Source: Thermodesulfobacteriota bacterium
GTDB lineage: Bacteria > Desulfobacterota > WTBG01 > CAIYCZ01 > CAIRTM01
NCBI GenBank assembly: GCA_028282925.1
Contig: JANQGV010000317.1
Coordinates: forward strand, 1-53,559
Direction of reading: 5' to 3'
DNA length: 53,559 bases
Under the pieces are notes generated by a model, which saw only the letters and a program-made list of their open reading frames with translations, did no database searches and was not told the DNA's origin. Each line of letters begins with the position of its first letter. Positions within the stretch are counted from its first letter, which is position 1. Shown here in pieces: positions 1-53,559 of the stretch. The position numbers and the translations under genes are program-made.

Positions 1-113
1 TTGTGGGGGAATAGGACGGGTTTTGAAGCGGCATCAAGGGAGCAGGTAGTAGTATAAAGCAAATAATAGAAGCACCTTAAAAAAGAATTTCAACTCCCCC
101 CCCTCCCCTAAGT

Positions 114-150
114 AAAAGGTTGGGCTGCAATTTAGCCCAACCTTTTCTTT
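114..150 (+). terminator. Rho-independent terminator
   Basis: A perfect 13-bp stem (114-126 with 134-146) encloses a 7-nt loop and runs into a T-rich tail (TTTTCTTTATTT). It would end a rightward transcript entering from before the window. Bases 1-113 hold no gene I can support, only a C-rich run near 96-108. Confidence 0.75.
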
Positions 151-160
151 ATTTGTATGC

Positions 161-285
161 GAGGCTTCCATAAAGCGCTCATCTACGGCGTTGCACGCAT
201 CCTTCGTCACTGCGACGTACAACCACGTACACCTCATTCGTCAGAATATCGAATGCCTTGTATCTGAACACTTTCCAAAAGCCTC
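161..285 (+). repeat. Repeat family A, copy 1 (125 bp, diverged)
   Basis: Exactly 125 bp, like the copies at 18971, 36590 and 48176, but more diverged. It starts GAGGCTT and ends AAGCCTC, so the changed base at position 7 is matched by a changed base at the opposite end. The central GTAC-loop-GTAC hairpin is kept. It lies just behind the terminator at 114-150. Confidence 0.75.
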
Positions 286-330
286 AAGGCCCGGTGGTCT
301 TGATCGTTCTATTTTCTTCTGTAGTCATTA

Positions 331-457
331 AGAAACACAAAGACTGATGCGGTGTGAGCAGCCGCGGCGGTGCGAGCTATGGGTTAAGCATTTTTTATTC
401 CTTTTCCTGCGAGCACATAGCCGACGGCTATCAAACCGCATCAGTCTTTGTGTTTCT
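331..457. repeat. Repeat family B, copy 1 (127 bp, 23-bp perfect terminal inverted repeats)
   Basis: Bases 331-353 are the exact reverse complement of 435-457. The interior contains another hairpin (ATAGCC-GAC-GGCTAT) and a core shared, on the opposite strand, with the copies near 13874 and 19151. No reading frame is evident. The form is that of a MITE or a REP/ERIC-type palindromic unit. Confidence 0.8.
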
Positions 458-520
458 CCCCTGCGCACTATTAATTGAGAGAATTGTTATATAAAGCAGT
501 CTTGGGCAGATGCTTTAGGA

Positions 521-3500
521 TTATCGCCGGGATTTTAACTGTATTTCTTTTATGGCGCAGTAGAGTACCGGCACCACCAGAATGGTGACGATATTGATAA
601 CCATGCCGCCGAAAGAGGGTATGGCCATGGGTACCATAATATCGGAACCGCGGCCTGTGGATGTCAGGATCGGCAGCAGGGCCAGAACGGTTGTGGCGGT
701 TGTCATAAGGCAGGGTCTGACCCGTCGCAGGCCGGCCTCAAGGGCAGCCTGTCTGATTTGTTCGGTGGTCTTTGGTTTGTTTTTTTCAAACGTCTGGTTA
801 AGGTAGGTTGCAACCACAACACCGTTATCGGATGCAATGCCGAACAGGGCCAGGAAGCCGACCCATATGGCCACGCTCAGGTTGATGGGGTGAATCTGAA
901 ACAGATCCTGCAGATTGGTTCCAAACAGGGAGAAGTTGAGGAACCAGGGCTGCCCGTAGAGCCAGATCATTATAAACCCGCCGCCCCAGGCAACGATAAT
1001 GCCTGAAAATACCAGCAGGGTGGTTGAGACGACCCGGAACTGAAAATAGAGGATCATGAATATGATAAATAGAGCCAGGGGCAGGATAACGGACAATTTT
1101 TTCTGCGCCCGGACCTGGTTTTCATAGCTGCCGGCAAAAACATAGCTTACGCCGTCAGGCACCTCCAGTTTGCCCTGCTCGATTTTGCTTTGCAGGTAGC
1201 TTTGGGCCTGTTCTACAACATCGACTTCGGCATAGCCCTTTTTTTTATCAAACAGGACATACCCGACCAGAAAAGTGTCCTCTGATTTGATGACCTGAGG
1301 ACCGCGTACATAGCGAATGTGCGCCATTTGACGCAGGGGCACCTGGATGCTGCCCGCTCCCGGTACCAGGATGCTTCCCAGTTCTTCAAGGGAATCGCGT
1401 AGCTCTCTAAGATAACGGACCCGGACGGGGTAGCGCTCCCGGCCTTCCACCGTCGTGGTAATGCGCTTGCCGCCGATGGCCACCTCGATAATTTCCTGGA
1501 CCCGGCCTACACTCACTCCGTAGCGGGCTGCGGCCCTGCGATCTATATCGATTTCAATATAGGGTTTTCCCACAATGCGGTCGGCTATGACGGCCGCGGG
1601 CTCCACCGAAGGCACTTCCTTAAGAAGTGTTTCCAGCTCCAGTCCGAAACGCTCTATGGTTTCAAGGTCCGGACCCTTAACTTTAATTCCCATGGGAGCA
1701 CGCATGCCGCTTTGCAGCATCACAATTCGGGCGGATATAGGCTGCAGTCGCGGGGCCGAGGTGGTGCCGGGGATTTCCCCGGCCCGGACAATGGCGTCCC
1801 AAATGTCGTCCGGGCTGTTAATGCCGGGCCAAGGGTCGCGGCCGTCATTGTGCTCCGGGTCAAGGGCAGGCCGCCACAGACGGAACGGCATTCCATCCGG
1901 ATCGGGGATAAGGTTGTTATCCGCGTCGCGAACAAAAGCGCCTTTTGTTTTATATGGTTGACCGTCGGGGGTCGGCAGTGGTTCTCCATTCAGGCCCCGG
2001 ACATAATCGGCCCGGTTCGGGTCGAAACTGAAGGTAAGTCGTTTGCCGTTTTCATCCAGCATATATTGGGGGTAGTAGTTGATAACGGTTTCGATCATGG
2101 ATACCGGAGCCGGGTCAAGGGGTGTTTCGGCCCGCCCCAGCTTTCCGACAACCGAATAGATTTCGGGGAGAGACTGAAACGCCATGTCCTGCTTTTGGAG
2201 TACATCAAGCACTTCGCCGATTGAAGCATGGGGCATGGTGGTGGGCATATACAGAAATGATCCTTCATCCAACGGCGGCATGAATTCCTTGCCCAGGCCG
2301 GGAAAGCTATGGGCCACAGCGGATACCGGCGCGAACCGTTTTATGGGAGCAGGGAGCCAGCCGAACAGCGACTCAAAGCCCAGCCAGATAAGCAGCCCCG
2401 ACAGGCTGATTAAAAGAGGAATCGCCAGAAAAGTGGATTTGTGGTTAAGACACCAGCCCAGGATACTGCTGTACTTGCGCTGGAACAGTTGAAAAAAGCC
2501 GAGAATGCCGCCCACAAGAAGGGCCACAAACAGCATGTTTATAATCAGGCCTTTTTCCGGCCCCAGGGGCAGCCAGTGATTTGATAAAACAATACCAACA
2601 AGCAGCACGGCAAGGCAAATGGCAATCCGCGGCATTACGCGCCGGATGTGATCCGGAATTTTGTGTTCACACAGCCGGTACATCCCGAATGCAAAAATAA
2701 TACATCCGATCCACCAGTTCAGCATAACCCCTGAAACGACACCGGCTAGCAGAAGAAGGCAATAGAGAAAGCGGCGCAGCATTTTGCCGTTGTGTCTGCC
2801 GGAAAAAACGATATGGGCAAGGGGCGGTATAATGGTCAGGGCCACGATAACCGATGCAATCAGGGCAAAGGTTTTAGTGAAAGCCAGGGGCTTGAAAAGT
2901 TTACCTTCGGCGGCCTCCATGGTGAATACCGGCAGAAACCCCACAACAGTTGTGGCAACAGCCGTCAGGACCGCACTGCCCACCTCGCAGGTGGACTGAT
3001 ATATGATTTCCAGCCTGCTTTTTTCAGGGGATGCACCATCAAGGTGTTTAAGAATATTTTCACAGATGATAATCCCCATATCCACCATGGTTCCGATGGC
3101 AATGGCAATGCCCGACAGGGCCACAATATTTGCATCGATGCCGAATAGTTTCATGGCAATAAAACACATCAGTACGGCCAGGGGCAGCAGGGCTGAAATC
3201 AGCACCGAACTCCACAGATGCATTACCATTACCAGGATAACAATAACGGTAACCAGGATTTCTTCGGTAAGTGCCGTATTGAGCGTATCAAGGGTTTCGT
3301 GAATCAGCCCGGTCCGGTCGTAGAAGGGGACAATTGTGACCTGGCTGACCGTGCCGTCGGCCAGGGTTTTTTTCGGCAGGCCGGGGGTAATTTCGGCAAT
3401 CTTCTTTTTTACGTTTTTAATGGCGGACAGGGGATTGTCGCCATAGCGGACAACCACAACGCCGCCCACGGCTTCGGCGCCCCCCTTGTCAAGAGCGCCG

Positions 3501-4411
3501 CGGCGCAGGGCCGGACCCAAAGTAACGGTGCCGATATCCTTGATATACAGGGGCACCGTGTTGTTGACGGTAATGACGCTGTTTTCAATGTCTTCAATTT
3601 TTTTTACAAAACCCAGTCCCCGGATGACGTATTCCACTTTGTTGACTTCAACGGTGCGGGCGCCGACATCGATATTGGCGCTTCGCACGGCGGCAATCAC
3701 GTCATCAAGGCGGACCCGATGAGCCCGCATGGCGGCCGGATCGACATCGATCTGGTATTCCTGAACAAACCCACCCACAGAGGCGACTTCGCTGATGCCT
3801 TCGGCGGACAGCAGGCTGTAGCGTACCTGCCAGTCCTGGATGGTACGCAACTCGTGCAGGTCCCAGCCGCCGGTGGGGCGGCCGTTTTTATCGCGGCCCT
3901 CAAGGGTATACCAGAATATCTGGCCCAGGGCCGTTGAATCAGGCCCCAGCGACGGCCGTACTCCGGCAGGAAGGGTGTTGGGCGGCAGGCTGCTTAATTT
4001 TTCAAGAACCCTCGTGCGCGACCAGTAGAAGTCGATATCGTCCTTGAAAATAACATAGACGGTTGAAAAGCCGAACATGGAAAAGCTGCGTACGGTTTTA
4101 ATGCCGGGAATGCCCAGCAGGGATACGGTCAGTGGGTAGGATATCTGGTCTTCGATGTCCTGGGGTGAACGACCCGGCCATTCGGTGAAGACAATCTGCT
4201 GGTTTTCGCCGATATCGGGAATGGCATCAACCGGAACCGGATCGCGGGGAAGCATGCCGACAATTCCGCCGTCCCAGTCGAAAGGGGCCACAATGATGCC
4301 CCAGCCCAGCACCAGCAGTACCATCAAAAAGACGACGATCTTCATTTCAAGGCAGTACCGGATCAGGCGTCCGAGCAGGGAAGGACGCTTCAGGGTATCG
4401 GAATTATTCAT
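521..4411 (-). CDS. cusA: CusA/CzcA-type heavy-metal RND efflux pump, enlarged
   Basis: Inner-membrane proton-driven pump that exports Cu(I)/Ag(I) through a CusCBA-type tripartite complex. The 1296 residues clearly match the HME-RND family: N-terminal helix, periplasmic porter domain, and a TM4 signature around residues 432-453 (IGTMVDMGIIICEN) with the charged Asp and Glu. A Met-rich segment (GMRAPMGIKVKG, about 902-912) fits the Met relay for soft metals. It is about 250 residues longer than E. coli CusA. One insertion (about 545-640) adds hydrophobic helices after the first membrane block, and another (about 783-885) is a polar periplasmic loop. Its start overlaps the end of the cusB-like gene by 8 nt, so the two are translationally coupled. 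The metal, Cu rather than Zn/Co, is inferred from the neighbouring csoR-copZ-copA. Confidence 0.93.
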   Translation of the reverse strand: MNNSDTLKRPSLLGRLIRYCLEMKIVVFLMVLLVLGWGIIVAPFDWDGGIVGMLPRDPVPVDAIPDIGENQQIVFTEWPGRSPQDIEDQISYPLTVSLLGIPGIKTVRSFSMFGFSTVYVIFKDDIDFYWSRTRVLEKLSSLPPNTLPAGVRPSLGPDSTALGQIFWYTLEGRDKNGRPTGGWDLHELRTIQDWQVRYSLLSAEGISEVASVGGFVQEYQIDVDPAAMRAHRVRLDDVIAAVRSANIDVGARTVEVNKVEYVIRGLGFVKKIEDIENSVITVNNTVPLYIKDIGTVTLGPALRRGALDKGGAEAVGGVVVVRYGDNPLSAIKNVKKKIAEITPGLPKKTLADGTVSQVTIVPFYDRTGLIHETLDTLNTALTEEILVTVIVILVMVMHLWSSVLISALLPLAVLMCFIAMKLFGIDANIVALSGIAIAIGTMVDMGIIICENILKHLDGASPEKSRLEIIYQSTCEVGSAVLTAVATTVVGFLPVFTMEAAEGKLFKPLAFTKTFALIASVIVALTIIPPLAHIVFSGRHNGKMLRRFLYCLLLLAGVVSGVMLNWWIGCIIFAFGMYRLCEHKIPDHIRRVMPRIAICLAVLLVGIVLSNHWLPLGPEKGLIINMLFVALLVGGILGFFQLFQRKYSSILGWCLNHKSTFLAIPLLISLSGLLIWLGFESLFGWLPAPIKRFAPVSAVAHSFPGLGKEFMPPLDEGSFLYMPTTMPHASIGEVLDVLQKQDMAFQSLPEIYSVVGKLGRAETPLDPAPVSMIETVINYYPQYMLDENGKRLTFSFDPNRADYVRGLNGEPLPTPDGQPYKTKGAFVRDADNNLIPDPDGMPFRLWRPALDPEHNDGRDPWPGINSPDDIWDAIVRAGEIPGTTSAPRLQPISARIVMLQSGMRAPMGIKVKGPDLETIERFGLELETLLKEVPSVEPAAVIADRIVGKPYIEIDIDRRAAARYGVSVGRVQEIIEVAIGGKRITTTVEGRERYPVRVRYLRELRDSLEELGSILVPGAGSIQVPLRQMAHIRYVRGPQVIKSEDTFLVGYVLFDKKKGYAEVDVVEQAQSYLQSKIEQGKLEVPDGVSYVFAGSYENQVRAQKKLSVILPLALFIIFMILYFQFRVVSTTLLVFSGIIVAWGGGFIMIWLYGQPWFLNFSLFGTNLQDLFQIHPINLSVAIWVGFLALFGIASDNGVVVATYLNQTFEKNKPKTTEQIRQAALEAGLRRVRPCLMTTATTVLALLPILTSTGRGSDIMVPMAIPSFGGMVINIVTILVVPVLYCAIKEIQLKSRR

Positions 4412-6425
4412 GCCGGTGTCCTTCCTGCTTTTCTATTGTTTTGCCGGGGGCAATGGTTTCTTTTTTCACACCGCAGCGAAACATTGAGCTGCCGTAGTAG
4501 GGGTTTTCGGTCTGGTCCGCCATTTGCAGCCAGTAGGCGCCCCGGTTGTTGAAAGCCATGGGGCAGTGGAACCGGTGTATGATCATGGTACCGCCGGTGC
4601 CGAACCGCCGGGTAACGGCATAAAGGGTATCGGATATTTTTTCAAACCGTGACCGCAGCTCCTCTATGGTTTTGGTCCGACCTGCCGATGTCAGGTGGCT
4701 TTTGAGTGTTTCCATATCCTGCATCCACAGCATATGGGCTTTGCCGTGCAGCAGCTTCATGTCTACGGCCTGCAGGGCTTTTTCCAGTACGGCAATACCT
4801 GCCAGCGCATCTTTATATTTATCAAGGCTCAGGGCCTGCTGGATGGTGTAATAGGCAATAACCGTGTTGTCGATCTGTTGCTTGAAAGCGGCTGGAGAAT
4901 CAAGTGTTTTAATATCCTGGGCGGTCTTTTCAGGGTCGTCTGCTTTGGAGGCCTCTCCATGGTGATGACCTGCCGGGGCATGCCCCCCTTCGGGGTTCAT
5001 CATGCTGGGTTTAGCCAGAATCTGGACGGCGCTGTCCAGTTTGAAGCTGCCGTTTACAACCACTTTTTCACCTTCATCAAGGCCGGTTTTGACAATATAG
5101 AAATCTCCGGCCCGGGGGCCAAGGGTGATTTCCCTACCCTCAAATACCCCACCTTTTTCGGGTGCGGCAACGTAGACCACAGCCCGCTTGCCGGTAATCA
5201 GCGGTGCAGAGGCGGGGATGACCAGGGGGGCCTTGTCCGGGCGGTCGGCGGCAACGTATCCCAGCGATTCGGTTGTAACCAGATCCATGCCGCAGATATT
5301 ACAGGTGTTTTTTGTGTTTTTAATTATCTCAGGATGCATGGGACATATCCATTTTCCGGACAGCTCCGGCTCCATAACCGCTCCGGCCATGGCCACTTGC
5401 GGATATACACGGGCTGTCACAAACATGTCGGGTTTTAGTTTACCGTTCGGATTGGGTACATTGACCCTGACTTTTACGGTTCTGGTTGCCGGATCCAGCG
5501 TCGGATCGATGAAGGTTATGCGGCCGGTAAACAGTTCGCCGGGATAGGCCTTTGTTTCAAACTCGACCTGCTGGCCGTACCTGAGCCAGGTCAGGTCGGA
5601 CTCATAGGCATCAAGCTTTATCCATACCTGAGACAGGTCGGCCACAGTGTAAATGCGGGTGCCGGTTTTAACATACATGCCTTCAAAGCCGTTTTTATTA
5701 ACAACAATGCCGCTGATGGGAGAATAGATGGTTATCTGATCCGAGGCATTGCCGCTTTTTTCAATATGCCTGATCTGTTGCGTGGTAAGGCCCCAGAGGC
5801 GAAGTTTTTCACGGGTAGCTTCAACGTTTTTCAGGGTGCTCTGCCGCACGCGCCCGCTTTGTCCTTTCAGCATTTTCAAGCCCAGCAGCAGTTCCTTCTG
5901 GGTTGTGAGCAGTTCCGGGCTGTACAGGGACACCAGGTGGTCGGCTTTGGATACCCTTACGCCGGTATAATCGACAAAGAGGCGCTCGATTCGTCCGGGA
6001 ACCCAGGCAGTGATGTAGGAGAGCCGGGTTTCATCAAAGGCAACCATGCCGTCCATCCTGATTTCGGCTGAAACGTATTTCCGCTCCACCGGGGCGGTCT
6101 GAATGTCGGCCAGCTTTACTGCCTCGGGAGAGAGGGTCAGTTGCCGCACTCCGGCTGCCTGGCCGGTGCCGGATTCATAAACCGGTATCAAATCCATGGC
6201 GCACAGCGGACACGTTCCGGGGTTGGGCTGCTGAATCTGGGGATGCATCGAGCAAGTATAGAACTTTACAGATGCCTGCTCTTGCGCGCCGGGCGCATGC
6301 TGTGAGGAAGTGGGTTCTTCCCCGCACCCTCTAAAAAGATAGCCGAAGATAAAGGCGAAAAGCAGCAGGATGCCTGTGGTAACCAGTGGGTGCCGCTGTA
6401 GCGCGGATTTTAACGGGGGCCTCAT
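4404..6425 (-). CDS. cusB: RND periplasmic adaptor (CusB-like) with two heavy-metal-binding domains
   Basis: Membrane-fusion protein that links CusA to TolC and can hand metal to the pump. It has an N-terminal anchor helix, then a YHS-like metal-binding domain (YTCSMHP...CPLCAMDLIPV, about 55-82). The coiled-coil/barrel adaptor core follows, and a second such domain (WICPMHP...CNICGMDL, about 359-382) is embedded after it. A His-rich linker (HAPAGHHHGE) leads to a DUF3347-like C-terminus (about 510-660) with Cys and Met residues. I place the start at 6425, where AAGGAG lies 6 nt upstream; an ATG 15 nt earlier has no such site. It has 673 residues, against about 400 for E. coli CusB. It ends inside the start of cusA. 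Confidence 0.92.
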   Translation of the reverse strand: MRPPLKSALQRHPLVTTGILLLFAFIFGYLFRGCGEEPTSSQHAPGAQEQASVKFYTCSMHPQIQQPNPGTCPLCAMDLIPVYESGTGQAAGVRQLTLSPEAVKLADIQTAPVERKYVSAEIRMDGMVAFDETRLSYITAWVPGRIERLFVDYTGVRVSKADHLVSLYSPELLTTQKELLLGLKMLKGQSGRVRQSTLKNVEATREKLRLWGLTTQQIRHIEKSGNASDQITIYSPISGIVVNKNGFEGMYVKTGTRIYTVADLSQVWIKLDAYESDLTWLRYGQQVEFETKAYPGELFTGRITFIDPTLDPATRTVKVRVNVPNPNGKLKPDMFVTARVYPQVAMAGAVMEPELSGKWICPMHPEIIKNTKNTCNICGMDLVTTESLGYVAADRPDKAPLVIPASAPLITGKRAVVYVAAPEKGGVFEGREITLGPRAGDFYIVKTGLDEGEKVVVNGSFKLDSAVQILAKPSMMNPEGGHAPAGHHHGEASKADDPEKTAQDIKTLDSPAAFKQQIDNTVIAYYTIQQALSLDKYKDALAGIAVLEKALQAVDMKLLHGKAHMLWMQDMETLKSHLTSAGRTKTIEELRSRFEKISDTLYAVTRRFGTGGTMIIHRFHCPMAFNNRGAYWLQMADQTENPYYGSSMFRCGVKKETIAPGKTIEKQEGHRHE

Positions 6426-6482
6426 GTGATCTCCTTGCATGCCGCTCTGTAACGGATAACGGCAGGTCGCAGTAACGGTTTA

Positions 6483-6743
6483 TTATTTTTTGGCAGCCGG
6501 TGTTTTTGCCGGCTCATACCCTGCATCTTCTAGTTTTTTTATGAACTTCTCGGGGTTCTTCTTAAACGGCTCAATGCAGCCGGCGCAGCAGAAATAAACC
6601 CTCTTGCCGTTATGGTCGGCGTACAGTTCCGTGTTGATTTTTCCGCCCATGACGGGACAGTGGGTCTGGGGTTTAGCAAGAGCGGCAGTAGTGAAAATAC
6701 AGGTAGCGGCGATCAGTACGGCAAGGGTTGTTATTGTTTTCAT
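6483..6743 (-). CDS. Exported YHS-domain metal-binding protein
   Basis: Eighty-six residues with a Sec signal peptide (cleavage near ALA-KPQ) and a YHS domain: CPVMGGKIN, then FCCAGC, then NPEKF. The spaced cysteines are typical of small copper-handling YHS proteins in cus operons. It sits between the TolC gene (55 nt upstream) and cusB (about 57 nt downstream) on the same strand, so it is probably a periplasmic Cu chaperone for the exporter. The role is inferred from context; the domain itself is clear. Confidence 0.82.
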   Translation of the reverse strand: MKTITTLAVLIAATCIFTTAALAKPQTHCPVMGGKINTELYADHNGKRVYFCCAGCIEPFKKNPEKFIKKLEDAGYEPAKTPAAKK

Positions 6744-6798
6744 TCTTATTCTCCTTGTTGTTTGTATAACATTAAAAAAATGGGAGCCGGACCAATCA

Positions 6799-8154
6799 TT
6801 AAAAAAGTCTGGCTCCTGCTATTGTTTCAAGTTCTGCAAGGTCCTTCTGATAGGATGTTTTTGCTTTGTGATATTGTATTTCGTAATTAAATAGTGTGAT
6901 CTGGCTGTTCAGCACATTGAGAAAGTCTGTTTTGCCGACCTGGTAGGCGGCCATGTCGGCATCCAGAGTTTGCCGGGCACTGGGGATAATGCTGTTTTTG
7001 TAGAGTGTCGTCAACTCCCGGCCCTTATCCGCCTTTGCGTGCAGGTCTCTGATGCGGAAGCAGATATCGTTTTTGGCACTGTTATACTCTGATTGCACCT
7101 GGGCGACACGGTGAAACGCCTCGGAAACACCCCGGCTTTGTTTGCTCCTGAACCAGATCGGAATATTAATGCCTACCAGGAACGAAAAAAAGTCGGGACG
7201 GTCCTTGTCGTAGTTGAGCGGCAGCGTGGTAACGTCATTAAATGACCCATCCGGTGCCGTTACCCGTGTAGGGTAGGGCTTCGCCCGTACCCGGTCATCA
7301 CGCTGCCCATAGGATGCCGTGACGCTGAACTGGGGGAAGTACATTTTTTTCGACAGCTTATGCTCGGCTTTACTTTTTGCAACAGCATGCTCAAGGGCGC
7401 GCAGGCGGGGGTTGGCGGCCAGGGCCATCACTTCCAGCTCTTCGGCGGTATGCTTCAGTTCGATCAGTTCCATTGCCGGTTCACCGACAATGGGCTCGGA
7501 AGGGCTGCGGTTAAGCAGGTTGTACAGCCGGGCTGTAATCGTCTGCCGCTCCTGCTCAAGGGTAATAAGCTGCTCCTGCATTTTAGCCAGCGACACCTGG
7601 GCTTTCAGCACATCTGCCTGCAGTCCGCTGCCCACTTCATACCTGGCCTGGGTAAGCTCCACAAACTGATTAAGCAGCTTCAGGTTTGCCTGGATAATGC
7701 CGTGAGTTTCCCTGTTCAGGCAGTAGTCGTAATATGCCTGCTTTACATTTCTGACTATGGTGAGCTGCATATTGTTTAAGTCCTGCTCGGCTGTTTTGGC
7801 GGTTTCAACGGCGGCTTTTTCTTTCAGCGATTTGATGCCCGGGAAAGGGATATTCTGCCGCAGGGAGACTGTTTTCTGGGTCATGTCCTGTTTGTTGAAA
7901 TCAAAATCGTCGGTGGGAAGGTTGGTAACCCCGAGGGTCAGCATCGGATCATCCCATGCTTTTGCCTGGGGAGGCTTTTCCCATAAAGCGTCTTTCCGTT
8001 TTTCAAAAACGATAATCTGCGGATTGGAAGAAAGGGCTTCTTCAATTAACGGTTCGAGTTCAAGGGGCTCTTTAGCCGGACAGGGAGATGAGCCAAGACA
8101 GAAAATAATTCCGCCCATGAGTATGATGAAAATAATTTTTACACTGTTTTTCAT
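6799..8154 (-). CDS. TolC-family outer-membrane channel of the cus operon
   Basis: Outer-membrane factor of the tripartite exporter. It has 451 residues with an N-terminal signal sequence and two tandem OEP repeats made of long amphipathic helices (for example SLRQNIPFPGIKSLKEKAAVE near 85-110, and the matching RQTLDADMAAYQVGKTDFLNVLNS near 390-415). The PFPG stretch after the first beta strand is typical of CusC-like members. AAGGAC lies upstream of the ATG at 8154. The next upstream gene ends 9 nt away, so the genes form one operon. Confidence 0.9.
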   Translation of the reverse strand: MKNSVKIIFIILMGGIIFCLGSSPCPAKEPLELEPLIEEALSSNPQIIVFEKRKDALWEKPPQAKAWDDPMLTLGVTNLPTDDFDFNKQDMTQKTVSLRQNIPFPGIKSLKEKAAVETAKTAEQDLNNMQLTIVRNVKQAYYDYCLNRETHGIIQANLKLLNQFVELTQARYEVGSGLQADVLKAQVSLAKMQEQLITLEQERQTITARLYNLLNRSPSEPIVGEPAMELIELKHTAEELEVMALAANPRLRALEHAVAKSKAEHKLSKKMYFPQFSVTASYGQRDDRVRAKPYPTRVTAPDGSFNDVTTLPLNYDKDRPDFFSFLVGINIPIWFRSKQSRGVSEAFHRVAQVQSEYNSAKNDICFRIRDLHAKADKGRELTTLYKNSIIPSARQTLDADMAAYQVGKTDFLNVLNSQITLFNYEIQYHKAKTSYQKDLAELETIAGARLF

Positions 8155-8163
8155 TGTGCGTCC

Positions 8164-8421
8164 TTATGCTTTTTTCATAAGCTTTTTGGTCTGAAAGTAG
8201 AGTATGCCGCCCGTTACGACTAAAAAGAGAAGGCCGGCCGCCAGGAGGACTCGATAGATGCTCCCCGCCGTGCCGCCGCCATGATGCACAACCGCCACCT
8301 GGTACCTGAGAGTAATGATGCCGAAGCTGAGGACAAGGCCGGTCACGGCCTGTACGGCAATAAACAGTATCAGAAGGACGCCGCTGATGGTATGCAGCTT
8401 TCGTAATACGGGCAGATTCAT
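8164..8421 (-). CDS. Small PepSY-type membrane protein
   Basis: Eighty-five residues with two predicted transmembrane helices (about 10-33 and 57-78). The first resembles the opening helix of PepSY-associated membrane proteins: HTISGVLLILFIAVQAVTGL, with His, Gly and TG placed as in that family. Members are often found next to metal-transport genes. Here it lies between a secreted protein and TolC in the copper operon, with gaps of 9 and 12 nt. The exact role is unknown. Confidence 0.6.
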   Translation of the reverse strand: MNLPVLRKLHTISGVLLILFIAVQAVTGLVLSFGIITLRYQVAVVHHGGGTAGSIYRVLLAAGLLFLVVTGGILYFQTKKLMKKA

Positions 8422-8433
8422 GTATGCCTCCCT

Positions 8434-8844
8434 TTAGCTTTTGTTTGAAGGCGGTGGTGTCGCCTCAAAGCCCACGAGGAGCAGTATATAGGGCTCTTCG
8501 AAATTTATTGAAACCGTACCGGTTCCGATAATGAAAGGGCCTGCCGTGCTGCCCAGCAGGGTAAACGCCAGATCGCCGTATTCTCCGGCATAGGTTGTGT
8601 TGAACGCAAGCACCGAACCGCTGAACAGTGTGCCGATGCTTACATAGAGGCCGGTTCCGTTGAAACGGGACAGACTGAGTACACCGTTTTCTCCGAACGT
8701 GATCCCGGTGTCGACAAATTCAACCGGAGAATAGAGGTAGCAGGTGTAGGTTTTGCCGGTAGGCACCTCCTGCGCCCGGGCCTGGGCGGTGTAAAAAAGA
8801 CACACAACCGCCGTTGCTACAATAATTTTTGTTGCTGCTTTCAT
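8434..8844 (-). CDS. Small secreted protein of unknown function
   Basis: It has 136 residues with a clear signal peptide ending at AQARA-QEV. The mature part is rich in Gly, Thr and aromatic residues with alternating hydrophobic stretches, suggesting a small beta-sandwich or barrel-like fold. Only one Cys is seen in the mature part, so it is not an obvious metallothionein. I do not recognise a family. It is probably the first gene of the TolC-YHS-cusB-cusA transcription unit or is read through from the Cys-rich gene upstream. The 265 nt upstream (8845-9109) hold nothing I can name. Confidence 0.6.
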   Translation of the reverse strand: MKAATKIIVATAVVCLFYTAQARAQEVPTGKTYTCYLYSPVEFVDTGITFGENGVLSLSRFNGTGLYVSIGTLFSGSVLAFNTTYAGEYGDLAFTLLGSTAGPFIIGTGTVSINFEEPYILLLVGFEATPPPSNKS

Positions 8845-9109
8845 AAAACACCTTTCAGAAATTGGCTGTTCGTTTCCTCGATACCGCTTTTAGAATAGTT
8901 CTGCAAGCTTTTTTAAGCTCAAGCGGAGCTGGTACCCCCGTCATGTCGCGGAACAAGGAATGGAACCGTTGTCGTAGCGGCTTTGTAAAAAGTCCTTGTG
9001 CATCACTTCGGCGGAAAAATACCGGTTCCGCATATCTGCAATTCCTTTGTTTTTTTCAAGGAAAACAGTTGCAAATATACAACGAGATCTAACCGAGGCA
9101 AGAAAATTT

Positions 9110-9514
9110 TTATAGAATAAACGAGGCTTTTAGAAGAAAAAGGGGATGTGGGGGTGGATGAATTTTTTTATTGTCTGTGAAAATATGCCTGGAGCAATTG
9201 ACGGGGGTACCCTTTGAGAGAGAACAATCAAGCAAAGCGGAGAGGCTTTTTATGCCAGTGGAGGTTGCGGCATACGGAACAGAGTTTGCTGCTTCAGGTG
9301 CAGTGCAGTTGCAGTGTTTTGCCGGTGGTTCGTTCCGCTTTTCTGCTGCATCGGTGTCGGATGAGCCGTCTTTGCATCCGCAACAACATTCAACTTTTTG
9401 GCAACAGGAGCATCCTTCAGGGATCAAAGCTGCCACCGCAGGTATAACCCATGCGCACAGCATCGAGAAAATAAGTATATATACAAGTTTTTTCAAGAGA
9501 TTCAATTCCTGCAT
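9110..9514 (-). CDS. Small exported protein with a dense Cys cluster
   Basis: About 134 residues from the ATG at 9514. A hydrophobic N-terminus (signal sequence ending near VAALIP) is followed by GCSCCQKVECCCGCKDG, eight cysteines in about 15 residues, and later by HCNC. Such a cluster would bind Cu(I), and the position in a copper island supports that. The start is uncertain: UUG codons a few residues downstream have a better-spaced AGGA. A promoter candidate lies at 9563-9590. Alternatively it could be a lipoprotein-like periplasmic sponge; no family is recognised. Confidence 0.55.
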   Translation of the reverse strand: MQELNLLKKLVYILIFSMLCAWVIPAVAALIPEGCSCCQKVECCCGCKDGSSDTDAAEKRNEPPAKHCNCTAPEAANSVPYAATSTGIKSLSALLDCSLSKGTPVNCSRHIFTDNKKIHPPPHPLFLLKASFIL

Positions 9515-9531
9515 GTTCAAACTAATTAAAT

Positions 9532-9553
9532 CTACAATTATAGTAGGTTGTAG
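9532..9553. promoter_or_regulatory. Inverted repeat in the leader of the Cys-cluster gene
   Basis: CTACAA at 9532-9537 faces TTGTAG at 9548-9553 with a 10-nt spacer. It lies just downstream of a leftward promoter candidate and upstream of the start at 9514, a normal place for an operator. It is not a CsoR-type site. The regulator is unknown. Confidence 0.3.
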
Positions 9554-9562
9554 CATTTTTAA

Positions 9563-9590
9563 AGTATAGTATGCAATGGTTATTTTTCAA
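9563..9590 (-). promoter_or_regulatory. Sigma-70-like promoter for the Cys-cluster gene
   Basis: On the minus strand, TTGAAA (9590-9585) is followed after 16 nt by TATACT (9568-9563). It lies between the end of the gene at 9605 and the start at 9514. Confidence 0.45.
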
Positions 9591-9604
9591 TAGCCGCCGG
9601 CATG

Positions 9605-10414
9605 TCACCTTTTAACTGATCGGGCAACGGACAAATAGTGAATACGGTACTGTCCGCCCTTGAAGCTTTTTTCGTCGGCCACTTTCCGGGCTTTGGCAAT
9701 AAGTTTTTTCAGCTTTTCCTTATGTACCTTCGGATTCATAAGCATGCACGCCATATCATATTTGGCATGACCACAGTAGGGGAAACCCTCTAAGAGCTCT
9801 TCAATCTCCTCCAGTTTGGCTTCGGCATCTTCAGTCATTTTCAGGCATTCTTCCTTGAACCGGTCGTCACAGTTTACGCAGGCAAGATAGTGTTCGTGCT
9901 GCTTTTCGGGAGGTGTGGGACGGTTTTCAGGGCCGGGTGCATACTCAAAGTCCTCCATGCACTCTCCTTCCGCCAGAGCCAAAACCGCCGGATTTATGCC
10001 TACATATCCGTTTTCCCGGGCAATTTCCTCGGCCCGGGCCATGATTTTTTTGACCGTTTCCAGGTCGACTGATCCGTCCGAAAGCATGCAGCTCAAACCG
10101 AATATGGCATGGCAGCACCAGCGCATGGAGATGTATTCATGCAGATCGTCGAAGTAGGCCCCGCAGAAATCACGCACCTCGCGGCATTTAACAGGAAAAG
10201 AACACTTCATGCAGGTGTTCATGAAGCGCCCGATTACGTCGCCGAGCTCGTTGAAGTCGATTTTCTCTGCATCGAGGTTTTCCATGCGCTCGCGGTTGAC
10301 CTCTGCGCAGTAGACAGAGCAATAAAGGTTTCCCATGCGTTTAATGGGGCTTTTTTCAATAATGCCGTTGCAGACCGCACAGTGTTGCATGTCTTTATTT
10401 TCACCCGATTGCAT
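9605..10414 (-). CDS. Internally duplicated Cys-rich protein under probable CsoR control
   Basis: It has 269 residues, no signal peptide and no membrane helix, so it is probably cytoplasmic. The N-terminus (CAVC at 12-15, CSVYC at 32-36) resembles a TRASH/YHS-like metal finger; further pairs are CMKC (68-71) and CVNC (179-182). The rest is duplicated: about 87-139 aligns with about 196-253, sharing a Cys/His pair, a CML triplet (109-111 and 223-225) and a following basic helix (ETVKKIMARAEEIA versus EKLKKLIAKARKVA). I know no named family for it. A minus-strand promoter whose spacer contains the CsoR palindrome lies about 80 nt upstream, so copper induction opposite to csoR-copZ-copA is likely. 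Function is open: Cu(I) buffer, sensor or scaffold. Confidence 0.75.
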   Translation of the reverse strand: MQSGENKDMQHCAVCNGIIEKSPIKRMGNLYCSVYCAEVNRERMENLDAEKIDFNELGDVIGRFMNTCMKCSFPVKCREVRDFCGAYFDDLHEYISMRWCCHAIFGLSCMLSDGSVDLETVKKIMARAEEIARENGYVGINPAVLALAEGECMEDFEYAPGPENRPTPPEKQHEHYLACVNCDDRFKEECLKMTEDAEAKLEEIEELLEGFPYCGHAKYDMACMLMNPKVHKEKLKKLIAKARKVADEKSFKGGQYRIHYLSVARSVKR

Positions 10415-10466
10415 AGATTCCCCCGTGTTGTATAATCAAAAATTATTTTTTCTTAAGAGCTATCGG

Positions 10467-10495
10467 TTGACAGAAATGTCCAGATTGTTTATAGT
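10467..10495 (+). promoter_or_regulatory. csoR promoter
   Basis: TTGACA (10467-10472), a 17-nt spacer and TATAGT (10490-10495) form a near-consensus sigma-70 promoter. Transcription would start near 10502, inside the CsoR palindrome. Confidence 0.8.
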
Positions 10496-10498
10496 TAG

Positions 10499-10528
10499 TA
10501 TATACCCTACCCCCCTAGGGTATGTCAA
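10499..10528 (-). promoter_or_regulatory. Divergent promoter with the CsoR palindrome in its spacer
   Basis: On the minus strand, TTGACA (10528-10523) is followed by an 18-nt spacer and TATATA (10504-10499). The spacer (10505-10522) is almost entirely the CsoR-type palindrome. It would drive the duplicated Cys-rich gene at 10414. Confidence 0.6.
10502..10523. promoter_or_regulatory. CsoR-type copper operator
   Basis: ATACCCTA (10502-10509) and TAGGGTAT (10516-10523) are perfect inverted 8-mers around six C residues. This matches the GC-rich interrupted palindrome bound by CsoR-family repressors. It overlaps the start point of the rightward promoter and the spacer of the leftward one, so one bound tetramer could silence both. 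Confidence 0.8.
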
Positions 10529-10546
10529 GGGAGAAAAGGAGAAAAA

Positions 10547-10819
10547 ATGATTAACGACAAAGTGAAAAAAGAGGCCCTGACCAGGCTGAAAAGAGTTGAA
10601 GGACAGGTCCGGGGTATTATGAAGATGATCGAAGAAGAGCAGTACTGTATCGACATCATTAACCAGGTCAGTGCGGCAGAGAAAGCGCTGAACGGGGTTT
10701 CCCGGATTGTTATGAAGCGTCATGTTGAAAGCTGTGTTACCGAGGCGATTGTCCGGGGAGAAGGGCAAAACAAAATTGAAGAGTTGATCGATGCAGTTTA
10801 CAAGTATTCAAAACGATAA
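10547..10819 (+). CDS. csoR: CsoR-family copper-sensing repressor
   Basis: It has 90 residues, the usual length, and is all-helical. The Cu(I) ligands are in place: Cys34 (EEEQYC), His59 and Cys63 (KRHVESC), as in the C-H-C set of CsoR, and the N-terminal basic region (RLKRVEGQVRGI) is typical. Cu(I) binding should release it from the palindrome at 10502-10523. AAGGAG lies 5 nt before the ATG. It is the first gene of csoR-copZ-copA. FrmR or RcnR relatives are less likely because of the Cys/His/Cys pattern and the neighbours. Confidence 0.93.
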   Translation: MINDKVKKEALTRLKRVEGQVRGIMKMIEEEQYCIDIINQVSAAEKALNGVSRIVMKRHVESCVTEAIVRGEGQNKIEELIDAVYKYSKR

Positions 10820-10877
10820 AAAAAAATGGGAGGCTGTATGCTCGTTTTTATAATCTATTTTTAAGGAGTTCAAGGTG

Positions 10878-11084
10878 ATGGAGAAAAGGCTGAGCGTAGA
10901 AGGGATGACCTGTCAGAATTGCGTTAAACGGGTAAAAAAAATCATTGAAAAACACGGGGGTGTTTCCGAGGCGGAGGTCAGTCTGGAACAGAAAGAGGCG
11001 GTGTTTACCTGTGATGATACGGCCGATGTTACAGGGATTGTCAAAGCGATAAATGATTTCGGTTTTACCGCCGCTGAAAAGTGA
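10878..11084 (+). CDS. copZ: CopZ-type copper chaperone
   Basis: A single heavy-metal-associated domain of about 69 residues with the metal site GMTCQNC (Cys12, Cys15) and a ferredoxin-like beta-alpha-beta pattern. It would carry Cu(I) in the cytoplasm to CopA and to CsoR. The start is the ATG at 10878, 9 nt after AAGGAG; a GTG lies immediately before it. It ends 27 nt before copA. Confidence 0.9.
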   Translation: MEKRLSVEGMTCQNCVKRVKKIIEKHGGVSEAEVSLEQKEAVFTCDDTADVTGIVKAINDFGFTAAEK

Positions 11085-11111
11085 AACAAGAAAAACAATA
11101 TTAAGATAAAA

Positions 11112-13817
11112 ATGGTACGTACTGAAACAATTCCGGTCTACGGCATGATGTGCGGTCACTGTGTCAAAGCCGTTACCATGGCTCTTGAAGAGTTCGAGGG
11201 AGTCTCAGAGACCAGTGTGTCGCTTGAAGACTTGTCTGCCACGGTCACCTTTGATGATGAAAAGGCCGGTATCGAACAGTTTCAAGCCGCGATACTTGAG
11301 GAAGGCTTTTTTCTCGAGCCGCAGGAAGAAGAGGCGGAGGAGCCGGAAAACCAGGACACCCCGGCACCTTCAGTCGATACGGCTGAAACCGTATCATCGC
11401 AGTTCGAGCTTGAGGGCATGTCGTGTGCCAACTGCGCGGCGGCAATTGAAAAGTGCCTGGCCGGCTTGCCGGGTATACACACGGCAACGGTCAATTTTGC
11501 CCTTGAACGCCTGAAGGTGGAACATGAACCGCCTTTAACGGTTGATGAAATAATTCGCACAGTCGCCGATGCCGGATACGGTGCCCGGTCGCTCCAGGAA
11601 CGAGGTGGACAGGTTTCTTTCAAAATAGAAGGAATGTCCTGCGCGAACTGTGCCGCCGCCATTGAGAAAGCTTTTTCAGGTGTCGACGGTATTCAGCAGG
11701 CCACAGTAAACTTTTCGCTGGAAAAAGGATTTGTCGAATTTGATGAGACCCTTTTGTCCGAGGCCGATGTGCTGAAGGTGGTTGACGATGCCGGATACAA
11801 GGCGCTTCCGGACGCATCGGGTGAAAAAGGATCTATTATAGCAGCTAAAGAAAAATTCCGTTTTCTGTTTGCGCTGGCCTGTACCGTGCCCCTATTAATT
11901 TTGATGTACACCATGCCGTTCGGGCATGTCGGCACCAATTACGCCATGTTTGTTCTGGCCACCCTGGTGCAGGCTGTTTCGGGGCGTACATTTTACGAAG
12001 GCGCGTATCACTCCCTGAAAAACCGATCGACCAATATGGATGTGTTGATATCTCTGGGCATATCGGCGGCATACTTCTACAGTGTTTTTTCCCTCTTTTT
12101 TCTTGATCCCCATGCCCATACCTTTTTCGACAGTTCGGCCATGCTGATTACCTTTATTCTGGTGGGGAAGATGCTCGAAGCCAGGGCCAAGGGTAAAACC
12201 GGCCAGGCGCTGGAAAAGCTGCTGTCGCTCCAGGCCGACAAGGCCCGCATTGTGGAAAACGGTAATGAGCGCATGATACCGGCATCGTCGGTTACGGTGG
12301 GGAATCTGGTGCTGGTGCGGCCCGGGGAAAAGATACCGGTCGACGGCGAAATAGTGGAAGGCTCAACCTCAATCGACGAATCAATGATAACCGGGGAATC
12401 AATTCCAGTTGAAAAAAGCGCAGGAGCGCAGGTCACAGGGGCAACGATAAACAAGTCCGGCGTCATCACCGTGAAAACAACCAGGGTCGGCAAGGAAACA
12501 GTGCTGGCGCAGATTATAACCATGGTGGAAGATGCCCAGGCCGATAAGGCGCCTATTCAACGCCTGGCGGATGTAGTGTCGAACTACTTTGTCCCGGTTG
12601 TTATTGCTGTAGCGCTGCTTACCTTCAGTTTGTGGTTTTTGGTGTTTGATTTTATGCCACCCGCTGAATCGAGCCGCTTCCTGTTTGCTTTTCAGCTTAT
12701 GATTGCCGTGCTGGTTATTGCCTGCCCCTGCGCGCTGGGGCTGGCAACGCCGACTGCCATCATGGTGGGGAGCGGGGTAGGCCTTAACCGGGGCATTCTC
12801 TTTAAACGTGCTTCCGTACTGGAAAATATTTCAAAGCTGGATGTAGTCCTGTTTGATAAAACCGGTACCCTTACGGTCGGGAAACCGGAAGTTGCAGGTG
12901 TCCATCCAATTGGTGCCTGCTCGGAAAGAGAACTCCTGCAGCTTGCCGCAAGTGCCGGGGCAAACTCCATTCATCCCCTGTCGGAAGCCGTGGTTTTGAA
13001 GGCCCGGGACGAGGGGGTTCATATTCGGCAAACGGAGCAGGCTCGTGAGATCAGTGGAAACGGTACGGTATGCATGCTGGAGGGTAAGGAGTTGCGGGTC
13101 GGCAAGCCGTCTTTTGCGGGTGAAGGTATCGTGTTAAGCCCTGAAGCGGTTGCACTCGGCGAAACGTTTTCCGAAAAAGGGATGACCACAGTGTATGTGC
13201 GTTATGATGATCGTATAGTAGGAGTGGTAACCCTTTCCGACATGATAAAAACGGATTCTAAAGAAGCTCTTGCCGGGCTGCACAAGCTGGGTATCCGTAC
13301 AGCCCTTGTTTCCGGCGATAATCAAAAAGCGGCCCATGCCGTAGCTGCTGAAGTAGGGATCGATGAAGTGGAGGCGGAGGTATTGCCGGTCGACAAAATA
13401 AACAGTGTAAAACGCCTGCAGGCAAAAGGCTTGAGAGTCGGGATGGTGGGTGACGGCATTAATGACGCACCGGCACTTGCCCAGGCCGATATGGGTATTG
13501 CAATAGGGTCGGGAACCGATGTTGCCAAGGAAACGGGTGACGTGGTTCTGGTAAAAAACAGCCTTATGGATGTTGAGCGGGCGATTCTTCTGGGCAAGAA
13601 AACGCTTCGAACCATTAAGGAGAATTTTTTCTGGGCATTTTTTTACAATATTCTGATGATTCCGGTTGCAGCCGGAGTTCTCTATCCTGTTAACGGACTC
13701 ACGCTCAAACCTGAGTGGGCATGTATAGCCATGTGGTTTTCATCGATAACGGTAGTTGGCAATTCATTGCTTCTCAAACGATATGAAAAAAAACTAAGGG
13801 GTGATGGCGGTATGTGA
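11112..13817 (+). CDS. copA: Copper-exporting P1B-type ATPase CopA
   Basis: Inner-membrane Cu(I) exporter of 901 residues. Three N-terminal metal-binding domains are visible: MMCGHC (about 14-19), GMSCANC (about 102-108) and GMSCANC (about 176-182). The second and third are closely alike; the first is more divergent and has a His between its cysteines. The catalytic core is complete: TGES actuator loop, CPC metal site (538-540), phosphorylated DKTGT (Asp582), the P1B His-Pro pair (SIHPLSEA) and [11 protein letters not shown]. Third gene of the csoR unit, so it should be copper-induced. It delivers Cu(I) to the periplasm, where the Cus system encoded leftward would remove it. Confidence 0.96.
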
Positions 13818-13873
13818 ATTCAAAACCATATAAATAGTTTTAGAGCAATTCCCACAAAACTATAGCCGCAGTG

Positions 13874-14000
13874 AAGAACCGCACAGACTGATACGGTTAG
13901 ATTGCCTGCGGCTATGTGCTCGCAGGAAAGGTGAGAAAATATAAAGAATCCATAGCTCGCACCGCCGCGGCTGCTCTCACCGCACCAACCATTGCGATTG
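13874..14000. repeat. Repeat family B, copy 2
   Basis: It lies in the 328-nt gap between copA and the next gene, inverted relative to copy 1. Two blocks are identical to copy 1: one around CTATGTGCTCGCAGGAAA and one 27-nt block starting CCATAGCTCGCACC. The left end keeps CAGACTGATACGGTT, but the right end has decayed, so the terminal repeats no longer match. Boundaries are approximate. I see no gene or clear terminator in the rest of the gap. Confidence 0.65.
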
Positions 14001-14145
14001 TTAACGGCTACAGAATACTGTAAAATGCTTTAGTGTTAAAAATGCTTTCTTTTTATGAGGGAAAGCCTTTTTTGTTATATCAGAAAACGGTTGCAACGGT
14101 CTTCGTAAAACGATAACGTGTAGCTGAAAACACTGTTGAGGCGGT

Positions 14146-15276
14146 ATGGCAAACACAGTTGAAAAAAAGAAAATTTTCTATCTTATCACCAGCACCAACG
14201 TGGGTGGAACCGAACGGGCTCTGTATGAGCTGGTTAAGCGAATCGACTCCCGGGAGTTCAGCCTGTCCGTCTGCTCGATCAAAAAGCCGGGTGCTTTTGC
14301 AGACAAAATTGCCGGGGAAGTTGAGGCGTTTTATACCCTGGGCCTGCCCGAGGCCGGGGGCCTGTGCGCTGTACTCAATTTTTTTCCTGCGTTGCTGCGA
14401 CTTTCGGCAATTCTGCGGAAAAGCCGACCCCATATTCTGCATGCCTTTCTTTTCAGGGCCAACATGCTGGGCAGGCTTGCGGGGCGGCTTGCCGGGGTGC
14501 CGCGCATTATTTCATCGGTTCGTATCATTGAGCCGGGAAAACGGTACAAGCATATGCTTGACCGGCTGACGGCCGGTCTGGTCGACCGGTATACGGCGGT
14601 TTCCGAGGCGGCGCGTATGGTTACCATGACGCAGAGCAAGGTCAGGCCGGAAAAAATAGTAACCATCTATAACGGGGTTGATATAGCCTTGATTAAGGCG
14701 TCGGCGAACAATCCATCCAGGCAGATCGAAGACGCAGGTAAGAAAATCGGCTTAGTGGGTCGATTTGACAAACAGAAAGGACATGCTATTCTACTGGCGG
14801 CGCTGAAGCGTATAGCAGGGCAGGTGCCGGGCGTCAGGGCCTATTTTTTCGGCGAGGGACCGCTTGAGACCGAGATCAGAAACGCGGCAGCACGGGAGGG
14901 ACTTGCCGAACGGGTGCGCTTTATGGGGACCCTTGATACTATCCACAGCATGATTGCGCGGATGGATATTATTGCACTTCCTTCATTGTGGGAGGGCATG
15001 CCCAATGCCGTGCTGGAGGCTATGGCTCTGGAAAAACCGGTTATCGCTTCGCGGCTGCCGGGCATGGATGAACTGCTTGTTGACGGAGAGAGCGGCATCC
15101 TGTGCACGCCCGGTGATGCCGGGGAGCTGGCGGAGGGACTTTTACGTTTGCTCCAGGCAGACGGTCCTGGAGCAAAGATAGGTAAAAAGGCGGGCGAACG
15201 GGCAAAGGACCTTTTTTCAATTGATACAACAGTGAGCCGTACCGTGGCACTGTATCGCGAGATGTTATTACAGTAG
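14146..15276 (+). CDS. GT4-family glycosyltransferase
   Basis: It has 376 residues with two Rossmann domains in the GT-B fold. The N-terminal domain carries the TNVGGTERALYELV loop common to GT4 enzymes. The C-terminal nucleotide-sugar domain shows VGRFDKQKGHAILLAAL, GEGPLETEIRNAA and the EX7E-like stretch SLWEGMPNAVLEAMALEKPVIA. It should transfer a sugar from a nucleotide donor to a growing lipid-linked or surface glycan at the cytoplasmic membrane face. It heads a four-gene rightward set with a WecA-like enzyme 10 nt downstream. Donor and acceptor cannot be read from sequence. Confidence 0.88.
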   Translation: MANTVEKKKIFYLITSTNVGGTERALYELVKRIDSREFSLSVCSIKKPGAFADKIAGEVEAFYTLGLPEAGGLCAVLNFFPALLRLSAILRKSRPHILHAFLFRANMLGRLAGRLAGVPRIISSVRIIEPGKRYKHMLDRLTAGLVDRYTAVSEAARMVTMTQSKVRPEKIVTIYNGVDIALIKASANNPSRQIEDAGKKIGLVGRFDKQKGHAILLAALKRIAGQVPGVRAYFFGEGPLETEIRNAAAREGLAERVRFMGTLDTIHSMIARMDIIALPSLWEGMPNAVLEAMALEKPVIASRLPGMDELLVDGESGILCTPGDAGELAEGLLRLLQADGPGAKIGKKAGERAKDLFSIDTTVSRTVALYREMLLQ

Positions 15277-15286
15277 GCGGGCTTGA

Positions 15287-16384
15287 ATGAATACTTTTTT
15301 AGCGCAGAACCCTATCTTTACCGTTGTTGAAGAGGCAAACCAGCGCCTGGTGACAAACGGGGAGTTTGTAGCGGAAGCCAGTGCGCTGTGGATCTGTTTT
15401 TTTACCTTTATCCTGTCGATGTTTTTGTGCCTGTACCTGACACCCATCGTCATTGAGGCTGCGATAAGGTACGATATAGTGGACCGGCCCGACGGCCGCC
15501 TCAAAACCCACAAAAAACCGACCGCCTACCTCGGCGGTATCTCGATATATCTGGCGTTCCTGTTTTCCCTGGCCCTCACCATCAAGTTCAGCGAAGTCGT
15601 CCTGGGGCTGCTGCTGTCCGGAACCATCGTCATTTTGCTGGGTATTATTGATGATATGCGGGCCCTGGGACCGAAACTGAAGCTGGTGGGCCAGTCCATT
15701 GCCGTATTCGTGCTCATTAAATCGGGTATTCATATCAAGGTTGTTTTCCTGCCCCAGGCGGTGTGTCTGCTGCTTACCTATATCTGGCTCATGGCCACCA
15801 TTAACGCCTTTAATATCATTGACGTTATGGACGGTCTGTCAACCGGGGTGGGGGTGATTGCCTCTCTGGTGCTGTTTGTGGTGGCTGTGATAAACGGACG
15901 GCCCATGATAGCCGTTATTACGGTGGCGCTTTCCGGGGCCATGACCGGTTTTTTGCGACAAAATTTCGCCCCTGCAAAAATATACCTGGGTGACGCCGGC
16001 AGTATGTTTTTAGGGTTGATGCTGGGCTCGCTTGCCATGGTGGGCAGCTATACGGAAGGTAATATGCTGGGCTTCCTGGCTCCGGCGGTGATTCTGGGCG
16101 TGCCGATTTTTGATACCATGCTGGTGATGTACATCAGGTGGCGTCGGGGTGATGCGGTTATTTACGGCAGCCCGGATCACTTTGCTTTGCGGCTGCGTAA
16201 ATGGCGGTTGACAACCAGGCAGACAGTGCTTGTGAGCTATGGCGGTGGTTTTGTCCTCGGATGTATGGGCCTGGCAATGATGCTCAGTACATATTGGCCG
16301 GTGACGCTGGGCATCCTGGGGTTCATTATCTTTGCCGGTCTGTTTTCCGGCTATCTATTGAAAAAAATAGATATGACGTTATAA
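15287..16384 (+). CDS. MraY/WecA-type polyprenyl-phosphate sugar-1-P transferase
   Basis: It has 365 residues and about ten membrane helices. Motifs of the family are present: DRPDGRLKTHKKPTAYLGG, LGIIDDMRALGPKLKL (Asp-Asp pair for Mg2+), NAFNIIDVMDGL, YLGDAGSMFLG and the cytoplasmic RRGDAVIYGSPDHF loop with its HF/HxxR-like residues. It would link a GlcNAc-1-P-like sugar to undecaprenyl phosphate, the first step in a surface polysaccharide. The YGSPDHFALRLRK loop is closer to WecA/TagO than to MraY, and no peptidoglycan genes are nearby. The glycosyltransferases around it probably extend the same lipid-linked glycan. Confidence 0.9.
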   Translation: MNTFLAQNPIFTVVEEANQRLVTNGEFVAEASALWICFFTFILSMFLCLYLTPIVIEAAIRYDIVDRPDGRLKTHKKPTAYLGGISIYLAFLFSLALTIKFSEVVLGLLLSGTIVILLGIIDDMRALGPKLKLVGQSIAVFVLIKSGIHIKVVFLPQAVCLLLTYIWLMATINAFNIIDVMDGLSTGVGVIASLVLFVVAVINGRPMIAVITVALSGAMTGFLRQNFAPAKIYLGDAGSMFLGLMLGSLAMVGSYTEGNMLGFLAPAVILGVPIFDTMLVMYIRWRRGDAVIYGSPDHFALRLRKWRLTTRQTVLVSYGGGFVLGCMGLAMMLSTYWPVTLGILGFIIFAGLFSGYLLKKIDMTL

Positions 16385-16464
16385 GGTTGCACTCCCCCTG
16401 TGCAGTGTGCCGGCTGTGTTCTGTCGGTTGCCGCGCAGGGGAACAGTGAGGGGTTGATTGTGCT

Positions 16465-17745
16465 ATGATTGTGATTATCGGTGCAGGTCTCACGGGGTTG
16501 AGTGTTGCCCGGCATTTGAAGAACGGTTCGTACCGGATTTTCGAAAAAGAGGATGCGCCGGGCGGGTTGTGCCGCTCAATAACGGTTGACGGATTTACCT
16601 TCGACTATACCGGCCACCTGTTGCACTGCAAACATGCCTCTACGCGCCGAATGCTCAGCCGGGTGTTGAAAGGCGGTTTAACCGAGGTAACCCGGAAGGC
16701 CGCGATATATTGCAGGGGAACGTTTCTGCCGTATCCGTTTCAGGCCAATCTGTTCGGCTTGCCGAAAGAGGTTATCTATGAATGTGTGTTCGGCTTTCTT
16801 GAAAAACAACTCGAGAAAAAACCGCTTCGTAAAAACAGTACGTTTAAAGACTGGATTACGCACGCCTTCGGCGAGGGTATGGCCCGGCACTTCTTTATTC
16901 CCTATAATGAAAAGCTCTGGCGGACCGATTTACGCAATCTGACCAGCGACTGGGCAAGCTGGTCGGTGCCCCGCCCGACACTGGAGGAAGTGGTGCGGGG
17001 GGCGCTGGGTATCACAAATACCGGCATGGGATACAATGCATCGTTTCTGTATCCGTCAAAGGGTGGTATCGGCCTGCTGCCCGATGCCCTGAGCGCTTCT
17101 CTTAAAAACCTGCAGACAGGCACCGAGCTTGTCGGCCTTAATGCAAAGAAGAAAAAACTGTTCTTTTCCGACGGAAAAGAACTAACGTATGACCGGCTTG
17201 TTTCCACCATCCCGCTCCCGGAGCTTCTGACCAAAATCGAAGACCTGCCCAAAACCTATACACAGGCGGCACCGAAACTTTCTTTTGTGTCGGTGCAGAA
17301 TCTCAACATCGGCGTTAACCGGAAAAACGTCAGTGACTATCACTGGATCTATTTTCCGGAGCCGGAGTTTCCCTTTTATCGCGTCGGGTTTTATTCAAAC
17401 TTTTCAGACAAAGTCGCCCCCAAAAATACCAGTTCGCTGTATGTCGAGATTTCCACAACCCGGCGGAAAAAGAAGGACTTTGCGGCATTGCAGGAGCAGG
17501 CTGTTGGTGCCCTGCAGAGGTGCGGTATTTTGAAGAAGGGCGACCGCATTATTGTAAGCAATTATCAGGATATCGACTATGCCTATGTCATCTACGATCG
17601 TTTTCGACAACACACTCTGCCCGGGGTTGAACGGTATTTGAACCGCCACGGTATTATCTCCGCCGGACGATATGGTGCATGGCAGTATTCCGCCATGGAG
17701 GACAGCCTTGTTGCAGGCCGTGAAATTGCCGGACTAATCGGCTGA
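16465..17745 (+). CDS. FAD-dependent oxidoreductase (UDP-galactopyranose-mutase / protoporphyrinogen-oxidase fold)
   Basis: It has 426 residues. It opens with a dinucleotide-binding fold (IIGAGLTGLSVARHL) and the GG motif (EKEDAPGGLCRS). The middle (FIPYNEKLWRTDLRNLTSDW) and the C-terminal GRYGAWQYSAMEDSLVAGREIA, which closes over FAD, match amine-oxidase-fold enzymes annotated in polysaccharide clusters. It may act on a nucleotide sugar or a lipid-linked intermediate; true UDP-galactopyranose mutase activity is not proven by what I see. It lies between the WecA-like gene and the second glycosyltransferase on the same strand. Confidence 0.75.
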   Translation: MIVIIGAGLTGLSVARHLKNGSYRIFEKEDAPGGLCRSITVDGFTFDYTGHLLHCKHASTRRMLSRVLKGGLTEVTRKAAIYCRGTFLPYPFQANLFGLPKEVIYECVFGFLEKQLEKKPLRKNSTFKDWITHAFGEGMARHFFIPYNEKLWRTDLRNLTSDWASWSVPRPTLEEVVRGALGITNTGMGYNASFLYPSKGGIGLLPDALSASLKNLQTGTELVGLNAKKKKLFFSDGKELTYDRLVSTIPLPELLTKIEDLPKTYTQAAPKLSFVSVQNLNIGVNRKNVSDYHWIYFPEPEFPFYRVGFYSNFSDKVAPKNTSSLYVEISTTRRKKKDFAALQEQAVGALQRCGILKKGDRIIVSNYQDIDYAYVIYDRFRQHTLPGVERYLNRHGIISAGRYGAWQYSAMEDSLVAGREIAGLIG

Positions 17746-17809
17746 GAAAATTTTTGGGTGCACCGCTATGCTTTTCAAATCTTTATGCAAACTGAAAGTG
17801 TAAAACCCG

Positions 17810-18970
17810 GTGATAGAAGCAAAAGTCGTTCATATCATAACCATGATGGAGCTGGGCGGGGCTCAGCAGAATACGCTTTTTACCGTCCAGCATTTGAATC
17901 CCGACAGGTTTGCAGCCTACCTGATATCCGGCTACGGTGGTGAACTGTTTGATGAGGCCGCCGGGCTGCAACGCCATTTCCCGGCCCCGGATCTTATTCG
18001 TGCGGTACGGCCGGGAAGAGACCTGCGGGCGTTTTTTCAAATCAGAAATATCCTGAAGCGTATCAAAGCACAGGAGCCCGCCGGTGCTCCCCTGATTGTC
18101 CATACCCACAGTTCAAAAGCGGGTATTATCGGCCGGTGGGCCGCACAATCGGTGGGAATCAAGAATATTATTCACTCGATACACGGATTCGGTTTTCATG
18201 ATTACCAGCCCTGGTGGCTGAAATATTTTTATGTGTTTATTGAAAAAATTTCCGCTCCGATAACTACCCGGTTTATTGCCGTTTCAAAGGCCAATATCGC
18301 GGTGGGAGAAAGGCTGAATATTTTTGCGGCCGACAGGGTGCGACTTATTCGCAGCGGTATCGATATCGACCTTTTCAGCAATGCTGTGGACAGCGGTACA
18401 GATGTAAGGACCGCCTTTGGTGTTCCGGCAAGGGCCCCACTGGTAACCATGGTTTCGTGCCTCAAACCACAGAAAAACCCCCTGGCATTTGTACGCGTCT
18501 GCGAGCATGTGGCAAAGTTTAACCTCGAGGCGCATTTTATGCTGGTGGGCGACGGCGTCTTACGTTGCGATGTGGAAGAGGCGGTTCAACGGTGTGGTCT
18601 GCAGGGCAGGTTTCACCTGGCGGGATGGCGCCGGGACATTCCGGACATCCTGGCCGGAACCCAGGTTCTTGTACTGACCTCTCTCTGGGAGGGTCTTCCC
18701 CGGGTGCTTCCCCAGGCAATGGCCGCCTCGGTGCCTGCCGTTGCAACCCGTGTGGATGGATCGCCCGAGGCGATCCGTGACGGCGAAAACGGATTCCTGG
18801 TGCAGCCGGACGACGACATATCCATGGCGGACAAAATTGTGTGGTTGCTGCAACATCCGGAGAAAGCCCGTGAAATGGGAGCGCAGGGCTCCGCACTGGT
18901 GGCCGAGTTTGACATCAACAAGATGGTTTCCGACCAGGAAGAGCTTTATTCTTCGCTTCTCAGCCCCTAG
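17810..18970 (+). CDS. GT4-family glycosyltransferase
   Basis: It has 386 residues in the GT-B fold. The N-terminus has MMELGGAQQNTLFTV, and a middle HTHSSKAGIIGRWAA loop is typical of GT4 enzymes acting on lipid-linked sugars. The C-terminus has SCLKPQKNPLAFVRV and LTSLWEGLPRVLPQAMAASVPAVAT. The start is a GTG at 17810. It closes the polysaccharide set. Its stop codon is followed at once by repeat A copy 2, with no intervening base. Confidence 0.88.
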   Translation: MIEAKVVHIITMMELGGAQQNTLFTVQHLNPDRFAAYLISGYGGELFDEAAGLQRHFPAPDLIRAVRPGRDLRAFFQIRNILKRIKAQEPAGAPLIVHTHSSKAGIIGRWAAQSVGIKNIIHSIHGFGFHDYQPWWLKYFYVFIEKISAPITTRFIAVSKANIAVGERLNIFAADRVRLIRSGIDIDLFSNAVDSGTDVRTAFGVPARAPLVTMVSCLKPQKNPLAFVRVCEHVAKFNLEAHFMLVGDGVLRCDVEEAVQRCGLQGRFHLAGWRRDIPDILAGTQVLVLTSLWEGLPRVLPQAMAASVPAVATRVDGSPEAIRDGENGFLVQPDDDISMADKIVWLLQHPEKAREMGAQGSALVAEFDINKMVSDQEELYSSLLSP

Positions 18971-19095
18971 GAGGCTGTCGGAGAACGCCCATCTCCTGCG
19001 TTGCGCTCACCCTTTGTCACTGCGACGTACAACCAAGTACGCCTCATTCCAAAGGATATCGCGCGCCTTGTGTCTGAACATTCTCCAACAGCCTC
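18971..19095 (+). repeat. Repeat family A, copy 2 (125 bp)
   Basis: It begins on the base after the glycosyltransferase stop codon. The ends (GAGGCTGTCGGAGAA / TTCTCCAACAGCCTC) pair in 14 of 15 positions. An internal hairpin CGTAC-AACCAA-GTACG sits at 19026-19041. It would form the 3' end of the mRNA. It shares length and sequence with the copies at 161, 36590 and 48176. Confidence 0.85.
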
Positions 19096-19150
19096 CCCTT
19101 ATGCAGGTATTCCTAGATCAATTCTCGCAATACGTTTAGCCATAGCGCAA

Positions 19151-19250
19151 GATCGCAAAATCTGATCAGTTTGATTACCGTCGGCTATATTCTCGCAGGA
19201 AAGGGGAGAACTGCTTTGTAAAATCCATAGCTCACCGCCGCCTTTACGGG
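19151..19250. repeat. Repeat family B, copy 3 (decayed)
   Basis: It shares CGTCGGCTAT, TCTCGCAGGAAA and TCCATAGCTC with copies 1 and 2, in the orientation of copy 2. The terminal inverted repeats are largely lost. It lies about 55 nt after repeat A copy 2, as copy 1 lies about 45 nt after repeat A copy 1. Confidence 0.5.
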
Positions 19251-19308
19251 TTTTTAAGGCCTAAGGGATAAGGTGAAATTCCATAGGGGTAAAAGGCATA
19301 TATTCATA

Positions 19309-19375
19309 AAGATAAGAAATTATCATTACTTATTCTATAGTTGACAAATTATACTATAATGATTATCATATAGTA
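19309..19375 (+). promoter_or_regulatory. Promoter of the zinc-ribbon gene with Fur-box-like palindromes
   Basis: TTGACA (19341-19346) and TATCAT (19364-19369) with a 17-nt spacer form a good promoter. ATAATGATTATCATAT overlaps the -10 element and matches the centre of the classical Fur palindrome; a second GATAA...TTATCATTA segment lies just upstream of the -35. Iron (Fur) control is an inference. Confidence 0.45.
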
Positions 19376-19429
19376 TTCAATTGATATGCTTTGCATGGAA
19401 ACTAGTTAAAACCACAGGGAGAGCGAAAA

Positions 19430-19771
19430 GTGCCTATCTATGAATACGAATGCCAGGACTGCGAAAGATCTTTTGAGGTTTTTCTGCGGGTAAACGATAC
19501 ACCGGTAAAAAAGTGTGAATACTGCCAGGGCAAAAACATACGTAAACTGGTATCCAACTGTTCTTTTCAACTGAAAGGAACCGGCTGGTATGTGACCGAT
19601 TATGCCAATAAAGATAACAACAACGGTGGAAACGGCAAGAAAAAACAATCTAGTGATACAACGTCGTCCGAAAAAGCCTCCGAAAGTAAAGAAACCGGTA
19701 AAACCGCAGAAAGCAGCAGTTCCTCATCAGAATCCAAATCATCTGAGAAATCTTCCGGAAAAGCTGCCTGA
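19430..19771 (+). CDS. FmdB-type zinc-ribbon protein
   Basis: It has 113 residues. The first 60 are a FmdB/CxxC_CxxC_SSSS domain: MPIYEYECQDC, then CEYCQGKNI, four zinc cysteines in two pairs, and the characteristic KGTGWYVTDY. The rest is a low-complexity Lys/Ser/Glu tail, as is common in the family. The start is GTG, preceded by GGGAG. Members are small putative regulators of unknown mechanism. A palindrome overlapping the stop codon may end the transcript. Confidence 0.85.
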   Translation: MPIYEYECQDCERSFEVFLRVNDTPVKKCEYCQGKNIRKLVSNCSFQLKGTGWYVTDYANKDNNNGGNGKKKQSSDTTSSEKASESKETGKTAESSSSSSESKSSEKSSGKAA

Positions 19772-19789
19772 ACCGTGCAGCTTTTCCGG
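19755..19789 (+). terminator. Hairpin spanning the zinc-ribbon gene stop codon
   Basis: A perfect 13-bp stem (19755-19767 with 19777-19789) encloses the stop TGA in its loop. The tail is only moderately T-rich (CCTCATCTTTC), so termination may be weak. The remaining bases to 20010 hold no gene. Confidence 0.5.
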
Positions 19790-20025
19790 CCTCATCTTTC
19801 TTACGTGCATTGTCCCCATTTTTCAGCTCGCTTTAATAGCCTGTCGGCCTTATATTACATTGCACCGCTGTCTTGCAGTGCAAGCCTGATATGTCTATTA
19901 TTTAATAGTATAAGTGAGTAATTCTTCATAACCCTTTGATTCATTCGTTTTTTTCTTCTTGATACTTATCTGTTATATTGCTATATATCATATAAATTTT
20001 GCTCTAATGCTTGAAGGTTATTGTA

Positions 20026-20787
20026 ATGCTTGCCTCCCAAACAACAAAAACCGAACTTTTTAATGCCTGCAGGGTTCTTTTCGGTCCGGAAGTTTCGGTT
20101 TCAGCGGAGTTCCTGTGTTATCTTCAGCCATTAGGCCTGAAGGCCGCCTACAAAAAAAAGGCGCTTGAAACCCACCCCGACCGTGCCAAAGCACTGGGGC
20201 ATTTTACTGAAGACCTCACTGAAAGATTCAGGCAGGTCCAGCAGGCCTATGAGACGCTGCTTGGTTTTCTGGAGAGCAACAAGCGGCGTTTTGTCGGTGA
20301 CCCCGTTTTTCACGGGCGCCGAAAAAAACCCCACCAGAAGTATTCATATCGTCCGACCGCCACGCGGACACACAGGCCTAAGGATCATTACTATTCAGGT
20401 CGGCTGCCCCGGCGTAATCTGCTGCTGGGTCAATATCTCTATTATTCAGGGGTCATCTCCTGGCGGGCCCTGATAGAGGCCATCTCCTGGCAGAGGAACC
20501 AGCGACCCAAAATCGGCCAGATTGCCCTGAAATGGGGGATGATCAACAGCAAGGACATCATACAGATACTTTCGGAAAGAACGTTGAATGAAAAATTCGG
20601 TGAATGTGCCAAGCGTATCGGTTATATTACAAATTTCGAGCATATAGCTTTAGTCGGTAAACAGCGTATGTTGCAGAAGCAGATTGGGGAGTACTTTATA
20701 AAACAGGGCTTTGTCTCGGAAAAAGATATAGAATACCTGGCAAACAAGCAGCGGCTCCACAATCGCAGCTCATTCGGCTGGAAGTAA
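20026..20787 (+). CDS. J-domain protein with a C-terminal T2SSE-N-like repeat region
   Basis: About 253 residues. The N-terminal 90 form a DnaJ J domain with the HPD triad (THPDRAKAL) and a QQAYETL helix, so it should stimulate a DnaK-type ATPase. There is no Gly/Phe or zinc region, so it is not DnaJ itself. After a basic linker come two or three repeats of about 45 residues (LLLGQYLYYSGVISWRALIEA; IGQIALKWGMINSKDIIQIL; IGEYFIKQGFVSEKDIEYLA). They resemble the LGxxLxxxGxIxxxxLxxAL units of the type II secretion ATPase N-domain (MshEN-like). The ATG at 20026 follows GAAGG; a TTG lies 15 nt earlier. It is followed after 16 nt by the YdcF gene. Confidence 0.8.
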   Translation: MLASQTTKTELFNACRVLFGPEVSVSAEFLCYLQPLGLKAAYKKKALETHPDRAKALGHFTEDLTERFRQVQQAYETLLGFLESNKRRFVGDPVFHGRRKKPHQKYSYRPTATRTHRPKDHYYSGRLPRRNLLLGQYLYYSGVISWRALIEAISWQRNQRPKIGQIALKWGMINSKDIIQILSERTLNEKFGECAKRIGYITNFEHIALVGKQRMLQKQIGEYFIKQGFVSEKDIEYLANKQRLHNRSSFGWK

Positions 20788-20803
20788 TTATCGGCATCTT
20801 TTA

Positions 20804-21451
20804 ATGAAAAAAGCCTTTGTATATTGCGTCCTGATTCTTTTACTATTCTCTTTTTTCATAGCCGGGAAATATCCTCTATTGCTGACACAATACGCCGAAT
20901 TTTTCACAATTCACAATGCCGCCAGGGGTGCAGATGCCCTGGTAGTGCTTTCCGGGAGTGCAGAGACCCGGTTTCCCCGGGCTGTTTCCCTGTATCGTGA
21001 CGGCTATGCCTCCCGTATCCTGCTCACCGAAAACCGGGAACGAAACGACGATCTTAAAGACGTTGTGTGCGGCGAAAAAGACACCGTCTCGAAACTGGTT
21101 CGTTTCCTGAACGTTAAAGCCCCCCTTGCGGTTGTTCCGTCACTAAAAGGCGGTGCCGCCTCCACTTTTGACGAAGCCTACGATTTACGGCACTTCTGTT
21201 TGAAAAACGGGCTTAAGCATTTGATAATCGTAACCGATAATAATCATACTCGCAGGGCTTTATTGGCTTTTCGCAAAATTTTCAAGGATAGCGGCATCCG
21301 GGTGGAAGCCATGGGCGCTGAAAACGATATCTATAACGCCCGAAACTGGTGGAAATCCGATGCCGGCATTCGATCCTACGTTCTCGAGGGAATAAAGCTT
21401 ATCGTCTATCTTGTGAGTGATACTAATGCGTCCTTTCTTGAGAATTATTAG
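20804..21451 (+). CDS. YdcF/ElyC-family (DUF218) membrane protein
   Basis: It has 215 residues: an N-terminal membrane helix (about 5-25) then a DUF218 domain with DALVVLSGSAETRFPRAVSLYRDG, LTENR and HLIIVTDNNHTRRALLAFRKIF. Relatives in E. coli (ElyC, SanA) affect envelope integrity and undecaprenyl-phosphate metabolism. That would fit the polysaccharide genes upstream, but biochemical activity is unproven. Probably co-transcribed with the J-domain gene. Confidence 0.82.
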   Translation: MKKAFVYCVLILLLFSFFIAGKYPLLLTQYAEFFTIHNAARGADALVVLSGSAETRFPRAVSLYRDGYASRILLTENRERNDDLKDVVCGEKDTVSKLVRFLNVKAPLAVVPSLKGGAASTFDEAYDLRHFCLKNGLKHLIIVTDNNHTRRALLAFRKIFKDSGIRVEAMGAENDIYNARNWWKSDAGIRSYVLEGIKLIVYLVSDTNASFLENY

Positions 21452-21516
21452 GTGGCGTTCCAGGATTATGCTGTCTGATTCCCGGCCGGCCGGATCGACA
21501 TAAAAGGCACACAGCG

Positions 21517-23004
21517 ATGAAACTTAAAGAAATTGAGAGAAAAATCGAGCAGTTCAACTTTTCTGTGTTCCCGCAGATGCTGGTACAGATAAAGAAAGTT
21601 ACTGCCGACGAGACGGCCGGTGCCCAGGACCTTTCGGATATCATTCTTACGGATCAGGCCCTTACCGCCAAGATTCTCAGCGTGGCCAATTCGGCCTATT
21701 ACGGATTTTACGGCAAGGTTTCAACCATTACCCAGGCTATTGTGGCCCTGGGGTTTGATTCGGTTAAAAACATAGCCCTTGGCATTGCCGCCTACAACAG
21801 CCTGTCCGCCTTTGTAAAAGAGCCCCGTATTAAACAGTTTTGGGAACACTCGCTGGCGACCGGCGTATGTGCGGAGTTGCTGGCCGAGAAACTGGGTTAC
21901 ACCCCAACGGAAGAAGCGCTGGTAGGCGGATTAATACATGATGTGGGCAAACTTTTACTGGTTCAGCTGTACCCGGAAGAATATGCCGAAGTGGAGCGGA
22001 TTATATCCGAGCAATCCGACGCATATTCCCATGTTGTGGAAGCCTCGATTCTGGGAGTAAATCACGGAGATGTGGGCGGGATCCTCTCAAAAAAATGGGG
22101 TCTGCCGCCGCAACTGGAACGTGTTGTTGCCAACCATCATAAAAAGGAATGGGGCCGTTGCCAGTTGACGGACATCGTCGCATTCTCCGATTTTATGATT
22201 CAGGTGCTGCCGTCCGAGCGCGATAATGAAAAGATCGAGCGTATGATCAACCTGGGATCATCGGTTCTGAGCCTTAAAAAAGAGAGCATCAACAATGTGA
22301 TGCAGATACTGGCGGAGCGGCTGGAGGAATATTGCCGTATTTTTGAGATACGTATCGACAACCTGATGGCATATACCACGATGGTTGAAGAGGAGTATGC
22401 CCGGATAAAAAAAAGCGCCTCGAAGAAACTTTCACGCAAAGAGGAGGAAGTTTCCATCCTGGCCGAAATATCAAATGCGATGGTTGCCGGACGCCCGCAA
22501 AACGAGTTGCTTCAGATGGTTCTGGAGGGTATCATCCGGATAGAGCAGGCCGACTCGGCGGTGCTTTTTTCGATTGACTATGATAAATCGTCGGTGCGGG
22601 GCAGCATAGGGCTCGGGAAAAACGCCATGTGTTTTGCCTCGACCTATTTTTTAAACCTGGGTGAAGAGTCGAGCGCTATCGTGCGCGCGGCCCGGACCGG
22701 GGAACGGCAGTTTTTGCTGAAAACTGAAAGTGGCGAAGAGATTTCAACGCCGGACCTGGAGCTCCTGGTTGAGCTTGAATCGGCATCGGCATATGTGCTT
22801 CCCCTGCTTGTGCAGGGAAAGGCCAAAAGCGTTTTACTGGTGGCCTGGGACAAGCCGCAAGCAGAGAAAAGCGAGAAAGAGTTGCAGACCCTGCTGCTTT
22901 TTGCCAACCAGGCCACGCTTATACTGGGAGCACACGGACAGGGTGAAGCCGCAGCTGACCGGAAAAAAAGAAAAAGAAGCAACCTGCTTTTGGATTTAGA
23001 CTAG
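21517..23004 (+). CDS. HDOD-domain protein with C-terminal GAF-like domain
   Basis: It has 495 residues. HDOD region about 10-260: ILTDQALTAKILSVANSAYYG, ITQAIVALGFDSVKNIALGIA and LIHDVGKLLLVQLYPEEY, keeping the His-Asp pair that many HDOD proteins lose. A helical linker (about 270-320) leads to a GAF-like sensory domain (about 320-470). HDOD proteins act in signalling and stress control without proven phosphodiesterase activity. It ends 4 nt before the receiver-TPR gene, so the two are an operon and probably partners. Confidence 0.85.
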   Translation: MKLKEIERKIEQFNFSVFPQMLVQIKKVTADETAGAQDLSDIILTDQALTAKILSVANSAYYGFYGKVSTITQAIVALGFDSVKNIALGIAAYNSLSAFVKEPRIKQFWEHSLATGVCAELLAEKLGYTPTEEALVGGLIHDVGKLLLVQLYPEEYAEVERIISEQSDAYSHVVEASILGVNHGDVGGILSKKWGLPPQLERVVANHHKKEWGRCQLTDIVAFSDFMIQVLPSERDNEKIERMINLGSSVLSLKKESINNVMQILAERLEEYCRIFEIRIDNLMAYTTMVEEEYARIKKSASKKLSRKEEEVSILAEISNAMVAGRPQNELLQMVLEGIIRIEQADSAVLFSIDYDKSSVRGSIGLGKNAMCFASTYFLNLGEESSAIVRAARTGERQFLLKTESGEEISTPDLELLVELESASAYVLPLLVQGKAKSVLLVAWDKPQAEKSEKELQTLLLFANQATLILGAHGQGEAAADRKKRKRSNLLLDLD

Positions 23005-23008
23005 CATT

Positions 23009-24049
23009 ATGAACGTCGAAAAGGGAATGAAAAAATCTGAAATGAAAGTTCTTGCGGCCGGCAGCGACTGCCAGAAAGATGTTGCCAGCATGCTGCGGAA
23101 CCTGGGCTATGTCAATATTATCGAAACCCCCGATGCCGTTACGACCTGGAACTATTTGAAAAAAGATAAGGCCGACATTGTTTTTGCCGACTGGATGCTC
23201 GGTCAGTTTGACGGGCTCGTGCTGCTGAAGATTATGATGGCCGATGCCAACCTCAGCAAAATCCCGGTTATTCTCATGTGCACCACCATAAACCGGGAAA
23301 TGGTTATTGATGCCGGGCATGCCGGTGTCAGCGGGGTGCTGGTGCCGCCTTTCAATGAAGACATTATCGAGCAAAAGATGGAAACGATGTTCGAGATTAT
23401 CGAAGACCATGAAAAAGATGTTGCCTCCGACACACTTCTGGAAGAAGGTCTGGAACTTCTTGAAGAGGGCAACTATGATACCGCGCTTGAGAAGTTTACA
23501 ACCGTTATCGAGATGTATGAAAGCCCCGAGGTCTATTACAATATCGGCTACATAAAGGCCTCCCAGAAACGCTACGACGAGTCGATTATCGCCTTCCGCA
23601 AGGCGATTAAAATCGATCAGAAGTTCGCCCGGGCCTATAAAGCACTGGGAGAGGTCTTTTTGAAGACCGGCCAGACGGAAAAGGCCGAAGACATGATGCA
23701 GCGGGCCGGTGAAATCTATATGGAACAGAATATGTCCCAGGAGGCGGAACTGGCGTTCCATGAGGTGCTGAAGCTGAACCCCAATACCACCAATATCTAT
23801 AACAGCCTCGGTATCCTGTACCGGCGGAACAACGACTTCATCAAGGCGATCCAGGCTTATGAAAAGGCCCTGCGGGTTGATCCGGAGGATGAAAATATTT
23901 TTTTCAACCTGGGACGGGCCTGTTTCGATGCAAAGCAGTATAAAAGGGCCGTACTCTATTTCAACCGTGCCGTTGAGATATATCCCGATTTTGAAGAAGC
24001 GAAGGCCATGGTTAAAAAAATTGAGAAAAGAATAAAGGCCGGCGACTGA
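23009..24049 (+). CDS. Receiver-domain protein with C-terminal TPR repeats, degenerate phosphorylation site
   Basis: It has 346 residues. Residues about 12-125 form a receiver domain with the phospho-acceptor candidate Asp61 (FADWMLGQFDG). The usual acidic pair is reduced (AAGSDCQ), and the invariant Lys before the Pro is replaced (LVPPF, Pro113). About 140-345 are five or six tetratricopeptide repeats, for example YDTALEKFTTVIEMYESPEVYYNIGYI. The protein may therefore be a constitutive or non-phosphorylated docking module. It directly follows the HDOD gene. A decayed repeat A fragment begins at its stop codon. Confidence 0.85.
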   Translation: MNVEKGMKKSEMKVLAAGSDCQKDVASMLRNLGYVNIIETPDAVTTWNYLKKDKADIVFADWMLGQFDGLVLLKIMMADANLSKIPVILMCTTINREMVIDAGHAGVSGVLVPPFNEDIIEQKMETMFEIIEDHEKDVASDTLLEEGLELLEEGNYDTALEKFTTVIEMYESPEVYYNIGYIKASQKRYDESIIAFRKAIKIDQKFARAYKALGEVFLKTGQTEKAEDMMQRAGEIYMEQNMSQEAELAFHEVLKLNPNTTNIYNSLGILYRRNNDFIKAIQAYEKALRVDPEDENIFFNLGRACFDAKQYKRAVLYFNRAVEIYPDFEEAKAMVKKIEKRIKAGD

Positions 24050-24090
24050 GGGACTGCCGGAGACATTCATTTGCAGCGTTTTCCTGAACG
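24048..24090 (+). repeat. Probable decayed fragment of repeat family A
   Basis: GACTGCCGGAGA and the following ATTCATTTGCAGCGTT resemble the left third of repeat A. It starts at the stop codon of the receiver-TPR gene, the same position seen for other copies. The right half is not recognisable. Confidence 0.35.
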
Positions 24091-24153
24091 AAGTTATTCC
24101 GATAAAAAAGAGAGGGAGCGGGCCGTAAACGGGGAGGGGAGTATACGTCAATA

Positions 24154-25155
24154 ATGGAAGATACGCTTTTATTTATTATCGGATCGCCCCGGTCGGGATC
24201 AACCATGCTGATGCGAATGCTGAGTGCGCATTCCGAAATTTTCTCCTGTCCCGAGCCGCATATTATTACCCCCCTGGCGCATCTGGGATATTATGAGACC
24301 GTAGAAAAAGCGCCCTATGACCACCTGCGGGGTGTTGATGCAATTCGTGAGTTTGTCGAGCAGCTCCCGGCCAAAGAGGCGGACTACCTTGACGCCTGTC
24401 GGGCCTATACCGATGTTTTATACGGCAGAAGATTGCAGGGCACGGGAAAACGGTTTTTCCTGGATAAAACACCGGCCTATGGTCTGGTGCTCGGTTTTTT
24501 GCAGAAGCTCTACCCCCGGGCAAAATATGTGGTGTTGACACGGCATCCAGTGGCGATTTTCAGTTCATATGCGAACTCTTTTTTTGACGGTGACTACAAA
24601 GCCGCCAATGATTTCAACCCCCTGTTGAACAGGTATGTACCGTCTCTGGCACGGTTCCTGCGGGAAAAGCCGGTTCCCATGGTTCACGTGCAGTATGAAA
24701 AGCTGGTCGGCAATGCTCAGGAGGAAGCCACCAGGATTTTATCATTCCTGGGACTCCCGTTTGAAGAGGCGGTTGTGGAATATGGAAGCGAAAAGCAGAC
24801 GGAAAAGGGATTGGGCGACCCGGTCAACGTCAACCGGCACAGCAGACCGATGACCAAGTCGGTGGCCAAATGGGCCCAGGAAATTGCGGGAGACAGCCAG
24901 AAGTATGCTTTTATGAAAAGCGTCATCGATTCGCTGGATGCCGACGACTTGGAGGTCTGGGGCTATCCAGCCGGCGATATTTTCAAACCGCTTGAACAGG
25001 TCAGCGGTCCTGGTCAAAAGCCTAAAAAACCTCCTCTCGATATGTTTCAGCTGCAGAGAAAAGCATTGCTTTTGCTCCGGCGTAATATCCATAACAACAC
25101 ATTCGGTAAAGTGGTTAAGAAAATACGTTTTGCCTGTGATGTGCTGTTGAGGTGA
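24154..25155 (+). CDS. Sulfotransferase-family protein
   Basis: It has 333 residues. The PAPS-binding 5'-phosphosulfate loop is [15 protein letters not shown] (about 6-20), and the 3'-phosphate motif is [15 protein letters not shown] (about 127-141), with the catalytic region between. This is the Sulfotransfer_1/3 type seen in bacteria that sulfate glycans, lipids or small molecules; the acceptor is unknown. The nearby polysaccharide genes suggest a glycan or lipid. The last bases overlap a possible GTG start of the following kinase gene. Confidence 0.88.
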
Positions 25156-25232
25156 AAACGCGGTCCGGACTGCGTCCGGAGCACGATCCCTGCAATGCAA
25201 ACACCGGGGACACGAAGCTTTTAAGGAAACAG

Positions 25233-28200
25233 ATGAACCACGAGCCCCCAACCAGGCGAGGCAGCTCCTCCATGCCTTCCTCTTCTCTTCCTGCAGGCGA
25301 GCACCCGTCACCGAACAGAGCCGCCTTTTTTACGCTCCGGACCCGACTGCTGTTTGCCGCCTGCTCAGTGGTATTCTACATTCTTCTTTTTGTCATCATG
25401 AGCAGAACCATCGGAATAGGCATGTCCATTCTTGCAATTATTCCGGTGAGTGTGGTCGGTTGGCTGTTCGGCACGGTGCCGGGCATCTGTGCGGGCATAC
25501 TGGCGCTGCCGCTTAATACCTTGATGCTTGCGCTTGCGGGGCAGGACCTGGTGGAGAAGATGCAGATGCCGGGGGCAGTTGTCATCGGATCTCTGGCACT
25601 TGTGTTCGTCGGCGCGGTTGTGGGAAGGATAAGCAGCCTGTCTACGCAACTGCTATCGCATCGCAACCAGCTCAATGAAAAAACAGAGCAGCTCGAGCAG
25701 GTCATTGAAGAACTGAGCACAACCAAGGAACAAATTGAAAACCAGTTTGAAACATCACTTGACCCTATACTGGTAAGCGACGGACAGGCGCGGATCACAA
25801 AAGCCAACAGGGCCTTTCTTGGCATGGTTGGCTATGCCGAAGAGGATGTGATCGGCCGGGAAGCGTATGCCTTTTTTATAAACGAGGAGGGGGGGTACGA
25901 TTCGACTACGGGTGAGCACCTGAATATCGACTCCGGATATATCGACCAGCAGATGCAGTCGGTTGAAACGCTGAGAAGAGAGGGGAAGGTATCAAACTGG
26001 TTTGCCCATTGTCGCAGAAAAGACGGTAAAATCGTACCGGTGATGCAGAAAGTTGTTTTTCAAAGTAACGACCAGGGCGAGCGGATTTCAGCCTGTGCTA
26101 TTGTGCGCGACATTACCGAACAAAGAAAGGCGGAGCTTGAAGACCGGCGGGCCAGGGAGCGCCTTGAAACCATCATCGGCAATTCGCTGGACCCGATCGT
26201 TATTACCGACAACAGGGGGAATATCCTTAAAATCAACAAAGCATATTGTGAAATGCTGGGCTATTCCGAGGAAGAAATAATCGGCAGAGCATCATACGCT
26301 TTTACCGTTGCCGAACCCGGAACATATGAGACGACGGCCGGTGAGCGCATTGCCGTTACGGATCATTTTTTCAGGGAAAGCAAAGAAAAGATCCGAGCAC
26401 TGTATGAAGACAATAAGGTGTCAAATTGGAGAACACTGTATCTTAATAAGTCAGGCAGGGTCATCCCCGTGACCCAGAATGTGGTTATCGTGCATGACGA
26501 TCAGGGTGAGCGAATTCTGAATTTCGCCATCATCCGCGATATATCCGATCAGCGCAAAGCGGAACTGGAGCTTATCCGTGAGCGGGAAGCGGCTGAAGCA
26601 ACCAATGAGTACCTTGAAAGTCTTATTCAGAACTCACTTGATCCGATTGTGATCTGCGACAATGTGGGCACCATTGTGCGGCCGAACAAAGCGTTCATAG
26701 ACATGCTGGGCTATGCTGAGGACGAACTGGTGGGCAAGCCCGCGTACGGTCTTGGTGTTGTAGAGCCGGGCGAGTATGAATGTGACACCGGAGAGACCAT
26801 TACCATAGATGAGGCGTTTCTGGAACACAGCAGGACCTCGTTTGAGGTTTTTTTTGAAAAAGGGAAGATTCATGACTGGACCTCATATTATCTGAATAAA
26901 AGCGGAAAGCTCATTCCTATCACCCAGAACTGTACCTGCATTTATAACGATAAGGGCGAAGTGTCGGCGACCTTCGCCATCGTGCGTAATGTTGCCGAGC
27001 AGCGCAAAGCCGAACTGGCCCTGATTGCCTCACGTGAAGCGGCCGAAGAGGCCAACACGGCCAAAAGCACGTTTCTGGCAAACATGAGCCACGAGATCCG
27101 CACCCCTATGAACGGGGTGATCGGCTTTACCGATATGTTGATGGAATGCGACCTGCCGCCGGATCATGCCGATTATGTGCGCACTATTAAACGCAGCGGT
27201 GAAGCGCTCATGTCAATAATCAACGATATCCTTGATTTTTCAAAAATCGAGGCAGGCCGTTTTGAACTTGAAACAATTGACTTTGATATTGAAATGATGG
27301 CATATGACGTGTGCGAACTTATCAGGCCGCGCCTGGAAAAAAGGCCGGTTGAATTGCTATGCCGCATCGGCGACACACTGCCGGCCCAGGTAAACGGCGA
27401 TCCGCATCGCCTCAGGCAGATTGTTATGAATTTAATGGGCAATGCCGCCAAGTTTACCGTAGAGGGCGAAATAGAACTGTTTGTCGACGTTGAGGAAGAA
27501 GAATCCGGACATTTAATCGTGCACGGCCGGGTGCGTGATACCGGCATAGGAATAGAGCCGGACAAGCTCGATTCCATCTTCGATGTTTTTCAACAGGCGG
27601 ACGGTTCAACAACACGGCGATACGGCGGTACCGGACTGGGCCTTTCCATATCGCGCAAAATTGCAAACCTGATGGGCGGCGATGTGTGGGTTGAGAGTGT
27701 ACCGGGAGCAGGCAGCACCTTTCACTTTTCGGTGCGATTGAATACCACACCGGAAAAGTGCGTCAGAAAAATAGCGCCGGTGTCGCTTGCCGGGAAGCGA
27801 GTGATCATTACCGATGATAATACAACAAACCTCGATATCCTGACCAACATTCTTGGTGCGGCCGGTATGGAAGTGCAGGGCTTTTTGCGGGGTGAAGATG
27901 CCTTGCAGTCCGTGGAAAAAAGCTTTAAGGAAAACAAGCTGTTTGATATCTGCGTGTTCGACATCATGATGCCGGATATGAACGGCTATGATCTGGCTAA
28001 AAAGATACGGGAGAGGTTCGGCAACAGCCTGCCGATGCTGGCCTTTTCGTCGCTTACGGAAGGAAGTGCAAAAACGTGCCAGGAAGTGGGGTTTAACGGT
28101 TTCCTGCCGAAACCAATCAAGCGCACCAAGCTGTATAAGATGATGGAGCGCCTGATGGGTGAAGCGGGCGAGAAGCCGGTAGACGAAGCTTCAGGGATTG

Positions 28201-28673
28201 TTACCCAGCATTCGATGCGGGAAGACGCAAAGTATGCCATGTCTATTTTACTGGCTGAGGACAATCCGGTTAATCAAAAGCTGGCCCACTCGCTGCTCAC
28301 CAAGGCCGGGTATCATGTAACCATCGTGGGCAACGGTCAGGAAGCGGTCGACCGTTACACAGCAGAGCCTGATCGGTTTGATATCGTTTTAATGGATGTG
28401 CAAATGCCGGTACTGAACGGCCTTGATGCAACCGGGGCCATCAGGCAGTGGGAGGCCGGGAAGGTGTCCGGTGGGACGGACAAAGAACAACCGCCTGCCG
28501 TACGGGCTGTTCCCATTGTAGCCATGACGGCCAATGCCATGAAGGGTGACCGCGAAAAATGCCTGGCATCGGGCATGGACGATTATATTGCCAAGCCGAT
28601 AAAGCGTGAAATAATATTCGAAATTCTCCGGAAGTGGGTTATCGAACGATCTTCAACCATCACCCCCGATTGA
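25233..28673 (+). CDS. Hybrid sensor histidine kinase with three PAS domains and two receivers
   Basis: About 1146 residues. Four membrane helices lie near the N-terminus (about 30-130), then three tandem PAS domains, each with a DPIxxxDxxG-type core and about 150 residues apart. HisKA follows ([19 protein letters not shown]), then HATPase_c ([25 protein letters not shown]) and two receivers ([23 protein letters not shown] with [10 protein letters not shown]). This is the BarA/TorS-like architecture without an Hpt domain. ATG at 25233 has AAGGA 5 nt upstream; an earlier GTG at 25152 would overlap the sulfotransferase stop. The last gene of the rightward block, it converges on the sigma-54 activator 9 nt away. 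Confidence 0.92.
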
Positions 28674-28682
28674 GACAACGCC

Positions 28683-30302
28683 TTACATTCTGCTCAGTTT
28701 GTACATCAGCGTTCTTCTGCCGATTCCAAGGACCTGAGCGGCTTTGGATTTGTTGTTGCCGGTCTGTTCAAGGGCTTTTTGAATGAGGGTACGTTCGGCC
28801 CGGTCGGTTATTTCCTGCAGGGTGTCTTTATAGTTGATCATATTATCCGGTATAACGACTTTCAAACCTGCTTCGTCATCGGCCCGGGCAAAGGCAAGAT
28901 CATCGGTGCCGATGACTTCACTGTTGGAAAGAATGGTGGCCTGTTCAACAACGTTTTCAAGCTCCCGCACGTTTCCCTTCCAGGGCGCGGTACGCAACTG
29001 TTCAAGGGCCTCCTGAGAGAACCATTTTTCACCGAGGTTGTGTTTACGACAGATCTCTTTTAAAAAAAAGTTCGCCAGCAAGGGAATGTCCTCCGACCGG
29101 TCCCGCAGGGGCGGCAGGGTAATCTCGACAACCTTCAGACGATAATAGAGGTCTTCCCTGAAATCGCCGGCTTTTATGGCCTCAGTCAGGTCGCGGTTGG
29201 TGGCCGACACAATGCGCACGTCCACCTGAATGGTTTTGCTGCCGCCCACGCGCTCGAATTCACGCTCCTGGATGGCGCGCAGTATTTTTGCCTGGGTGGC
29301 CAAGGACATGTCTCCCACTTCATCAAGAAACAGTGTGCCGCCATGGGCAAGCTCGAATTTGCCCGGCCGCTTTTCCACGCCGGTTGCAACGCCCTTTTCT
29401 ATGCCGAACAGTTCGCTTTCAAGCAGCGTTTCCGGCAGTGCGGCGCAGTTGACCGATATCAGGGGGCCTTCGGCCCGCAGGCTGCTGTAATGCAGGGTTT
29501 TGGCGATAAGCTCTTTGCCGGTGCCGCTCTCGCCGGTGACAAGCACGTTCACGTCAACGCCGGAAACTTTTTCAACCTTTTTGAGAATTTCTGAAAAACG
29601 CTTGCTGGTGCCGATAATGCTGTCGGTGGAAAACTTTTTTAACAGCTCGTGCTTCAGGTCGACGTTTTCGCGGGCCAGCTTATCGCATGATTTGCGGAGT
29701 TTTTCATACAGGCGTGTGTTTTCAAGGGCGGCTGCAGCGGAGTTGGCGATGATTGACAGAATTCGCTCCTTGTCGGCCGTGAACGCATCGGGGGTGCGGT
29801 GGCTCAGGTTTAAAACCGCTATGACCCGGTCGCCGGAAACCAGGGGAATGCTTATGAGAGAACGTATGTCGACCTGGGTCTGCCGGCTCTCCAGGAAGCG
29901 GTCTTCGGTCTGTACGTCCTGTACCAGAATCGATTTGCCGGAACGGGCCACATGCCCTGCAATGGATTCACCGATCCTGAAGCGGGTGGTGTCGGTATCC
30001 TCATCGATGAAGACCGCCTCATCGTCGTAGGGGCCCTTGGCGGCCTGCAGCACAAGCTCGCCCCGTTCGTCGTCGACAATCATCAGGGAGCAGTTGTCGG
30101 GGTCGAGTTCCTGCTGAATGATGGATACAATCGATTTACAGACCGAAGCAAAGTCGGTAATGTCTTTAATGGCATCGCCTACACGGCGGATAAGGGAAAG
30201 CTCCTCTATCTTTTCCAGATACTTTGCATTTATATTGGACAGGATTTTTTTCAGGTTGTCGTGTTCCCGGGACAGGTTGTCCTGAGGTGGATTTTTTTTC
30301 AT
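28683..30302 (-). CDS. Sigma-54-dependent activator with N-terminal GAF domain
   Basis: It has 539 residues. A GAF domain (about 30-185) senses an unknown ligand. The AAA+ domain follows, with Walker A GESGTGKELIA and Walker B GGTLFLDEVGDM, and a C-terminal Fis-type helix-turn-helix is present (QTGNNKSKAAQVLGIGRRTLMYKL). It resembles NifA-type activators. The sigma-54 contact loop reads GVATGV (within ELFGIEKGVATGVEKR) instead of GAFTGA: the Thr-Gly pair remains, but the Phe is Ala. No receiver domain is present, so the convergent kinase is not an obvious direct partner. Confidence 0.92.
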   Translation of the reverse strand: MKKNPPQDNLSREHDNLKKILSNINAKYLEKIEELSLIRRVGDAIKDITDFASVCKSIVSIIQQELDPDNCSLMIVDDERGELVLQAAKGPYDDEAVFIDEDTDTTRFRIGESIAGHVARSGKSILVQDVQTEDRFLESRQTQVDIRSLISIPLVSGDRVIAVLNLSHRTPDAFTADKERILSIIANSAAAALENTRLYEKLRKSCDKLARENVDLKHELLKKFSTDSIIGTSKRFSEILKKVEKVSGVDVNVLVTGESGTGKELIAKTLHYSSLRAEGPLISVNCAALPETLLESELFGIEKGVATGVEKRPGKFELAHGGTLFLDEVGDMSLATQAKILRAIQEREFERVGGSKTIQVDVRIVSATNRDLTEAIKAGDFREDLYYRLKVVEITLPPLRDRSEDIPLLANFFLKEICRKHNLGEKWFSQEALEQLRTAPWKGNVRELENVVEQATILSNSEVIGTDDLAFARADDEAGLKVVIPDNMINYKDTLQEITDRAERTLIQKALEQTGNNKSKAAQVLGIGRRTLMYKLSRM

Positions 30303-30376
30303 AGAGATTGTGGTCCTTTTGCCTGTTTATGGCACACATATACCATATGCAGTATATTTGTTCAAGAAAGGCTAGC

Positions 30377-30612
30377 GAGACTGCCGGAGAACGCCCATCT
30401 TCTTCGTTGCACTCACCCTTCGTCACTGCAGCGTACATGAAAGTACGCCTCATGATCAACAGGAAAACAGAGATTATCCTGTTGAAGGGAACAAAGCACA
30501 TACGTGCTTCTTGTTTTCCTTTTTTGAGGAAAACAAGCCAACCGCTATGCGGTTGTTTGTTGCCACCTCAGGGTTTCGTGCGCCTTAAATATGAACATTC
30601 TCCAACAGTCTC
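30377..30612 (+). repeat. Repeat family A, expanded copy (236 bp)
   Basis: The outer 125 bp match family A, starting GAGACTGCCGGAGAA and ending TTCTCCAACAGTCTC. The G-to-A change near the left end is matched by a C-to-T change at the right. About 111 extra bases are inserted after CCTCAT. The insert consists almost wholly of four hairpins: 30456-30485, 30494-30509, 30510-30537 and 30539-30555. It lies between the sigma-54 activator start and the AcsA-like gene end. Confidence 0.8.
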
Positions 30613-30640
30613 TTGTTGCAAAGTATTCTTAAAAGCCAAG

Positions 30641-30667
30641 AAACTGTTGGATAACATCCAGCAGTTT
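30641..30667 (-). terminator. Hairpin behind the AcsA-like gene
   Basis: A 12-bp stem (30641-30652 with 30656-30667, one G-U pair) with a 3-nt loop lies 35 nt beyond the stop codon at 30702. The T tract on the minus strand is short and displaced, so it is a weak terminator or an RNA-stabilising hairpin. Confidence 0.45.
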
Positions 30668-30701
30668 TCGTTGGTCGTATTATGTCCATTCTCTGAAATT
30701 G

Positions 30702-32414
30702 TTACAGCTTGTCGATGTCGCCGGTAGGGAGTCCCAGTTCCCAGGCTTTCAGCACCCTGTGCAGCAGTTCTCCTTTGCTGCTGCGGGGCAGCTTTTCGCA
30801 GAATTGAATGCTGCGGGGGGTCGCATCGGGAGACAGGTTGTTGCGCACGTAGGCCATTATTTTCTGTTCGAGCTGCGGGCTGGGAGAGTAGGCCTCCTTG
30901 AGTTGAATATACGCCTTGAGCTGCTTGATACCGTGATTTTCGGGAACTCTGATAATGCCCGCATCGGCAACCGCCGGGTGCCGCTTGACGGTTTCCTCCA
31001 CTTCAACCAGCCCCAGTTTCCCTGAAGCGGTAATAATAACATTGCCGGTGCGCCCCTGGTAAAAAAAGTAGCCGTCATGATCGGCAAAGGCCGTGTCGCC
31101 GGACATGAGCCAGGGCTGTTGCCGGAAGTATTGCCGGTATGCCTCGGGCTTTCGCCACACCCCGGTTGCCATGGAAGGCCAGGGGGCTTTGAGCGCCAGC
31201 TCTCCCATAGTAAACGGTACCACCTCTTCATGCTCTTTGTCGAATATCGCGGCCTGAATGCCGGGGACGGGCCTGCCCAGGTAGCCTGGTTTTATGGGCA
31301 GGCAGCGGAAATTGGCTATGGTGATCATGCCGGTCTCGGCGGTCCACCAGGTATCATACACCGGAAGACCCAGAATGCGCATGACTCCGTAAATAATATC
31401 GGGGGTCAGGGGCTCGATAACGCTCAGCATATGCCGGATGCGCGAGAGGTCGTATTTAGCAGCGGTTTTCTCACCGGCCTCAACCATCATGCGGTAGAGG
31501 CGGGCAATGGCATAAAAAACGGTTACGCCGAACTTTTCGAAACGCTCGTAGATTTCTTCAGCAGAACTTAGCCGCATGGTTACAAAGCTGGTCACACCGC
31601 ACAGCCAGGGGGCAAAAGCGCTGTAGGCAACGTTCATCGGCCATCCCGGCAGGGCCTGGGTCCAGAGCACATCTCCTTCTTTTAAATCCAGCACCCATTT
31701 TGCGGTTATATAATAGCCCCGCATGGTATCGTGGGAGTTAAGCAACCCCAGGGGGCTGCCGTCGGGTGCCGATGTGTAAATCAGGAAAAGAGGGTCCCGG
31801 GGGTCGACCCACTCAAGTTCGAGATCATCAGGGGCTTCGGTCATGAGCGCCTCCCAGGACACATCGTCCGGCTGCAGGCCGGCCTCTTCGCCCACGATAA
31901 TACATTTTTCAAGATCGGGCAGCTCGTCTTCCGGCACCCGGGTGCGGTGCCGGGTGGTGGTGATAAGCACCTTGCCCTGGCCGTCGAGCATACGGTCCCG
32001 GACCGCCGTCTCGCGGTAGTTGCTGTAGAGCGGCGCAATGACGGCCCCAATCTTGGCACAACCCACCAGGGCGATAAAGAGTTCGGGGCAACTGGGCAGG
32101 AAAATAAAAACCCGGTCGCCCTTTGCAACACCCAGGCTGCGCAGCGCATTGCCGAAACGGTTCGACAGGAGCCGCATTTGCCTGAACGTAATCTGCACGG
32201 TTACTTTGTCATGGCTGTAGATCAGGCAGTTTGTGTCGGCCAGGGACGGGTTTTCAGCCTGACGGTCGATGGCCTCGTGGGCAATGTTGACCCTGCCGGT
32301 GGTGTGCCATGAAAAATCCCGGTTCACCTCGTCCCAGGAAAAGTTCCGGCAGGCATCTTTGTAGTCCGTCAAGTTGGCGCCCTGCATGCGGGGTTTGATC
32401 TCGTTTTCAAACAT
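30702..32414 (-). CDS. AcsA-like acyl-CoA synthetase homologue lacking catalytic residues (probable pseudoenzyme)
   Basis: Its 570 residues align end to end with AMP-forming acetyl-CoA synthetases of the Bacillus AcsA type (NFSWDEVNRDFSWHTTG, KWVLDLKEGDVLWT, VYDTWWTAETGM, HRVLKAWELGLPTGDI). Three normally invariant sites are altered. The P-loop is TSAPDGSPLGLL instead of TSGSTGTPKGVL, losing its Lys. GRVDDV is GRTGNV. The C-terminal SGKI reads KGEL, putting Glu549 where the adenylating lysine should be. That lysine is also the residue acetylated to switch Acs off. Asp440 (SGDTAF) and the TAETG core remain. The start overlaps the deacetylase gene by 8 nt. It probably no longer adenylates acetate; it may bind a ligand or act as a decoy or scaffold. 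Confidence 0.85.
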   Translation of the reverse strand: MFENEIKPRMQGANLTDYKDACRNFSWDEVNRDFSWHTTGRVNIAHEAIDRQAENPSLADTNCLIYSHDKVTVQITFRQMRLLSNRFGNALRSLGVAKGDRVFIFLPSCPELFIALVGCAKIGAVIAPLYSNYRETAVRDRMLDGQGKVLITTTRHRTRVPEDELPDLEKCIIVGEEAGLQPDDVSWEALMTEAPDDLELEWVDPRDPLFLIYTSAPDGSPLGLLNSHDTMRGYYITAKWVLDLKEGDVLWTQALPGWPMNVAYSAFAPWLCGVTSFVTMRLSSAEEIYERFEKFGVTVFYAIARLYRMMVEAGEKTAAKYDLSRIRHMLSVIEPLTPDIIYGVMRILGLPVYDTWWTAETGMITIANFRCLPIKPGYLGRPVPGIQAAIFDKEHEEVVPFTMGELALKAPWPSMATGVWRKPEAYRQYFRQQPWLMSGDTAFADHDGYFFYQGRTGNVIITASGKLGLVEVEETVKRHPAVADAGIIRVPENHGIKQLKAYIQLKEAYSPSPQLEQKIMAYVRNNLSPDATPRSIQFCEKLPRSSKGELLHRVLKAWELGLPTGDIDKL

Positions 32415-33471
32415 TGTCCAAGCTCTTCCAGAAAGGTCCGTGGGTTTCTTTCACCTTTTTTATGATGTCCGGCGTGGGAGATGAGGCGCGCAGCTTCGGA
32501 GGTGTTTTTTTACGCAGGTGTTCAGGCACGGATCCCAGCAGCAGCGTTTCCAGAACCGCCGCCGCCGACTTGCGCATGGCGCCCAGATCGTAGCCGCCTT
32601 CAATCAGTGCCAGCATTTTACCCTCACAGGTCTGATCGGCTATGCCGAGTATTATTTCTGTCAGTCCGGCATAGCCCTGCTCGGTGACTTTCATGCCCCC
32701 TATGGGGTCGTCATAATGGGTATCGAACCCTGCTGAAACAAGAACAAGCTGGGGGTTGAACTCCAGGGCCACCGGAACGAGCAACCGTTCATACAGGGCC
32801 AGGAAGTCGCTGTCGTCCTGTTGGGCCGGCATGGGAACGTTTATTGTAAAACCCTCACCGGGTCCGCTGCCTGTTTCTGCAAAATCGCCGGTGCCCGGAA
32901 AGAAGGGGAAGCGGTGGGAGGAAAACAGCAGTACCCCGGGGTCACGGTCGAAAATGTGCTGGGTGCCGTTGGCATGGTGCAGGTCCCAGTCGATAATAAG
33001 GATCCGCTCCAGGCCGTGCCGACGGCGGGCGTACTCGGCTGCCAGGGCCACATTGTTGAAGATGCAGAAGCCCATCTGGCGGTTGCGTTCGGCATGGTGA
33101 CCGGGGGGGCGCACCAGGGCAAAGCCGTTGTCGAGGGTGCCGGTAACAATCTGTTCAACCGCTTCAAACACCCCGCCGGCGGCCAGAAACGCGGCCTCGC
33201 AGGTCTTCTCGGAGGTGACCGTATCGGGGTCCAGGTAGCGTATGGGCTCATCGGCGGTGTCCAGGATTTTTTCTATATAGTCGGGGGTATGCACCCATTC
33301 AATTTCTTCAAGGCTTGCCAGACGGGGTGCGATGGGGATAAGGGACTTGTGCAGTTCGCTGTGATCGATGGTTTTGTATATGGTTTCCAGCCGCTGCGGT
33401 ATTTCTATATGATGCACGCCGGTTTTGTGTTCCAGATACCTGTTGTCGCGTACAATACCTGTGCGTCGCAC
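32407..33471 (-). CDS. Histone-deacetylase-family (AcuC-like) zinc amidohydrolase
   Basis: About 354 residues. All active-site elements of the arginase/deacetylase fold are present: RPPGHHAE (tandem His), DWDLHHANGTQ and SAGFDTHYDDP (zinc Asp-His-Asp) and EGGYDLGAM (catalytic Tyr). It should remove acetyl groups from lysine or polyamine substrates in the cytoplasm. In Bacillus, AcuC deacetylates AcsA; here the enzyme is encoded directly upstream of, and overlapping, an AcsA homologue. I prefer the GTG at 33471, which has GGGAGG 5 nt upstream; the ATG at 33498 has none and lies at the expected transcription start of a TATACT promoter (33513-33508). Confidence 0.9.
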   Translation of the reverse strand: MRRTGIVRDNRYLEHKTGVHHIEIPQRLETIYKTIDHSELHKSLIPIAPRLASLEEIEWVHTPDYIEKILDTADEPIRYLDPDTVTSEKTCEAAFLAAGGVFEAVEQIVTGTLDNGFALVRPPGHHAERNRQMGFCIFNNVALAAEYARRRHGLERILIIDWDLHHANGTQHIFDRDPGVLLFSSHRFPFFPGTGDFAETGSGPGEGFTINVPMPAQQDDSDFLALYERLLVPVALEFNPQLVLVSAGFDTHYDDPIGGMKVTEQGYAGLTEIILGIADQTCEGKMLALIEGGYDLGAMRKSAAAVLETLLLGSVPEHLRKKTPPKLRASSPTPDIIKKVKETHGPFWKSLDNV

Positions 33472-33621
33472 GATAGCCTCCCGGTTAAAAGTGGGCATAT
33501 ATCAAACAGTATAGCGCACAAACGGCATTAAACAAGCAATTTCGAAAGGTTACATCAGGCCGGTTGTTTTTAATCCCCGGCCTGTCCCAACCACCTGTTT
33601 TTATAACAGGTTTTCTTTATA

Positions 33622-33649
33622 TTGACAAAATTTATTATTCTGGTATTAT
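33622..33649 (+). promoter_or_regulatory. Promoter of tRNA-Ala
   Basis: TTGACA (33622-33627), a 16-nt spacer and TATTAT (33644-33649) lie 43 nt before the tRNA. Confidence 0.6.
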
Positions 33650-33692
33650 TTATGGCTATTCTGTTAGGCATTTATAACAGTTGTTAGCAAGT

Positions 33693-33768
33693 GGGGTTAT
33701 AGCTCAGCTGGGAGAGCGCATGACTGGCAGTCATGAGGTCCGGGGTTCGATCCCCCGTAGCTCCACCA
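33693..33768 (+). tRNA. tRNA-Ala (anticodon GGC)
   Basis: A 76-nt cloverleaf with the CCA encoded. The anticodon loop CTGGCAG gives GGC. The acceptor stem GGGGTTA/TAGCTCC contains the G3-U70 wobble pair, the alanine identity element. The TPsiC arm is CGGGG-TTCGATC-CCCCG. Confidence 0.97.
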
Positions 33769-33776
33769 TGAATATC

Positions 33777-33808
33777 AAGCACTTAGCATTTTGCTAGGTG
33801 CTTTTTTT
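33777..33808 (+). terminator. Rho-independent terminator of tRNA-Ala
   Basis: A 12-bp stem (33777-33788 with 33792-33803) with a 3-nt loop, followed by TTTTT. Confidence 0.85.
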
Positions 33809-33902
33809 ATTGCCAAAAGGGTGGATTGTGAAGTAATTGTGAAGAGAACAAGAGAAAATAACGGACAAGATTAATAGGTGATCAAGCAATGCAGGAGACC
33901 CG

Positions 33903-34670
33903 ATGAAAATCCTTGTTGTTGTACAAGGAGCCTACGCCGAACGGATTGCCAAAAATCTGCAGACCCACGCACCCGAAGACTGGGAAATAGCTTCCATACC
34001 ATTAACGACCCGGGTGCCGCACATTATCGATGAGCCGGAAGACTTCATACCACCGGATATTCCCCGTAGCGACCTGCTGCTATTCTTGAGCGAGTCTGAC
34101 GCATCCGCGCAGCTCATTCCTGGAATCGCCAGGAAGGCACATGTCCGGGGAGTCATTGCGCCGATTGAGCATTCCGACTGGCTCTCACAAGGGTTGAAGG
34201 GGCAGGTCCAACAGGAGCTCGATAGAGACGGCATTGGCAGTGCGTTTCCGAAAAACTTTTGCACACTGACACGAAACACCTATGGATATCGGGGCAATGC
34301 CGAGCCCTATGACTGTTCTGTCATTTCCGAATTTGCCGAACATTTCGGACAGCCCAAATTTAGCGTTGAAGTAAGCGCTGAAACAGGCGTCATTCAAAAT
34401 ATCACCGTTGAACGTTGCTCAGCCTGTGGCTCGACACATCACGCCGTCAATAAGATAATCGGCCGACACGTGGATGAAGTCATTCCAAATGCCGGTCTCC
34501 TCTGCATGCAGTTCCCCTGCCTGGCTTCCATGCAGATGGAACATATTGACAAAGATATGTACAACACGCTTATGCATCTGTCCGGCCAGATATTCAACGA
34601 GCAGCTCGAACCGCATCTCGAGCCGTATTATTCGGAACAACGGCGCAAAAAAAAGGAGCAGGCTCCTTAG
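33903..34670 (+). CDS. DUF166-family protein
   Basis: It has 255 residues. MKILVVVQGAYAERIAKNL opens a Rossmann-like half, and the second half carries CSACGSTHHA and an LLCMQFPCLASM segment with conserved cysteines, as in DUF166 (COG1810) proteins of methanogens and sulfate reducers. The CxxC and the later Cys suggest a metal or Fe-S site. The function is unknown. GGAG precedes the ATG. It is a single gene right behind tRNA-Ala. Confidence 0.75.
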   Translation: MKILVVVQGAYAERIAKNLQTHAPEDWEIASIPLTTRVPHIIDEPEDFIPPDIPRSDLLLFLSESDASAQLIPGIARKAHVRGVIAPIEHSDWLSQGLKGQVQQELDRDGIGSAFPKNFCTLTRNTYGYRGNAEPYDCSVISEFAEHFGQPKFSVEVSAETGVIQNITVERCSACGSTHHAVNKIIGRHVDEVIPNAGLLCMQFPCLASMQMEHIDKDMYNTLMHLSGQIFNEQLEPHLEPYYSEQRRKKKEQAP

Positions 34671-35723
34671 CCTGAGAAGCTTCAGCGTAGTAGAAAGTTC
34701 AACGACAAAAGCACACATACTTTTCAAGCCTGGGGATGAGTTTGTCCGCGCAAGGCGAGGTGATCCCTCTCAGCCCCACCAGGAAAACAAAAGGCACCCT
34801 GCTTTTTTGGTTTGTTTTTTTGTAGAGTTCCCAAAGTAAATATTAAACGGACGTTACCCTCTGTCTCATGAACCAGTTCCTTACTAAAGAAAATTTGTTC
34901 TTTTGAAAACCCTGCTCTTTGGTCTTCAGACAAAAAGCTTTTAGGTGAACAACTTCTTTTGTACTGAGGTATTTGTTTTCATCAATAACCCAGGCAATGC
35001 TTTTCTTTTTCTGCTGCTTGGTTTTTAGTTCACCTTTCATCAGTTTGATGAACCATTTTTGGATATTCATATTTTTAGGAATTGGAATGTGGTTTTAAAA
35101 AGTTGAGGTTTTACAAGGGAAAGGGGCAGGTATTCTGAAACTTATACAACATAGGGGTGCAAGTCAAACATGATGAAGACATAGAAGATATTCACACATA
35201 ATTTTAAGCTGATATTTGAATGGATTTGTTTCTGACTGGAAATACAGAGGCTGTGGGGCTGTTTCTGAAAGGTTCGGAAGGTTTTCACAAAATAAAAAAG
35301 GTTCACTCTTCTGATGAAAAGTGAACCTTCATAGAAAAATTGTAGTTCTATTGAAATAATTTGTCAATGAAATATTTTATATGCAACCATCTGTATTTCT
35401 ACGGATAGTATTTTTGTTTTTTATTGTTTATAATTTTTCCCTGACCCCTTTCATCGAAAAAAATTAGTGTCTCGAAGAAACTATTAATAATATACATGTT
35501 TTTTCCTTCTTAACAATCAATGCACTAATAGCTTGCAAGAATAAAAGGTTTTTCAAGTTAGGTTGTAGCTGATGAGAAAACAATCTTTTTTCAATCACTT
35601 AGGAAATTAGATGTTGTTGACACTGGAATTGCCTTTTGTTAGACTCTAATGGGGAAAAAGATTATAAATCACTCACTATATAGATTTTTTTACGTTAAAT
35701 GCAGAAATAGATGGAGGTAAGAA
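34671..35723. other. Gene-poor AT-rich segment
   Basis: About 1 kb with no convincing gene. A minus-strand frame at 34843-35070 encodes 75 Lys-rich residues (MNIQKWFIKLMKGELKTKQQ...) with no recognisable domain; I do not call it. Base composition is clearly richer in A and T than the flanks, consistent with acquired or decayed DNA. One hairpin is listed separately. Confidence 0.5.
35298..35329 (-). terminator. Orphan terminator-like hairpin
   Basis: AAGGTTCAC (35298-35306) pairs with GTGAACCTT (35321-35329). On the minus strand it runs into TTTTTTATTTTG, a good U tract. No gene is visible that it would serve, which suggests a remnant. Confidence 0.5.
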
Positions 35724-36293
35724 TTGCAACAAGAATGCTCCTCAAAATACAGAATTTCAGGGCATGAAACATTTACGTGCCGATATACGTGGTTGCCTAA
35801 AGCTGTTTTAGCGGTAAAAGAGAATCCAAAAATTTTTTCTGAAGAAGATCGTGCCATTGTTATACTAGGTGTTGGCAAGAATATGGTGAAGTCTATTCGC
35901 TTTTGGAGCAGTGCGGCCGACATAATTCAAAACCAAAACAAATCAGGCTTTCATGTTACCGATTTTGGCGAAAATTTGTTTGGAAATGAACAGTCACTTG
36001 ATCCTTACCTAGAAGATATTAAAACACTTTGGTTAATTCATTGGAAATTGTCTACTCGGTTAGACGAGCCTCTCTTTGCTTGGGATTACCTTTTAAACCG
36101 ATGGCATGAACCTGAAATAATACCTTCTTCAGTTTTAAAAACTTTTCAAAGAGAACCAATCGTTGTCGAAAAAAAAATATCCACAACAACTATTAACCAT
36201 CATTTTGACACCTTTATTCGCACCTACGTTCCCAGTCGTGGTTCCAAAGGTGTTGTAAAGAGGGGTAGGTGTCACATCTTGATTAGTGATTAA
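35724..36293 (+). pseudogene. Truncated DUF4007 gene
   Basis: It has 189 residues. The N-terminal part matches DUF4007 (YRISGHETFTCRYTWLPKAV, EDRAIVILGVGKNMVKSIRFW, SLDPYLEDIKTLWLIHWKL), a family of about 300 residues. The match ends near VPSRGSKGVV, then unrelated residues lead to a stop, and no other frame continues it. The start is a TTG with GGAGG 8 nt upstream. Family members are reported mostly near DNA-modification and defence genes (my recollection, not checked). None is left here, so this is probably the remnant of a lost defence cassette. Confidence 0.6.
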
Positions 36294-36460
36294 ATATCAT
36301 CGTCCCTCCCTAGTTCTCCTTAAAATAAAGCTGTTTTTGTCCGTTGTGCAAACGGGTGTTTTCAGCTAGTATGCTTAGGCGACTTGGCCCGTGGAAAGGC
36401 CCTGTGGAGATTTTTTGAAAAACCCAATAGTTGAGTTTGCCATTCAGGAGGACAGGTAGT

Positions 36461-36574
36461 ATGAAAAAATGGAAGTGCACAATTTGTGGTTATGCCTCCC
36501 GGGGAGATGCCCCGCCGGAAAATTGTCCCAAATGTGGTGTGCCCAAAGAAAAGTTTAAAGAAGAAGCTGAATAG
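36461..36574 (+). CDS. Rubredoxin-like mini-protein
   Basis: Only 37 residues: CTICGY at the N-terminus and CPKCG at the C-terminus form a Cys4 iron (or zinc) site like the rubredoxin-like domain at the end of rubrerythrin. A perfect AGGAGG (36446-36451) precedes the ATG, supporting expression. It may be a small electron carrier in oxygen or peroxide defence of an anaerobe. It is followed after 15 nt by repeat A copy 3. Confidence 0.8.
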   Translation: MKKWKCTICGYASRGDAPPENCPKCGVPKEKFKEEAE

Positions 36575-36589
36575 GTTTTCTCCCAGCTA

Positions 36590-36714
36590 GAGGCTGCCGG
36601 AGAACGTCCATCTCCTGCGTTGCGCTCACCCTTTGTCACTGCGACGTACAGACAAGTACGCCTCATTCCAAAGGATATCGCGCGCCTTGCATCTGAACAT
36701 TCTCCAACAGCCTC
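36590..36714 (+). repeat. Repeat family A, copy 3 (125 bp)
   Basis: Very close to copy 2. The ends are GAGGCTGCCGGAGAA and TTCTCCAACAGCCTC. The internal stem CGTAC/GTACG is kept, with a different loop (AGACAA). It lies in the 3' region of the rubredoxin-like gene. Confidence 0.85.
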
Positions 36715-36933
36715 CCATTAAGTAGGTATTCCGACAAACTCCTGTTATCAACGCACTGTTTTAATAACATTGTATGTAACATGAAGGACAGCGATCTGAA
36801 GTGGCCGCTGCCCTTTTGTTTTTCAGATTACGGCCTCATAAATCGTTTTTAACTGCTCCCGTAATTTTATACACTTCACCAGCCGTTCCGGCTTTGCCGT
36901 AGGAGTTCTTCGACCATATAAATAAAATTGTTC

Positions 36934-36993
36934 TTGACATTAATAGAGCAGCGATGTATTAAAGAGTAGTGCTCTTTTGAAGAGTGGCACTCT
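36934..36993 (+). promoter_or_regulatory. TetR-gene promoter with two palindromic operator candidates
   Basis: TTGACA (36934-36939) and TATTAA (36957-36962) with a 17-nt spacer are followed by AGAGTAGTGCTCT (36963-36975, imperfect) and AGAGTGGCACTCT (36981-36993, perfect around its centre). The two sites are spaced 18 nt centre to centre, over the expected transcription start. This placement suggests autorepression by the TetR protein encoded next. Confidence 0.5.
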
Positions 36994-37077
36994 GTTGCTT
37001 TGTTGTTGCACAGCTTCCGTCCCCGGCAAGCAGCACATTTTAACAGCATGACACGTAACACCTTCAGCAGGCTTTAT

Positions 37078-37722
37078 ATGAACGATGACATTAAAAACGT
37101 TTTGGCACAGCGCAAGGAATCGGAGCGCAAAAAAAGAATAAACCAGATTCTCAGCGCCGCCAGGAAACTGTTTCTGAAGAAGGGGTATGAACAGACCACT
37201 ATACGTGACATATGCCGGGAATCCAGGCTTTCAAACGGCGCCGTCTTTTTCTATTTCAAATCCAAGGCGGAAATCTATGCTCATATTTATGAAGAATGTT
37301 TACGTAAGTTGGTCGATTTTATCAACACACAATACAGCCGAAACATGTCGTCAAAGAAAAGAATAGAAACGGGCCTCAGGACATATGTCAGATTCTATCA
37401 GGAGCACACCCAGGAAATGAACATTTTGGATATCAGCTACCAAACCCTTTCTATTTCAGAACAGATCATTTCCCGGTTTGACCAACTTATCATCGAGGCG
37501 TTTAAACCCCTGCATGATGCTGTGGGAGACTACCTGGAGGAACAGGGTTTGTCGAAAAAGTTTGATCCCCTGGAGTTGAGTATCCTTCTTGTAACAAGTA
37601 TTGACGGTCTTATTTATAACCACCGGCAACAGTTTTTTAAAAGCATCCTGAAAGACACCCCGCTGTCACTGGAACGGATGGTGGGCACGCAAATTGATAT
37701 TTTTTTACAGGCATTAAAATGA
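37078..37722 (+). CDS. TetR/AcrR-family regulator
   Basis: About 214 residues. The N-terminal helix-turn-helix is clear (INQILSAARKLFLKKGYEQTTIRDICRESRLSNGAVFFYFKSKAEIYAHIY). The C-terminal ligand domain is helical and not assignable. I start at the ATG at 37078, closest to the domain; ATG codons at 37048 and further up are possible. It probably controls the exporter genes downstream, starting 138 nt later. Confidence 0.88.
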   Translation: MNDDIKNVLAQRKESERKKRINQILSAARKLFLKKGYEQTTIRDICRESRLSNGAVFFYFKSKAEIYAHIYEECLRKLVDFINTQYSRNMSSKKRIETGLRTYVRFYQEHTQEMNILDISYQTLSISEQIISRFDQLIIEAFKPLHDAVGDYLEEQGLSKKFDPLELSILLVTSIDGLIYNHRQQFFKSILKDTPLSLERMVGTQIDIFLQALK

Positions 37723-37860
37723 AAAATGAAAAAAACAAACATACTACACTTTATACGTAAAAGATATGTATGCAAGTATCCCCAACGGGCAAAAGCTCCT
37801 TTTGCCGTGGTTTAAAAAAACTTCCAGACCGTTAACCTGAAAGGACGACACGTACACGAT

Positions 37861-40158
37861 ATGCACACATTCGAAATAGCATTCAGTAAATGGGTCATCA
37901 CAAACCGGTGGTGGCTGATTGCGGCTACCGTTCTCATGACCCTGGTATGCGCTTTTGGAACGTTCCGCCTGGAACTCAACAATGATTCCAGAATTTTTTT
38001 CAGCAAGGAAAATCCCCAGCGACAGGCTTTTGAGGCCCTTGAAAATACTTACAGCAGGATAGATAACGTTCTTTTTATCATCGATCCCGGCGACGGTGAT
38101 GTCTTTACGCGCAGAACCCTTGCAATGATTGAGGATATGACCGAGAAATTGTGGACAACTCCCTATTCCAGCCGTGTCGATTCCATTACCAACTTTCAGC
38201 ATACCCGGGTGGAAGAGGATGAACTCATAGTGAAAGACCTGGTCAGTGATGCAAACCAGTTGTCCGATCGTGAACTCACCGAGAAAAAACGGATTGCACT
38301 ACATGAACCTTCACTAAAATCCAACCTGGTATCTCCCTCGGGGCATGTTGCTGCGATAAACGTAACCGTGCTTTTGCCCCAGAAATCAATGGACGAAGTA
38401 CCGGAAGTGGCACGTTTCGCACGCACAATGCAACAGGAATATCAAAAAAAATATCCCGGCATGGATATTTATCTTTCCGGAGCAACCATGTATGACAATG
38501 CGTTCGGCGAAGCCTCCATGGACGACGTAATGACCCTTGTTCCGGCCATGCTGGTAATAATCTTGGTTATCATCGGCTGTATGCTCCGGTCATTTGCAGG
38601 AACATTCGCGACACTGGTTGTTATTTCGATCTCGATGATAACAGGAATGGGCTTAGCCGGATGGCTCGGTTTATCGTTCAATCTGGCCTCAAACAATGCT
38701 CCCACAATTATTCTTCTGCTGGCGGTTGCAGACAGTGTCCACGTGCTGGCAACCATGTTTTATGAAATGCGCAACGGTAAAAGCAAGCATGACGCCATTG
38801 CAGAATCCCTGAGGGTAAACCTAAAACCCATCTTTTATACCAGCGCAACCACGGCAATCGGTTTTCTGACCATGAACTTTTCCGATGCGCCGCCGTTTCG
38901 GGACCTCGGCAATATGGTTGCGCTGGGAGTCATGGCGGCCTTTGTATTGTCCGTCACCGGAATGCCCGCCCTGCTGGCAGTGATACCGGTCCACGCCGGA
39001 CAAAAAACTGGTCTGAAGCACACCTCGTCAAAATCGCTGGACGGGCTGGCAAATTTTGTCATCAAAAGGCGCAAACCACTCTTCTGGGGAGCATTGCTTT
39101 TTTTGCTTGTCATGATCTCCGGAATTTTAAAGATAGAATTGAATGATGACTGGGTCCAGTATTTTGACGAACGCTACGACATCCGCAAGGCCGCCGATTT
39201 TTCAAAAGAAAATCTGCGGGGAATGGATCTCATTGAATATTCACTGGAGACAGGGGAAACAGGCGGCATCAACAAACCGGAATATCTGAATAACGTGGAA
39301 GCTTTCACAAAATGGTACCAGGAGCAGCCCGGTGTCGTCCATGTGTCGTCAATCACCAATGTATTCAAGCGTCTGAACAAGAACATGCATGGCGACAATA
39401 AAACGTACTATCGCATTCCCGACCGGCGGAACCTGGCCGCACAGTATCTGCTGCTGTATGAGATGTCGCTTCCATTCGGCCTTGACTTAAACAGTGTTAT
39501 AGATATAGACAAATCGGCAACCCGGATGATAGTAACCTTCAAGGAAACAACCACCAGAGAACTGCGGGACATGGATACAAAGGCGCGCAACTGGCTGAAA
39601 GAACACGCTCCTGAGATGTTTACCTGCGGCTCCGGAGTATCGGTCATGTGGGCGCATATTTCCGAGCGCAATATCAACAGCATGCTGGGGGCTTCTCTTC
39701 TTGCGCTGCTTCTGATTTCGATTCTACTGGTATTTGTCGTGCGGAGTTTCAGGCTTGGTTTTCTGAGTATCATTCCCAACCTCTCTCCGGCCCTGATGGG
39801 CTTCGGGCTATGGGGGTATTTGTACTCTCAGGTGGGCTTGGGCCTGTCCATTGTGGTTGCCATGACACTGGGAATCGTTGTGGATGACACTATACATTTC
39901 ATGCTCAAGTATACCCGTGCCCGTAAAGAACTCGGGCTGAGCTCCGCCGAAGCAGTAAAATATTCATTCAATACGGTGGGTACCGCCATGCTGGTCACGA
40001 CCGTATCGCTGGTTTTCGGTTTTCTGATTTTAACGCAGTCCGGTTTCAAAATGAATTTTGAAATGGGCTTGCTTTCAGCCATAACCATAGCCATAGCACT
40101 GATAATGGACTTTCTGTTTTTGCCGCCCCTGCTCATGAAGATTGACCGTAAACCTTGA
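37861..40158 (+). CDS. MMPL/RND-superfamily exporter
   Basis: It has 765 residues in two homologous halves: one membrane helix, a periplasmic domain and five further helices in each, with sterol-sensing-like stretches (LASNNAPTIILLLAVADSVHVLATMFYEM; GIVVDDTIHFMLKYTRAR). This is the COG1033 type that moves lipids or hydrophobic compounds, related to HpnN and MmpL. Its neighbours, a LolA-like protein and an outer-membrane protein, argue for lipid or lipoprotein traffic to the outer membrane. The stop codon overlaps the upstream in-frame extension of the next gene, so they form an operon. Confidence 0.9.
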   Translation: MHTFEIAFSKWVITNRWWLIAATVLMTLVCAFGTFRLELNNDSRIFFSKENPQRQAFEALENTYSRIDNVLFIIDPGDGDVFTRRTLAMIEDMTEKLWTTPYSSRVDSITNFQHTRVEEDELIVKDLVSDANQLSDRELTEKKRIALHEPSLKSNLVSPSGHVAAINVTVLLPQKSMDEVPEVARFARTMQQEYQKKYPGMDIYLSGATMYDNAFGEASMDDVMTLVPAMLVIILVIIGCMLRSFAGTFATLVVISISMITGMGLAGWLGLSFNLASNNAPTIILLLAVADSVHVLATMFYEMRNGKSKHDAIAESLRVNLKPIFYTSATTAIGFLTMNFSDAPPFRDLGNMVALGVMAAFVLSVTGMPALLAVIPVHAGQKTGLKHTSSKSLDGLANFVIKRRKPLFWGALLFLLVMISGILKIELNDDWVQYFDERYDIRKAADFSKENLRGMDLIEYSLETGETGGINKPEYLNNVEAFTKWYQEQPGVVHVSSITNVFKRLNKNMHGDNKTYYRIPDRRNLAAQYLLLYEMSLPFGLDLNSVIDIDKSATRMIVTFKETTTRELRDMDTKARNWLKEHAPEMFTCGSGVSVMWAHISERNINSMLGASLLALLLISILLVFVVRSFRLGFLSIIPNLSPALMGFGLWGYLYSQVGLGLSIVVAMTLGIVVDDTIHFMLKYTRARKELGLSSAEAVKYSFNTVGTAMLVTTVSLVFGFLILTQSGFKMNFEMGLLSAITIAIALIMDFLFLPPLLMKIDRKP

Positions 40159-40289
40159 TTAAAGAGACGGATGCCGGAACCGTTGAAGACTCCGCATGTG
40201 TGGGAGATGCCGGTGTCCGGCAAGCACTAGACGCCGTGTATGCAATGCGAAAAAATTTTTCTGCCAAAACATGTTATAGGAGGCTGATG

Positions 40290-41090
40290 ATGAAACAAAT
40301 AAAAATTATACTTGGAGTCTTTTTGATAACAGCGCTGCTGCTGCCGTTAAACAGTATGGCAGGCGAAACCCCTGAAGAAAAAGGTCTTGAAATCGTCAGA
40401 GAGGCCGACCGCCGTGACACGGGGTTTCTGGATTACACGTCGGACATGCTCATGGTCCTCAGGAACAGACACGGCAAGGAGAGCAATCGTATAATCCGCT
40501 CAAAAGTCCTTGAAGTTCAGAATGACGGCGACAAGAGTCTGACGGTATTCGACAATCCCAGGGACGTTAAGGGAACGGCCTTCCTGAACTACACCCACAA
40601 AGTCGGCGATGATGATCAGTGGCTGTATATGCCGGCGTTAAAAAGGGTAAAAAGGATCAGTTCCAGGAATAAATCCGGCTCTTTTATGGGTAGTGAATTT
40701 GCATACGAAGACATTTCAAGTCAGGAAATTGAAAAGTACACCTACAAATGGCTTCGCGATGAGGTATACGGGGAGCAAGACTGTTTTGTCGTCGATTATT
40801 ATCCAGTGGATAAAAAAAACTCGGGATATACCCGGCAGGTTTACTGGATAGATAAGCAAGAGTATCGTACTCTGAAAATCGAGTATTTCGACAAAAAACT
40901 GTCACACCTGAAGACTCTCACTTTCTCCGGTTACAGGAAGTACCTGGACAGGTACTGGCGCGCGGACAAGCTTCTGATGGTCAACCACCAGAACGGAAAA
41001 AGCACCCGCCTGGAATATTCAAATTATAGATTTCGCACCGGGCTTAAACCAACGGACTTTAATAAAAACAGCCTGAAACGAATGCGATAA
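40290..41090 (+). CDS. LolA-like outer-membrane lipoprotein-sorting protein
   Basis: About 266 residues with a signal peptide (MKQIKIILGVFLITALLLPL...MAGE). The mature part matches the LolA_like family found with MMPL exporters: GLEIVREADRRDTGF, KDVKGTAFLNYTHKVGDDDQWLYMPALKRVKRISSRNKSGSFMGSEFAYED. It is probably periplasmic and accepts a lipid or lipoprotein from the exporter. AGGAGG at 40278-40283 favours the second of two adjacent ATGs (40287/40290); an upstream extension to 40155 lacks signal-peptide character. Confidence 0.88.
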   Translation: MKQIKIILGVFLITALLLPLNSMAGETPEEKGLEIVREADRRDTGFLDYTSDMLMVLRNRHGKESNRIIRSKVLEVQNDGDKSLTVFDNPRDVKGTAFLNYTHKVGDDDQWLYMPALKRVKRISSRNKSGSFMGSEFAYEDISSQEIEKYTYKWLRDEVYGEQDCFVVDYYPVDKKNSGYTRQVYWIDKQEYRTLKIEYFDKKLSHLKTLTFSGYRKYLDRYWRADKLLMVNHQNGKSTRLEYSNYRFRTGLKPTDFNKNSLKRMR

Positions 41091-41100
41091 GGAACAAGCC

Positions 41101-42342
41101 GTGGGCGCTCTGCTTCATTCGCTTGCAAAATCAGCAGTTAAAAACATACGTGTGTTTTTTTATGCTGTTCTTACGGAGATCATTCTGCTTGCGGTTCTGC
41201 CTTCCGGACTTTTTGCTTTTGAACTGACCGGGTACATACAATCGGAAGGAAAAGTTTTTTTCAACAGGGCGCTTTTCTCGCGGCAGCAGCGCAGCAGCCT
41301 CTCTTTAGCTCTCCAGCCTGAACTGTATCACGAATGGGAAAGCGGCTCCAGTTTCATCCTGACCCCCTTTTTACGGATAGACAATGCTGATGCGGAGCGA
41401 AGCAATTTTGATATCCGGGAACTGAATTTTCTGTGGGTTCATGATACCTGGGAGTTGCGTATCGGCGTCGGCAAGGTTTTCTGGGGGGTTACCGAATTTT
41501 TTCACCTGGTGGATATTATTAATCAGACAGACCTGATAGAAGACATTGACGGAGAGGAAAAGCTGGGCCAGCCCATGGTACACCTTTCCCTTGTGCGCCG
41601 ATGGGGGGTTGTCGACCTGTTTGTTTTGCCCTCTTTTCGTGAACGCACCTTTCCGGGGCGAAGAGGCCGTCTGCGTACCAGGCTGGTAGTCGACGCAGAT
41701 GGCGCAACGTATGAAAGTGGTTCAAAAAAACATCTGGATTTGGCTGCACGGTACAGTCACACCCTGGGTGATTGGGATTTTGGAATGTATCATTTCGCCG
41801 GAACCGGCAGGGAACCCACCTTTCGTTTGAAGCGTACTTCCGCAAAACCGGGTCTGTTCCTGGAACCATATTACGAACAGATCCATCAGACCGGACTCGA
41901 TGTCCAAAGAGTATCGGGCAACTGGCTTTACAAGCTCGAAGCGCTGCACAGAAGCGGACAGGACGAAAGCTTTTTCGCCTGTACCGGTGGGTTTGAATAT
42001 ACTTTTGTTAATGTGGCGGCAACTGGACTTGACTTTGGCCTGATCGGAGAGTGGGCCTATGATGAAAGGGGCAGTAAGTGCACTACCGGATTCGACAATG
42101 ATCTGATGGCCGGCGCCCGGCTGGCATTTAATGATTCTGCAAGCACCGAAGCGCTGATGGGTATTATTCAGGACATGAACAATTCAGGCACGATCTTCAC
42201 CCTTGAAGCAAGCAGAAGAATTACCTCCCACTGGAAAATCAACGTCAATGCCTACCTTGTCCTGGATTCAACCAAAACAGAAGGGCTGCACGATTATCGC
42301 AATGACGATTATGTGCAGCTTGAGCTTTTGTATTATTTTTAG
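41101..42342 (+). CDS. Predicted outer-membrane beta-barrel protein
   Basis: It has 413 residues, GTG start, signal sequence about 1-38. The rest alternates polar and aromatic residues in short strands and ends in an aromatic C-terminus (LELLYYF), typical of barrels inserted by the BAM complex. It lies 10 nt after the LolA-like gene, completing a TetR-exporter-LolA-barrel operon. The family resembles DUF1302-like proteins associated with such exporters, but I cannot assign it firmly. It may be the outer-membrane acceptor of the transported lipid. Confidence 0.7.
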   Translation: MGALLHSLAKSAVKNIRVFFYAVLTEIILLAVLPSGLFAFELTGYIQSEGKVFFNRALFSRQQRSSLSLALQPELYHEWESGSSFILTPFLRIDNADAERSNFDIRELNFLWVHDTWELRIGVGKVFWGVTEFFHLVDIINQTDLIEDIDGEEKLGQPMVHLSLVRRWGVVDLFVLPSFRERTFPGRRGRLRTRLVVDADGATYESGSKKHLDLAARYSHTLGDWDFGMYHFAGTGREPTFRLKRTSAKPGLFLEPYYEQIHQTGLDVQRVSGNWLYKLEALHRSGQDESFFACTGGFEYTFVNVAATGLDFGLIGEWAYDERGSKCTTGFDNDLMAGARLAFNDSASTEALMGIIQDMNNSGTIFTLEASRRITSHWKINVNAYLVLDSTKTEGLHDYRNDDYVQLELLYYF

Positions 42343-42362
42343 GGCTTTTGCCTGCAAAAATC

Positions 42363-42396
42363 TCCGGGAAGGGGTCCCCCATGTTCTGTTCCCGGA
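42363..42396 (-). terminator. Terminator-like hairpin between convergent genes
   Basis: TCCGGGAA (42363-42370) pairs with TTCCCGGA (42389-42396). On the minus strand the stem is followed by GATTTTTGC, and on the plus strand by A residues, so it best serves the leftward dehydrogenase gene. Confidence 0.45.
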
Positions 42397-42467
42397 AAAA
42401 AGGATACATCAGCTCGGGGGTATTCATGGTAAGAAAAAACCATGATGTGTTTTCTCGTGATGCTGCA

Positions 42468-43817
42468 TTATGGATTGTTTTTTAGCGCACCCGTTATTTT
42501 ATAGACTTCACCAGCCGGTCCGGAGGGGCCAAGGCTGCGGCTGGTGAGGAGGTAGATCTCGCCGCTTTCATCTTCGCCGAAGCTCAGCAAAAAAAGCCGG
42601 AGATCTCTTCCCAGGGTGTCGTGTAGCGAGGCCGTTGCAACAGACCATGTTTCATCTGCTGTTTGCTCAGCAACAAGAACAAAACCCGAAGGCTGTGAGA
42701 AACTTGTGGCCCAGTCGCCGAACACATAGGATTCGCTGAGTTGCGGCAGGGCCGTTCCGCGGTACACATAGCCGCCGGTAACGGACCTTCCGGCAATTTC
42801 AGCGTCACCGTTGGGGTGGGGGTAGGCAAGAATGGGGTCGATAAGCGGCTCGCCAAGGTATCCCGTGCTCTCGCAGGTGTCCGGCGGGTCGGTTGCGTTT
42901 TCAGGGTTGAAACAGGAGAAGCCTTCCCGGATGTTCCAGCCGTAGTTGCCGCCCGGCGTGACAATACTTATTTCCTCGAACAGGTTCTGGCCCACATCGC
43001 CGCAAAAGAGCTGGTTTGTGCCGCCACGGTCAAAGGAGAAACGCCAGGGGTTGCGCAGGCCGTAGGCGTAAATCTCCGGGCGCGCTGAAGGGTCTGAGGC
43101 GAAAGGGTTTGTTTCGGGGGTGACGGCTTTACCCGGCTCCGACACGTCAAGCCGCAGGATTTTCCCAAGAAGGTTTGTCAGGTCCTGGGCGTTGCCGATG
43201 GTCTCGGTATGCCCCGGCCCCACATCATTTGCATTGCCCCCATCGCCGATGCCGATGTAGAGGTAGCCGTCGGGACCGAATGCAAGCTGGCCCCCGTTGT
43301 GGTTTGACTGGGGGTTGGGCACTTCAAGCAGCACAATTTCACTGGAGCCGTCGGCCCGGTCCTGAGAACCTGCGGCAACGGTGAATTCGGAAATCCGAAT
43401 AGTTGAATGATAGCCATCGGGTGTTTCAGAACCGGGCGGGGCGGTGTAGAAGAGATAGAAGCGCCCGTTTTGGTTGAATGCGGGATCAAAGGCCATGCCC
43501 AGCAGGCCGCTTTCATCATAAGATTGCGCAAGCTGTGCAAGACTTCCGCTGATATCGATAAAGGGCTCGGACAGAACCGCACCGGAGGGATCGATTATTT
43601 TAACCGCGCCCGTCTGCTCGGTGACGAAAAGTCTGCCGGAGCCGTCAGGGGGTACCGCAAGAGAGGTGGGGCTGGTAAACCCCCCGGCAACGAGCGTTGC
43701 GGTGAGGGTCCAGGGTTTTTCGATACCTCCGTTGCACCCGCAGAAAGCTACTGTTGCCAGGATGAAAATAATGCAGGCGAAACCCCGTTGTTTTTCGATA
43801 CGATTGCTTTTTACCAT
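42468..43817 (-). CDS. PQQ-type sugar dehydrogenase-like (GSDH) exported protein
   Basis: About 449 residues in a six-bladed propeller of the soluble glucose/sorbosone dehydrogenase family. QSNHNGGQLAFGPDGYLYIGIGDGG carries the catalytic His, and YGLRNPWRFSFD carries the Arg that binds PQQ. The N-terminus is a signal sequence with Cys residues (VAFCGCNGG), possibly a lipoprotein. The start at 43817 has GGAGG 8 nt upstream; an upstream TTG is less likely. Substrate and PQQ supply are unknown, and no pqq genes are in the window. It follows the flavoprotein gene by 43 nt, possibly one transcription unit. Confidence 0.85.
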   Translation of the reverse strand: MVKSNRIEKQRGFACIIFILATVAFCGCNGGIEKPWTLTATLVAGGFTSPTSLAVPPDGSGRLFVTEQTGAVKIIDPSGAVLSEPFIDISGSLAQLAQSYDESGLLGMAFDPAFNQNGRFYLFYTAPPGSETPDGYHSTIRISEFTVAAGSQDRADGSSEIVLLEVPNPQSNHNGGQLAFGPDGYLYIGIGDGGNANDVGPGHTETIGNAQDLTNLLGKILRLDVSEPGKAVTPETNPFASDPSARPEIYAYGLRNPWRFSFDRGGTNQLFCGDVGQNLFEEISIVTPGGNYGWNIREGFSCFNPENATDPPDTCESTGYLGEPLIDPILAYPHPNGDAEIAGRSVTGGYVYRGTALPQLSESYVFGDWATSFSQPSGFVLVAEQTADETWSVATASLHDTLGRDLRLFLLSFGEDESGEIYLLTSRSLGPSGPAGEVYKITGALKNNP

Positions 43818-43860
43818 GCCAAAGTCCTCCTTTCGTGCTGTTGCACTCAAGCAAGTATTA

Positions 43861-45240
43861 TCACCAAAAAAACAGTTCCCGGTGGACCTGTCGCGGAGAT
43901 ATGTTAAAGGCCGAACGCAGTTCCTTTAAAACGCTGTGCTGCATGCCTTGCGGTCCGCACAGATAGAATGAAGCGCCGGTGGGGACGACGTGCCGTTGCA
44001 GCAGCTCGGATCTGATGTGACCATGTTCGTAGTATACGCCGGATCCGGCTGTTTGCGGCGGCGGTTGCTCCCGACTGATAACGTGAACAAGTTTTAATCG
44101 GCCGTTGGCTGCACTGTCGGTCAGCTCGGCCTGTGTAATAATGTCGGCACAGGTTTTGTTGTTCCATAATAGAGTCAGACGGCCGGCAAAGTCGTCCTCA
44201 ACGGCGGTGCGGATCATGCTCAGAAAGGGGGTCACGCCGATGCCCCCGGCAAGCATAACAATATTTTTTTCATTTGTAAAATCCGGGTAAAAAACTCCGT
44301 AAGGGCCTTCACACAGCAGCGGGGTGCCGGCCTGGAGGCCGTCCAGTTCGGTGGTAAAGCGGCCGATTTTTTTAACGGTTACAGAGGGGGTGTCTGTCCG
44401 GGCTCCGGCTGAAATGGTGAAAGGGCGGGGTTCGCTCCAGGCTCCCCCGCTTTTGAAACGCAGCAGGCAAAATTGACCGGCGCGCCGTTCCGGGATGATA
44501 TCGTTTTCGAAAAAGCAGGTGTGTACATTGTGGGCATCTGGTCTCTGTTCTCTTAAGGTCGTCACGCATTGTCGGTTGCGCCGTGCCACATAGCGCAGCC
44601 GGTAGACACACAGTACAACAAAAGCTGCAACGGCTGCATACCAGACGCCATTATAGGGTGATTTGATAATGTCGTCGCCCACGATGCGGGCGTGAACCAG
44701 CCCTGCGGCAACGGCTATATACACGGCCAGATGTGCAGGCTTCCAGGTCTTGAATGAAAGCACTTGAAAATCGCCCAGCCGTGCAAGCCCGCCGGAAACG
44801 AGTAAACCCACAAGACCCAGGCGGGCCAGGTTCATGCCCCAGGCTGTGGCATCGCCTGTTTCTAAGCTGAAAAACATTTGCCACTGCCACTGGTAATCAA
44901 GCTTCAGTGAGGCTTTCAGGAAGCGCAGCACCGCGTGGACGCTGAAGAGAGCCACCGCAACGGTCCCCAGGTTTTTATGCAGCCTGAGCATGCGGTCGAG
45001 TCCGAAGACTCGCTCCGCCGGGAAAAAGCGTGTGCCGATAACAACCAGGGCAATCAGAATGGGGAGCCCGATGAGAGCACAGAGGTTGCCCACCGCGCCC
45101 AGGAAATAGGGCAGGCTGTCGTCCAGCTTCACCCAGCGATGTATGAACCAAGCGGCAGTAACCGTGAATATCGGTACTCCACCTGCGGCAAACCACGCAG
45201 CACGGGGCCACCCTTTTCTGTCATAGCGTGTTTGCGTCAT
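43861..45240 (-). CDS. Ferric-reductase-like membrane flavoprotein (FNR superfamily)
   Basis: About 459 residues. The N-terminal half has six or so membrane helices with paired His for heme (LRLHKNLG...FSVHAVLRF; PAHLAVYIAVAAGLVHARI), as in the ferric reductase-like domain. The C-terminal half is a ferredoxin-NADP reductase module: RPFTISA (FAD), GPYGVFYPDF, MLAGGIGVTPFLSMI (NAD(P)) and a terminal LCGPQGMQ. It would pass electrons from NAD(P)H across the membrane. The start is the ATG at 45240; a longer frame to 45330 lacks support. The partner might be the dehydrogenase-like protein encoded just downstream. Confidence 0.88.
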   Translation of the reverse strand: MTQTRYDRKGWPRAAWFAAGGVPIFTVTAAWFIHRWVKLDDSLPYFLGAVGNLCALIGLPILIALVVIGTRFFPAERVFGLDRMLRLHKNLGTVAVALFSVHAVLRFLKASLKLDYQWQWQMFFSLETGDATAWGMNLARLGLVGLLVSGGLARLGDFQVLSFKTWKPAHLAVYIAVAAGLVHARIVGDDIIKSPYNGVWYAAVAAFVVLCVYRLRYVARRNRQCVTTLREQRPDAHNVHTCFFENDIIPERRAGQFCLLRFKSGGAWSEPRPFTISAGARTDTPSVTVKKIGRFTTELDGLQAGTPLLCEGPYGVFYPDFTNEKNIVMLAGGIGVTPFLSMIRTAVEDDFAGRLTLLWNNKTCADIITQAELTDSAANGRLKLVHVISREQPPPQTAGSGVYYEHGHIRSELLQRHVVPTGASFYLCGPQGMQHSVLKELRSAFNISPRQVHRELFFW

Positions 45241-45538
45241 CTGTGTTCTTTTACCGTTTGATTTGTGGATGACTTGTGCCGGGTTGAGACCTCTGGAATA
45301 GTAATGGGTCATACGGCGCCAGCCGCTCACTCACGTATATCCGGCCTTATAAAACAGATGTGCTCGGGATGTCAAAGCAATAATGCAGGCTTATTACGGC
45401 TATTTTCCTGGGGGGGGGCGGCGGAAGTTGAGATGGTTTCTTTACAGATCGGAAATATCTGTGTTGCTTTTAAACGGGCCCGGAATATAAGAGATTTTGA
45501 ACTGTTAAGACGGATTTATACGTTTTTATAGAAAGTTA

Positions 45539-45722
45539 TTGATATTTTTTCCTATTTATAATATTATTAAAATTAAGGAAGTCAATTTAGGGGCTTTTTT
45601 TTGATTCATTAATATCCCCTTTACTATTTGTCGGGTACCCTCGCCAAGGGTATACGTGCTCAAGCGTCGAGTCGGGTAACCCATATCTCTTTTTCCATAT
45701 ACCGATCTTGAAAGGAAACTAT
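45539..45722 (+). promoter_or_regulatory. Promoter and structured leader of the Cys-rich secreted protein gene
   Basis: TTGATA (45539-45544) and TATTAT (45562-45567), 17-nt spacer, give a transcript with a leader of about 150 nt. The leader contains TACCCT-CGCCA-AGGGTA (45636-45652), flanked by GGGTACCC- and GGGTAACCC-type segments that could pair. I matched it to no known riboswitch. The gap 45241-45538 contains a run of G near 45412 and no gene. Confidence 0.35.
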
Positions 45723-48173
45723 ATGAAACGATTATCTTTTCGCTTTATAACAACAGCAGTGTTTGCCTGTGTGCTGGTCCTGGCAGCGCAGTCCTCTTCT
45801 GTTCTGGGGCAGATTACCCCCGGAAGTTATCAGATGTGCAGCCCGGCCGAGGTGCCCTGCGGCTTTGATAATACCACTGAAATGGTGGTAAAAATGGAGT
45901 TCGGCGGAGAATGGACGGACTGTGTGAAGGTGGATCCCTCCTCCGGTTCTTCAATGTGCATGCAGGAGTGCGAAGATACGGGGGGCGGAGTCTGGCAGTG
46001 GAGCGACTGCAAACTGCCCTGCCCGAGCCCCTGCGGCATGAGTATGATTCCCCTGCCTCCCGGCACGGACCCGATGTCGGACCAAATGGTACTGCTTGAG
46101 TTGTGCCCGTTCGGGTATGCCGGCATGCTGTCGTCAATATTTCCCGGCCTTTCGTCGGACCCCCTTGATATCGATCCGGAAAACTGCGGAGCCTGCGGCA
46201 ATGCGTGCGAACCGTGGCAAATATGCAGCGGCGGGGTGTGCAGCGACGACGGTACCGGGGGAGATGCGTGTACTCCGGAGATGACCACGGGCGGTCTTTA
46301 CCGGCTTTCGGGATATAAGACGCCGTGCGGTTCGGGGCTTGGACTTCAAACCTGTAATCCCGGTTCGTATGCCGATATACTGAATCTGTTGGGAGGTGGC
46401 GGGACGCTGCCCCCGGGTACATGGGGTGAGATAGGGGGCATGTGTATGTGCGACGGAGCATCCCTGACCAGTATGTTCGGCATGCGGCAGTGCGACAACA
46501 GCAGCGGCGCGTGGGCATGGGATGAGTGCGAGCAGCCGTGTATGTTCGATGCCTGCGGCACGAAAATATCCTGCACCGACGATCCGGCTACCGATTGCCC
46601 GCTGGGAGATCTCCTTGGTGGTGGTGTTGATTATTCGAAATTTATGTCGTTGATAGAGGCCTTCCTGTTTGATGACAACAGTTGCGGCTCCTGCAACGAG
46701 GCCTGCCCGGCAGGTACAATCTGCTGGCTGGGAAAATGCGTTCCGGAGCAACCGGGCCGTGAGCGCTGTACGGTCAGTTTTCTCGGCGGGATGTCGGGCG
46801 GTATGACCAATATGACGGGAGCGCTGGGTGTCCGCAATTGTGCTGCACCGTCGCCCTGCGGCGGTACCACCCCGCTGGCAGGCACCGATATAAGCTCGTT
46901 GGTGATGACTCCGGGCACGGGTATCCAAACCTGCTGTAACGGGTACTGGGGCGAGTGTTTCAGAACCTGCGACAGCACGCCCTGCCAGCTGGGCGGAAAC
47001 GGAGCCGGGATCGGCTTCGGCCTGCAGGCCTGTGACGACTCCGGTGCAACACCTGAATGGGGAGAGTGTATGAACTCCTACGATGCTATTCCAATGATGA
47101 AAATGTTTTTGGAACCCCCATCTGGTGTTGTTGATCCCAGCGCGCTCATGGATACGCTTATGAATATCGACAGCTGCTGCGAGCCGGTAAATCCCTGCGA
47201 CAATGCAACGGGCCAGTGGGAGGGCAGCAGCCTGCTTGATTTTGACATCGACCCCATGAATTGCGGCGGGTGCGGTAATGTGTGCCCGGCCGGGCAGGAC
47301 TGTGTCGGGGGAGCCTGCGTGAACCCCGATAACGACGGCGACGGCGTTGATGATATTGAAGAGCAGGGCTTCAGCGGCACCGACACGGCATTCGACGGCA
47401 ACAACGACGGCACGGCCGACTATCTGCAAAGTCATGTTTCATCCTTGAAAACACACAGCGGCAACGGCTACGTGACCCTGATTGCACCGGCCTCAACCGC
47501 CCTGAAAAATGTTCAGGCAGTGCCCAACCCCTCGCCGGGAGATGCACCATACGGCCTTTATTTCGACTACGGCTTTTTCTCGTTTACCCTGACCGGCGTT
47601 ACCCCCGGGGGAAGCGTTGACCTGCAAATGGTGCTGCCCACGGCCGTGAGCCGGTTTTATAAATACGGACCCACAAGCTCCGATACCTCGGACCACTGGT
47701 ATGAGTTTTACTTCGACGGAAGCACCGGCACCGGCGCCGAGATGAGCGGCACCACGGTTACGCTGCACTTTGTTGACGGCGGCCGGGGCGACGACGATTT
47801 GAGTGCAAACGGCAGCATTACCGACGACGGCGGGCCCGTAACCCTGGACAACACCGCCATACTGCTGGCTTCGTTGAAGGTCACACCGGCAAGCAGGTCG
47901 GTTACCATTGCATGGGAGACCGGCAGCGAGGAAGACAATTTCGGATTTAACCTCTACCGCGCCGGGTCGGCCGCAGGGCCTTATGTCAGAATCAATAAAG
48001 ATGTTATTCCCTCCAAGGTCGGAACCGGCCTGGGAGCTGCGTATTCCTATACAGACTCCGGGCTGCGCAACCGGACAACCTATTTTTACAAGCTGGAAGA
48101 TGTGGACGTGAACGGTAAAACCACGCAGCACGGCCCGGTGAGCGCCACGCCGCGGTTGATTTACGGAAATTAG
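45723..48173 (+). CDS. Large secreted Cys-rich repeat protein
   Basis: About 816 residues with a signal peptide ending near VLGQ. At least three copies of a NCGxCGNxC...C..G.C module are seen (DPENCGACGNACEPWQICSG; DDNSCGSCNEACPAGTICW; DPMNCGGCGNVCPAGQDCV), of the type common in myxobacterial and delta-proteobacterial surface proteins. They are separated by longer Cys-paired segments (NxxxWxWxxCxxPC). Then come a calcium-type DNDGDGVDD repeat, a choice-of-anchor-U-like domain (about 590-700) and a fibronectin-III-like domain (about 715-810). It is probably exposed or released outside the cell. Function unknown. The start follows AAAGGA. Confidence 0.82.
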   Translation: MKRLSFRFITTAVFACVLVLAAQSSSVLGQITPGSYQMCSPAEVPCGFDNTTEMVVKMEFGGEWTDCVKVDPSSGSSMCMQECEDTGGGVWQWSDCKLPCPSPCGMSMIPLPPGTDPMSDQMVLLELCPFGYAGMLSSIFPGLSSDPLDIDPENCGACGNACEPWQICSGGVCSDDGTGGDACTPEMTTGGLYRLSGYKTPCGSGLGLQTCNPGSYADILNLLGGGGTLPPGTWGEIGGMCMCDGASLTSMFGMRQCDNSSGAWAWDECEQPCMFDACGTKISCTDDPATDCPLGDLLGGGVDYSKFMSLIEAFLFDDNSCGSCNEACPAGTICWLGKCVPEQPGRERCTVSFLGGMSGGMTNMTGALGVRNCAAPSPCGGTTPLAGTDISSLVMTPGTGIQTCCNGYWGECFRTCDSTPCQLGGNGAGIGFGLQACDDSGATPEWGECMNSYDAIPMMKMFLEPPSGVVDPSALMDTLMNIDSCCEPVNPCDNATGQWEGSSLLDFDIDPMNCGGCGNVCPAGQDCVGGACVNPDNDGDGVDDIEEQGFSGTDTAFDGNNDGTADYLQSHVSSLKTHSGNGYVTLIAPASTALKNVQAVPNPSPGDAPYGLYFDYGFFSFTLTGVTPGGSVDLQMVLPTAVSRFYKYGPTSSDTSDHWYEFYFDGSTGTGAEMSGTTVTLHFVDGGRGDDDLSANGSITDDGGPVTLDNTAILLASLKVTPASRSVTIAWETGSEEDNFGFNLYRAGSAAGPYVRINKDVIPSKVGTGLGAAYSYTDSGLRNRTTYFYKLEDVDVNGKTTQHGPVSATPRLIYGN

Positions 48174-48175
48174 CC

Positions 48176-48300
48176 GAGGCTGGCGGAAAACGCCCATCTC
48201 CTGCGTTGCGCTCATCCTTCGTCACTGCGACGTACAACTGAGTACGCCTCGTTCCTCAGGAAGTCGCGCGCCTTGTATCTGAACATTTTCCACCAGCCTC
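48176..48300 (+). repeat. Repeat family A, copy 4 (125 bp)
   Basis: It starts 2 nt after the stop codon at 48173. The ends are GAGGCTGGCGGAAAA and TTTTCCACCAGCCTC: two changes relative to copy 2 on each arm, all compensating. Internal stem CGTAC-AACTGA-GTACG. Confidence 0.85.
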
Positions 48301-48316
48301 CTGGTGTATGACAGTA

Positions 48317-48346
48317 AAAGCCCGTCTTTCAAGACGGGCTTTTTTT
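48317..48346 (+). terminator. Rho-independent terminator
   Basis: AAAGCCCGTCTT and AAGACGGGCTTT (48317-48328 with 48331-48342), followed by TTTT. It ends the Cys-rich gene transcript just after repeat A copy 4. Confidence 0.85.
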
Positions 48347-48426
48347 AGATATGATTTTTTGTTGCCATCAGGACTCTTTTATGTAGTACTGTCTTAGGGA
48401 AACAGTAAAAAAAACAGACGGCTCAT

Positions 48427-49047
48427 ATGGATTTTAACCATTCTGCACTGATAATTGTCGACATGCAAAATGACTTTTTGCATACAAAGGGGTTTGTACC
48501 CACCTTCTCAAAAGAGATCGGGGTGCCTGATGATACGTTCGACCTGCTGTGGAAACCGGTGCCGAACATCAAAAAGCTGGCCGACTTTTTTCACCGGGAA
48601 AGCAGGCCGGTGGTGTATATCTATACGGCCTGGCAGGCCGATTACTCCGATGTGGCTATTCCCCTGAAAAAGATGCGGGGAGCGGCCCAGAAAGCCGGGG
48701 CCCTGGTGGAAGGCTCCTGGGGCGCACAAATAATTGATGAGCTGAAGCCGCAGCCGGGAAGCAGGCTCGTTATGAAAAAGGCATATGGTGGGTTTTTTCA
48801 AACCCCCCTCGACCGACAGTTGCGTAACCTGGGAGTGAAAACACTTTTCATGACCGGGGTCGCCACCAACTTTTGTGTTGAAACAACGGGCCGTGAGGGC
48901 GTGGGCTACGGGTATGATGTTGTAATGGTCAGCGATGCCACCGCCACCTATACAGAAGATGGCCACCAGGCTTCTCTGTCTGTTTTTGGGTCCGGGTTCG
49001 GCGAGGTAATGGATGCGGAAGAGGTTATAGCTGCCCTTTCACCTTAA
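48427..49047 (+). CDS. Isochorismatase-family cysteine hydrolase
   Basis: It has 206 residues. The catalytic triad is visible: Asp in LIIVDMQNDF, Lys in LVMKKAYGGF, and Cys in GVATNFCVETT with the preceding cis-peptide Val-Ala. Members include nicotinamidase, N-carbamoylsarcosine amidase and ureidoacrylate hydrolase; the substrate cannot be set here. It has its own terminator and no partner genes. Confidence 0.88.
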   Translation: MDFNHSALIIVDMQNDFLHTKGFVPTFSKEIGVPDDTFDLLWKPVPNIKKLADFFHRESRPVVYIYTAWQADYSDVAIPLKKMRGAAQKAGALVEGSWGAQIIDELKPQPGSRLVMKKAYGGFFQTPLDRQLRNLGVKTLFMTGVATNFCVETTGREGVGYGYDVVMVSDATATYTEDGHQASLSVFGSGFGEVMDAEEVIAALSP

Positions 49048-49068
49048 AGTCAGCAGCATTGATTTAAA

Positions 49069-49105
49069 AAAAAGCGGTTAGAAGAGATATTCTAACCGCT
49101 TTTTT
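49069..49105 (+). terminator. Rho-independent terminator of the hydrolase gene
   Basis: A perfect 15-bp stem (49069-49083 with 49090-49104) with a 6-nt loop and T tail. Confidence 0.88.
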
Positions 49106-49177
49106 AATACTAAAAATAAACACACAGTCAATGCGGTAGTTCTGGAAAGAATCCATAGAACAGGAAAAAATTCATTC

Positions 49178-49515
49178 ATAAGACGCTACGCGTCTTCTCC
49201 CACTTTTCTTTGCTCGCTCCAAAGAAAAGTAGGCAAAAGAAAAGGCGCCCTGCAACTTGTCCCGCCTTGTCAGACGGGATACCCTCGCGGCACGATTTCA
49301 GTCGGCGGGTCAACAAACTCGCCCCTGAAAGACGGGGCTCAAACATGTCGACCCTTGTCTCCGCCAGAAATCGTTGCACTCGGCTGCGTTGCAACGGGAA
49401 TTAAGAAAGCCCGTAACTAATCAAAGGTGATGCTTTTGATAAGCAATGCTGCACGCAGTGGAGTTATGATTTTTAGCATACCCCCTGATGAGGGGCTATC
49501 TAATGCCTTCAGTTC
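49178..49515 (+). repeat. Repeat family C, copy 1
   Basis: About 330 bp, highly similar to 52179-52500. It holds a series of hairpins: AAGACGC-TAC-GCGTCTT; an 11-bp stem ACTTTTCTTTG/CAAAGAAAAGT; TCCCG/CGGGA; GCCCC/GGGGC; and GTTGCA-rich arms near 49372-49398. Short frames inside are not conserved between the copies, so it is non-coding. The gap to 49577 shows nothing else. Confidence 0.8.
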
Positions 49516-49577
49516 TGCAGGTGGATTATTGTTGCAGCGTATAATGCCGACAGGCATCAGGGGCTGTCGGCGTCCGT

Positions 49578-51155
49578 TTAGGCCGAAGGCCTGATCTCCA
49601 CCTTGTCGGAAAGGTGCTGCTTCACGGCATCGATGGGCACCTCGCGGCGGTGGAAGATGCCGGCGGCCAGGGCCGACTCGGCCTTGGTACGGGCAAAAAC
49701 TTCTTCGAAGTGCTCAACACAACCGGCGCCGCTGGAAGCGATTACCGGAATGGAAACAACACTCTTAACGGCCCGGATCAGCTCGATGTCGAAGCCGGAG
49801 TTGGTGCCGTCGCGGTCGATACAGTTGAGCAGTATTTCGCCCGTGCCGAGCTTTTCGCATACCTGAGCCAGGGTCACGGCGTCAACGTCGCGGCCTTCAC
49901 GACCGCCCTTAATGGTGCACTGGTACCAGCAGTACTCTTCACCGTTCGGCCCCGGTATGTCGGTTTTGATGACATGGTGCGGAACATCGCCGGATGATTT
50001 CACGTATACCCGGCGCGGGTCTATGGAAACCACAACGGCCTGGTTGCCGTAGACGCGGGATATCTGTTCGATGGAGCTGGTGCCGGTTTTCTGTTGTGTC
50101 TTCAGATAGTCCTCTACGATCAGCACCGCGTCGCTCCCGATGGAAATTTTGTCGGCCCCGGACCGGAAGTACTCGGCGGCAACTTCAAGGGCGGTATACT
50201 CCTTGCCGTTTTCGTCGGTATAGTCGCGAATGCCGCCTCCGATGGTCAATGGCACGAACACATGCCGGGAGGTCTGCTTCAGCACTTCCAGCATGGGCAT
50301 GTCCTCCAGGGGAAAGTCCCTGAAGCCGGTAATGTTCAGAAAGGTGATTTCATCAGCCCCTTCCTCGTAGTAGCGCCGGGCCAGCTCCACGGGTTTACCC
50401 AGGTTTCTCACGGCCCCCTCTTCGCGCACATCGTACTGGTCGCCCTTGGTAACCACCAGGTCGCCCTGGTCGTTGGTACGCACATCCAGGCAGGCGATAA
50501 TACGCTTTGCCAGGATGGTGGTCACGTCTGTGGTCACCGGCGTTTCCTTAGAAGCGCTTTCGCTAATGAAATTTTCAATAATGCGCAACCCGGCCGCACC
50601 GCTTTTTTCAGGGTGAAACTGCATAGCGGTCACATTGTCTATTTGAATGCTGCTGACAAACTTTTGGCCGTAGTCGGTGGTGGTCAGAACGGCGCTGCTG
50701 TCGTCGGGCACCACATGATAGGAGTGTACAAAATAAAAATTTTCCTGTCCGCTCAGGCCGCCGAACAGCCCGCAAGGCTTCTGGATGCTGATGCCGTTCC
50801 AGCCGATGTGGGGAACCGCCAGGTCAATGTCAAATCGTTTGACCGTGCCGGGGATGAAGCCCAGCCCCTGTTCGTCGGGGGCCTCTTCGCTGCGGTCGAA
50901 CAGAGCGTGCAGCCCAAGGCAGATACCCAGGAAGGGGCGGCCCGAGCGCAGGTAGTCCTGCAGGGCATCCAGGTACTTTTTTTCGCGCAGAATGCGCATC
51001 ATACTGCCGAAATTGCCGACGCCCGGAAACACCAGTTTTTCCGCCGCAGTAATATCTTTGTAGTGTGAAACGCTTTTTACGGTTTCACCGGCGCGCTCGA
51101 TGGCATTTATAACGCTTCTGACGTTGCCGGCTCCGTAATCAAGTAGAGTAATCAT
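49578..51155 (-). CDS. hisHF: Fused imidazole glycerol phosphate synthase (HisH-HisF, HIS7 type)
   Basis: It has 525 residues. Residues 1-200 are the glutamine amidotransferase: GICLGLH (Cys79), QFHPEKS (His181, Glu183). About 215-520 are the cyclase barrel: IIACLDV (Asp224), TIGGGIRD, VVSIDPRRV (Asp379), NCIDRDGTNSGFD and IASSGAG. It makes imidazole glycerol phosphate and AICAR in histidine synthesis. Bacteria normally encode the two parts separately. The barrel has the extra GTSSIEQ...EEYCWYQCTIKGGREGRD segment seen in yeast and plant HIS7. I start at the ATG before ITLLDYGAGN; a longer frame upstream lacks support. No other his genes are near. Confidence 0.93.
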   Translation of the reverse strand: MITLLDYGAGNVRSVINAIERAGETVKSVSHYKDITAAEKLVFPGVGNFGSMMRILREKKYLDALQDYLRSGRPFLGICLGLHALFDRSEEAPDEQGLGFIPGTVKRFDIDLAVPHIGWNGISIQKPCGLFGGLSGQENFYFVHSYHVVPDDSSAVLTTTDYGQKFVSSIQIDNVTAMQFHPEKSGAAGLRIIENFISESASKETPVTTDVTTILAKRIIACLDVRTNDQGDLVVTKGDQYDVREEGAVRNLGKPVELARRYYEEGADEITFLNITGFRDFPLEDMPMLEVLKQTSRHVFVPLTIGGGIRDYTDENGKEYTALEVAAEYFRSGADKISIGSDAVLIVEDYLKTQQKTGTSSIEQISRVYGNQAVVVSIDPRRVYVKSSGDVPHHVIKTDIPGPNGEEYCWYQCTIKGGREGRDVDAVTLAQVCEKLGTGEILLNCIDRDGTNSGFDIELIRAVKSVVSIPVIASSGAGCVEHFEEVFARTKAESALAAGIFHRREVPIDAVKQHLSDKVEIRPSA

Positions 51156-51425
51156 GGTGTGTTGTTCCTGTTTCGATTGATTGCAAGTAATGAGAATATC
51201 ATACTTTAGCTCAAAATAACAGCAGGCAGTGGTCATTAAAAGAAATTGTTGGCAGAGATGCGGAAAAAGAACTTGTTAGGAATCTAAATTTTTGACACTA
51301 GAAATATAGTCTGCGGGGGCGGATTTCTTATGGGACATAGTTATATATGCCCACACCAGGGGAACGGATAAAGGGATGCTGTTTTGGCAGGCCCTTTTTT
51401 TATTGCCGGAAAAAGGAGGGATTGT

Positions 51426-52109
51426 ATGCACAAACAAAAAGGCGGGATCGGGAAGGGCGTGCTTACCATTTCACGCCGCGATTTTGTAAAGCTCTCGGGC
51501 ATGGCGGTGGTGGGGGTGTGCTTTTACGGGTGCGACACGGGATCGATCGGGAAAGAGGAGGCAACCTGGGGCTTTTTGCTGGTGGACATGAAAAAATGCC
51601 AGGGATGCGTGTCGTGCATGCTGGCCTGCTCTCTGGCCCATGAGGGCGCGCAAAACCTGTCGTTGTCGCGGATACAGGTGCTGCAAAACCCCTACGGGAA
51701 ATATCCGGACGATGTAACCGTGGTGCAATGCCGTCAATGCGTAGATCCGGCCTGCGTTGCGGCTTGCCCGGTGGGTGCGCTGCAGGCTGATGCCGAGTAC
51801 GGCGAGGTAACCACGGTGGACAGTTCGAAATGCATCGGGTGCAAGAGCTGTGTCAATGCCTGCCCGTATACGCCGGGCAGAGCCATCTGGAACGCAGTAG
51901 GGGAGCATTCGCAAAAATGCGATTTGTGTTCCCATACGCCGCACTGGGATGAGGAGGGCGGTCCGGAGGGCAAGAAGGCCTGCCTCGAGGTATGCCCGAT
52001 GGGGGCTCTTATATTCACCCGGGTCATCCCGGATCAGGATTCCGAAGACAGCTATGAGGTCAACCTGCGGGACCGGCAGTGGCAAAAACTGGGTTTTCCC
52101 AGGTTTTGA
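51426..52109 (+). CDS. Tat-exported four-cluster ferredoxin-like subunit
   Basis: It has 227 residues. A twin-arginine signal (SRRDFVKLSGMAVVG) is followed by four Cys clusters of the DmsB/HycB type: CQGCVSCMLAC, CRQCVDPACVAACPVGAL, CIGCKSCVNACP and CDLC...CLEVCPMGAL. It would carry electrons for an oxidoreductase. It lies upstream of an aldehyde ferredoxin oxidoreductase gene, 449 nt away with repeat C between, and is the likely electron acceptor of that enzyme. AGGAGG precedes the ATG. The gap 51156-51425 shows nothing clear. Confidence 0.9.
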   Translation: MHKQKGGIGKGVLTISRRDFVKLSGMAVVGVCFYGCDTGSIGKEEATWGFLLVDMKKCQGCVSCMLACSLAHEGAQNLSLSRIQVLQNPYGKYPDDVTVVQCRQCVDPACVAACPVGALQADAEYGEVTTVDSSKCIGCKSCVNACPYTPGRAIWNAVGEHSQKCDLCSHTPHWDEEGGPEGKKACLEVCPMGALIFTRVIPDQDSEDSYEVNLRDRQWQKLGFPRF

Positions 52110-52178
52110 ATTTAAATGTATTCACTGTCTCTGACGGTGGGCTATGAGAGGTTTGACCGATTCGGGAAGAATATTTTT

Positions 52179-52500
52179 ATAAGACGCTACGCGTCTTCTC
52201 CTCCTTTTCTTTGTTCGCCCCAAAGAAAAGGAGGCAAAAGAAAGGGCGCCCTGCAACTTGTCCCGCCAAAGGCGAGCGGGATGCCCTCGCGGCACGATTA
52301 CAGTCGGCGGGTCAACAAACTCGCCCCGGAAGAACGGGGCTCAAACATGTCGACCCTTGTTTCCTCCTGAAATCGCTGCACTCGGCTGCGTTGCAATGGG
52401 ATTAATAAAGCCCGTAACTAATGAAGGGTAAATACGTTTTAGTAATCAACGCTGCATTGAAGTTAGTCCCTATGGGGGCTGCCTAATACCTCCCGCTCTA
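52179..52500 (+). repeat. Repeat family C, copy 2
   Basis: It begins about 70 nt after the Fe-S gene. The hairpin order is as in copy 1. The second stem is extended to 13 bp (CTCCTTTTCTTTG with CAAAGAAAAGGAG): where copy 1 has A-T, this copy has C-G, a compensating change. The third stem differs in loop length. The right part diverges gradually, so the end is approximate. Confidence 0.8.
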
Positions 52501-52558
52501 AGGGGGATATTTACTGAAGGAGACACGTCCAACACTTTTCAGAACGGGGGTTTGAAAT

Positions 52559-53485
52559 ATGGATGGATACACAGCCAAGATTCTCAGAATTAACCTTACC
52601 GGCAAAAACGTTTCAACAATGAATACCGCCGATTATGCCGACTGGGGAGGTGGACACGGCATGGGGTCGGCGATATTTTTTGATCTGGTTGCGGACAAAA
52701 CCATAAACGGTTTTGATCCCGGCAATGTCGTCACGGTGATGACCTCGCCGCTGTCCGGCACACTCACCCCGGGATGCTCGTCACGCACCGAAGTGCAGGG
52801 CATCGGGGTGCAGTCATACCCGGTCGAATGGTATACCAGGAGCAATTTCGGCGGACGATTTTCAGCCATGCTGAAGTTTGCCGGTTGGGACGGGGTCGTT
52901 ATCGAAGGCGCGGCAGACGTACCGGTGTGGATCGATATCCGGGACTGCAGCGACCTGTCGCTGTGGGGTACTGATACGCGAAAGTGTCAGCAGTCAATCT
53001 GGGAGCATGTTTCCGGCAGCAATGAGCACGAAGACTGGTATAGCCCCGATACCGCAAGCGATGCGCGTACCACCCAGCGCCCGGCCGTGCTGGCCATCGG
53101 GCCCGCCGGTGAAAACCTGTGCCGCTTTGCCGGCTTGATACATGATGCCGGCAATGGTTCCGGCCAGGGCGGGTTTGGGGCCGTGTGGGGCTCGAAAAAA
53201 CTGAAGGCGATCAGTGTGGTCGGTACGAAAAGCATCAGCATCAACGACCCCAATGCGTTGCTGAAGGCCCGGATAGCGCACATGCAGTATGGCTGCGATG
53301 TGGAAGACGTGGGGGAAACCTATACGTCGGTCCACTACCAGAGCGCGCCGGGCAGGATGGTTATCTGGGAACTGATTCCTTTTTTCAGGTAAACAGGCGG
53401 TAAGCGGCCCCAGGCCTGCATCGGCTGTCACTCGGGGTGCCGCCGCCGCTATGAAAGCGGCCTGAGGCCTTATGCTAAAAAATAA
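52559..53485 (+). pseudogene. Broken aldehyde:ferredoxin oxidoreductase (AOR) gene
   Basis: The first 277 codons give a good AOR N-terminal, tungstopterin-binding domain: RINLTGKNVST, WGGGHGMGSAIFF, TRSNFGGRFSAMLKFAGWDGVVIEG, IGPAGENLCRFAG and GQGGFGAVWGSKKLKAI. A TAA at 53390 then interrupts the frame. In the same frame translation would continue with KRPQACIGCHSGCRRRYESGL, the Fe-S ligand motif CxxCxxxC, until about 53466, where the match stops at an apparent insertion. The rest of the enzyme is missing from the window. It is thus non-functional unless the stop is read through and the remainder is rejoined elsewhere. Confidence 0.75.
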
Positions 53486-53487
53486 AA

Positions 53488-53559
53488 GGCAAGTCTCAAT
53501 TTCTATGGTATTTATTTTTTGCCCAAACAAAACCAACAAAAAGGAGACTTGCCATGGAC
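53488..53559 (+). mobile_element. Probable left end of an insertion sequence
   Basis: GGCAAGTCTC (53488-53497) and GAGACTTGCC (53544-53553) form a perfect inverted repeat. Inside the second arm is AAGGAG, 7 nt before an ATG at 53554 that runs off the window. The disrupted AOR frame stops just before it. The family cannot be named from this piece. Confidence 0.5.

Follow-up and report, generated by a model that had tools for sequence, protein, structure and literature searches.

In the csoR-cueA region of Bradyrhizobium liaoningense, the box TATACCC-N5-GGGTATA lies over both −10 elements, and either copper or deletion of csoR has been measured to derepress both sides (PMC5057107). CsoR operators have the form TAC-X9-GTA flanking G tracts (PMC3902906). 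Described cytosolic copper proteins include Csp3, a copper storage protein that forms a Cys-lined four-helix bundle (PMC5171941), and the archaeal TRASH-domain proteins are represented by the CopM chaperone and the CopR regulator (PMC7830388). Here we describe a divergent copper locus in the window, that is, the whole stretch of DNA analysed (53,559 nt; positions 1–53,559 of the forward strand of contig JANQGV010000317.1, assembly GCA_028282925.1), which comes from an uncultured Thermodesulfobacteriota bacterium (GTDB lineage Bacteria; Desulfobacterota; WTBG01; CAIYCZ01; CAIRTM01). Positions 9000–14000 were read directly. In this locus csoR, copZ and copA face a gene for an undescribed Cys-rich protein, and the features of the locus are listed in Table 1.

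Table 1. Features of the copper locus (window positions) and neighbouring genes at relatives' copper loci (positions within each locus)
Feature	Position	Strand	Basis or details
Leftward copper exporter CusABC	521..8154	-	outer-membrane factor 6799-8154, YHS protein 6483-6743, CusB 4404-6440, CusA 521-4411
Small exported-looking Cys-rich protein, CSCCQKVECCCGCK	9110..9556	-	weak homologs at the same loci of L013 and L017
Gene for the Cys-rich protein (269 aa, 17 Cys; undescribed family)	9605..10414	-	ORF and family comparison
Repeat 2, residues 175-265	9620..9892	-	H175 C179 C182 C190...C214-x-H216
Repeat 1, residues 68-153	9956..10213	-	C68 C71 C77...W99-C100-C101-H102; helical, PCP_red/AAA-lid-like domain (predicted)
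N-terminal treble-clef/TRASH-like metal site (putative), residues 12-36	10307..10381	-	C12-x2-C15-x16-C32-x3-C36; weak PDB profile and fold matches, including 2das
Rightward csoR promoter (predicted)	10467..10495	+	−35 TTGACA 10467-10472, 17 nt, −10 TATAGT 10490-10495; kept in relatives
Leftward promoter (predicted)	10499..10528	-	−35 TTGACA 10528-10523, 18 nt, −10 TATATA 10504-10499; six sites in five genomes
Core CsoR operator (putative), TACCCCCCTAGGGTA, TAC-X9-GTA	10508..10522	.	comparison with relatives and the PMC3902906 rule; inside the 22-bp palindrome 10502-10523
csoR, copper-sensing repressor	10547..10819	+	PF02583; C34-H59-C63; RLKR motif
copZ-like HMA chaperone	10875..11084	+	domain search
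copA, copper-exporting P-type ATPase, three HMA domains	11112..13817	+	domain search
NIR_SIR-type/133-aa neighbours, L013	6876-7784, 6462-6863
NIR_SIR-type/133-aa neighbours, L014	443-1363, 25-426
NIR_SIR-type/133-aa neighbours, L017	7050-8264, 8257-8658, 9881-10765
NIR_SIR-type/133-aa neighbours, L038	1-801
NIR_SIR-type/133-aa neighbours, L078	3-647

Interlocked promoters and the CsoR box

The 90-aa csoR product matches PF02583 at 101 bits against a cut-off of 22.8, contains the RLKR form of the RLxR motif, and has C34, H59 and C63 aligned with the Cu(I) ligands of Mycobacterium tuberculosis CsoR (2hh7). The nearest solved structures are those of CsoR (4m1p and 2hh7), and no other PF02583 gene was found in the window's genome.

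Direct reading places both promoters where the original prediction had put them, TTGACA-17-TATAGT rightward and TTGACA-18-TATATA leftward, with 11/12 and 10/12 consensus positions and predicted starts at about 10502 and 10492, respectively. The leftward leader, claimed to be about 80 nt long, would span about 78 nt from 10492 to the ATG at 10414. This promoter is absent from the promoter scan list because the scan requires T at the last −10 position. Its spacer (10505–10522) is occupied by a CsoR-type operator, visible as the perfect dyad TACCCTA-N6-TAGGGTA at 10503–10522, which has no other exact match within the window; allowing up to 3 mismatches gives 2 matches, where chance would give 0.93. 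The claimed palindrome thus stands as a dyad in the leftward spacer, but by comparison with relatives and the TAC-X9-GTA rule (PMC3902906) the operator core is taken to be the 15 bp at 10508–10522 and not the full 22 bp, which also span an extra TATACCC left of the core that occurs in the window and G005 only. The arrangement, TAC-X9-GTA with G/C tracts at two divergent promoters, is that of a type 2 CsoR operator in a divergon. The two promoters are interlocked: each has its −35 beyond the start of the other, so that a single bound repressor would cover both. A second TACCC-N5-GGGTA occurs at 7261–7275, within the outer-membrane factor gene; none was seen there in the relatives' loci, and it is probably due to chance.

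The 132-bp intergenic region was put through 2000 dinucleotide shuffles, of which 3.6% contained a leftward promoter of at least 10/12, so this promoter is modest evidence when taken alone and the comparison with relatives decides. A rightward promoter of at least 11/12, both promoters jointly, and TACCC-N5-GGGTA were each found in 0/2000 shuffles. Five genomes of family f1, including that of the window, have csoR in a copper locus, and in all five the box lies between csoR and a divergent gene. In the full alignment, G000, G007, G005 and both G006 sites have the blocks TTGACA, TATAC, TACCC, GGTA and TGTCAAG in common and in register, while the DNA flanking these blocks has diverged. Leftward TTGACA-18-TATANN is present at 6/6 sites in five genomes, with the −10 element TATATA in the window, TATATG in G007, TATAAA in G005, TATATT and TATATA in G006, and TATATT in G002. 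The operator box is conserved in four relatives, its core reading TACCCCCCTAGGGTA in the window and TACCCCCCTATGGTA in G005; in G002 it sits at a different spacer offset, the promoter faces cusCBA, and the Cys-rich gene follows cusA.

A pattern of the leftward −35 plus the box at 2 mismatches proved too loose, controls giving similar counts, and true sites were told by location. In G002, G006 (twice) and G007, ATACCC-N5-GGGTAT was found at the csoR locus and nowhere else, and among the remaining genomes it matched only in G001, which is without csoR (ATACCCGAAATGGGTAT, contig C9). In G009, which belongs to another family, no box was recognisable at csoR, and csoR and the Cys-rich gene are on separate contigs. 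Locus L017 has tandem CsoR boxes (11288–11304 and 11388–11404), each with its own leftward TTGACA-18-TATATN; one faces a small HMA gene and the other precedes csoR.

The likeness to the measured Bradyrhizobium divergon makes copper control of the Cys-rich gene likely. Leftward of that gene and on the same strand follow, in order, the small Cys-rich protein, two small proteins, the outer-membrane factor, the YHS protein, CusB and CusA (to 521). Because the Cys-rich gene is the first in a cluster with a complete CusABC, this protein is probably not the only product of the leftward transcript, which probably reaches the CusABC genes fully or in part; a promoter-like site (9590–9563) and a 265-nt gap (8845–9109) lie inside the cluster, so it may comprise more than one transcript. 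The joint control of the export genes and the Cys-rich protein that had been proposed has strong support from comparison (six sites in five genomes, the box at the csoR locus, the linkage to copper genes), but its target would not be this protein alone. The cluster order in G007 is much the same, apart from three insertions: a second copy of the family, a siroheme/4Fe-4S protein and a 133-aa protein.

Several other genes of the cluster have features of their own. CusB has two HMBD (heavy-metal-binding) motifs and ends in a DUF3347 domain. A 136-aa exported-looking protein of no family is encoded between the Cys-rich genes and the exporter (8434–8844, leftward strand), and an exported-looking protein of similar size occupies the same kind of place in L036 (3248–3682). 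In L015, a similar-looking small Cys-rich protein heads a cus operon.

The Cys-rich family and its copper linkage

The Cys-rich ORF is a real gene under purifying selection: it differs from a 78% identical relative at 50/25/147 first, second and third codon positions. It is preceded by a GGGGGA ribosome site (10424–10419). Inspection by eye shows neither a signal peptide nor a membrane segment, which makes a cytoplasmic location plausible. Across 14 proteins in three subfamilies, 16 Cys and His residues are invariant (C12, C15, C32, C36; C68, C71, C77, C100, C101, H102; H175, C179, C182, C190, C214, H216). The internal duplication is real and the two repeats are homologous (Smith-Waterman score 102 vs 25.9 ± 4.6 in shuffles; hhalign probability 98%). 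Each repeat has a C-x2-C-x5-8-C...C-x-H site, and in 12 aligned repeats the three Cys, the C-x-H and one Gly are kept without exception.

The original description of a duplicated Cys-rich protein without a name was borne out on both counts, as neither the protein nor its relatives score above a curated cut-off in Pfam or NCBIfam, and no PHROG match is convincing. Sub-threshold matches in these three libraries were mutually inconsistent and were set aside, and PDB profile searches gave no confident relative. The prokaryotic metallothionein model PF02069 reached 13.6 bits against a cut-off of 33, and the Csp (DUF326-type) model had no match in Pfam or NCBIfam. The TRASH ligand pattern, reportedly set out by Ettema in 2003, is C-x19-22-C-x3-C; the N-terminus agrees with it in spacing (C12-x19-C32-x3-C36), and its four Cys are invariant in the 14 proteins. 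The TRASH and YHS models PF08394 and PF04945 matched none of the 14 family members, and TRASH 2das is weakly similar in structure (Z 4.2, rmsd 8.0 over 47 residues).

AlphaFold modelled the whole protein with mean pLDDT 84.7 and pTM 0.82, and repeat 1 alone with mean pLDDT 75.4 and pTM 0.69. The repeat model resembles PCP_red structures (TMt 0.73 for 2l09 and 0.65 for 2kru; about 2.1 Å over 55–60 residues), and repeat 1 alone resembles AAA+ lids (best Z 9.6, rmsd 2.9 over 77 residues). Foldseek against PDB and BFVD returned no E-value below 0.001 for the protein, so the likeness to PCP_red or AAA lids is a fold hint only. The AAA+ lid/RuvBL and histone-fold matches were rejected as signs of kinship and read as a common helical arrangement. 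The Cys/His site of the repeats is presumably an addition relative to PCP_red. The predicted fold looks unlike the four-helix bundle of Csp, although the lack of that bundle among the listed fold matches does not prove a difference.

We searched for the family in the window's own genome, in its relatives and in a sample of 395 genomes of the phylum. It is present in 11/17 genomes of the class, and the 395 sampled genomes contained no credible member outside the class; a match in G087 (19.7 bits, one internal stop) overlaps a Fur-type-repressor-like ORF and was rejected as chance. In one scan of close relatives in a genome collection, the closest named record was a Thermodesulfobacteriota metagenome bin; viral contigs and plasmids yielded no relative. 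Twelve of the 16 family copies adjoin copper-export genes (csoR-copZ-copA, copA, HMA genes, or cusCBA with or without the YHS protein). The other four are on contigs of 3.2–6.1 kb, two of them cut by the contig end; the visible neighbour of one, L034, is an aldehyde:ferredoxin oxidoreductase gene, and the copy of G009 is on a 6.1-kb contig without a copper gene. The original prediction had pointed to related genomes as the place where the same gene might recur beside csoR or under similar boxes, and it does recur there: it is divergent from csoR-copZ-copA in G007 and G005 as it is in the window. It stands at the cusCBA end in G002 and G004, and elsewhere its neighbours are Cus, HMA or CopA genes. 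CsoR and the Cys-rich gene are missing together from three genomes of the order, and within the family the two absences coincide. CsoR was not found in G004 and G010, where the Cys-rich gene is present. The association of the two in presence and absence (p = 0.06, 11 genomes) is suggestive only.

In relatives, the copper loci also encode small NIR_SIR proteins of the siroheme type that have two 4Fe-4S motifs; one of these proteins is a fusion with an HMA domain. A 133-aa protein without a family is often encoded there as well.

A proposed role in copper handling

With moderate confidence we favour the account that this locus is a CsoR divergon in which a cytosolic Cu(I) buffer or chaperone is under CsoR repression. 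In the absence of copper, CsoR tetramers on TACCCCCCTAGGGTA would block the start of csoR-copZ-copA and the spacer of the leftward promoter. Cu(I) bound at C34-H59-C63 would free CsoR, and both transcripts would start about 10 bp apart. The leftward transcript would lead to the cytosolic Cys-rich protein, which would most likely hold Cu(I) via its two C-x2-C-x5-8-C...C-x-H sites, perhaps also through the TRASH-like N-terminus, and may buffer copper or hand it over to export, CopA and CusABC then expelling it. The sequence itself shows the promoter and operator elements and how they are conserved, the linkage of the genes and the invariant ligands. We infer the binding of CsoR here, the induction, the identity of the metal and the role of buffer or chaperone; the Cu(I) reading draws on the place of the gene, its regulation and the invariant thiols. 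What appears to be one copper switch on both gene sets, together with a family that travels with copper-export genes, makes the protein probably a new part of copper survival.

The main rival, which we consider doubtful, has Zn or Fe-S in the sites and gives the protein a protective role. A site of the CxxC...C...CxH type is no worse a fit for Zn(II) or Fe-S than for Cu(I), and each repeat has a full C-x2-C-x5-8-C...C-x-H set. Cu(I) attacks Fe-S proteins, and a copper-induced protein with Zn(II) or Fe-S in its duplicated Cys sites could protect, repair or assemble Cu(I)-damaged Fe-S enzymes, or work with siroheme/4Fe-4S neighbours; the NIR_SIR/Fer4 proteins adjoin the gene in relatives' copper loci, and PCP_red, which the helical domain resembles (2kru, 2l09), also matches those neighbours weakly. 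However, the Cys-rich protein matched no Fe-S family, and the window's genome keeps the gene without a copper-linked partner of the SIR-type clade (best 27% identity). A more novel reading strikes us as improbable: the family would be a new kind of copper-response protein, in which a CsoR-controlled cytosolic metalloprotein with two duplicated C3-CxH sites on PCP_red-like domains works with siroheme/4Fe-4S partners and is not a plain copper sponge, for example by supplying Cu(I) or damaged Fe-S enzymes with sulfide or electrons.

A role for the protein as a copper-responsive regulator or sensor that adjusts the copper genes together with CsoR is very unlikely. Such a TRASH-like sensor with histone/AAA-lid-like helices would fit the N-terminal ligand spacing and the divergent placement to csoR, and TRASH domains do serve as sensors in archaeal CopR (PMC7830388), but family-model searches recognised no DNA-binding domain, several copies are inside Cus operons, and CsoR already fills the role. 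The least probable reading takes the leftward promoter-like sequence to be fortuitous or weak, with the gene constitutive or served by another promoter. It could appeal to a −10 that agrees with TATAAT at only 4/6 positions and to the share of shuffles that equal it, but it sits poorly with the retention, at six sites with diverged flanks, of the 18-nt spacing and of TGTCAAG on the far side of the box, and with the same geometry, with TATATT, facing cusCBA in G002.

Comparison with described copper systems

The usual list of bacterial copper parts comprises CopA, CopZ, Cus, Csp and metallothionein. A conserved, repressor-controlled family of one bacterial class, with metal sites of distinct architecture, would extend this list by a cytosolic member that bears on the fate of Cu(I) between sensing and export.

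The regulation is a fresh instance of the known CsoR divergon kind, and the protein family is nameless in the libraries searched. As in csoR-cueA (PMC5057107), there is one CsoR box, two divergent promoters, a C-H-C CsoR and a copper ATPase under control; in contrast, csoR faces cueA there, whereas here csoR-copZ-copA faces the undescribed Cys-rich gene and then the cus genes. The protein resembles PCP_red (PF08369; 2kru, 2l09) in the predicted repeat fold (TMt 0.65–0.73) and in sub-threshold sequence matches, but PF08369 scores 15.4 bits against a cut-off of 32.5. With the archaeal TRASH proteins it shares the C-x19-C-x3-C ligand spacing and the setting in a copper locus, but it is bacterial, has 269 aa with two further metal-site repeats, and matches neither TRASH nor YHS in Pfam. 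Like Csp3, it is Cys-rich, presumably cytosolic and proposed to protect by holding Cu(I), but it has a zinc-finger-like N-terminus, two C3-CxH sites on a predicted helical domain that looks different from the Csp3 bundle, and no match to the Csp family.
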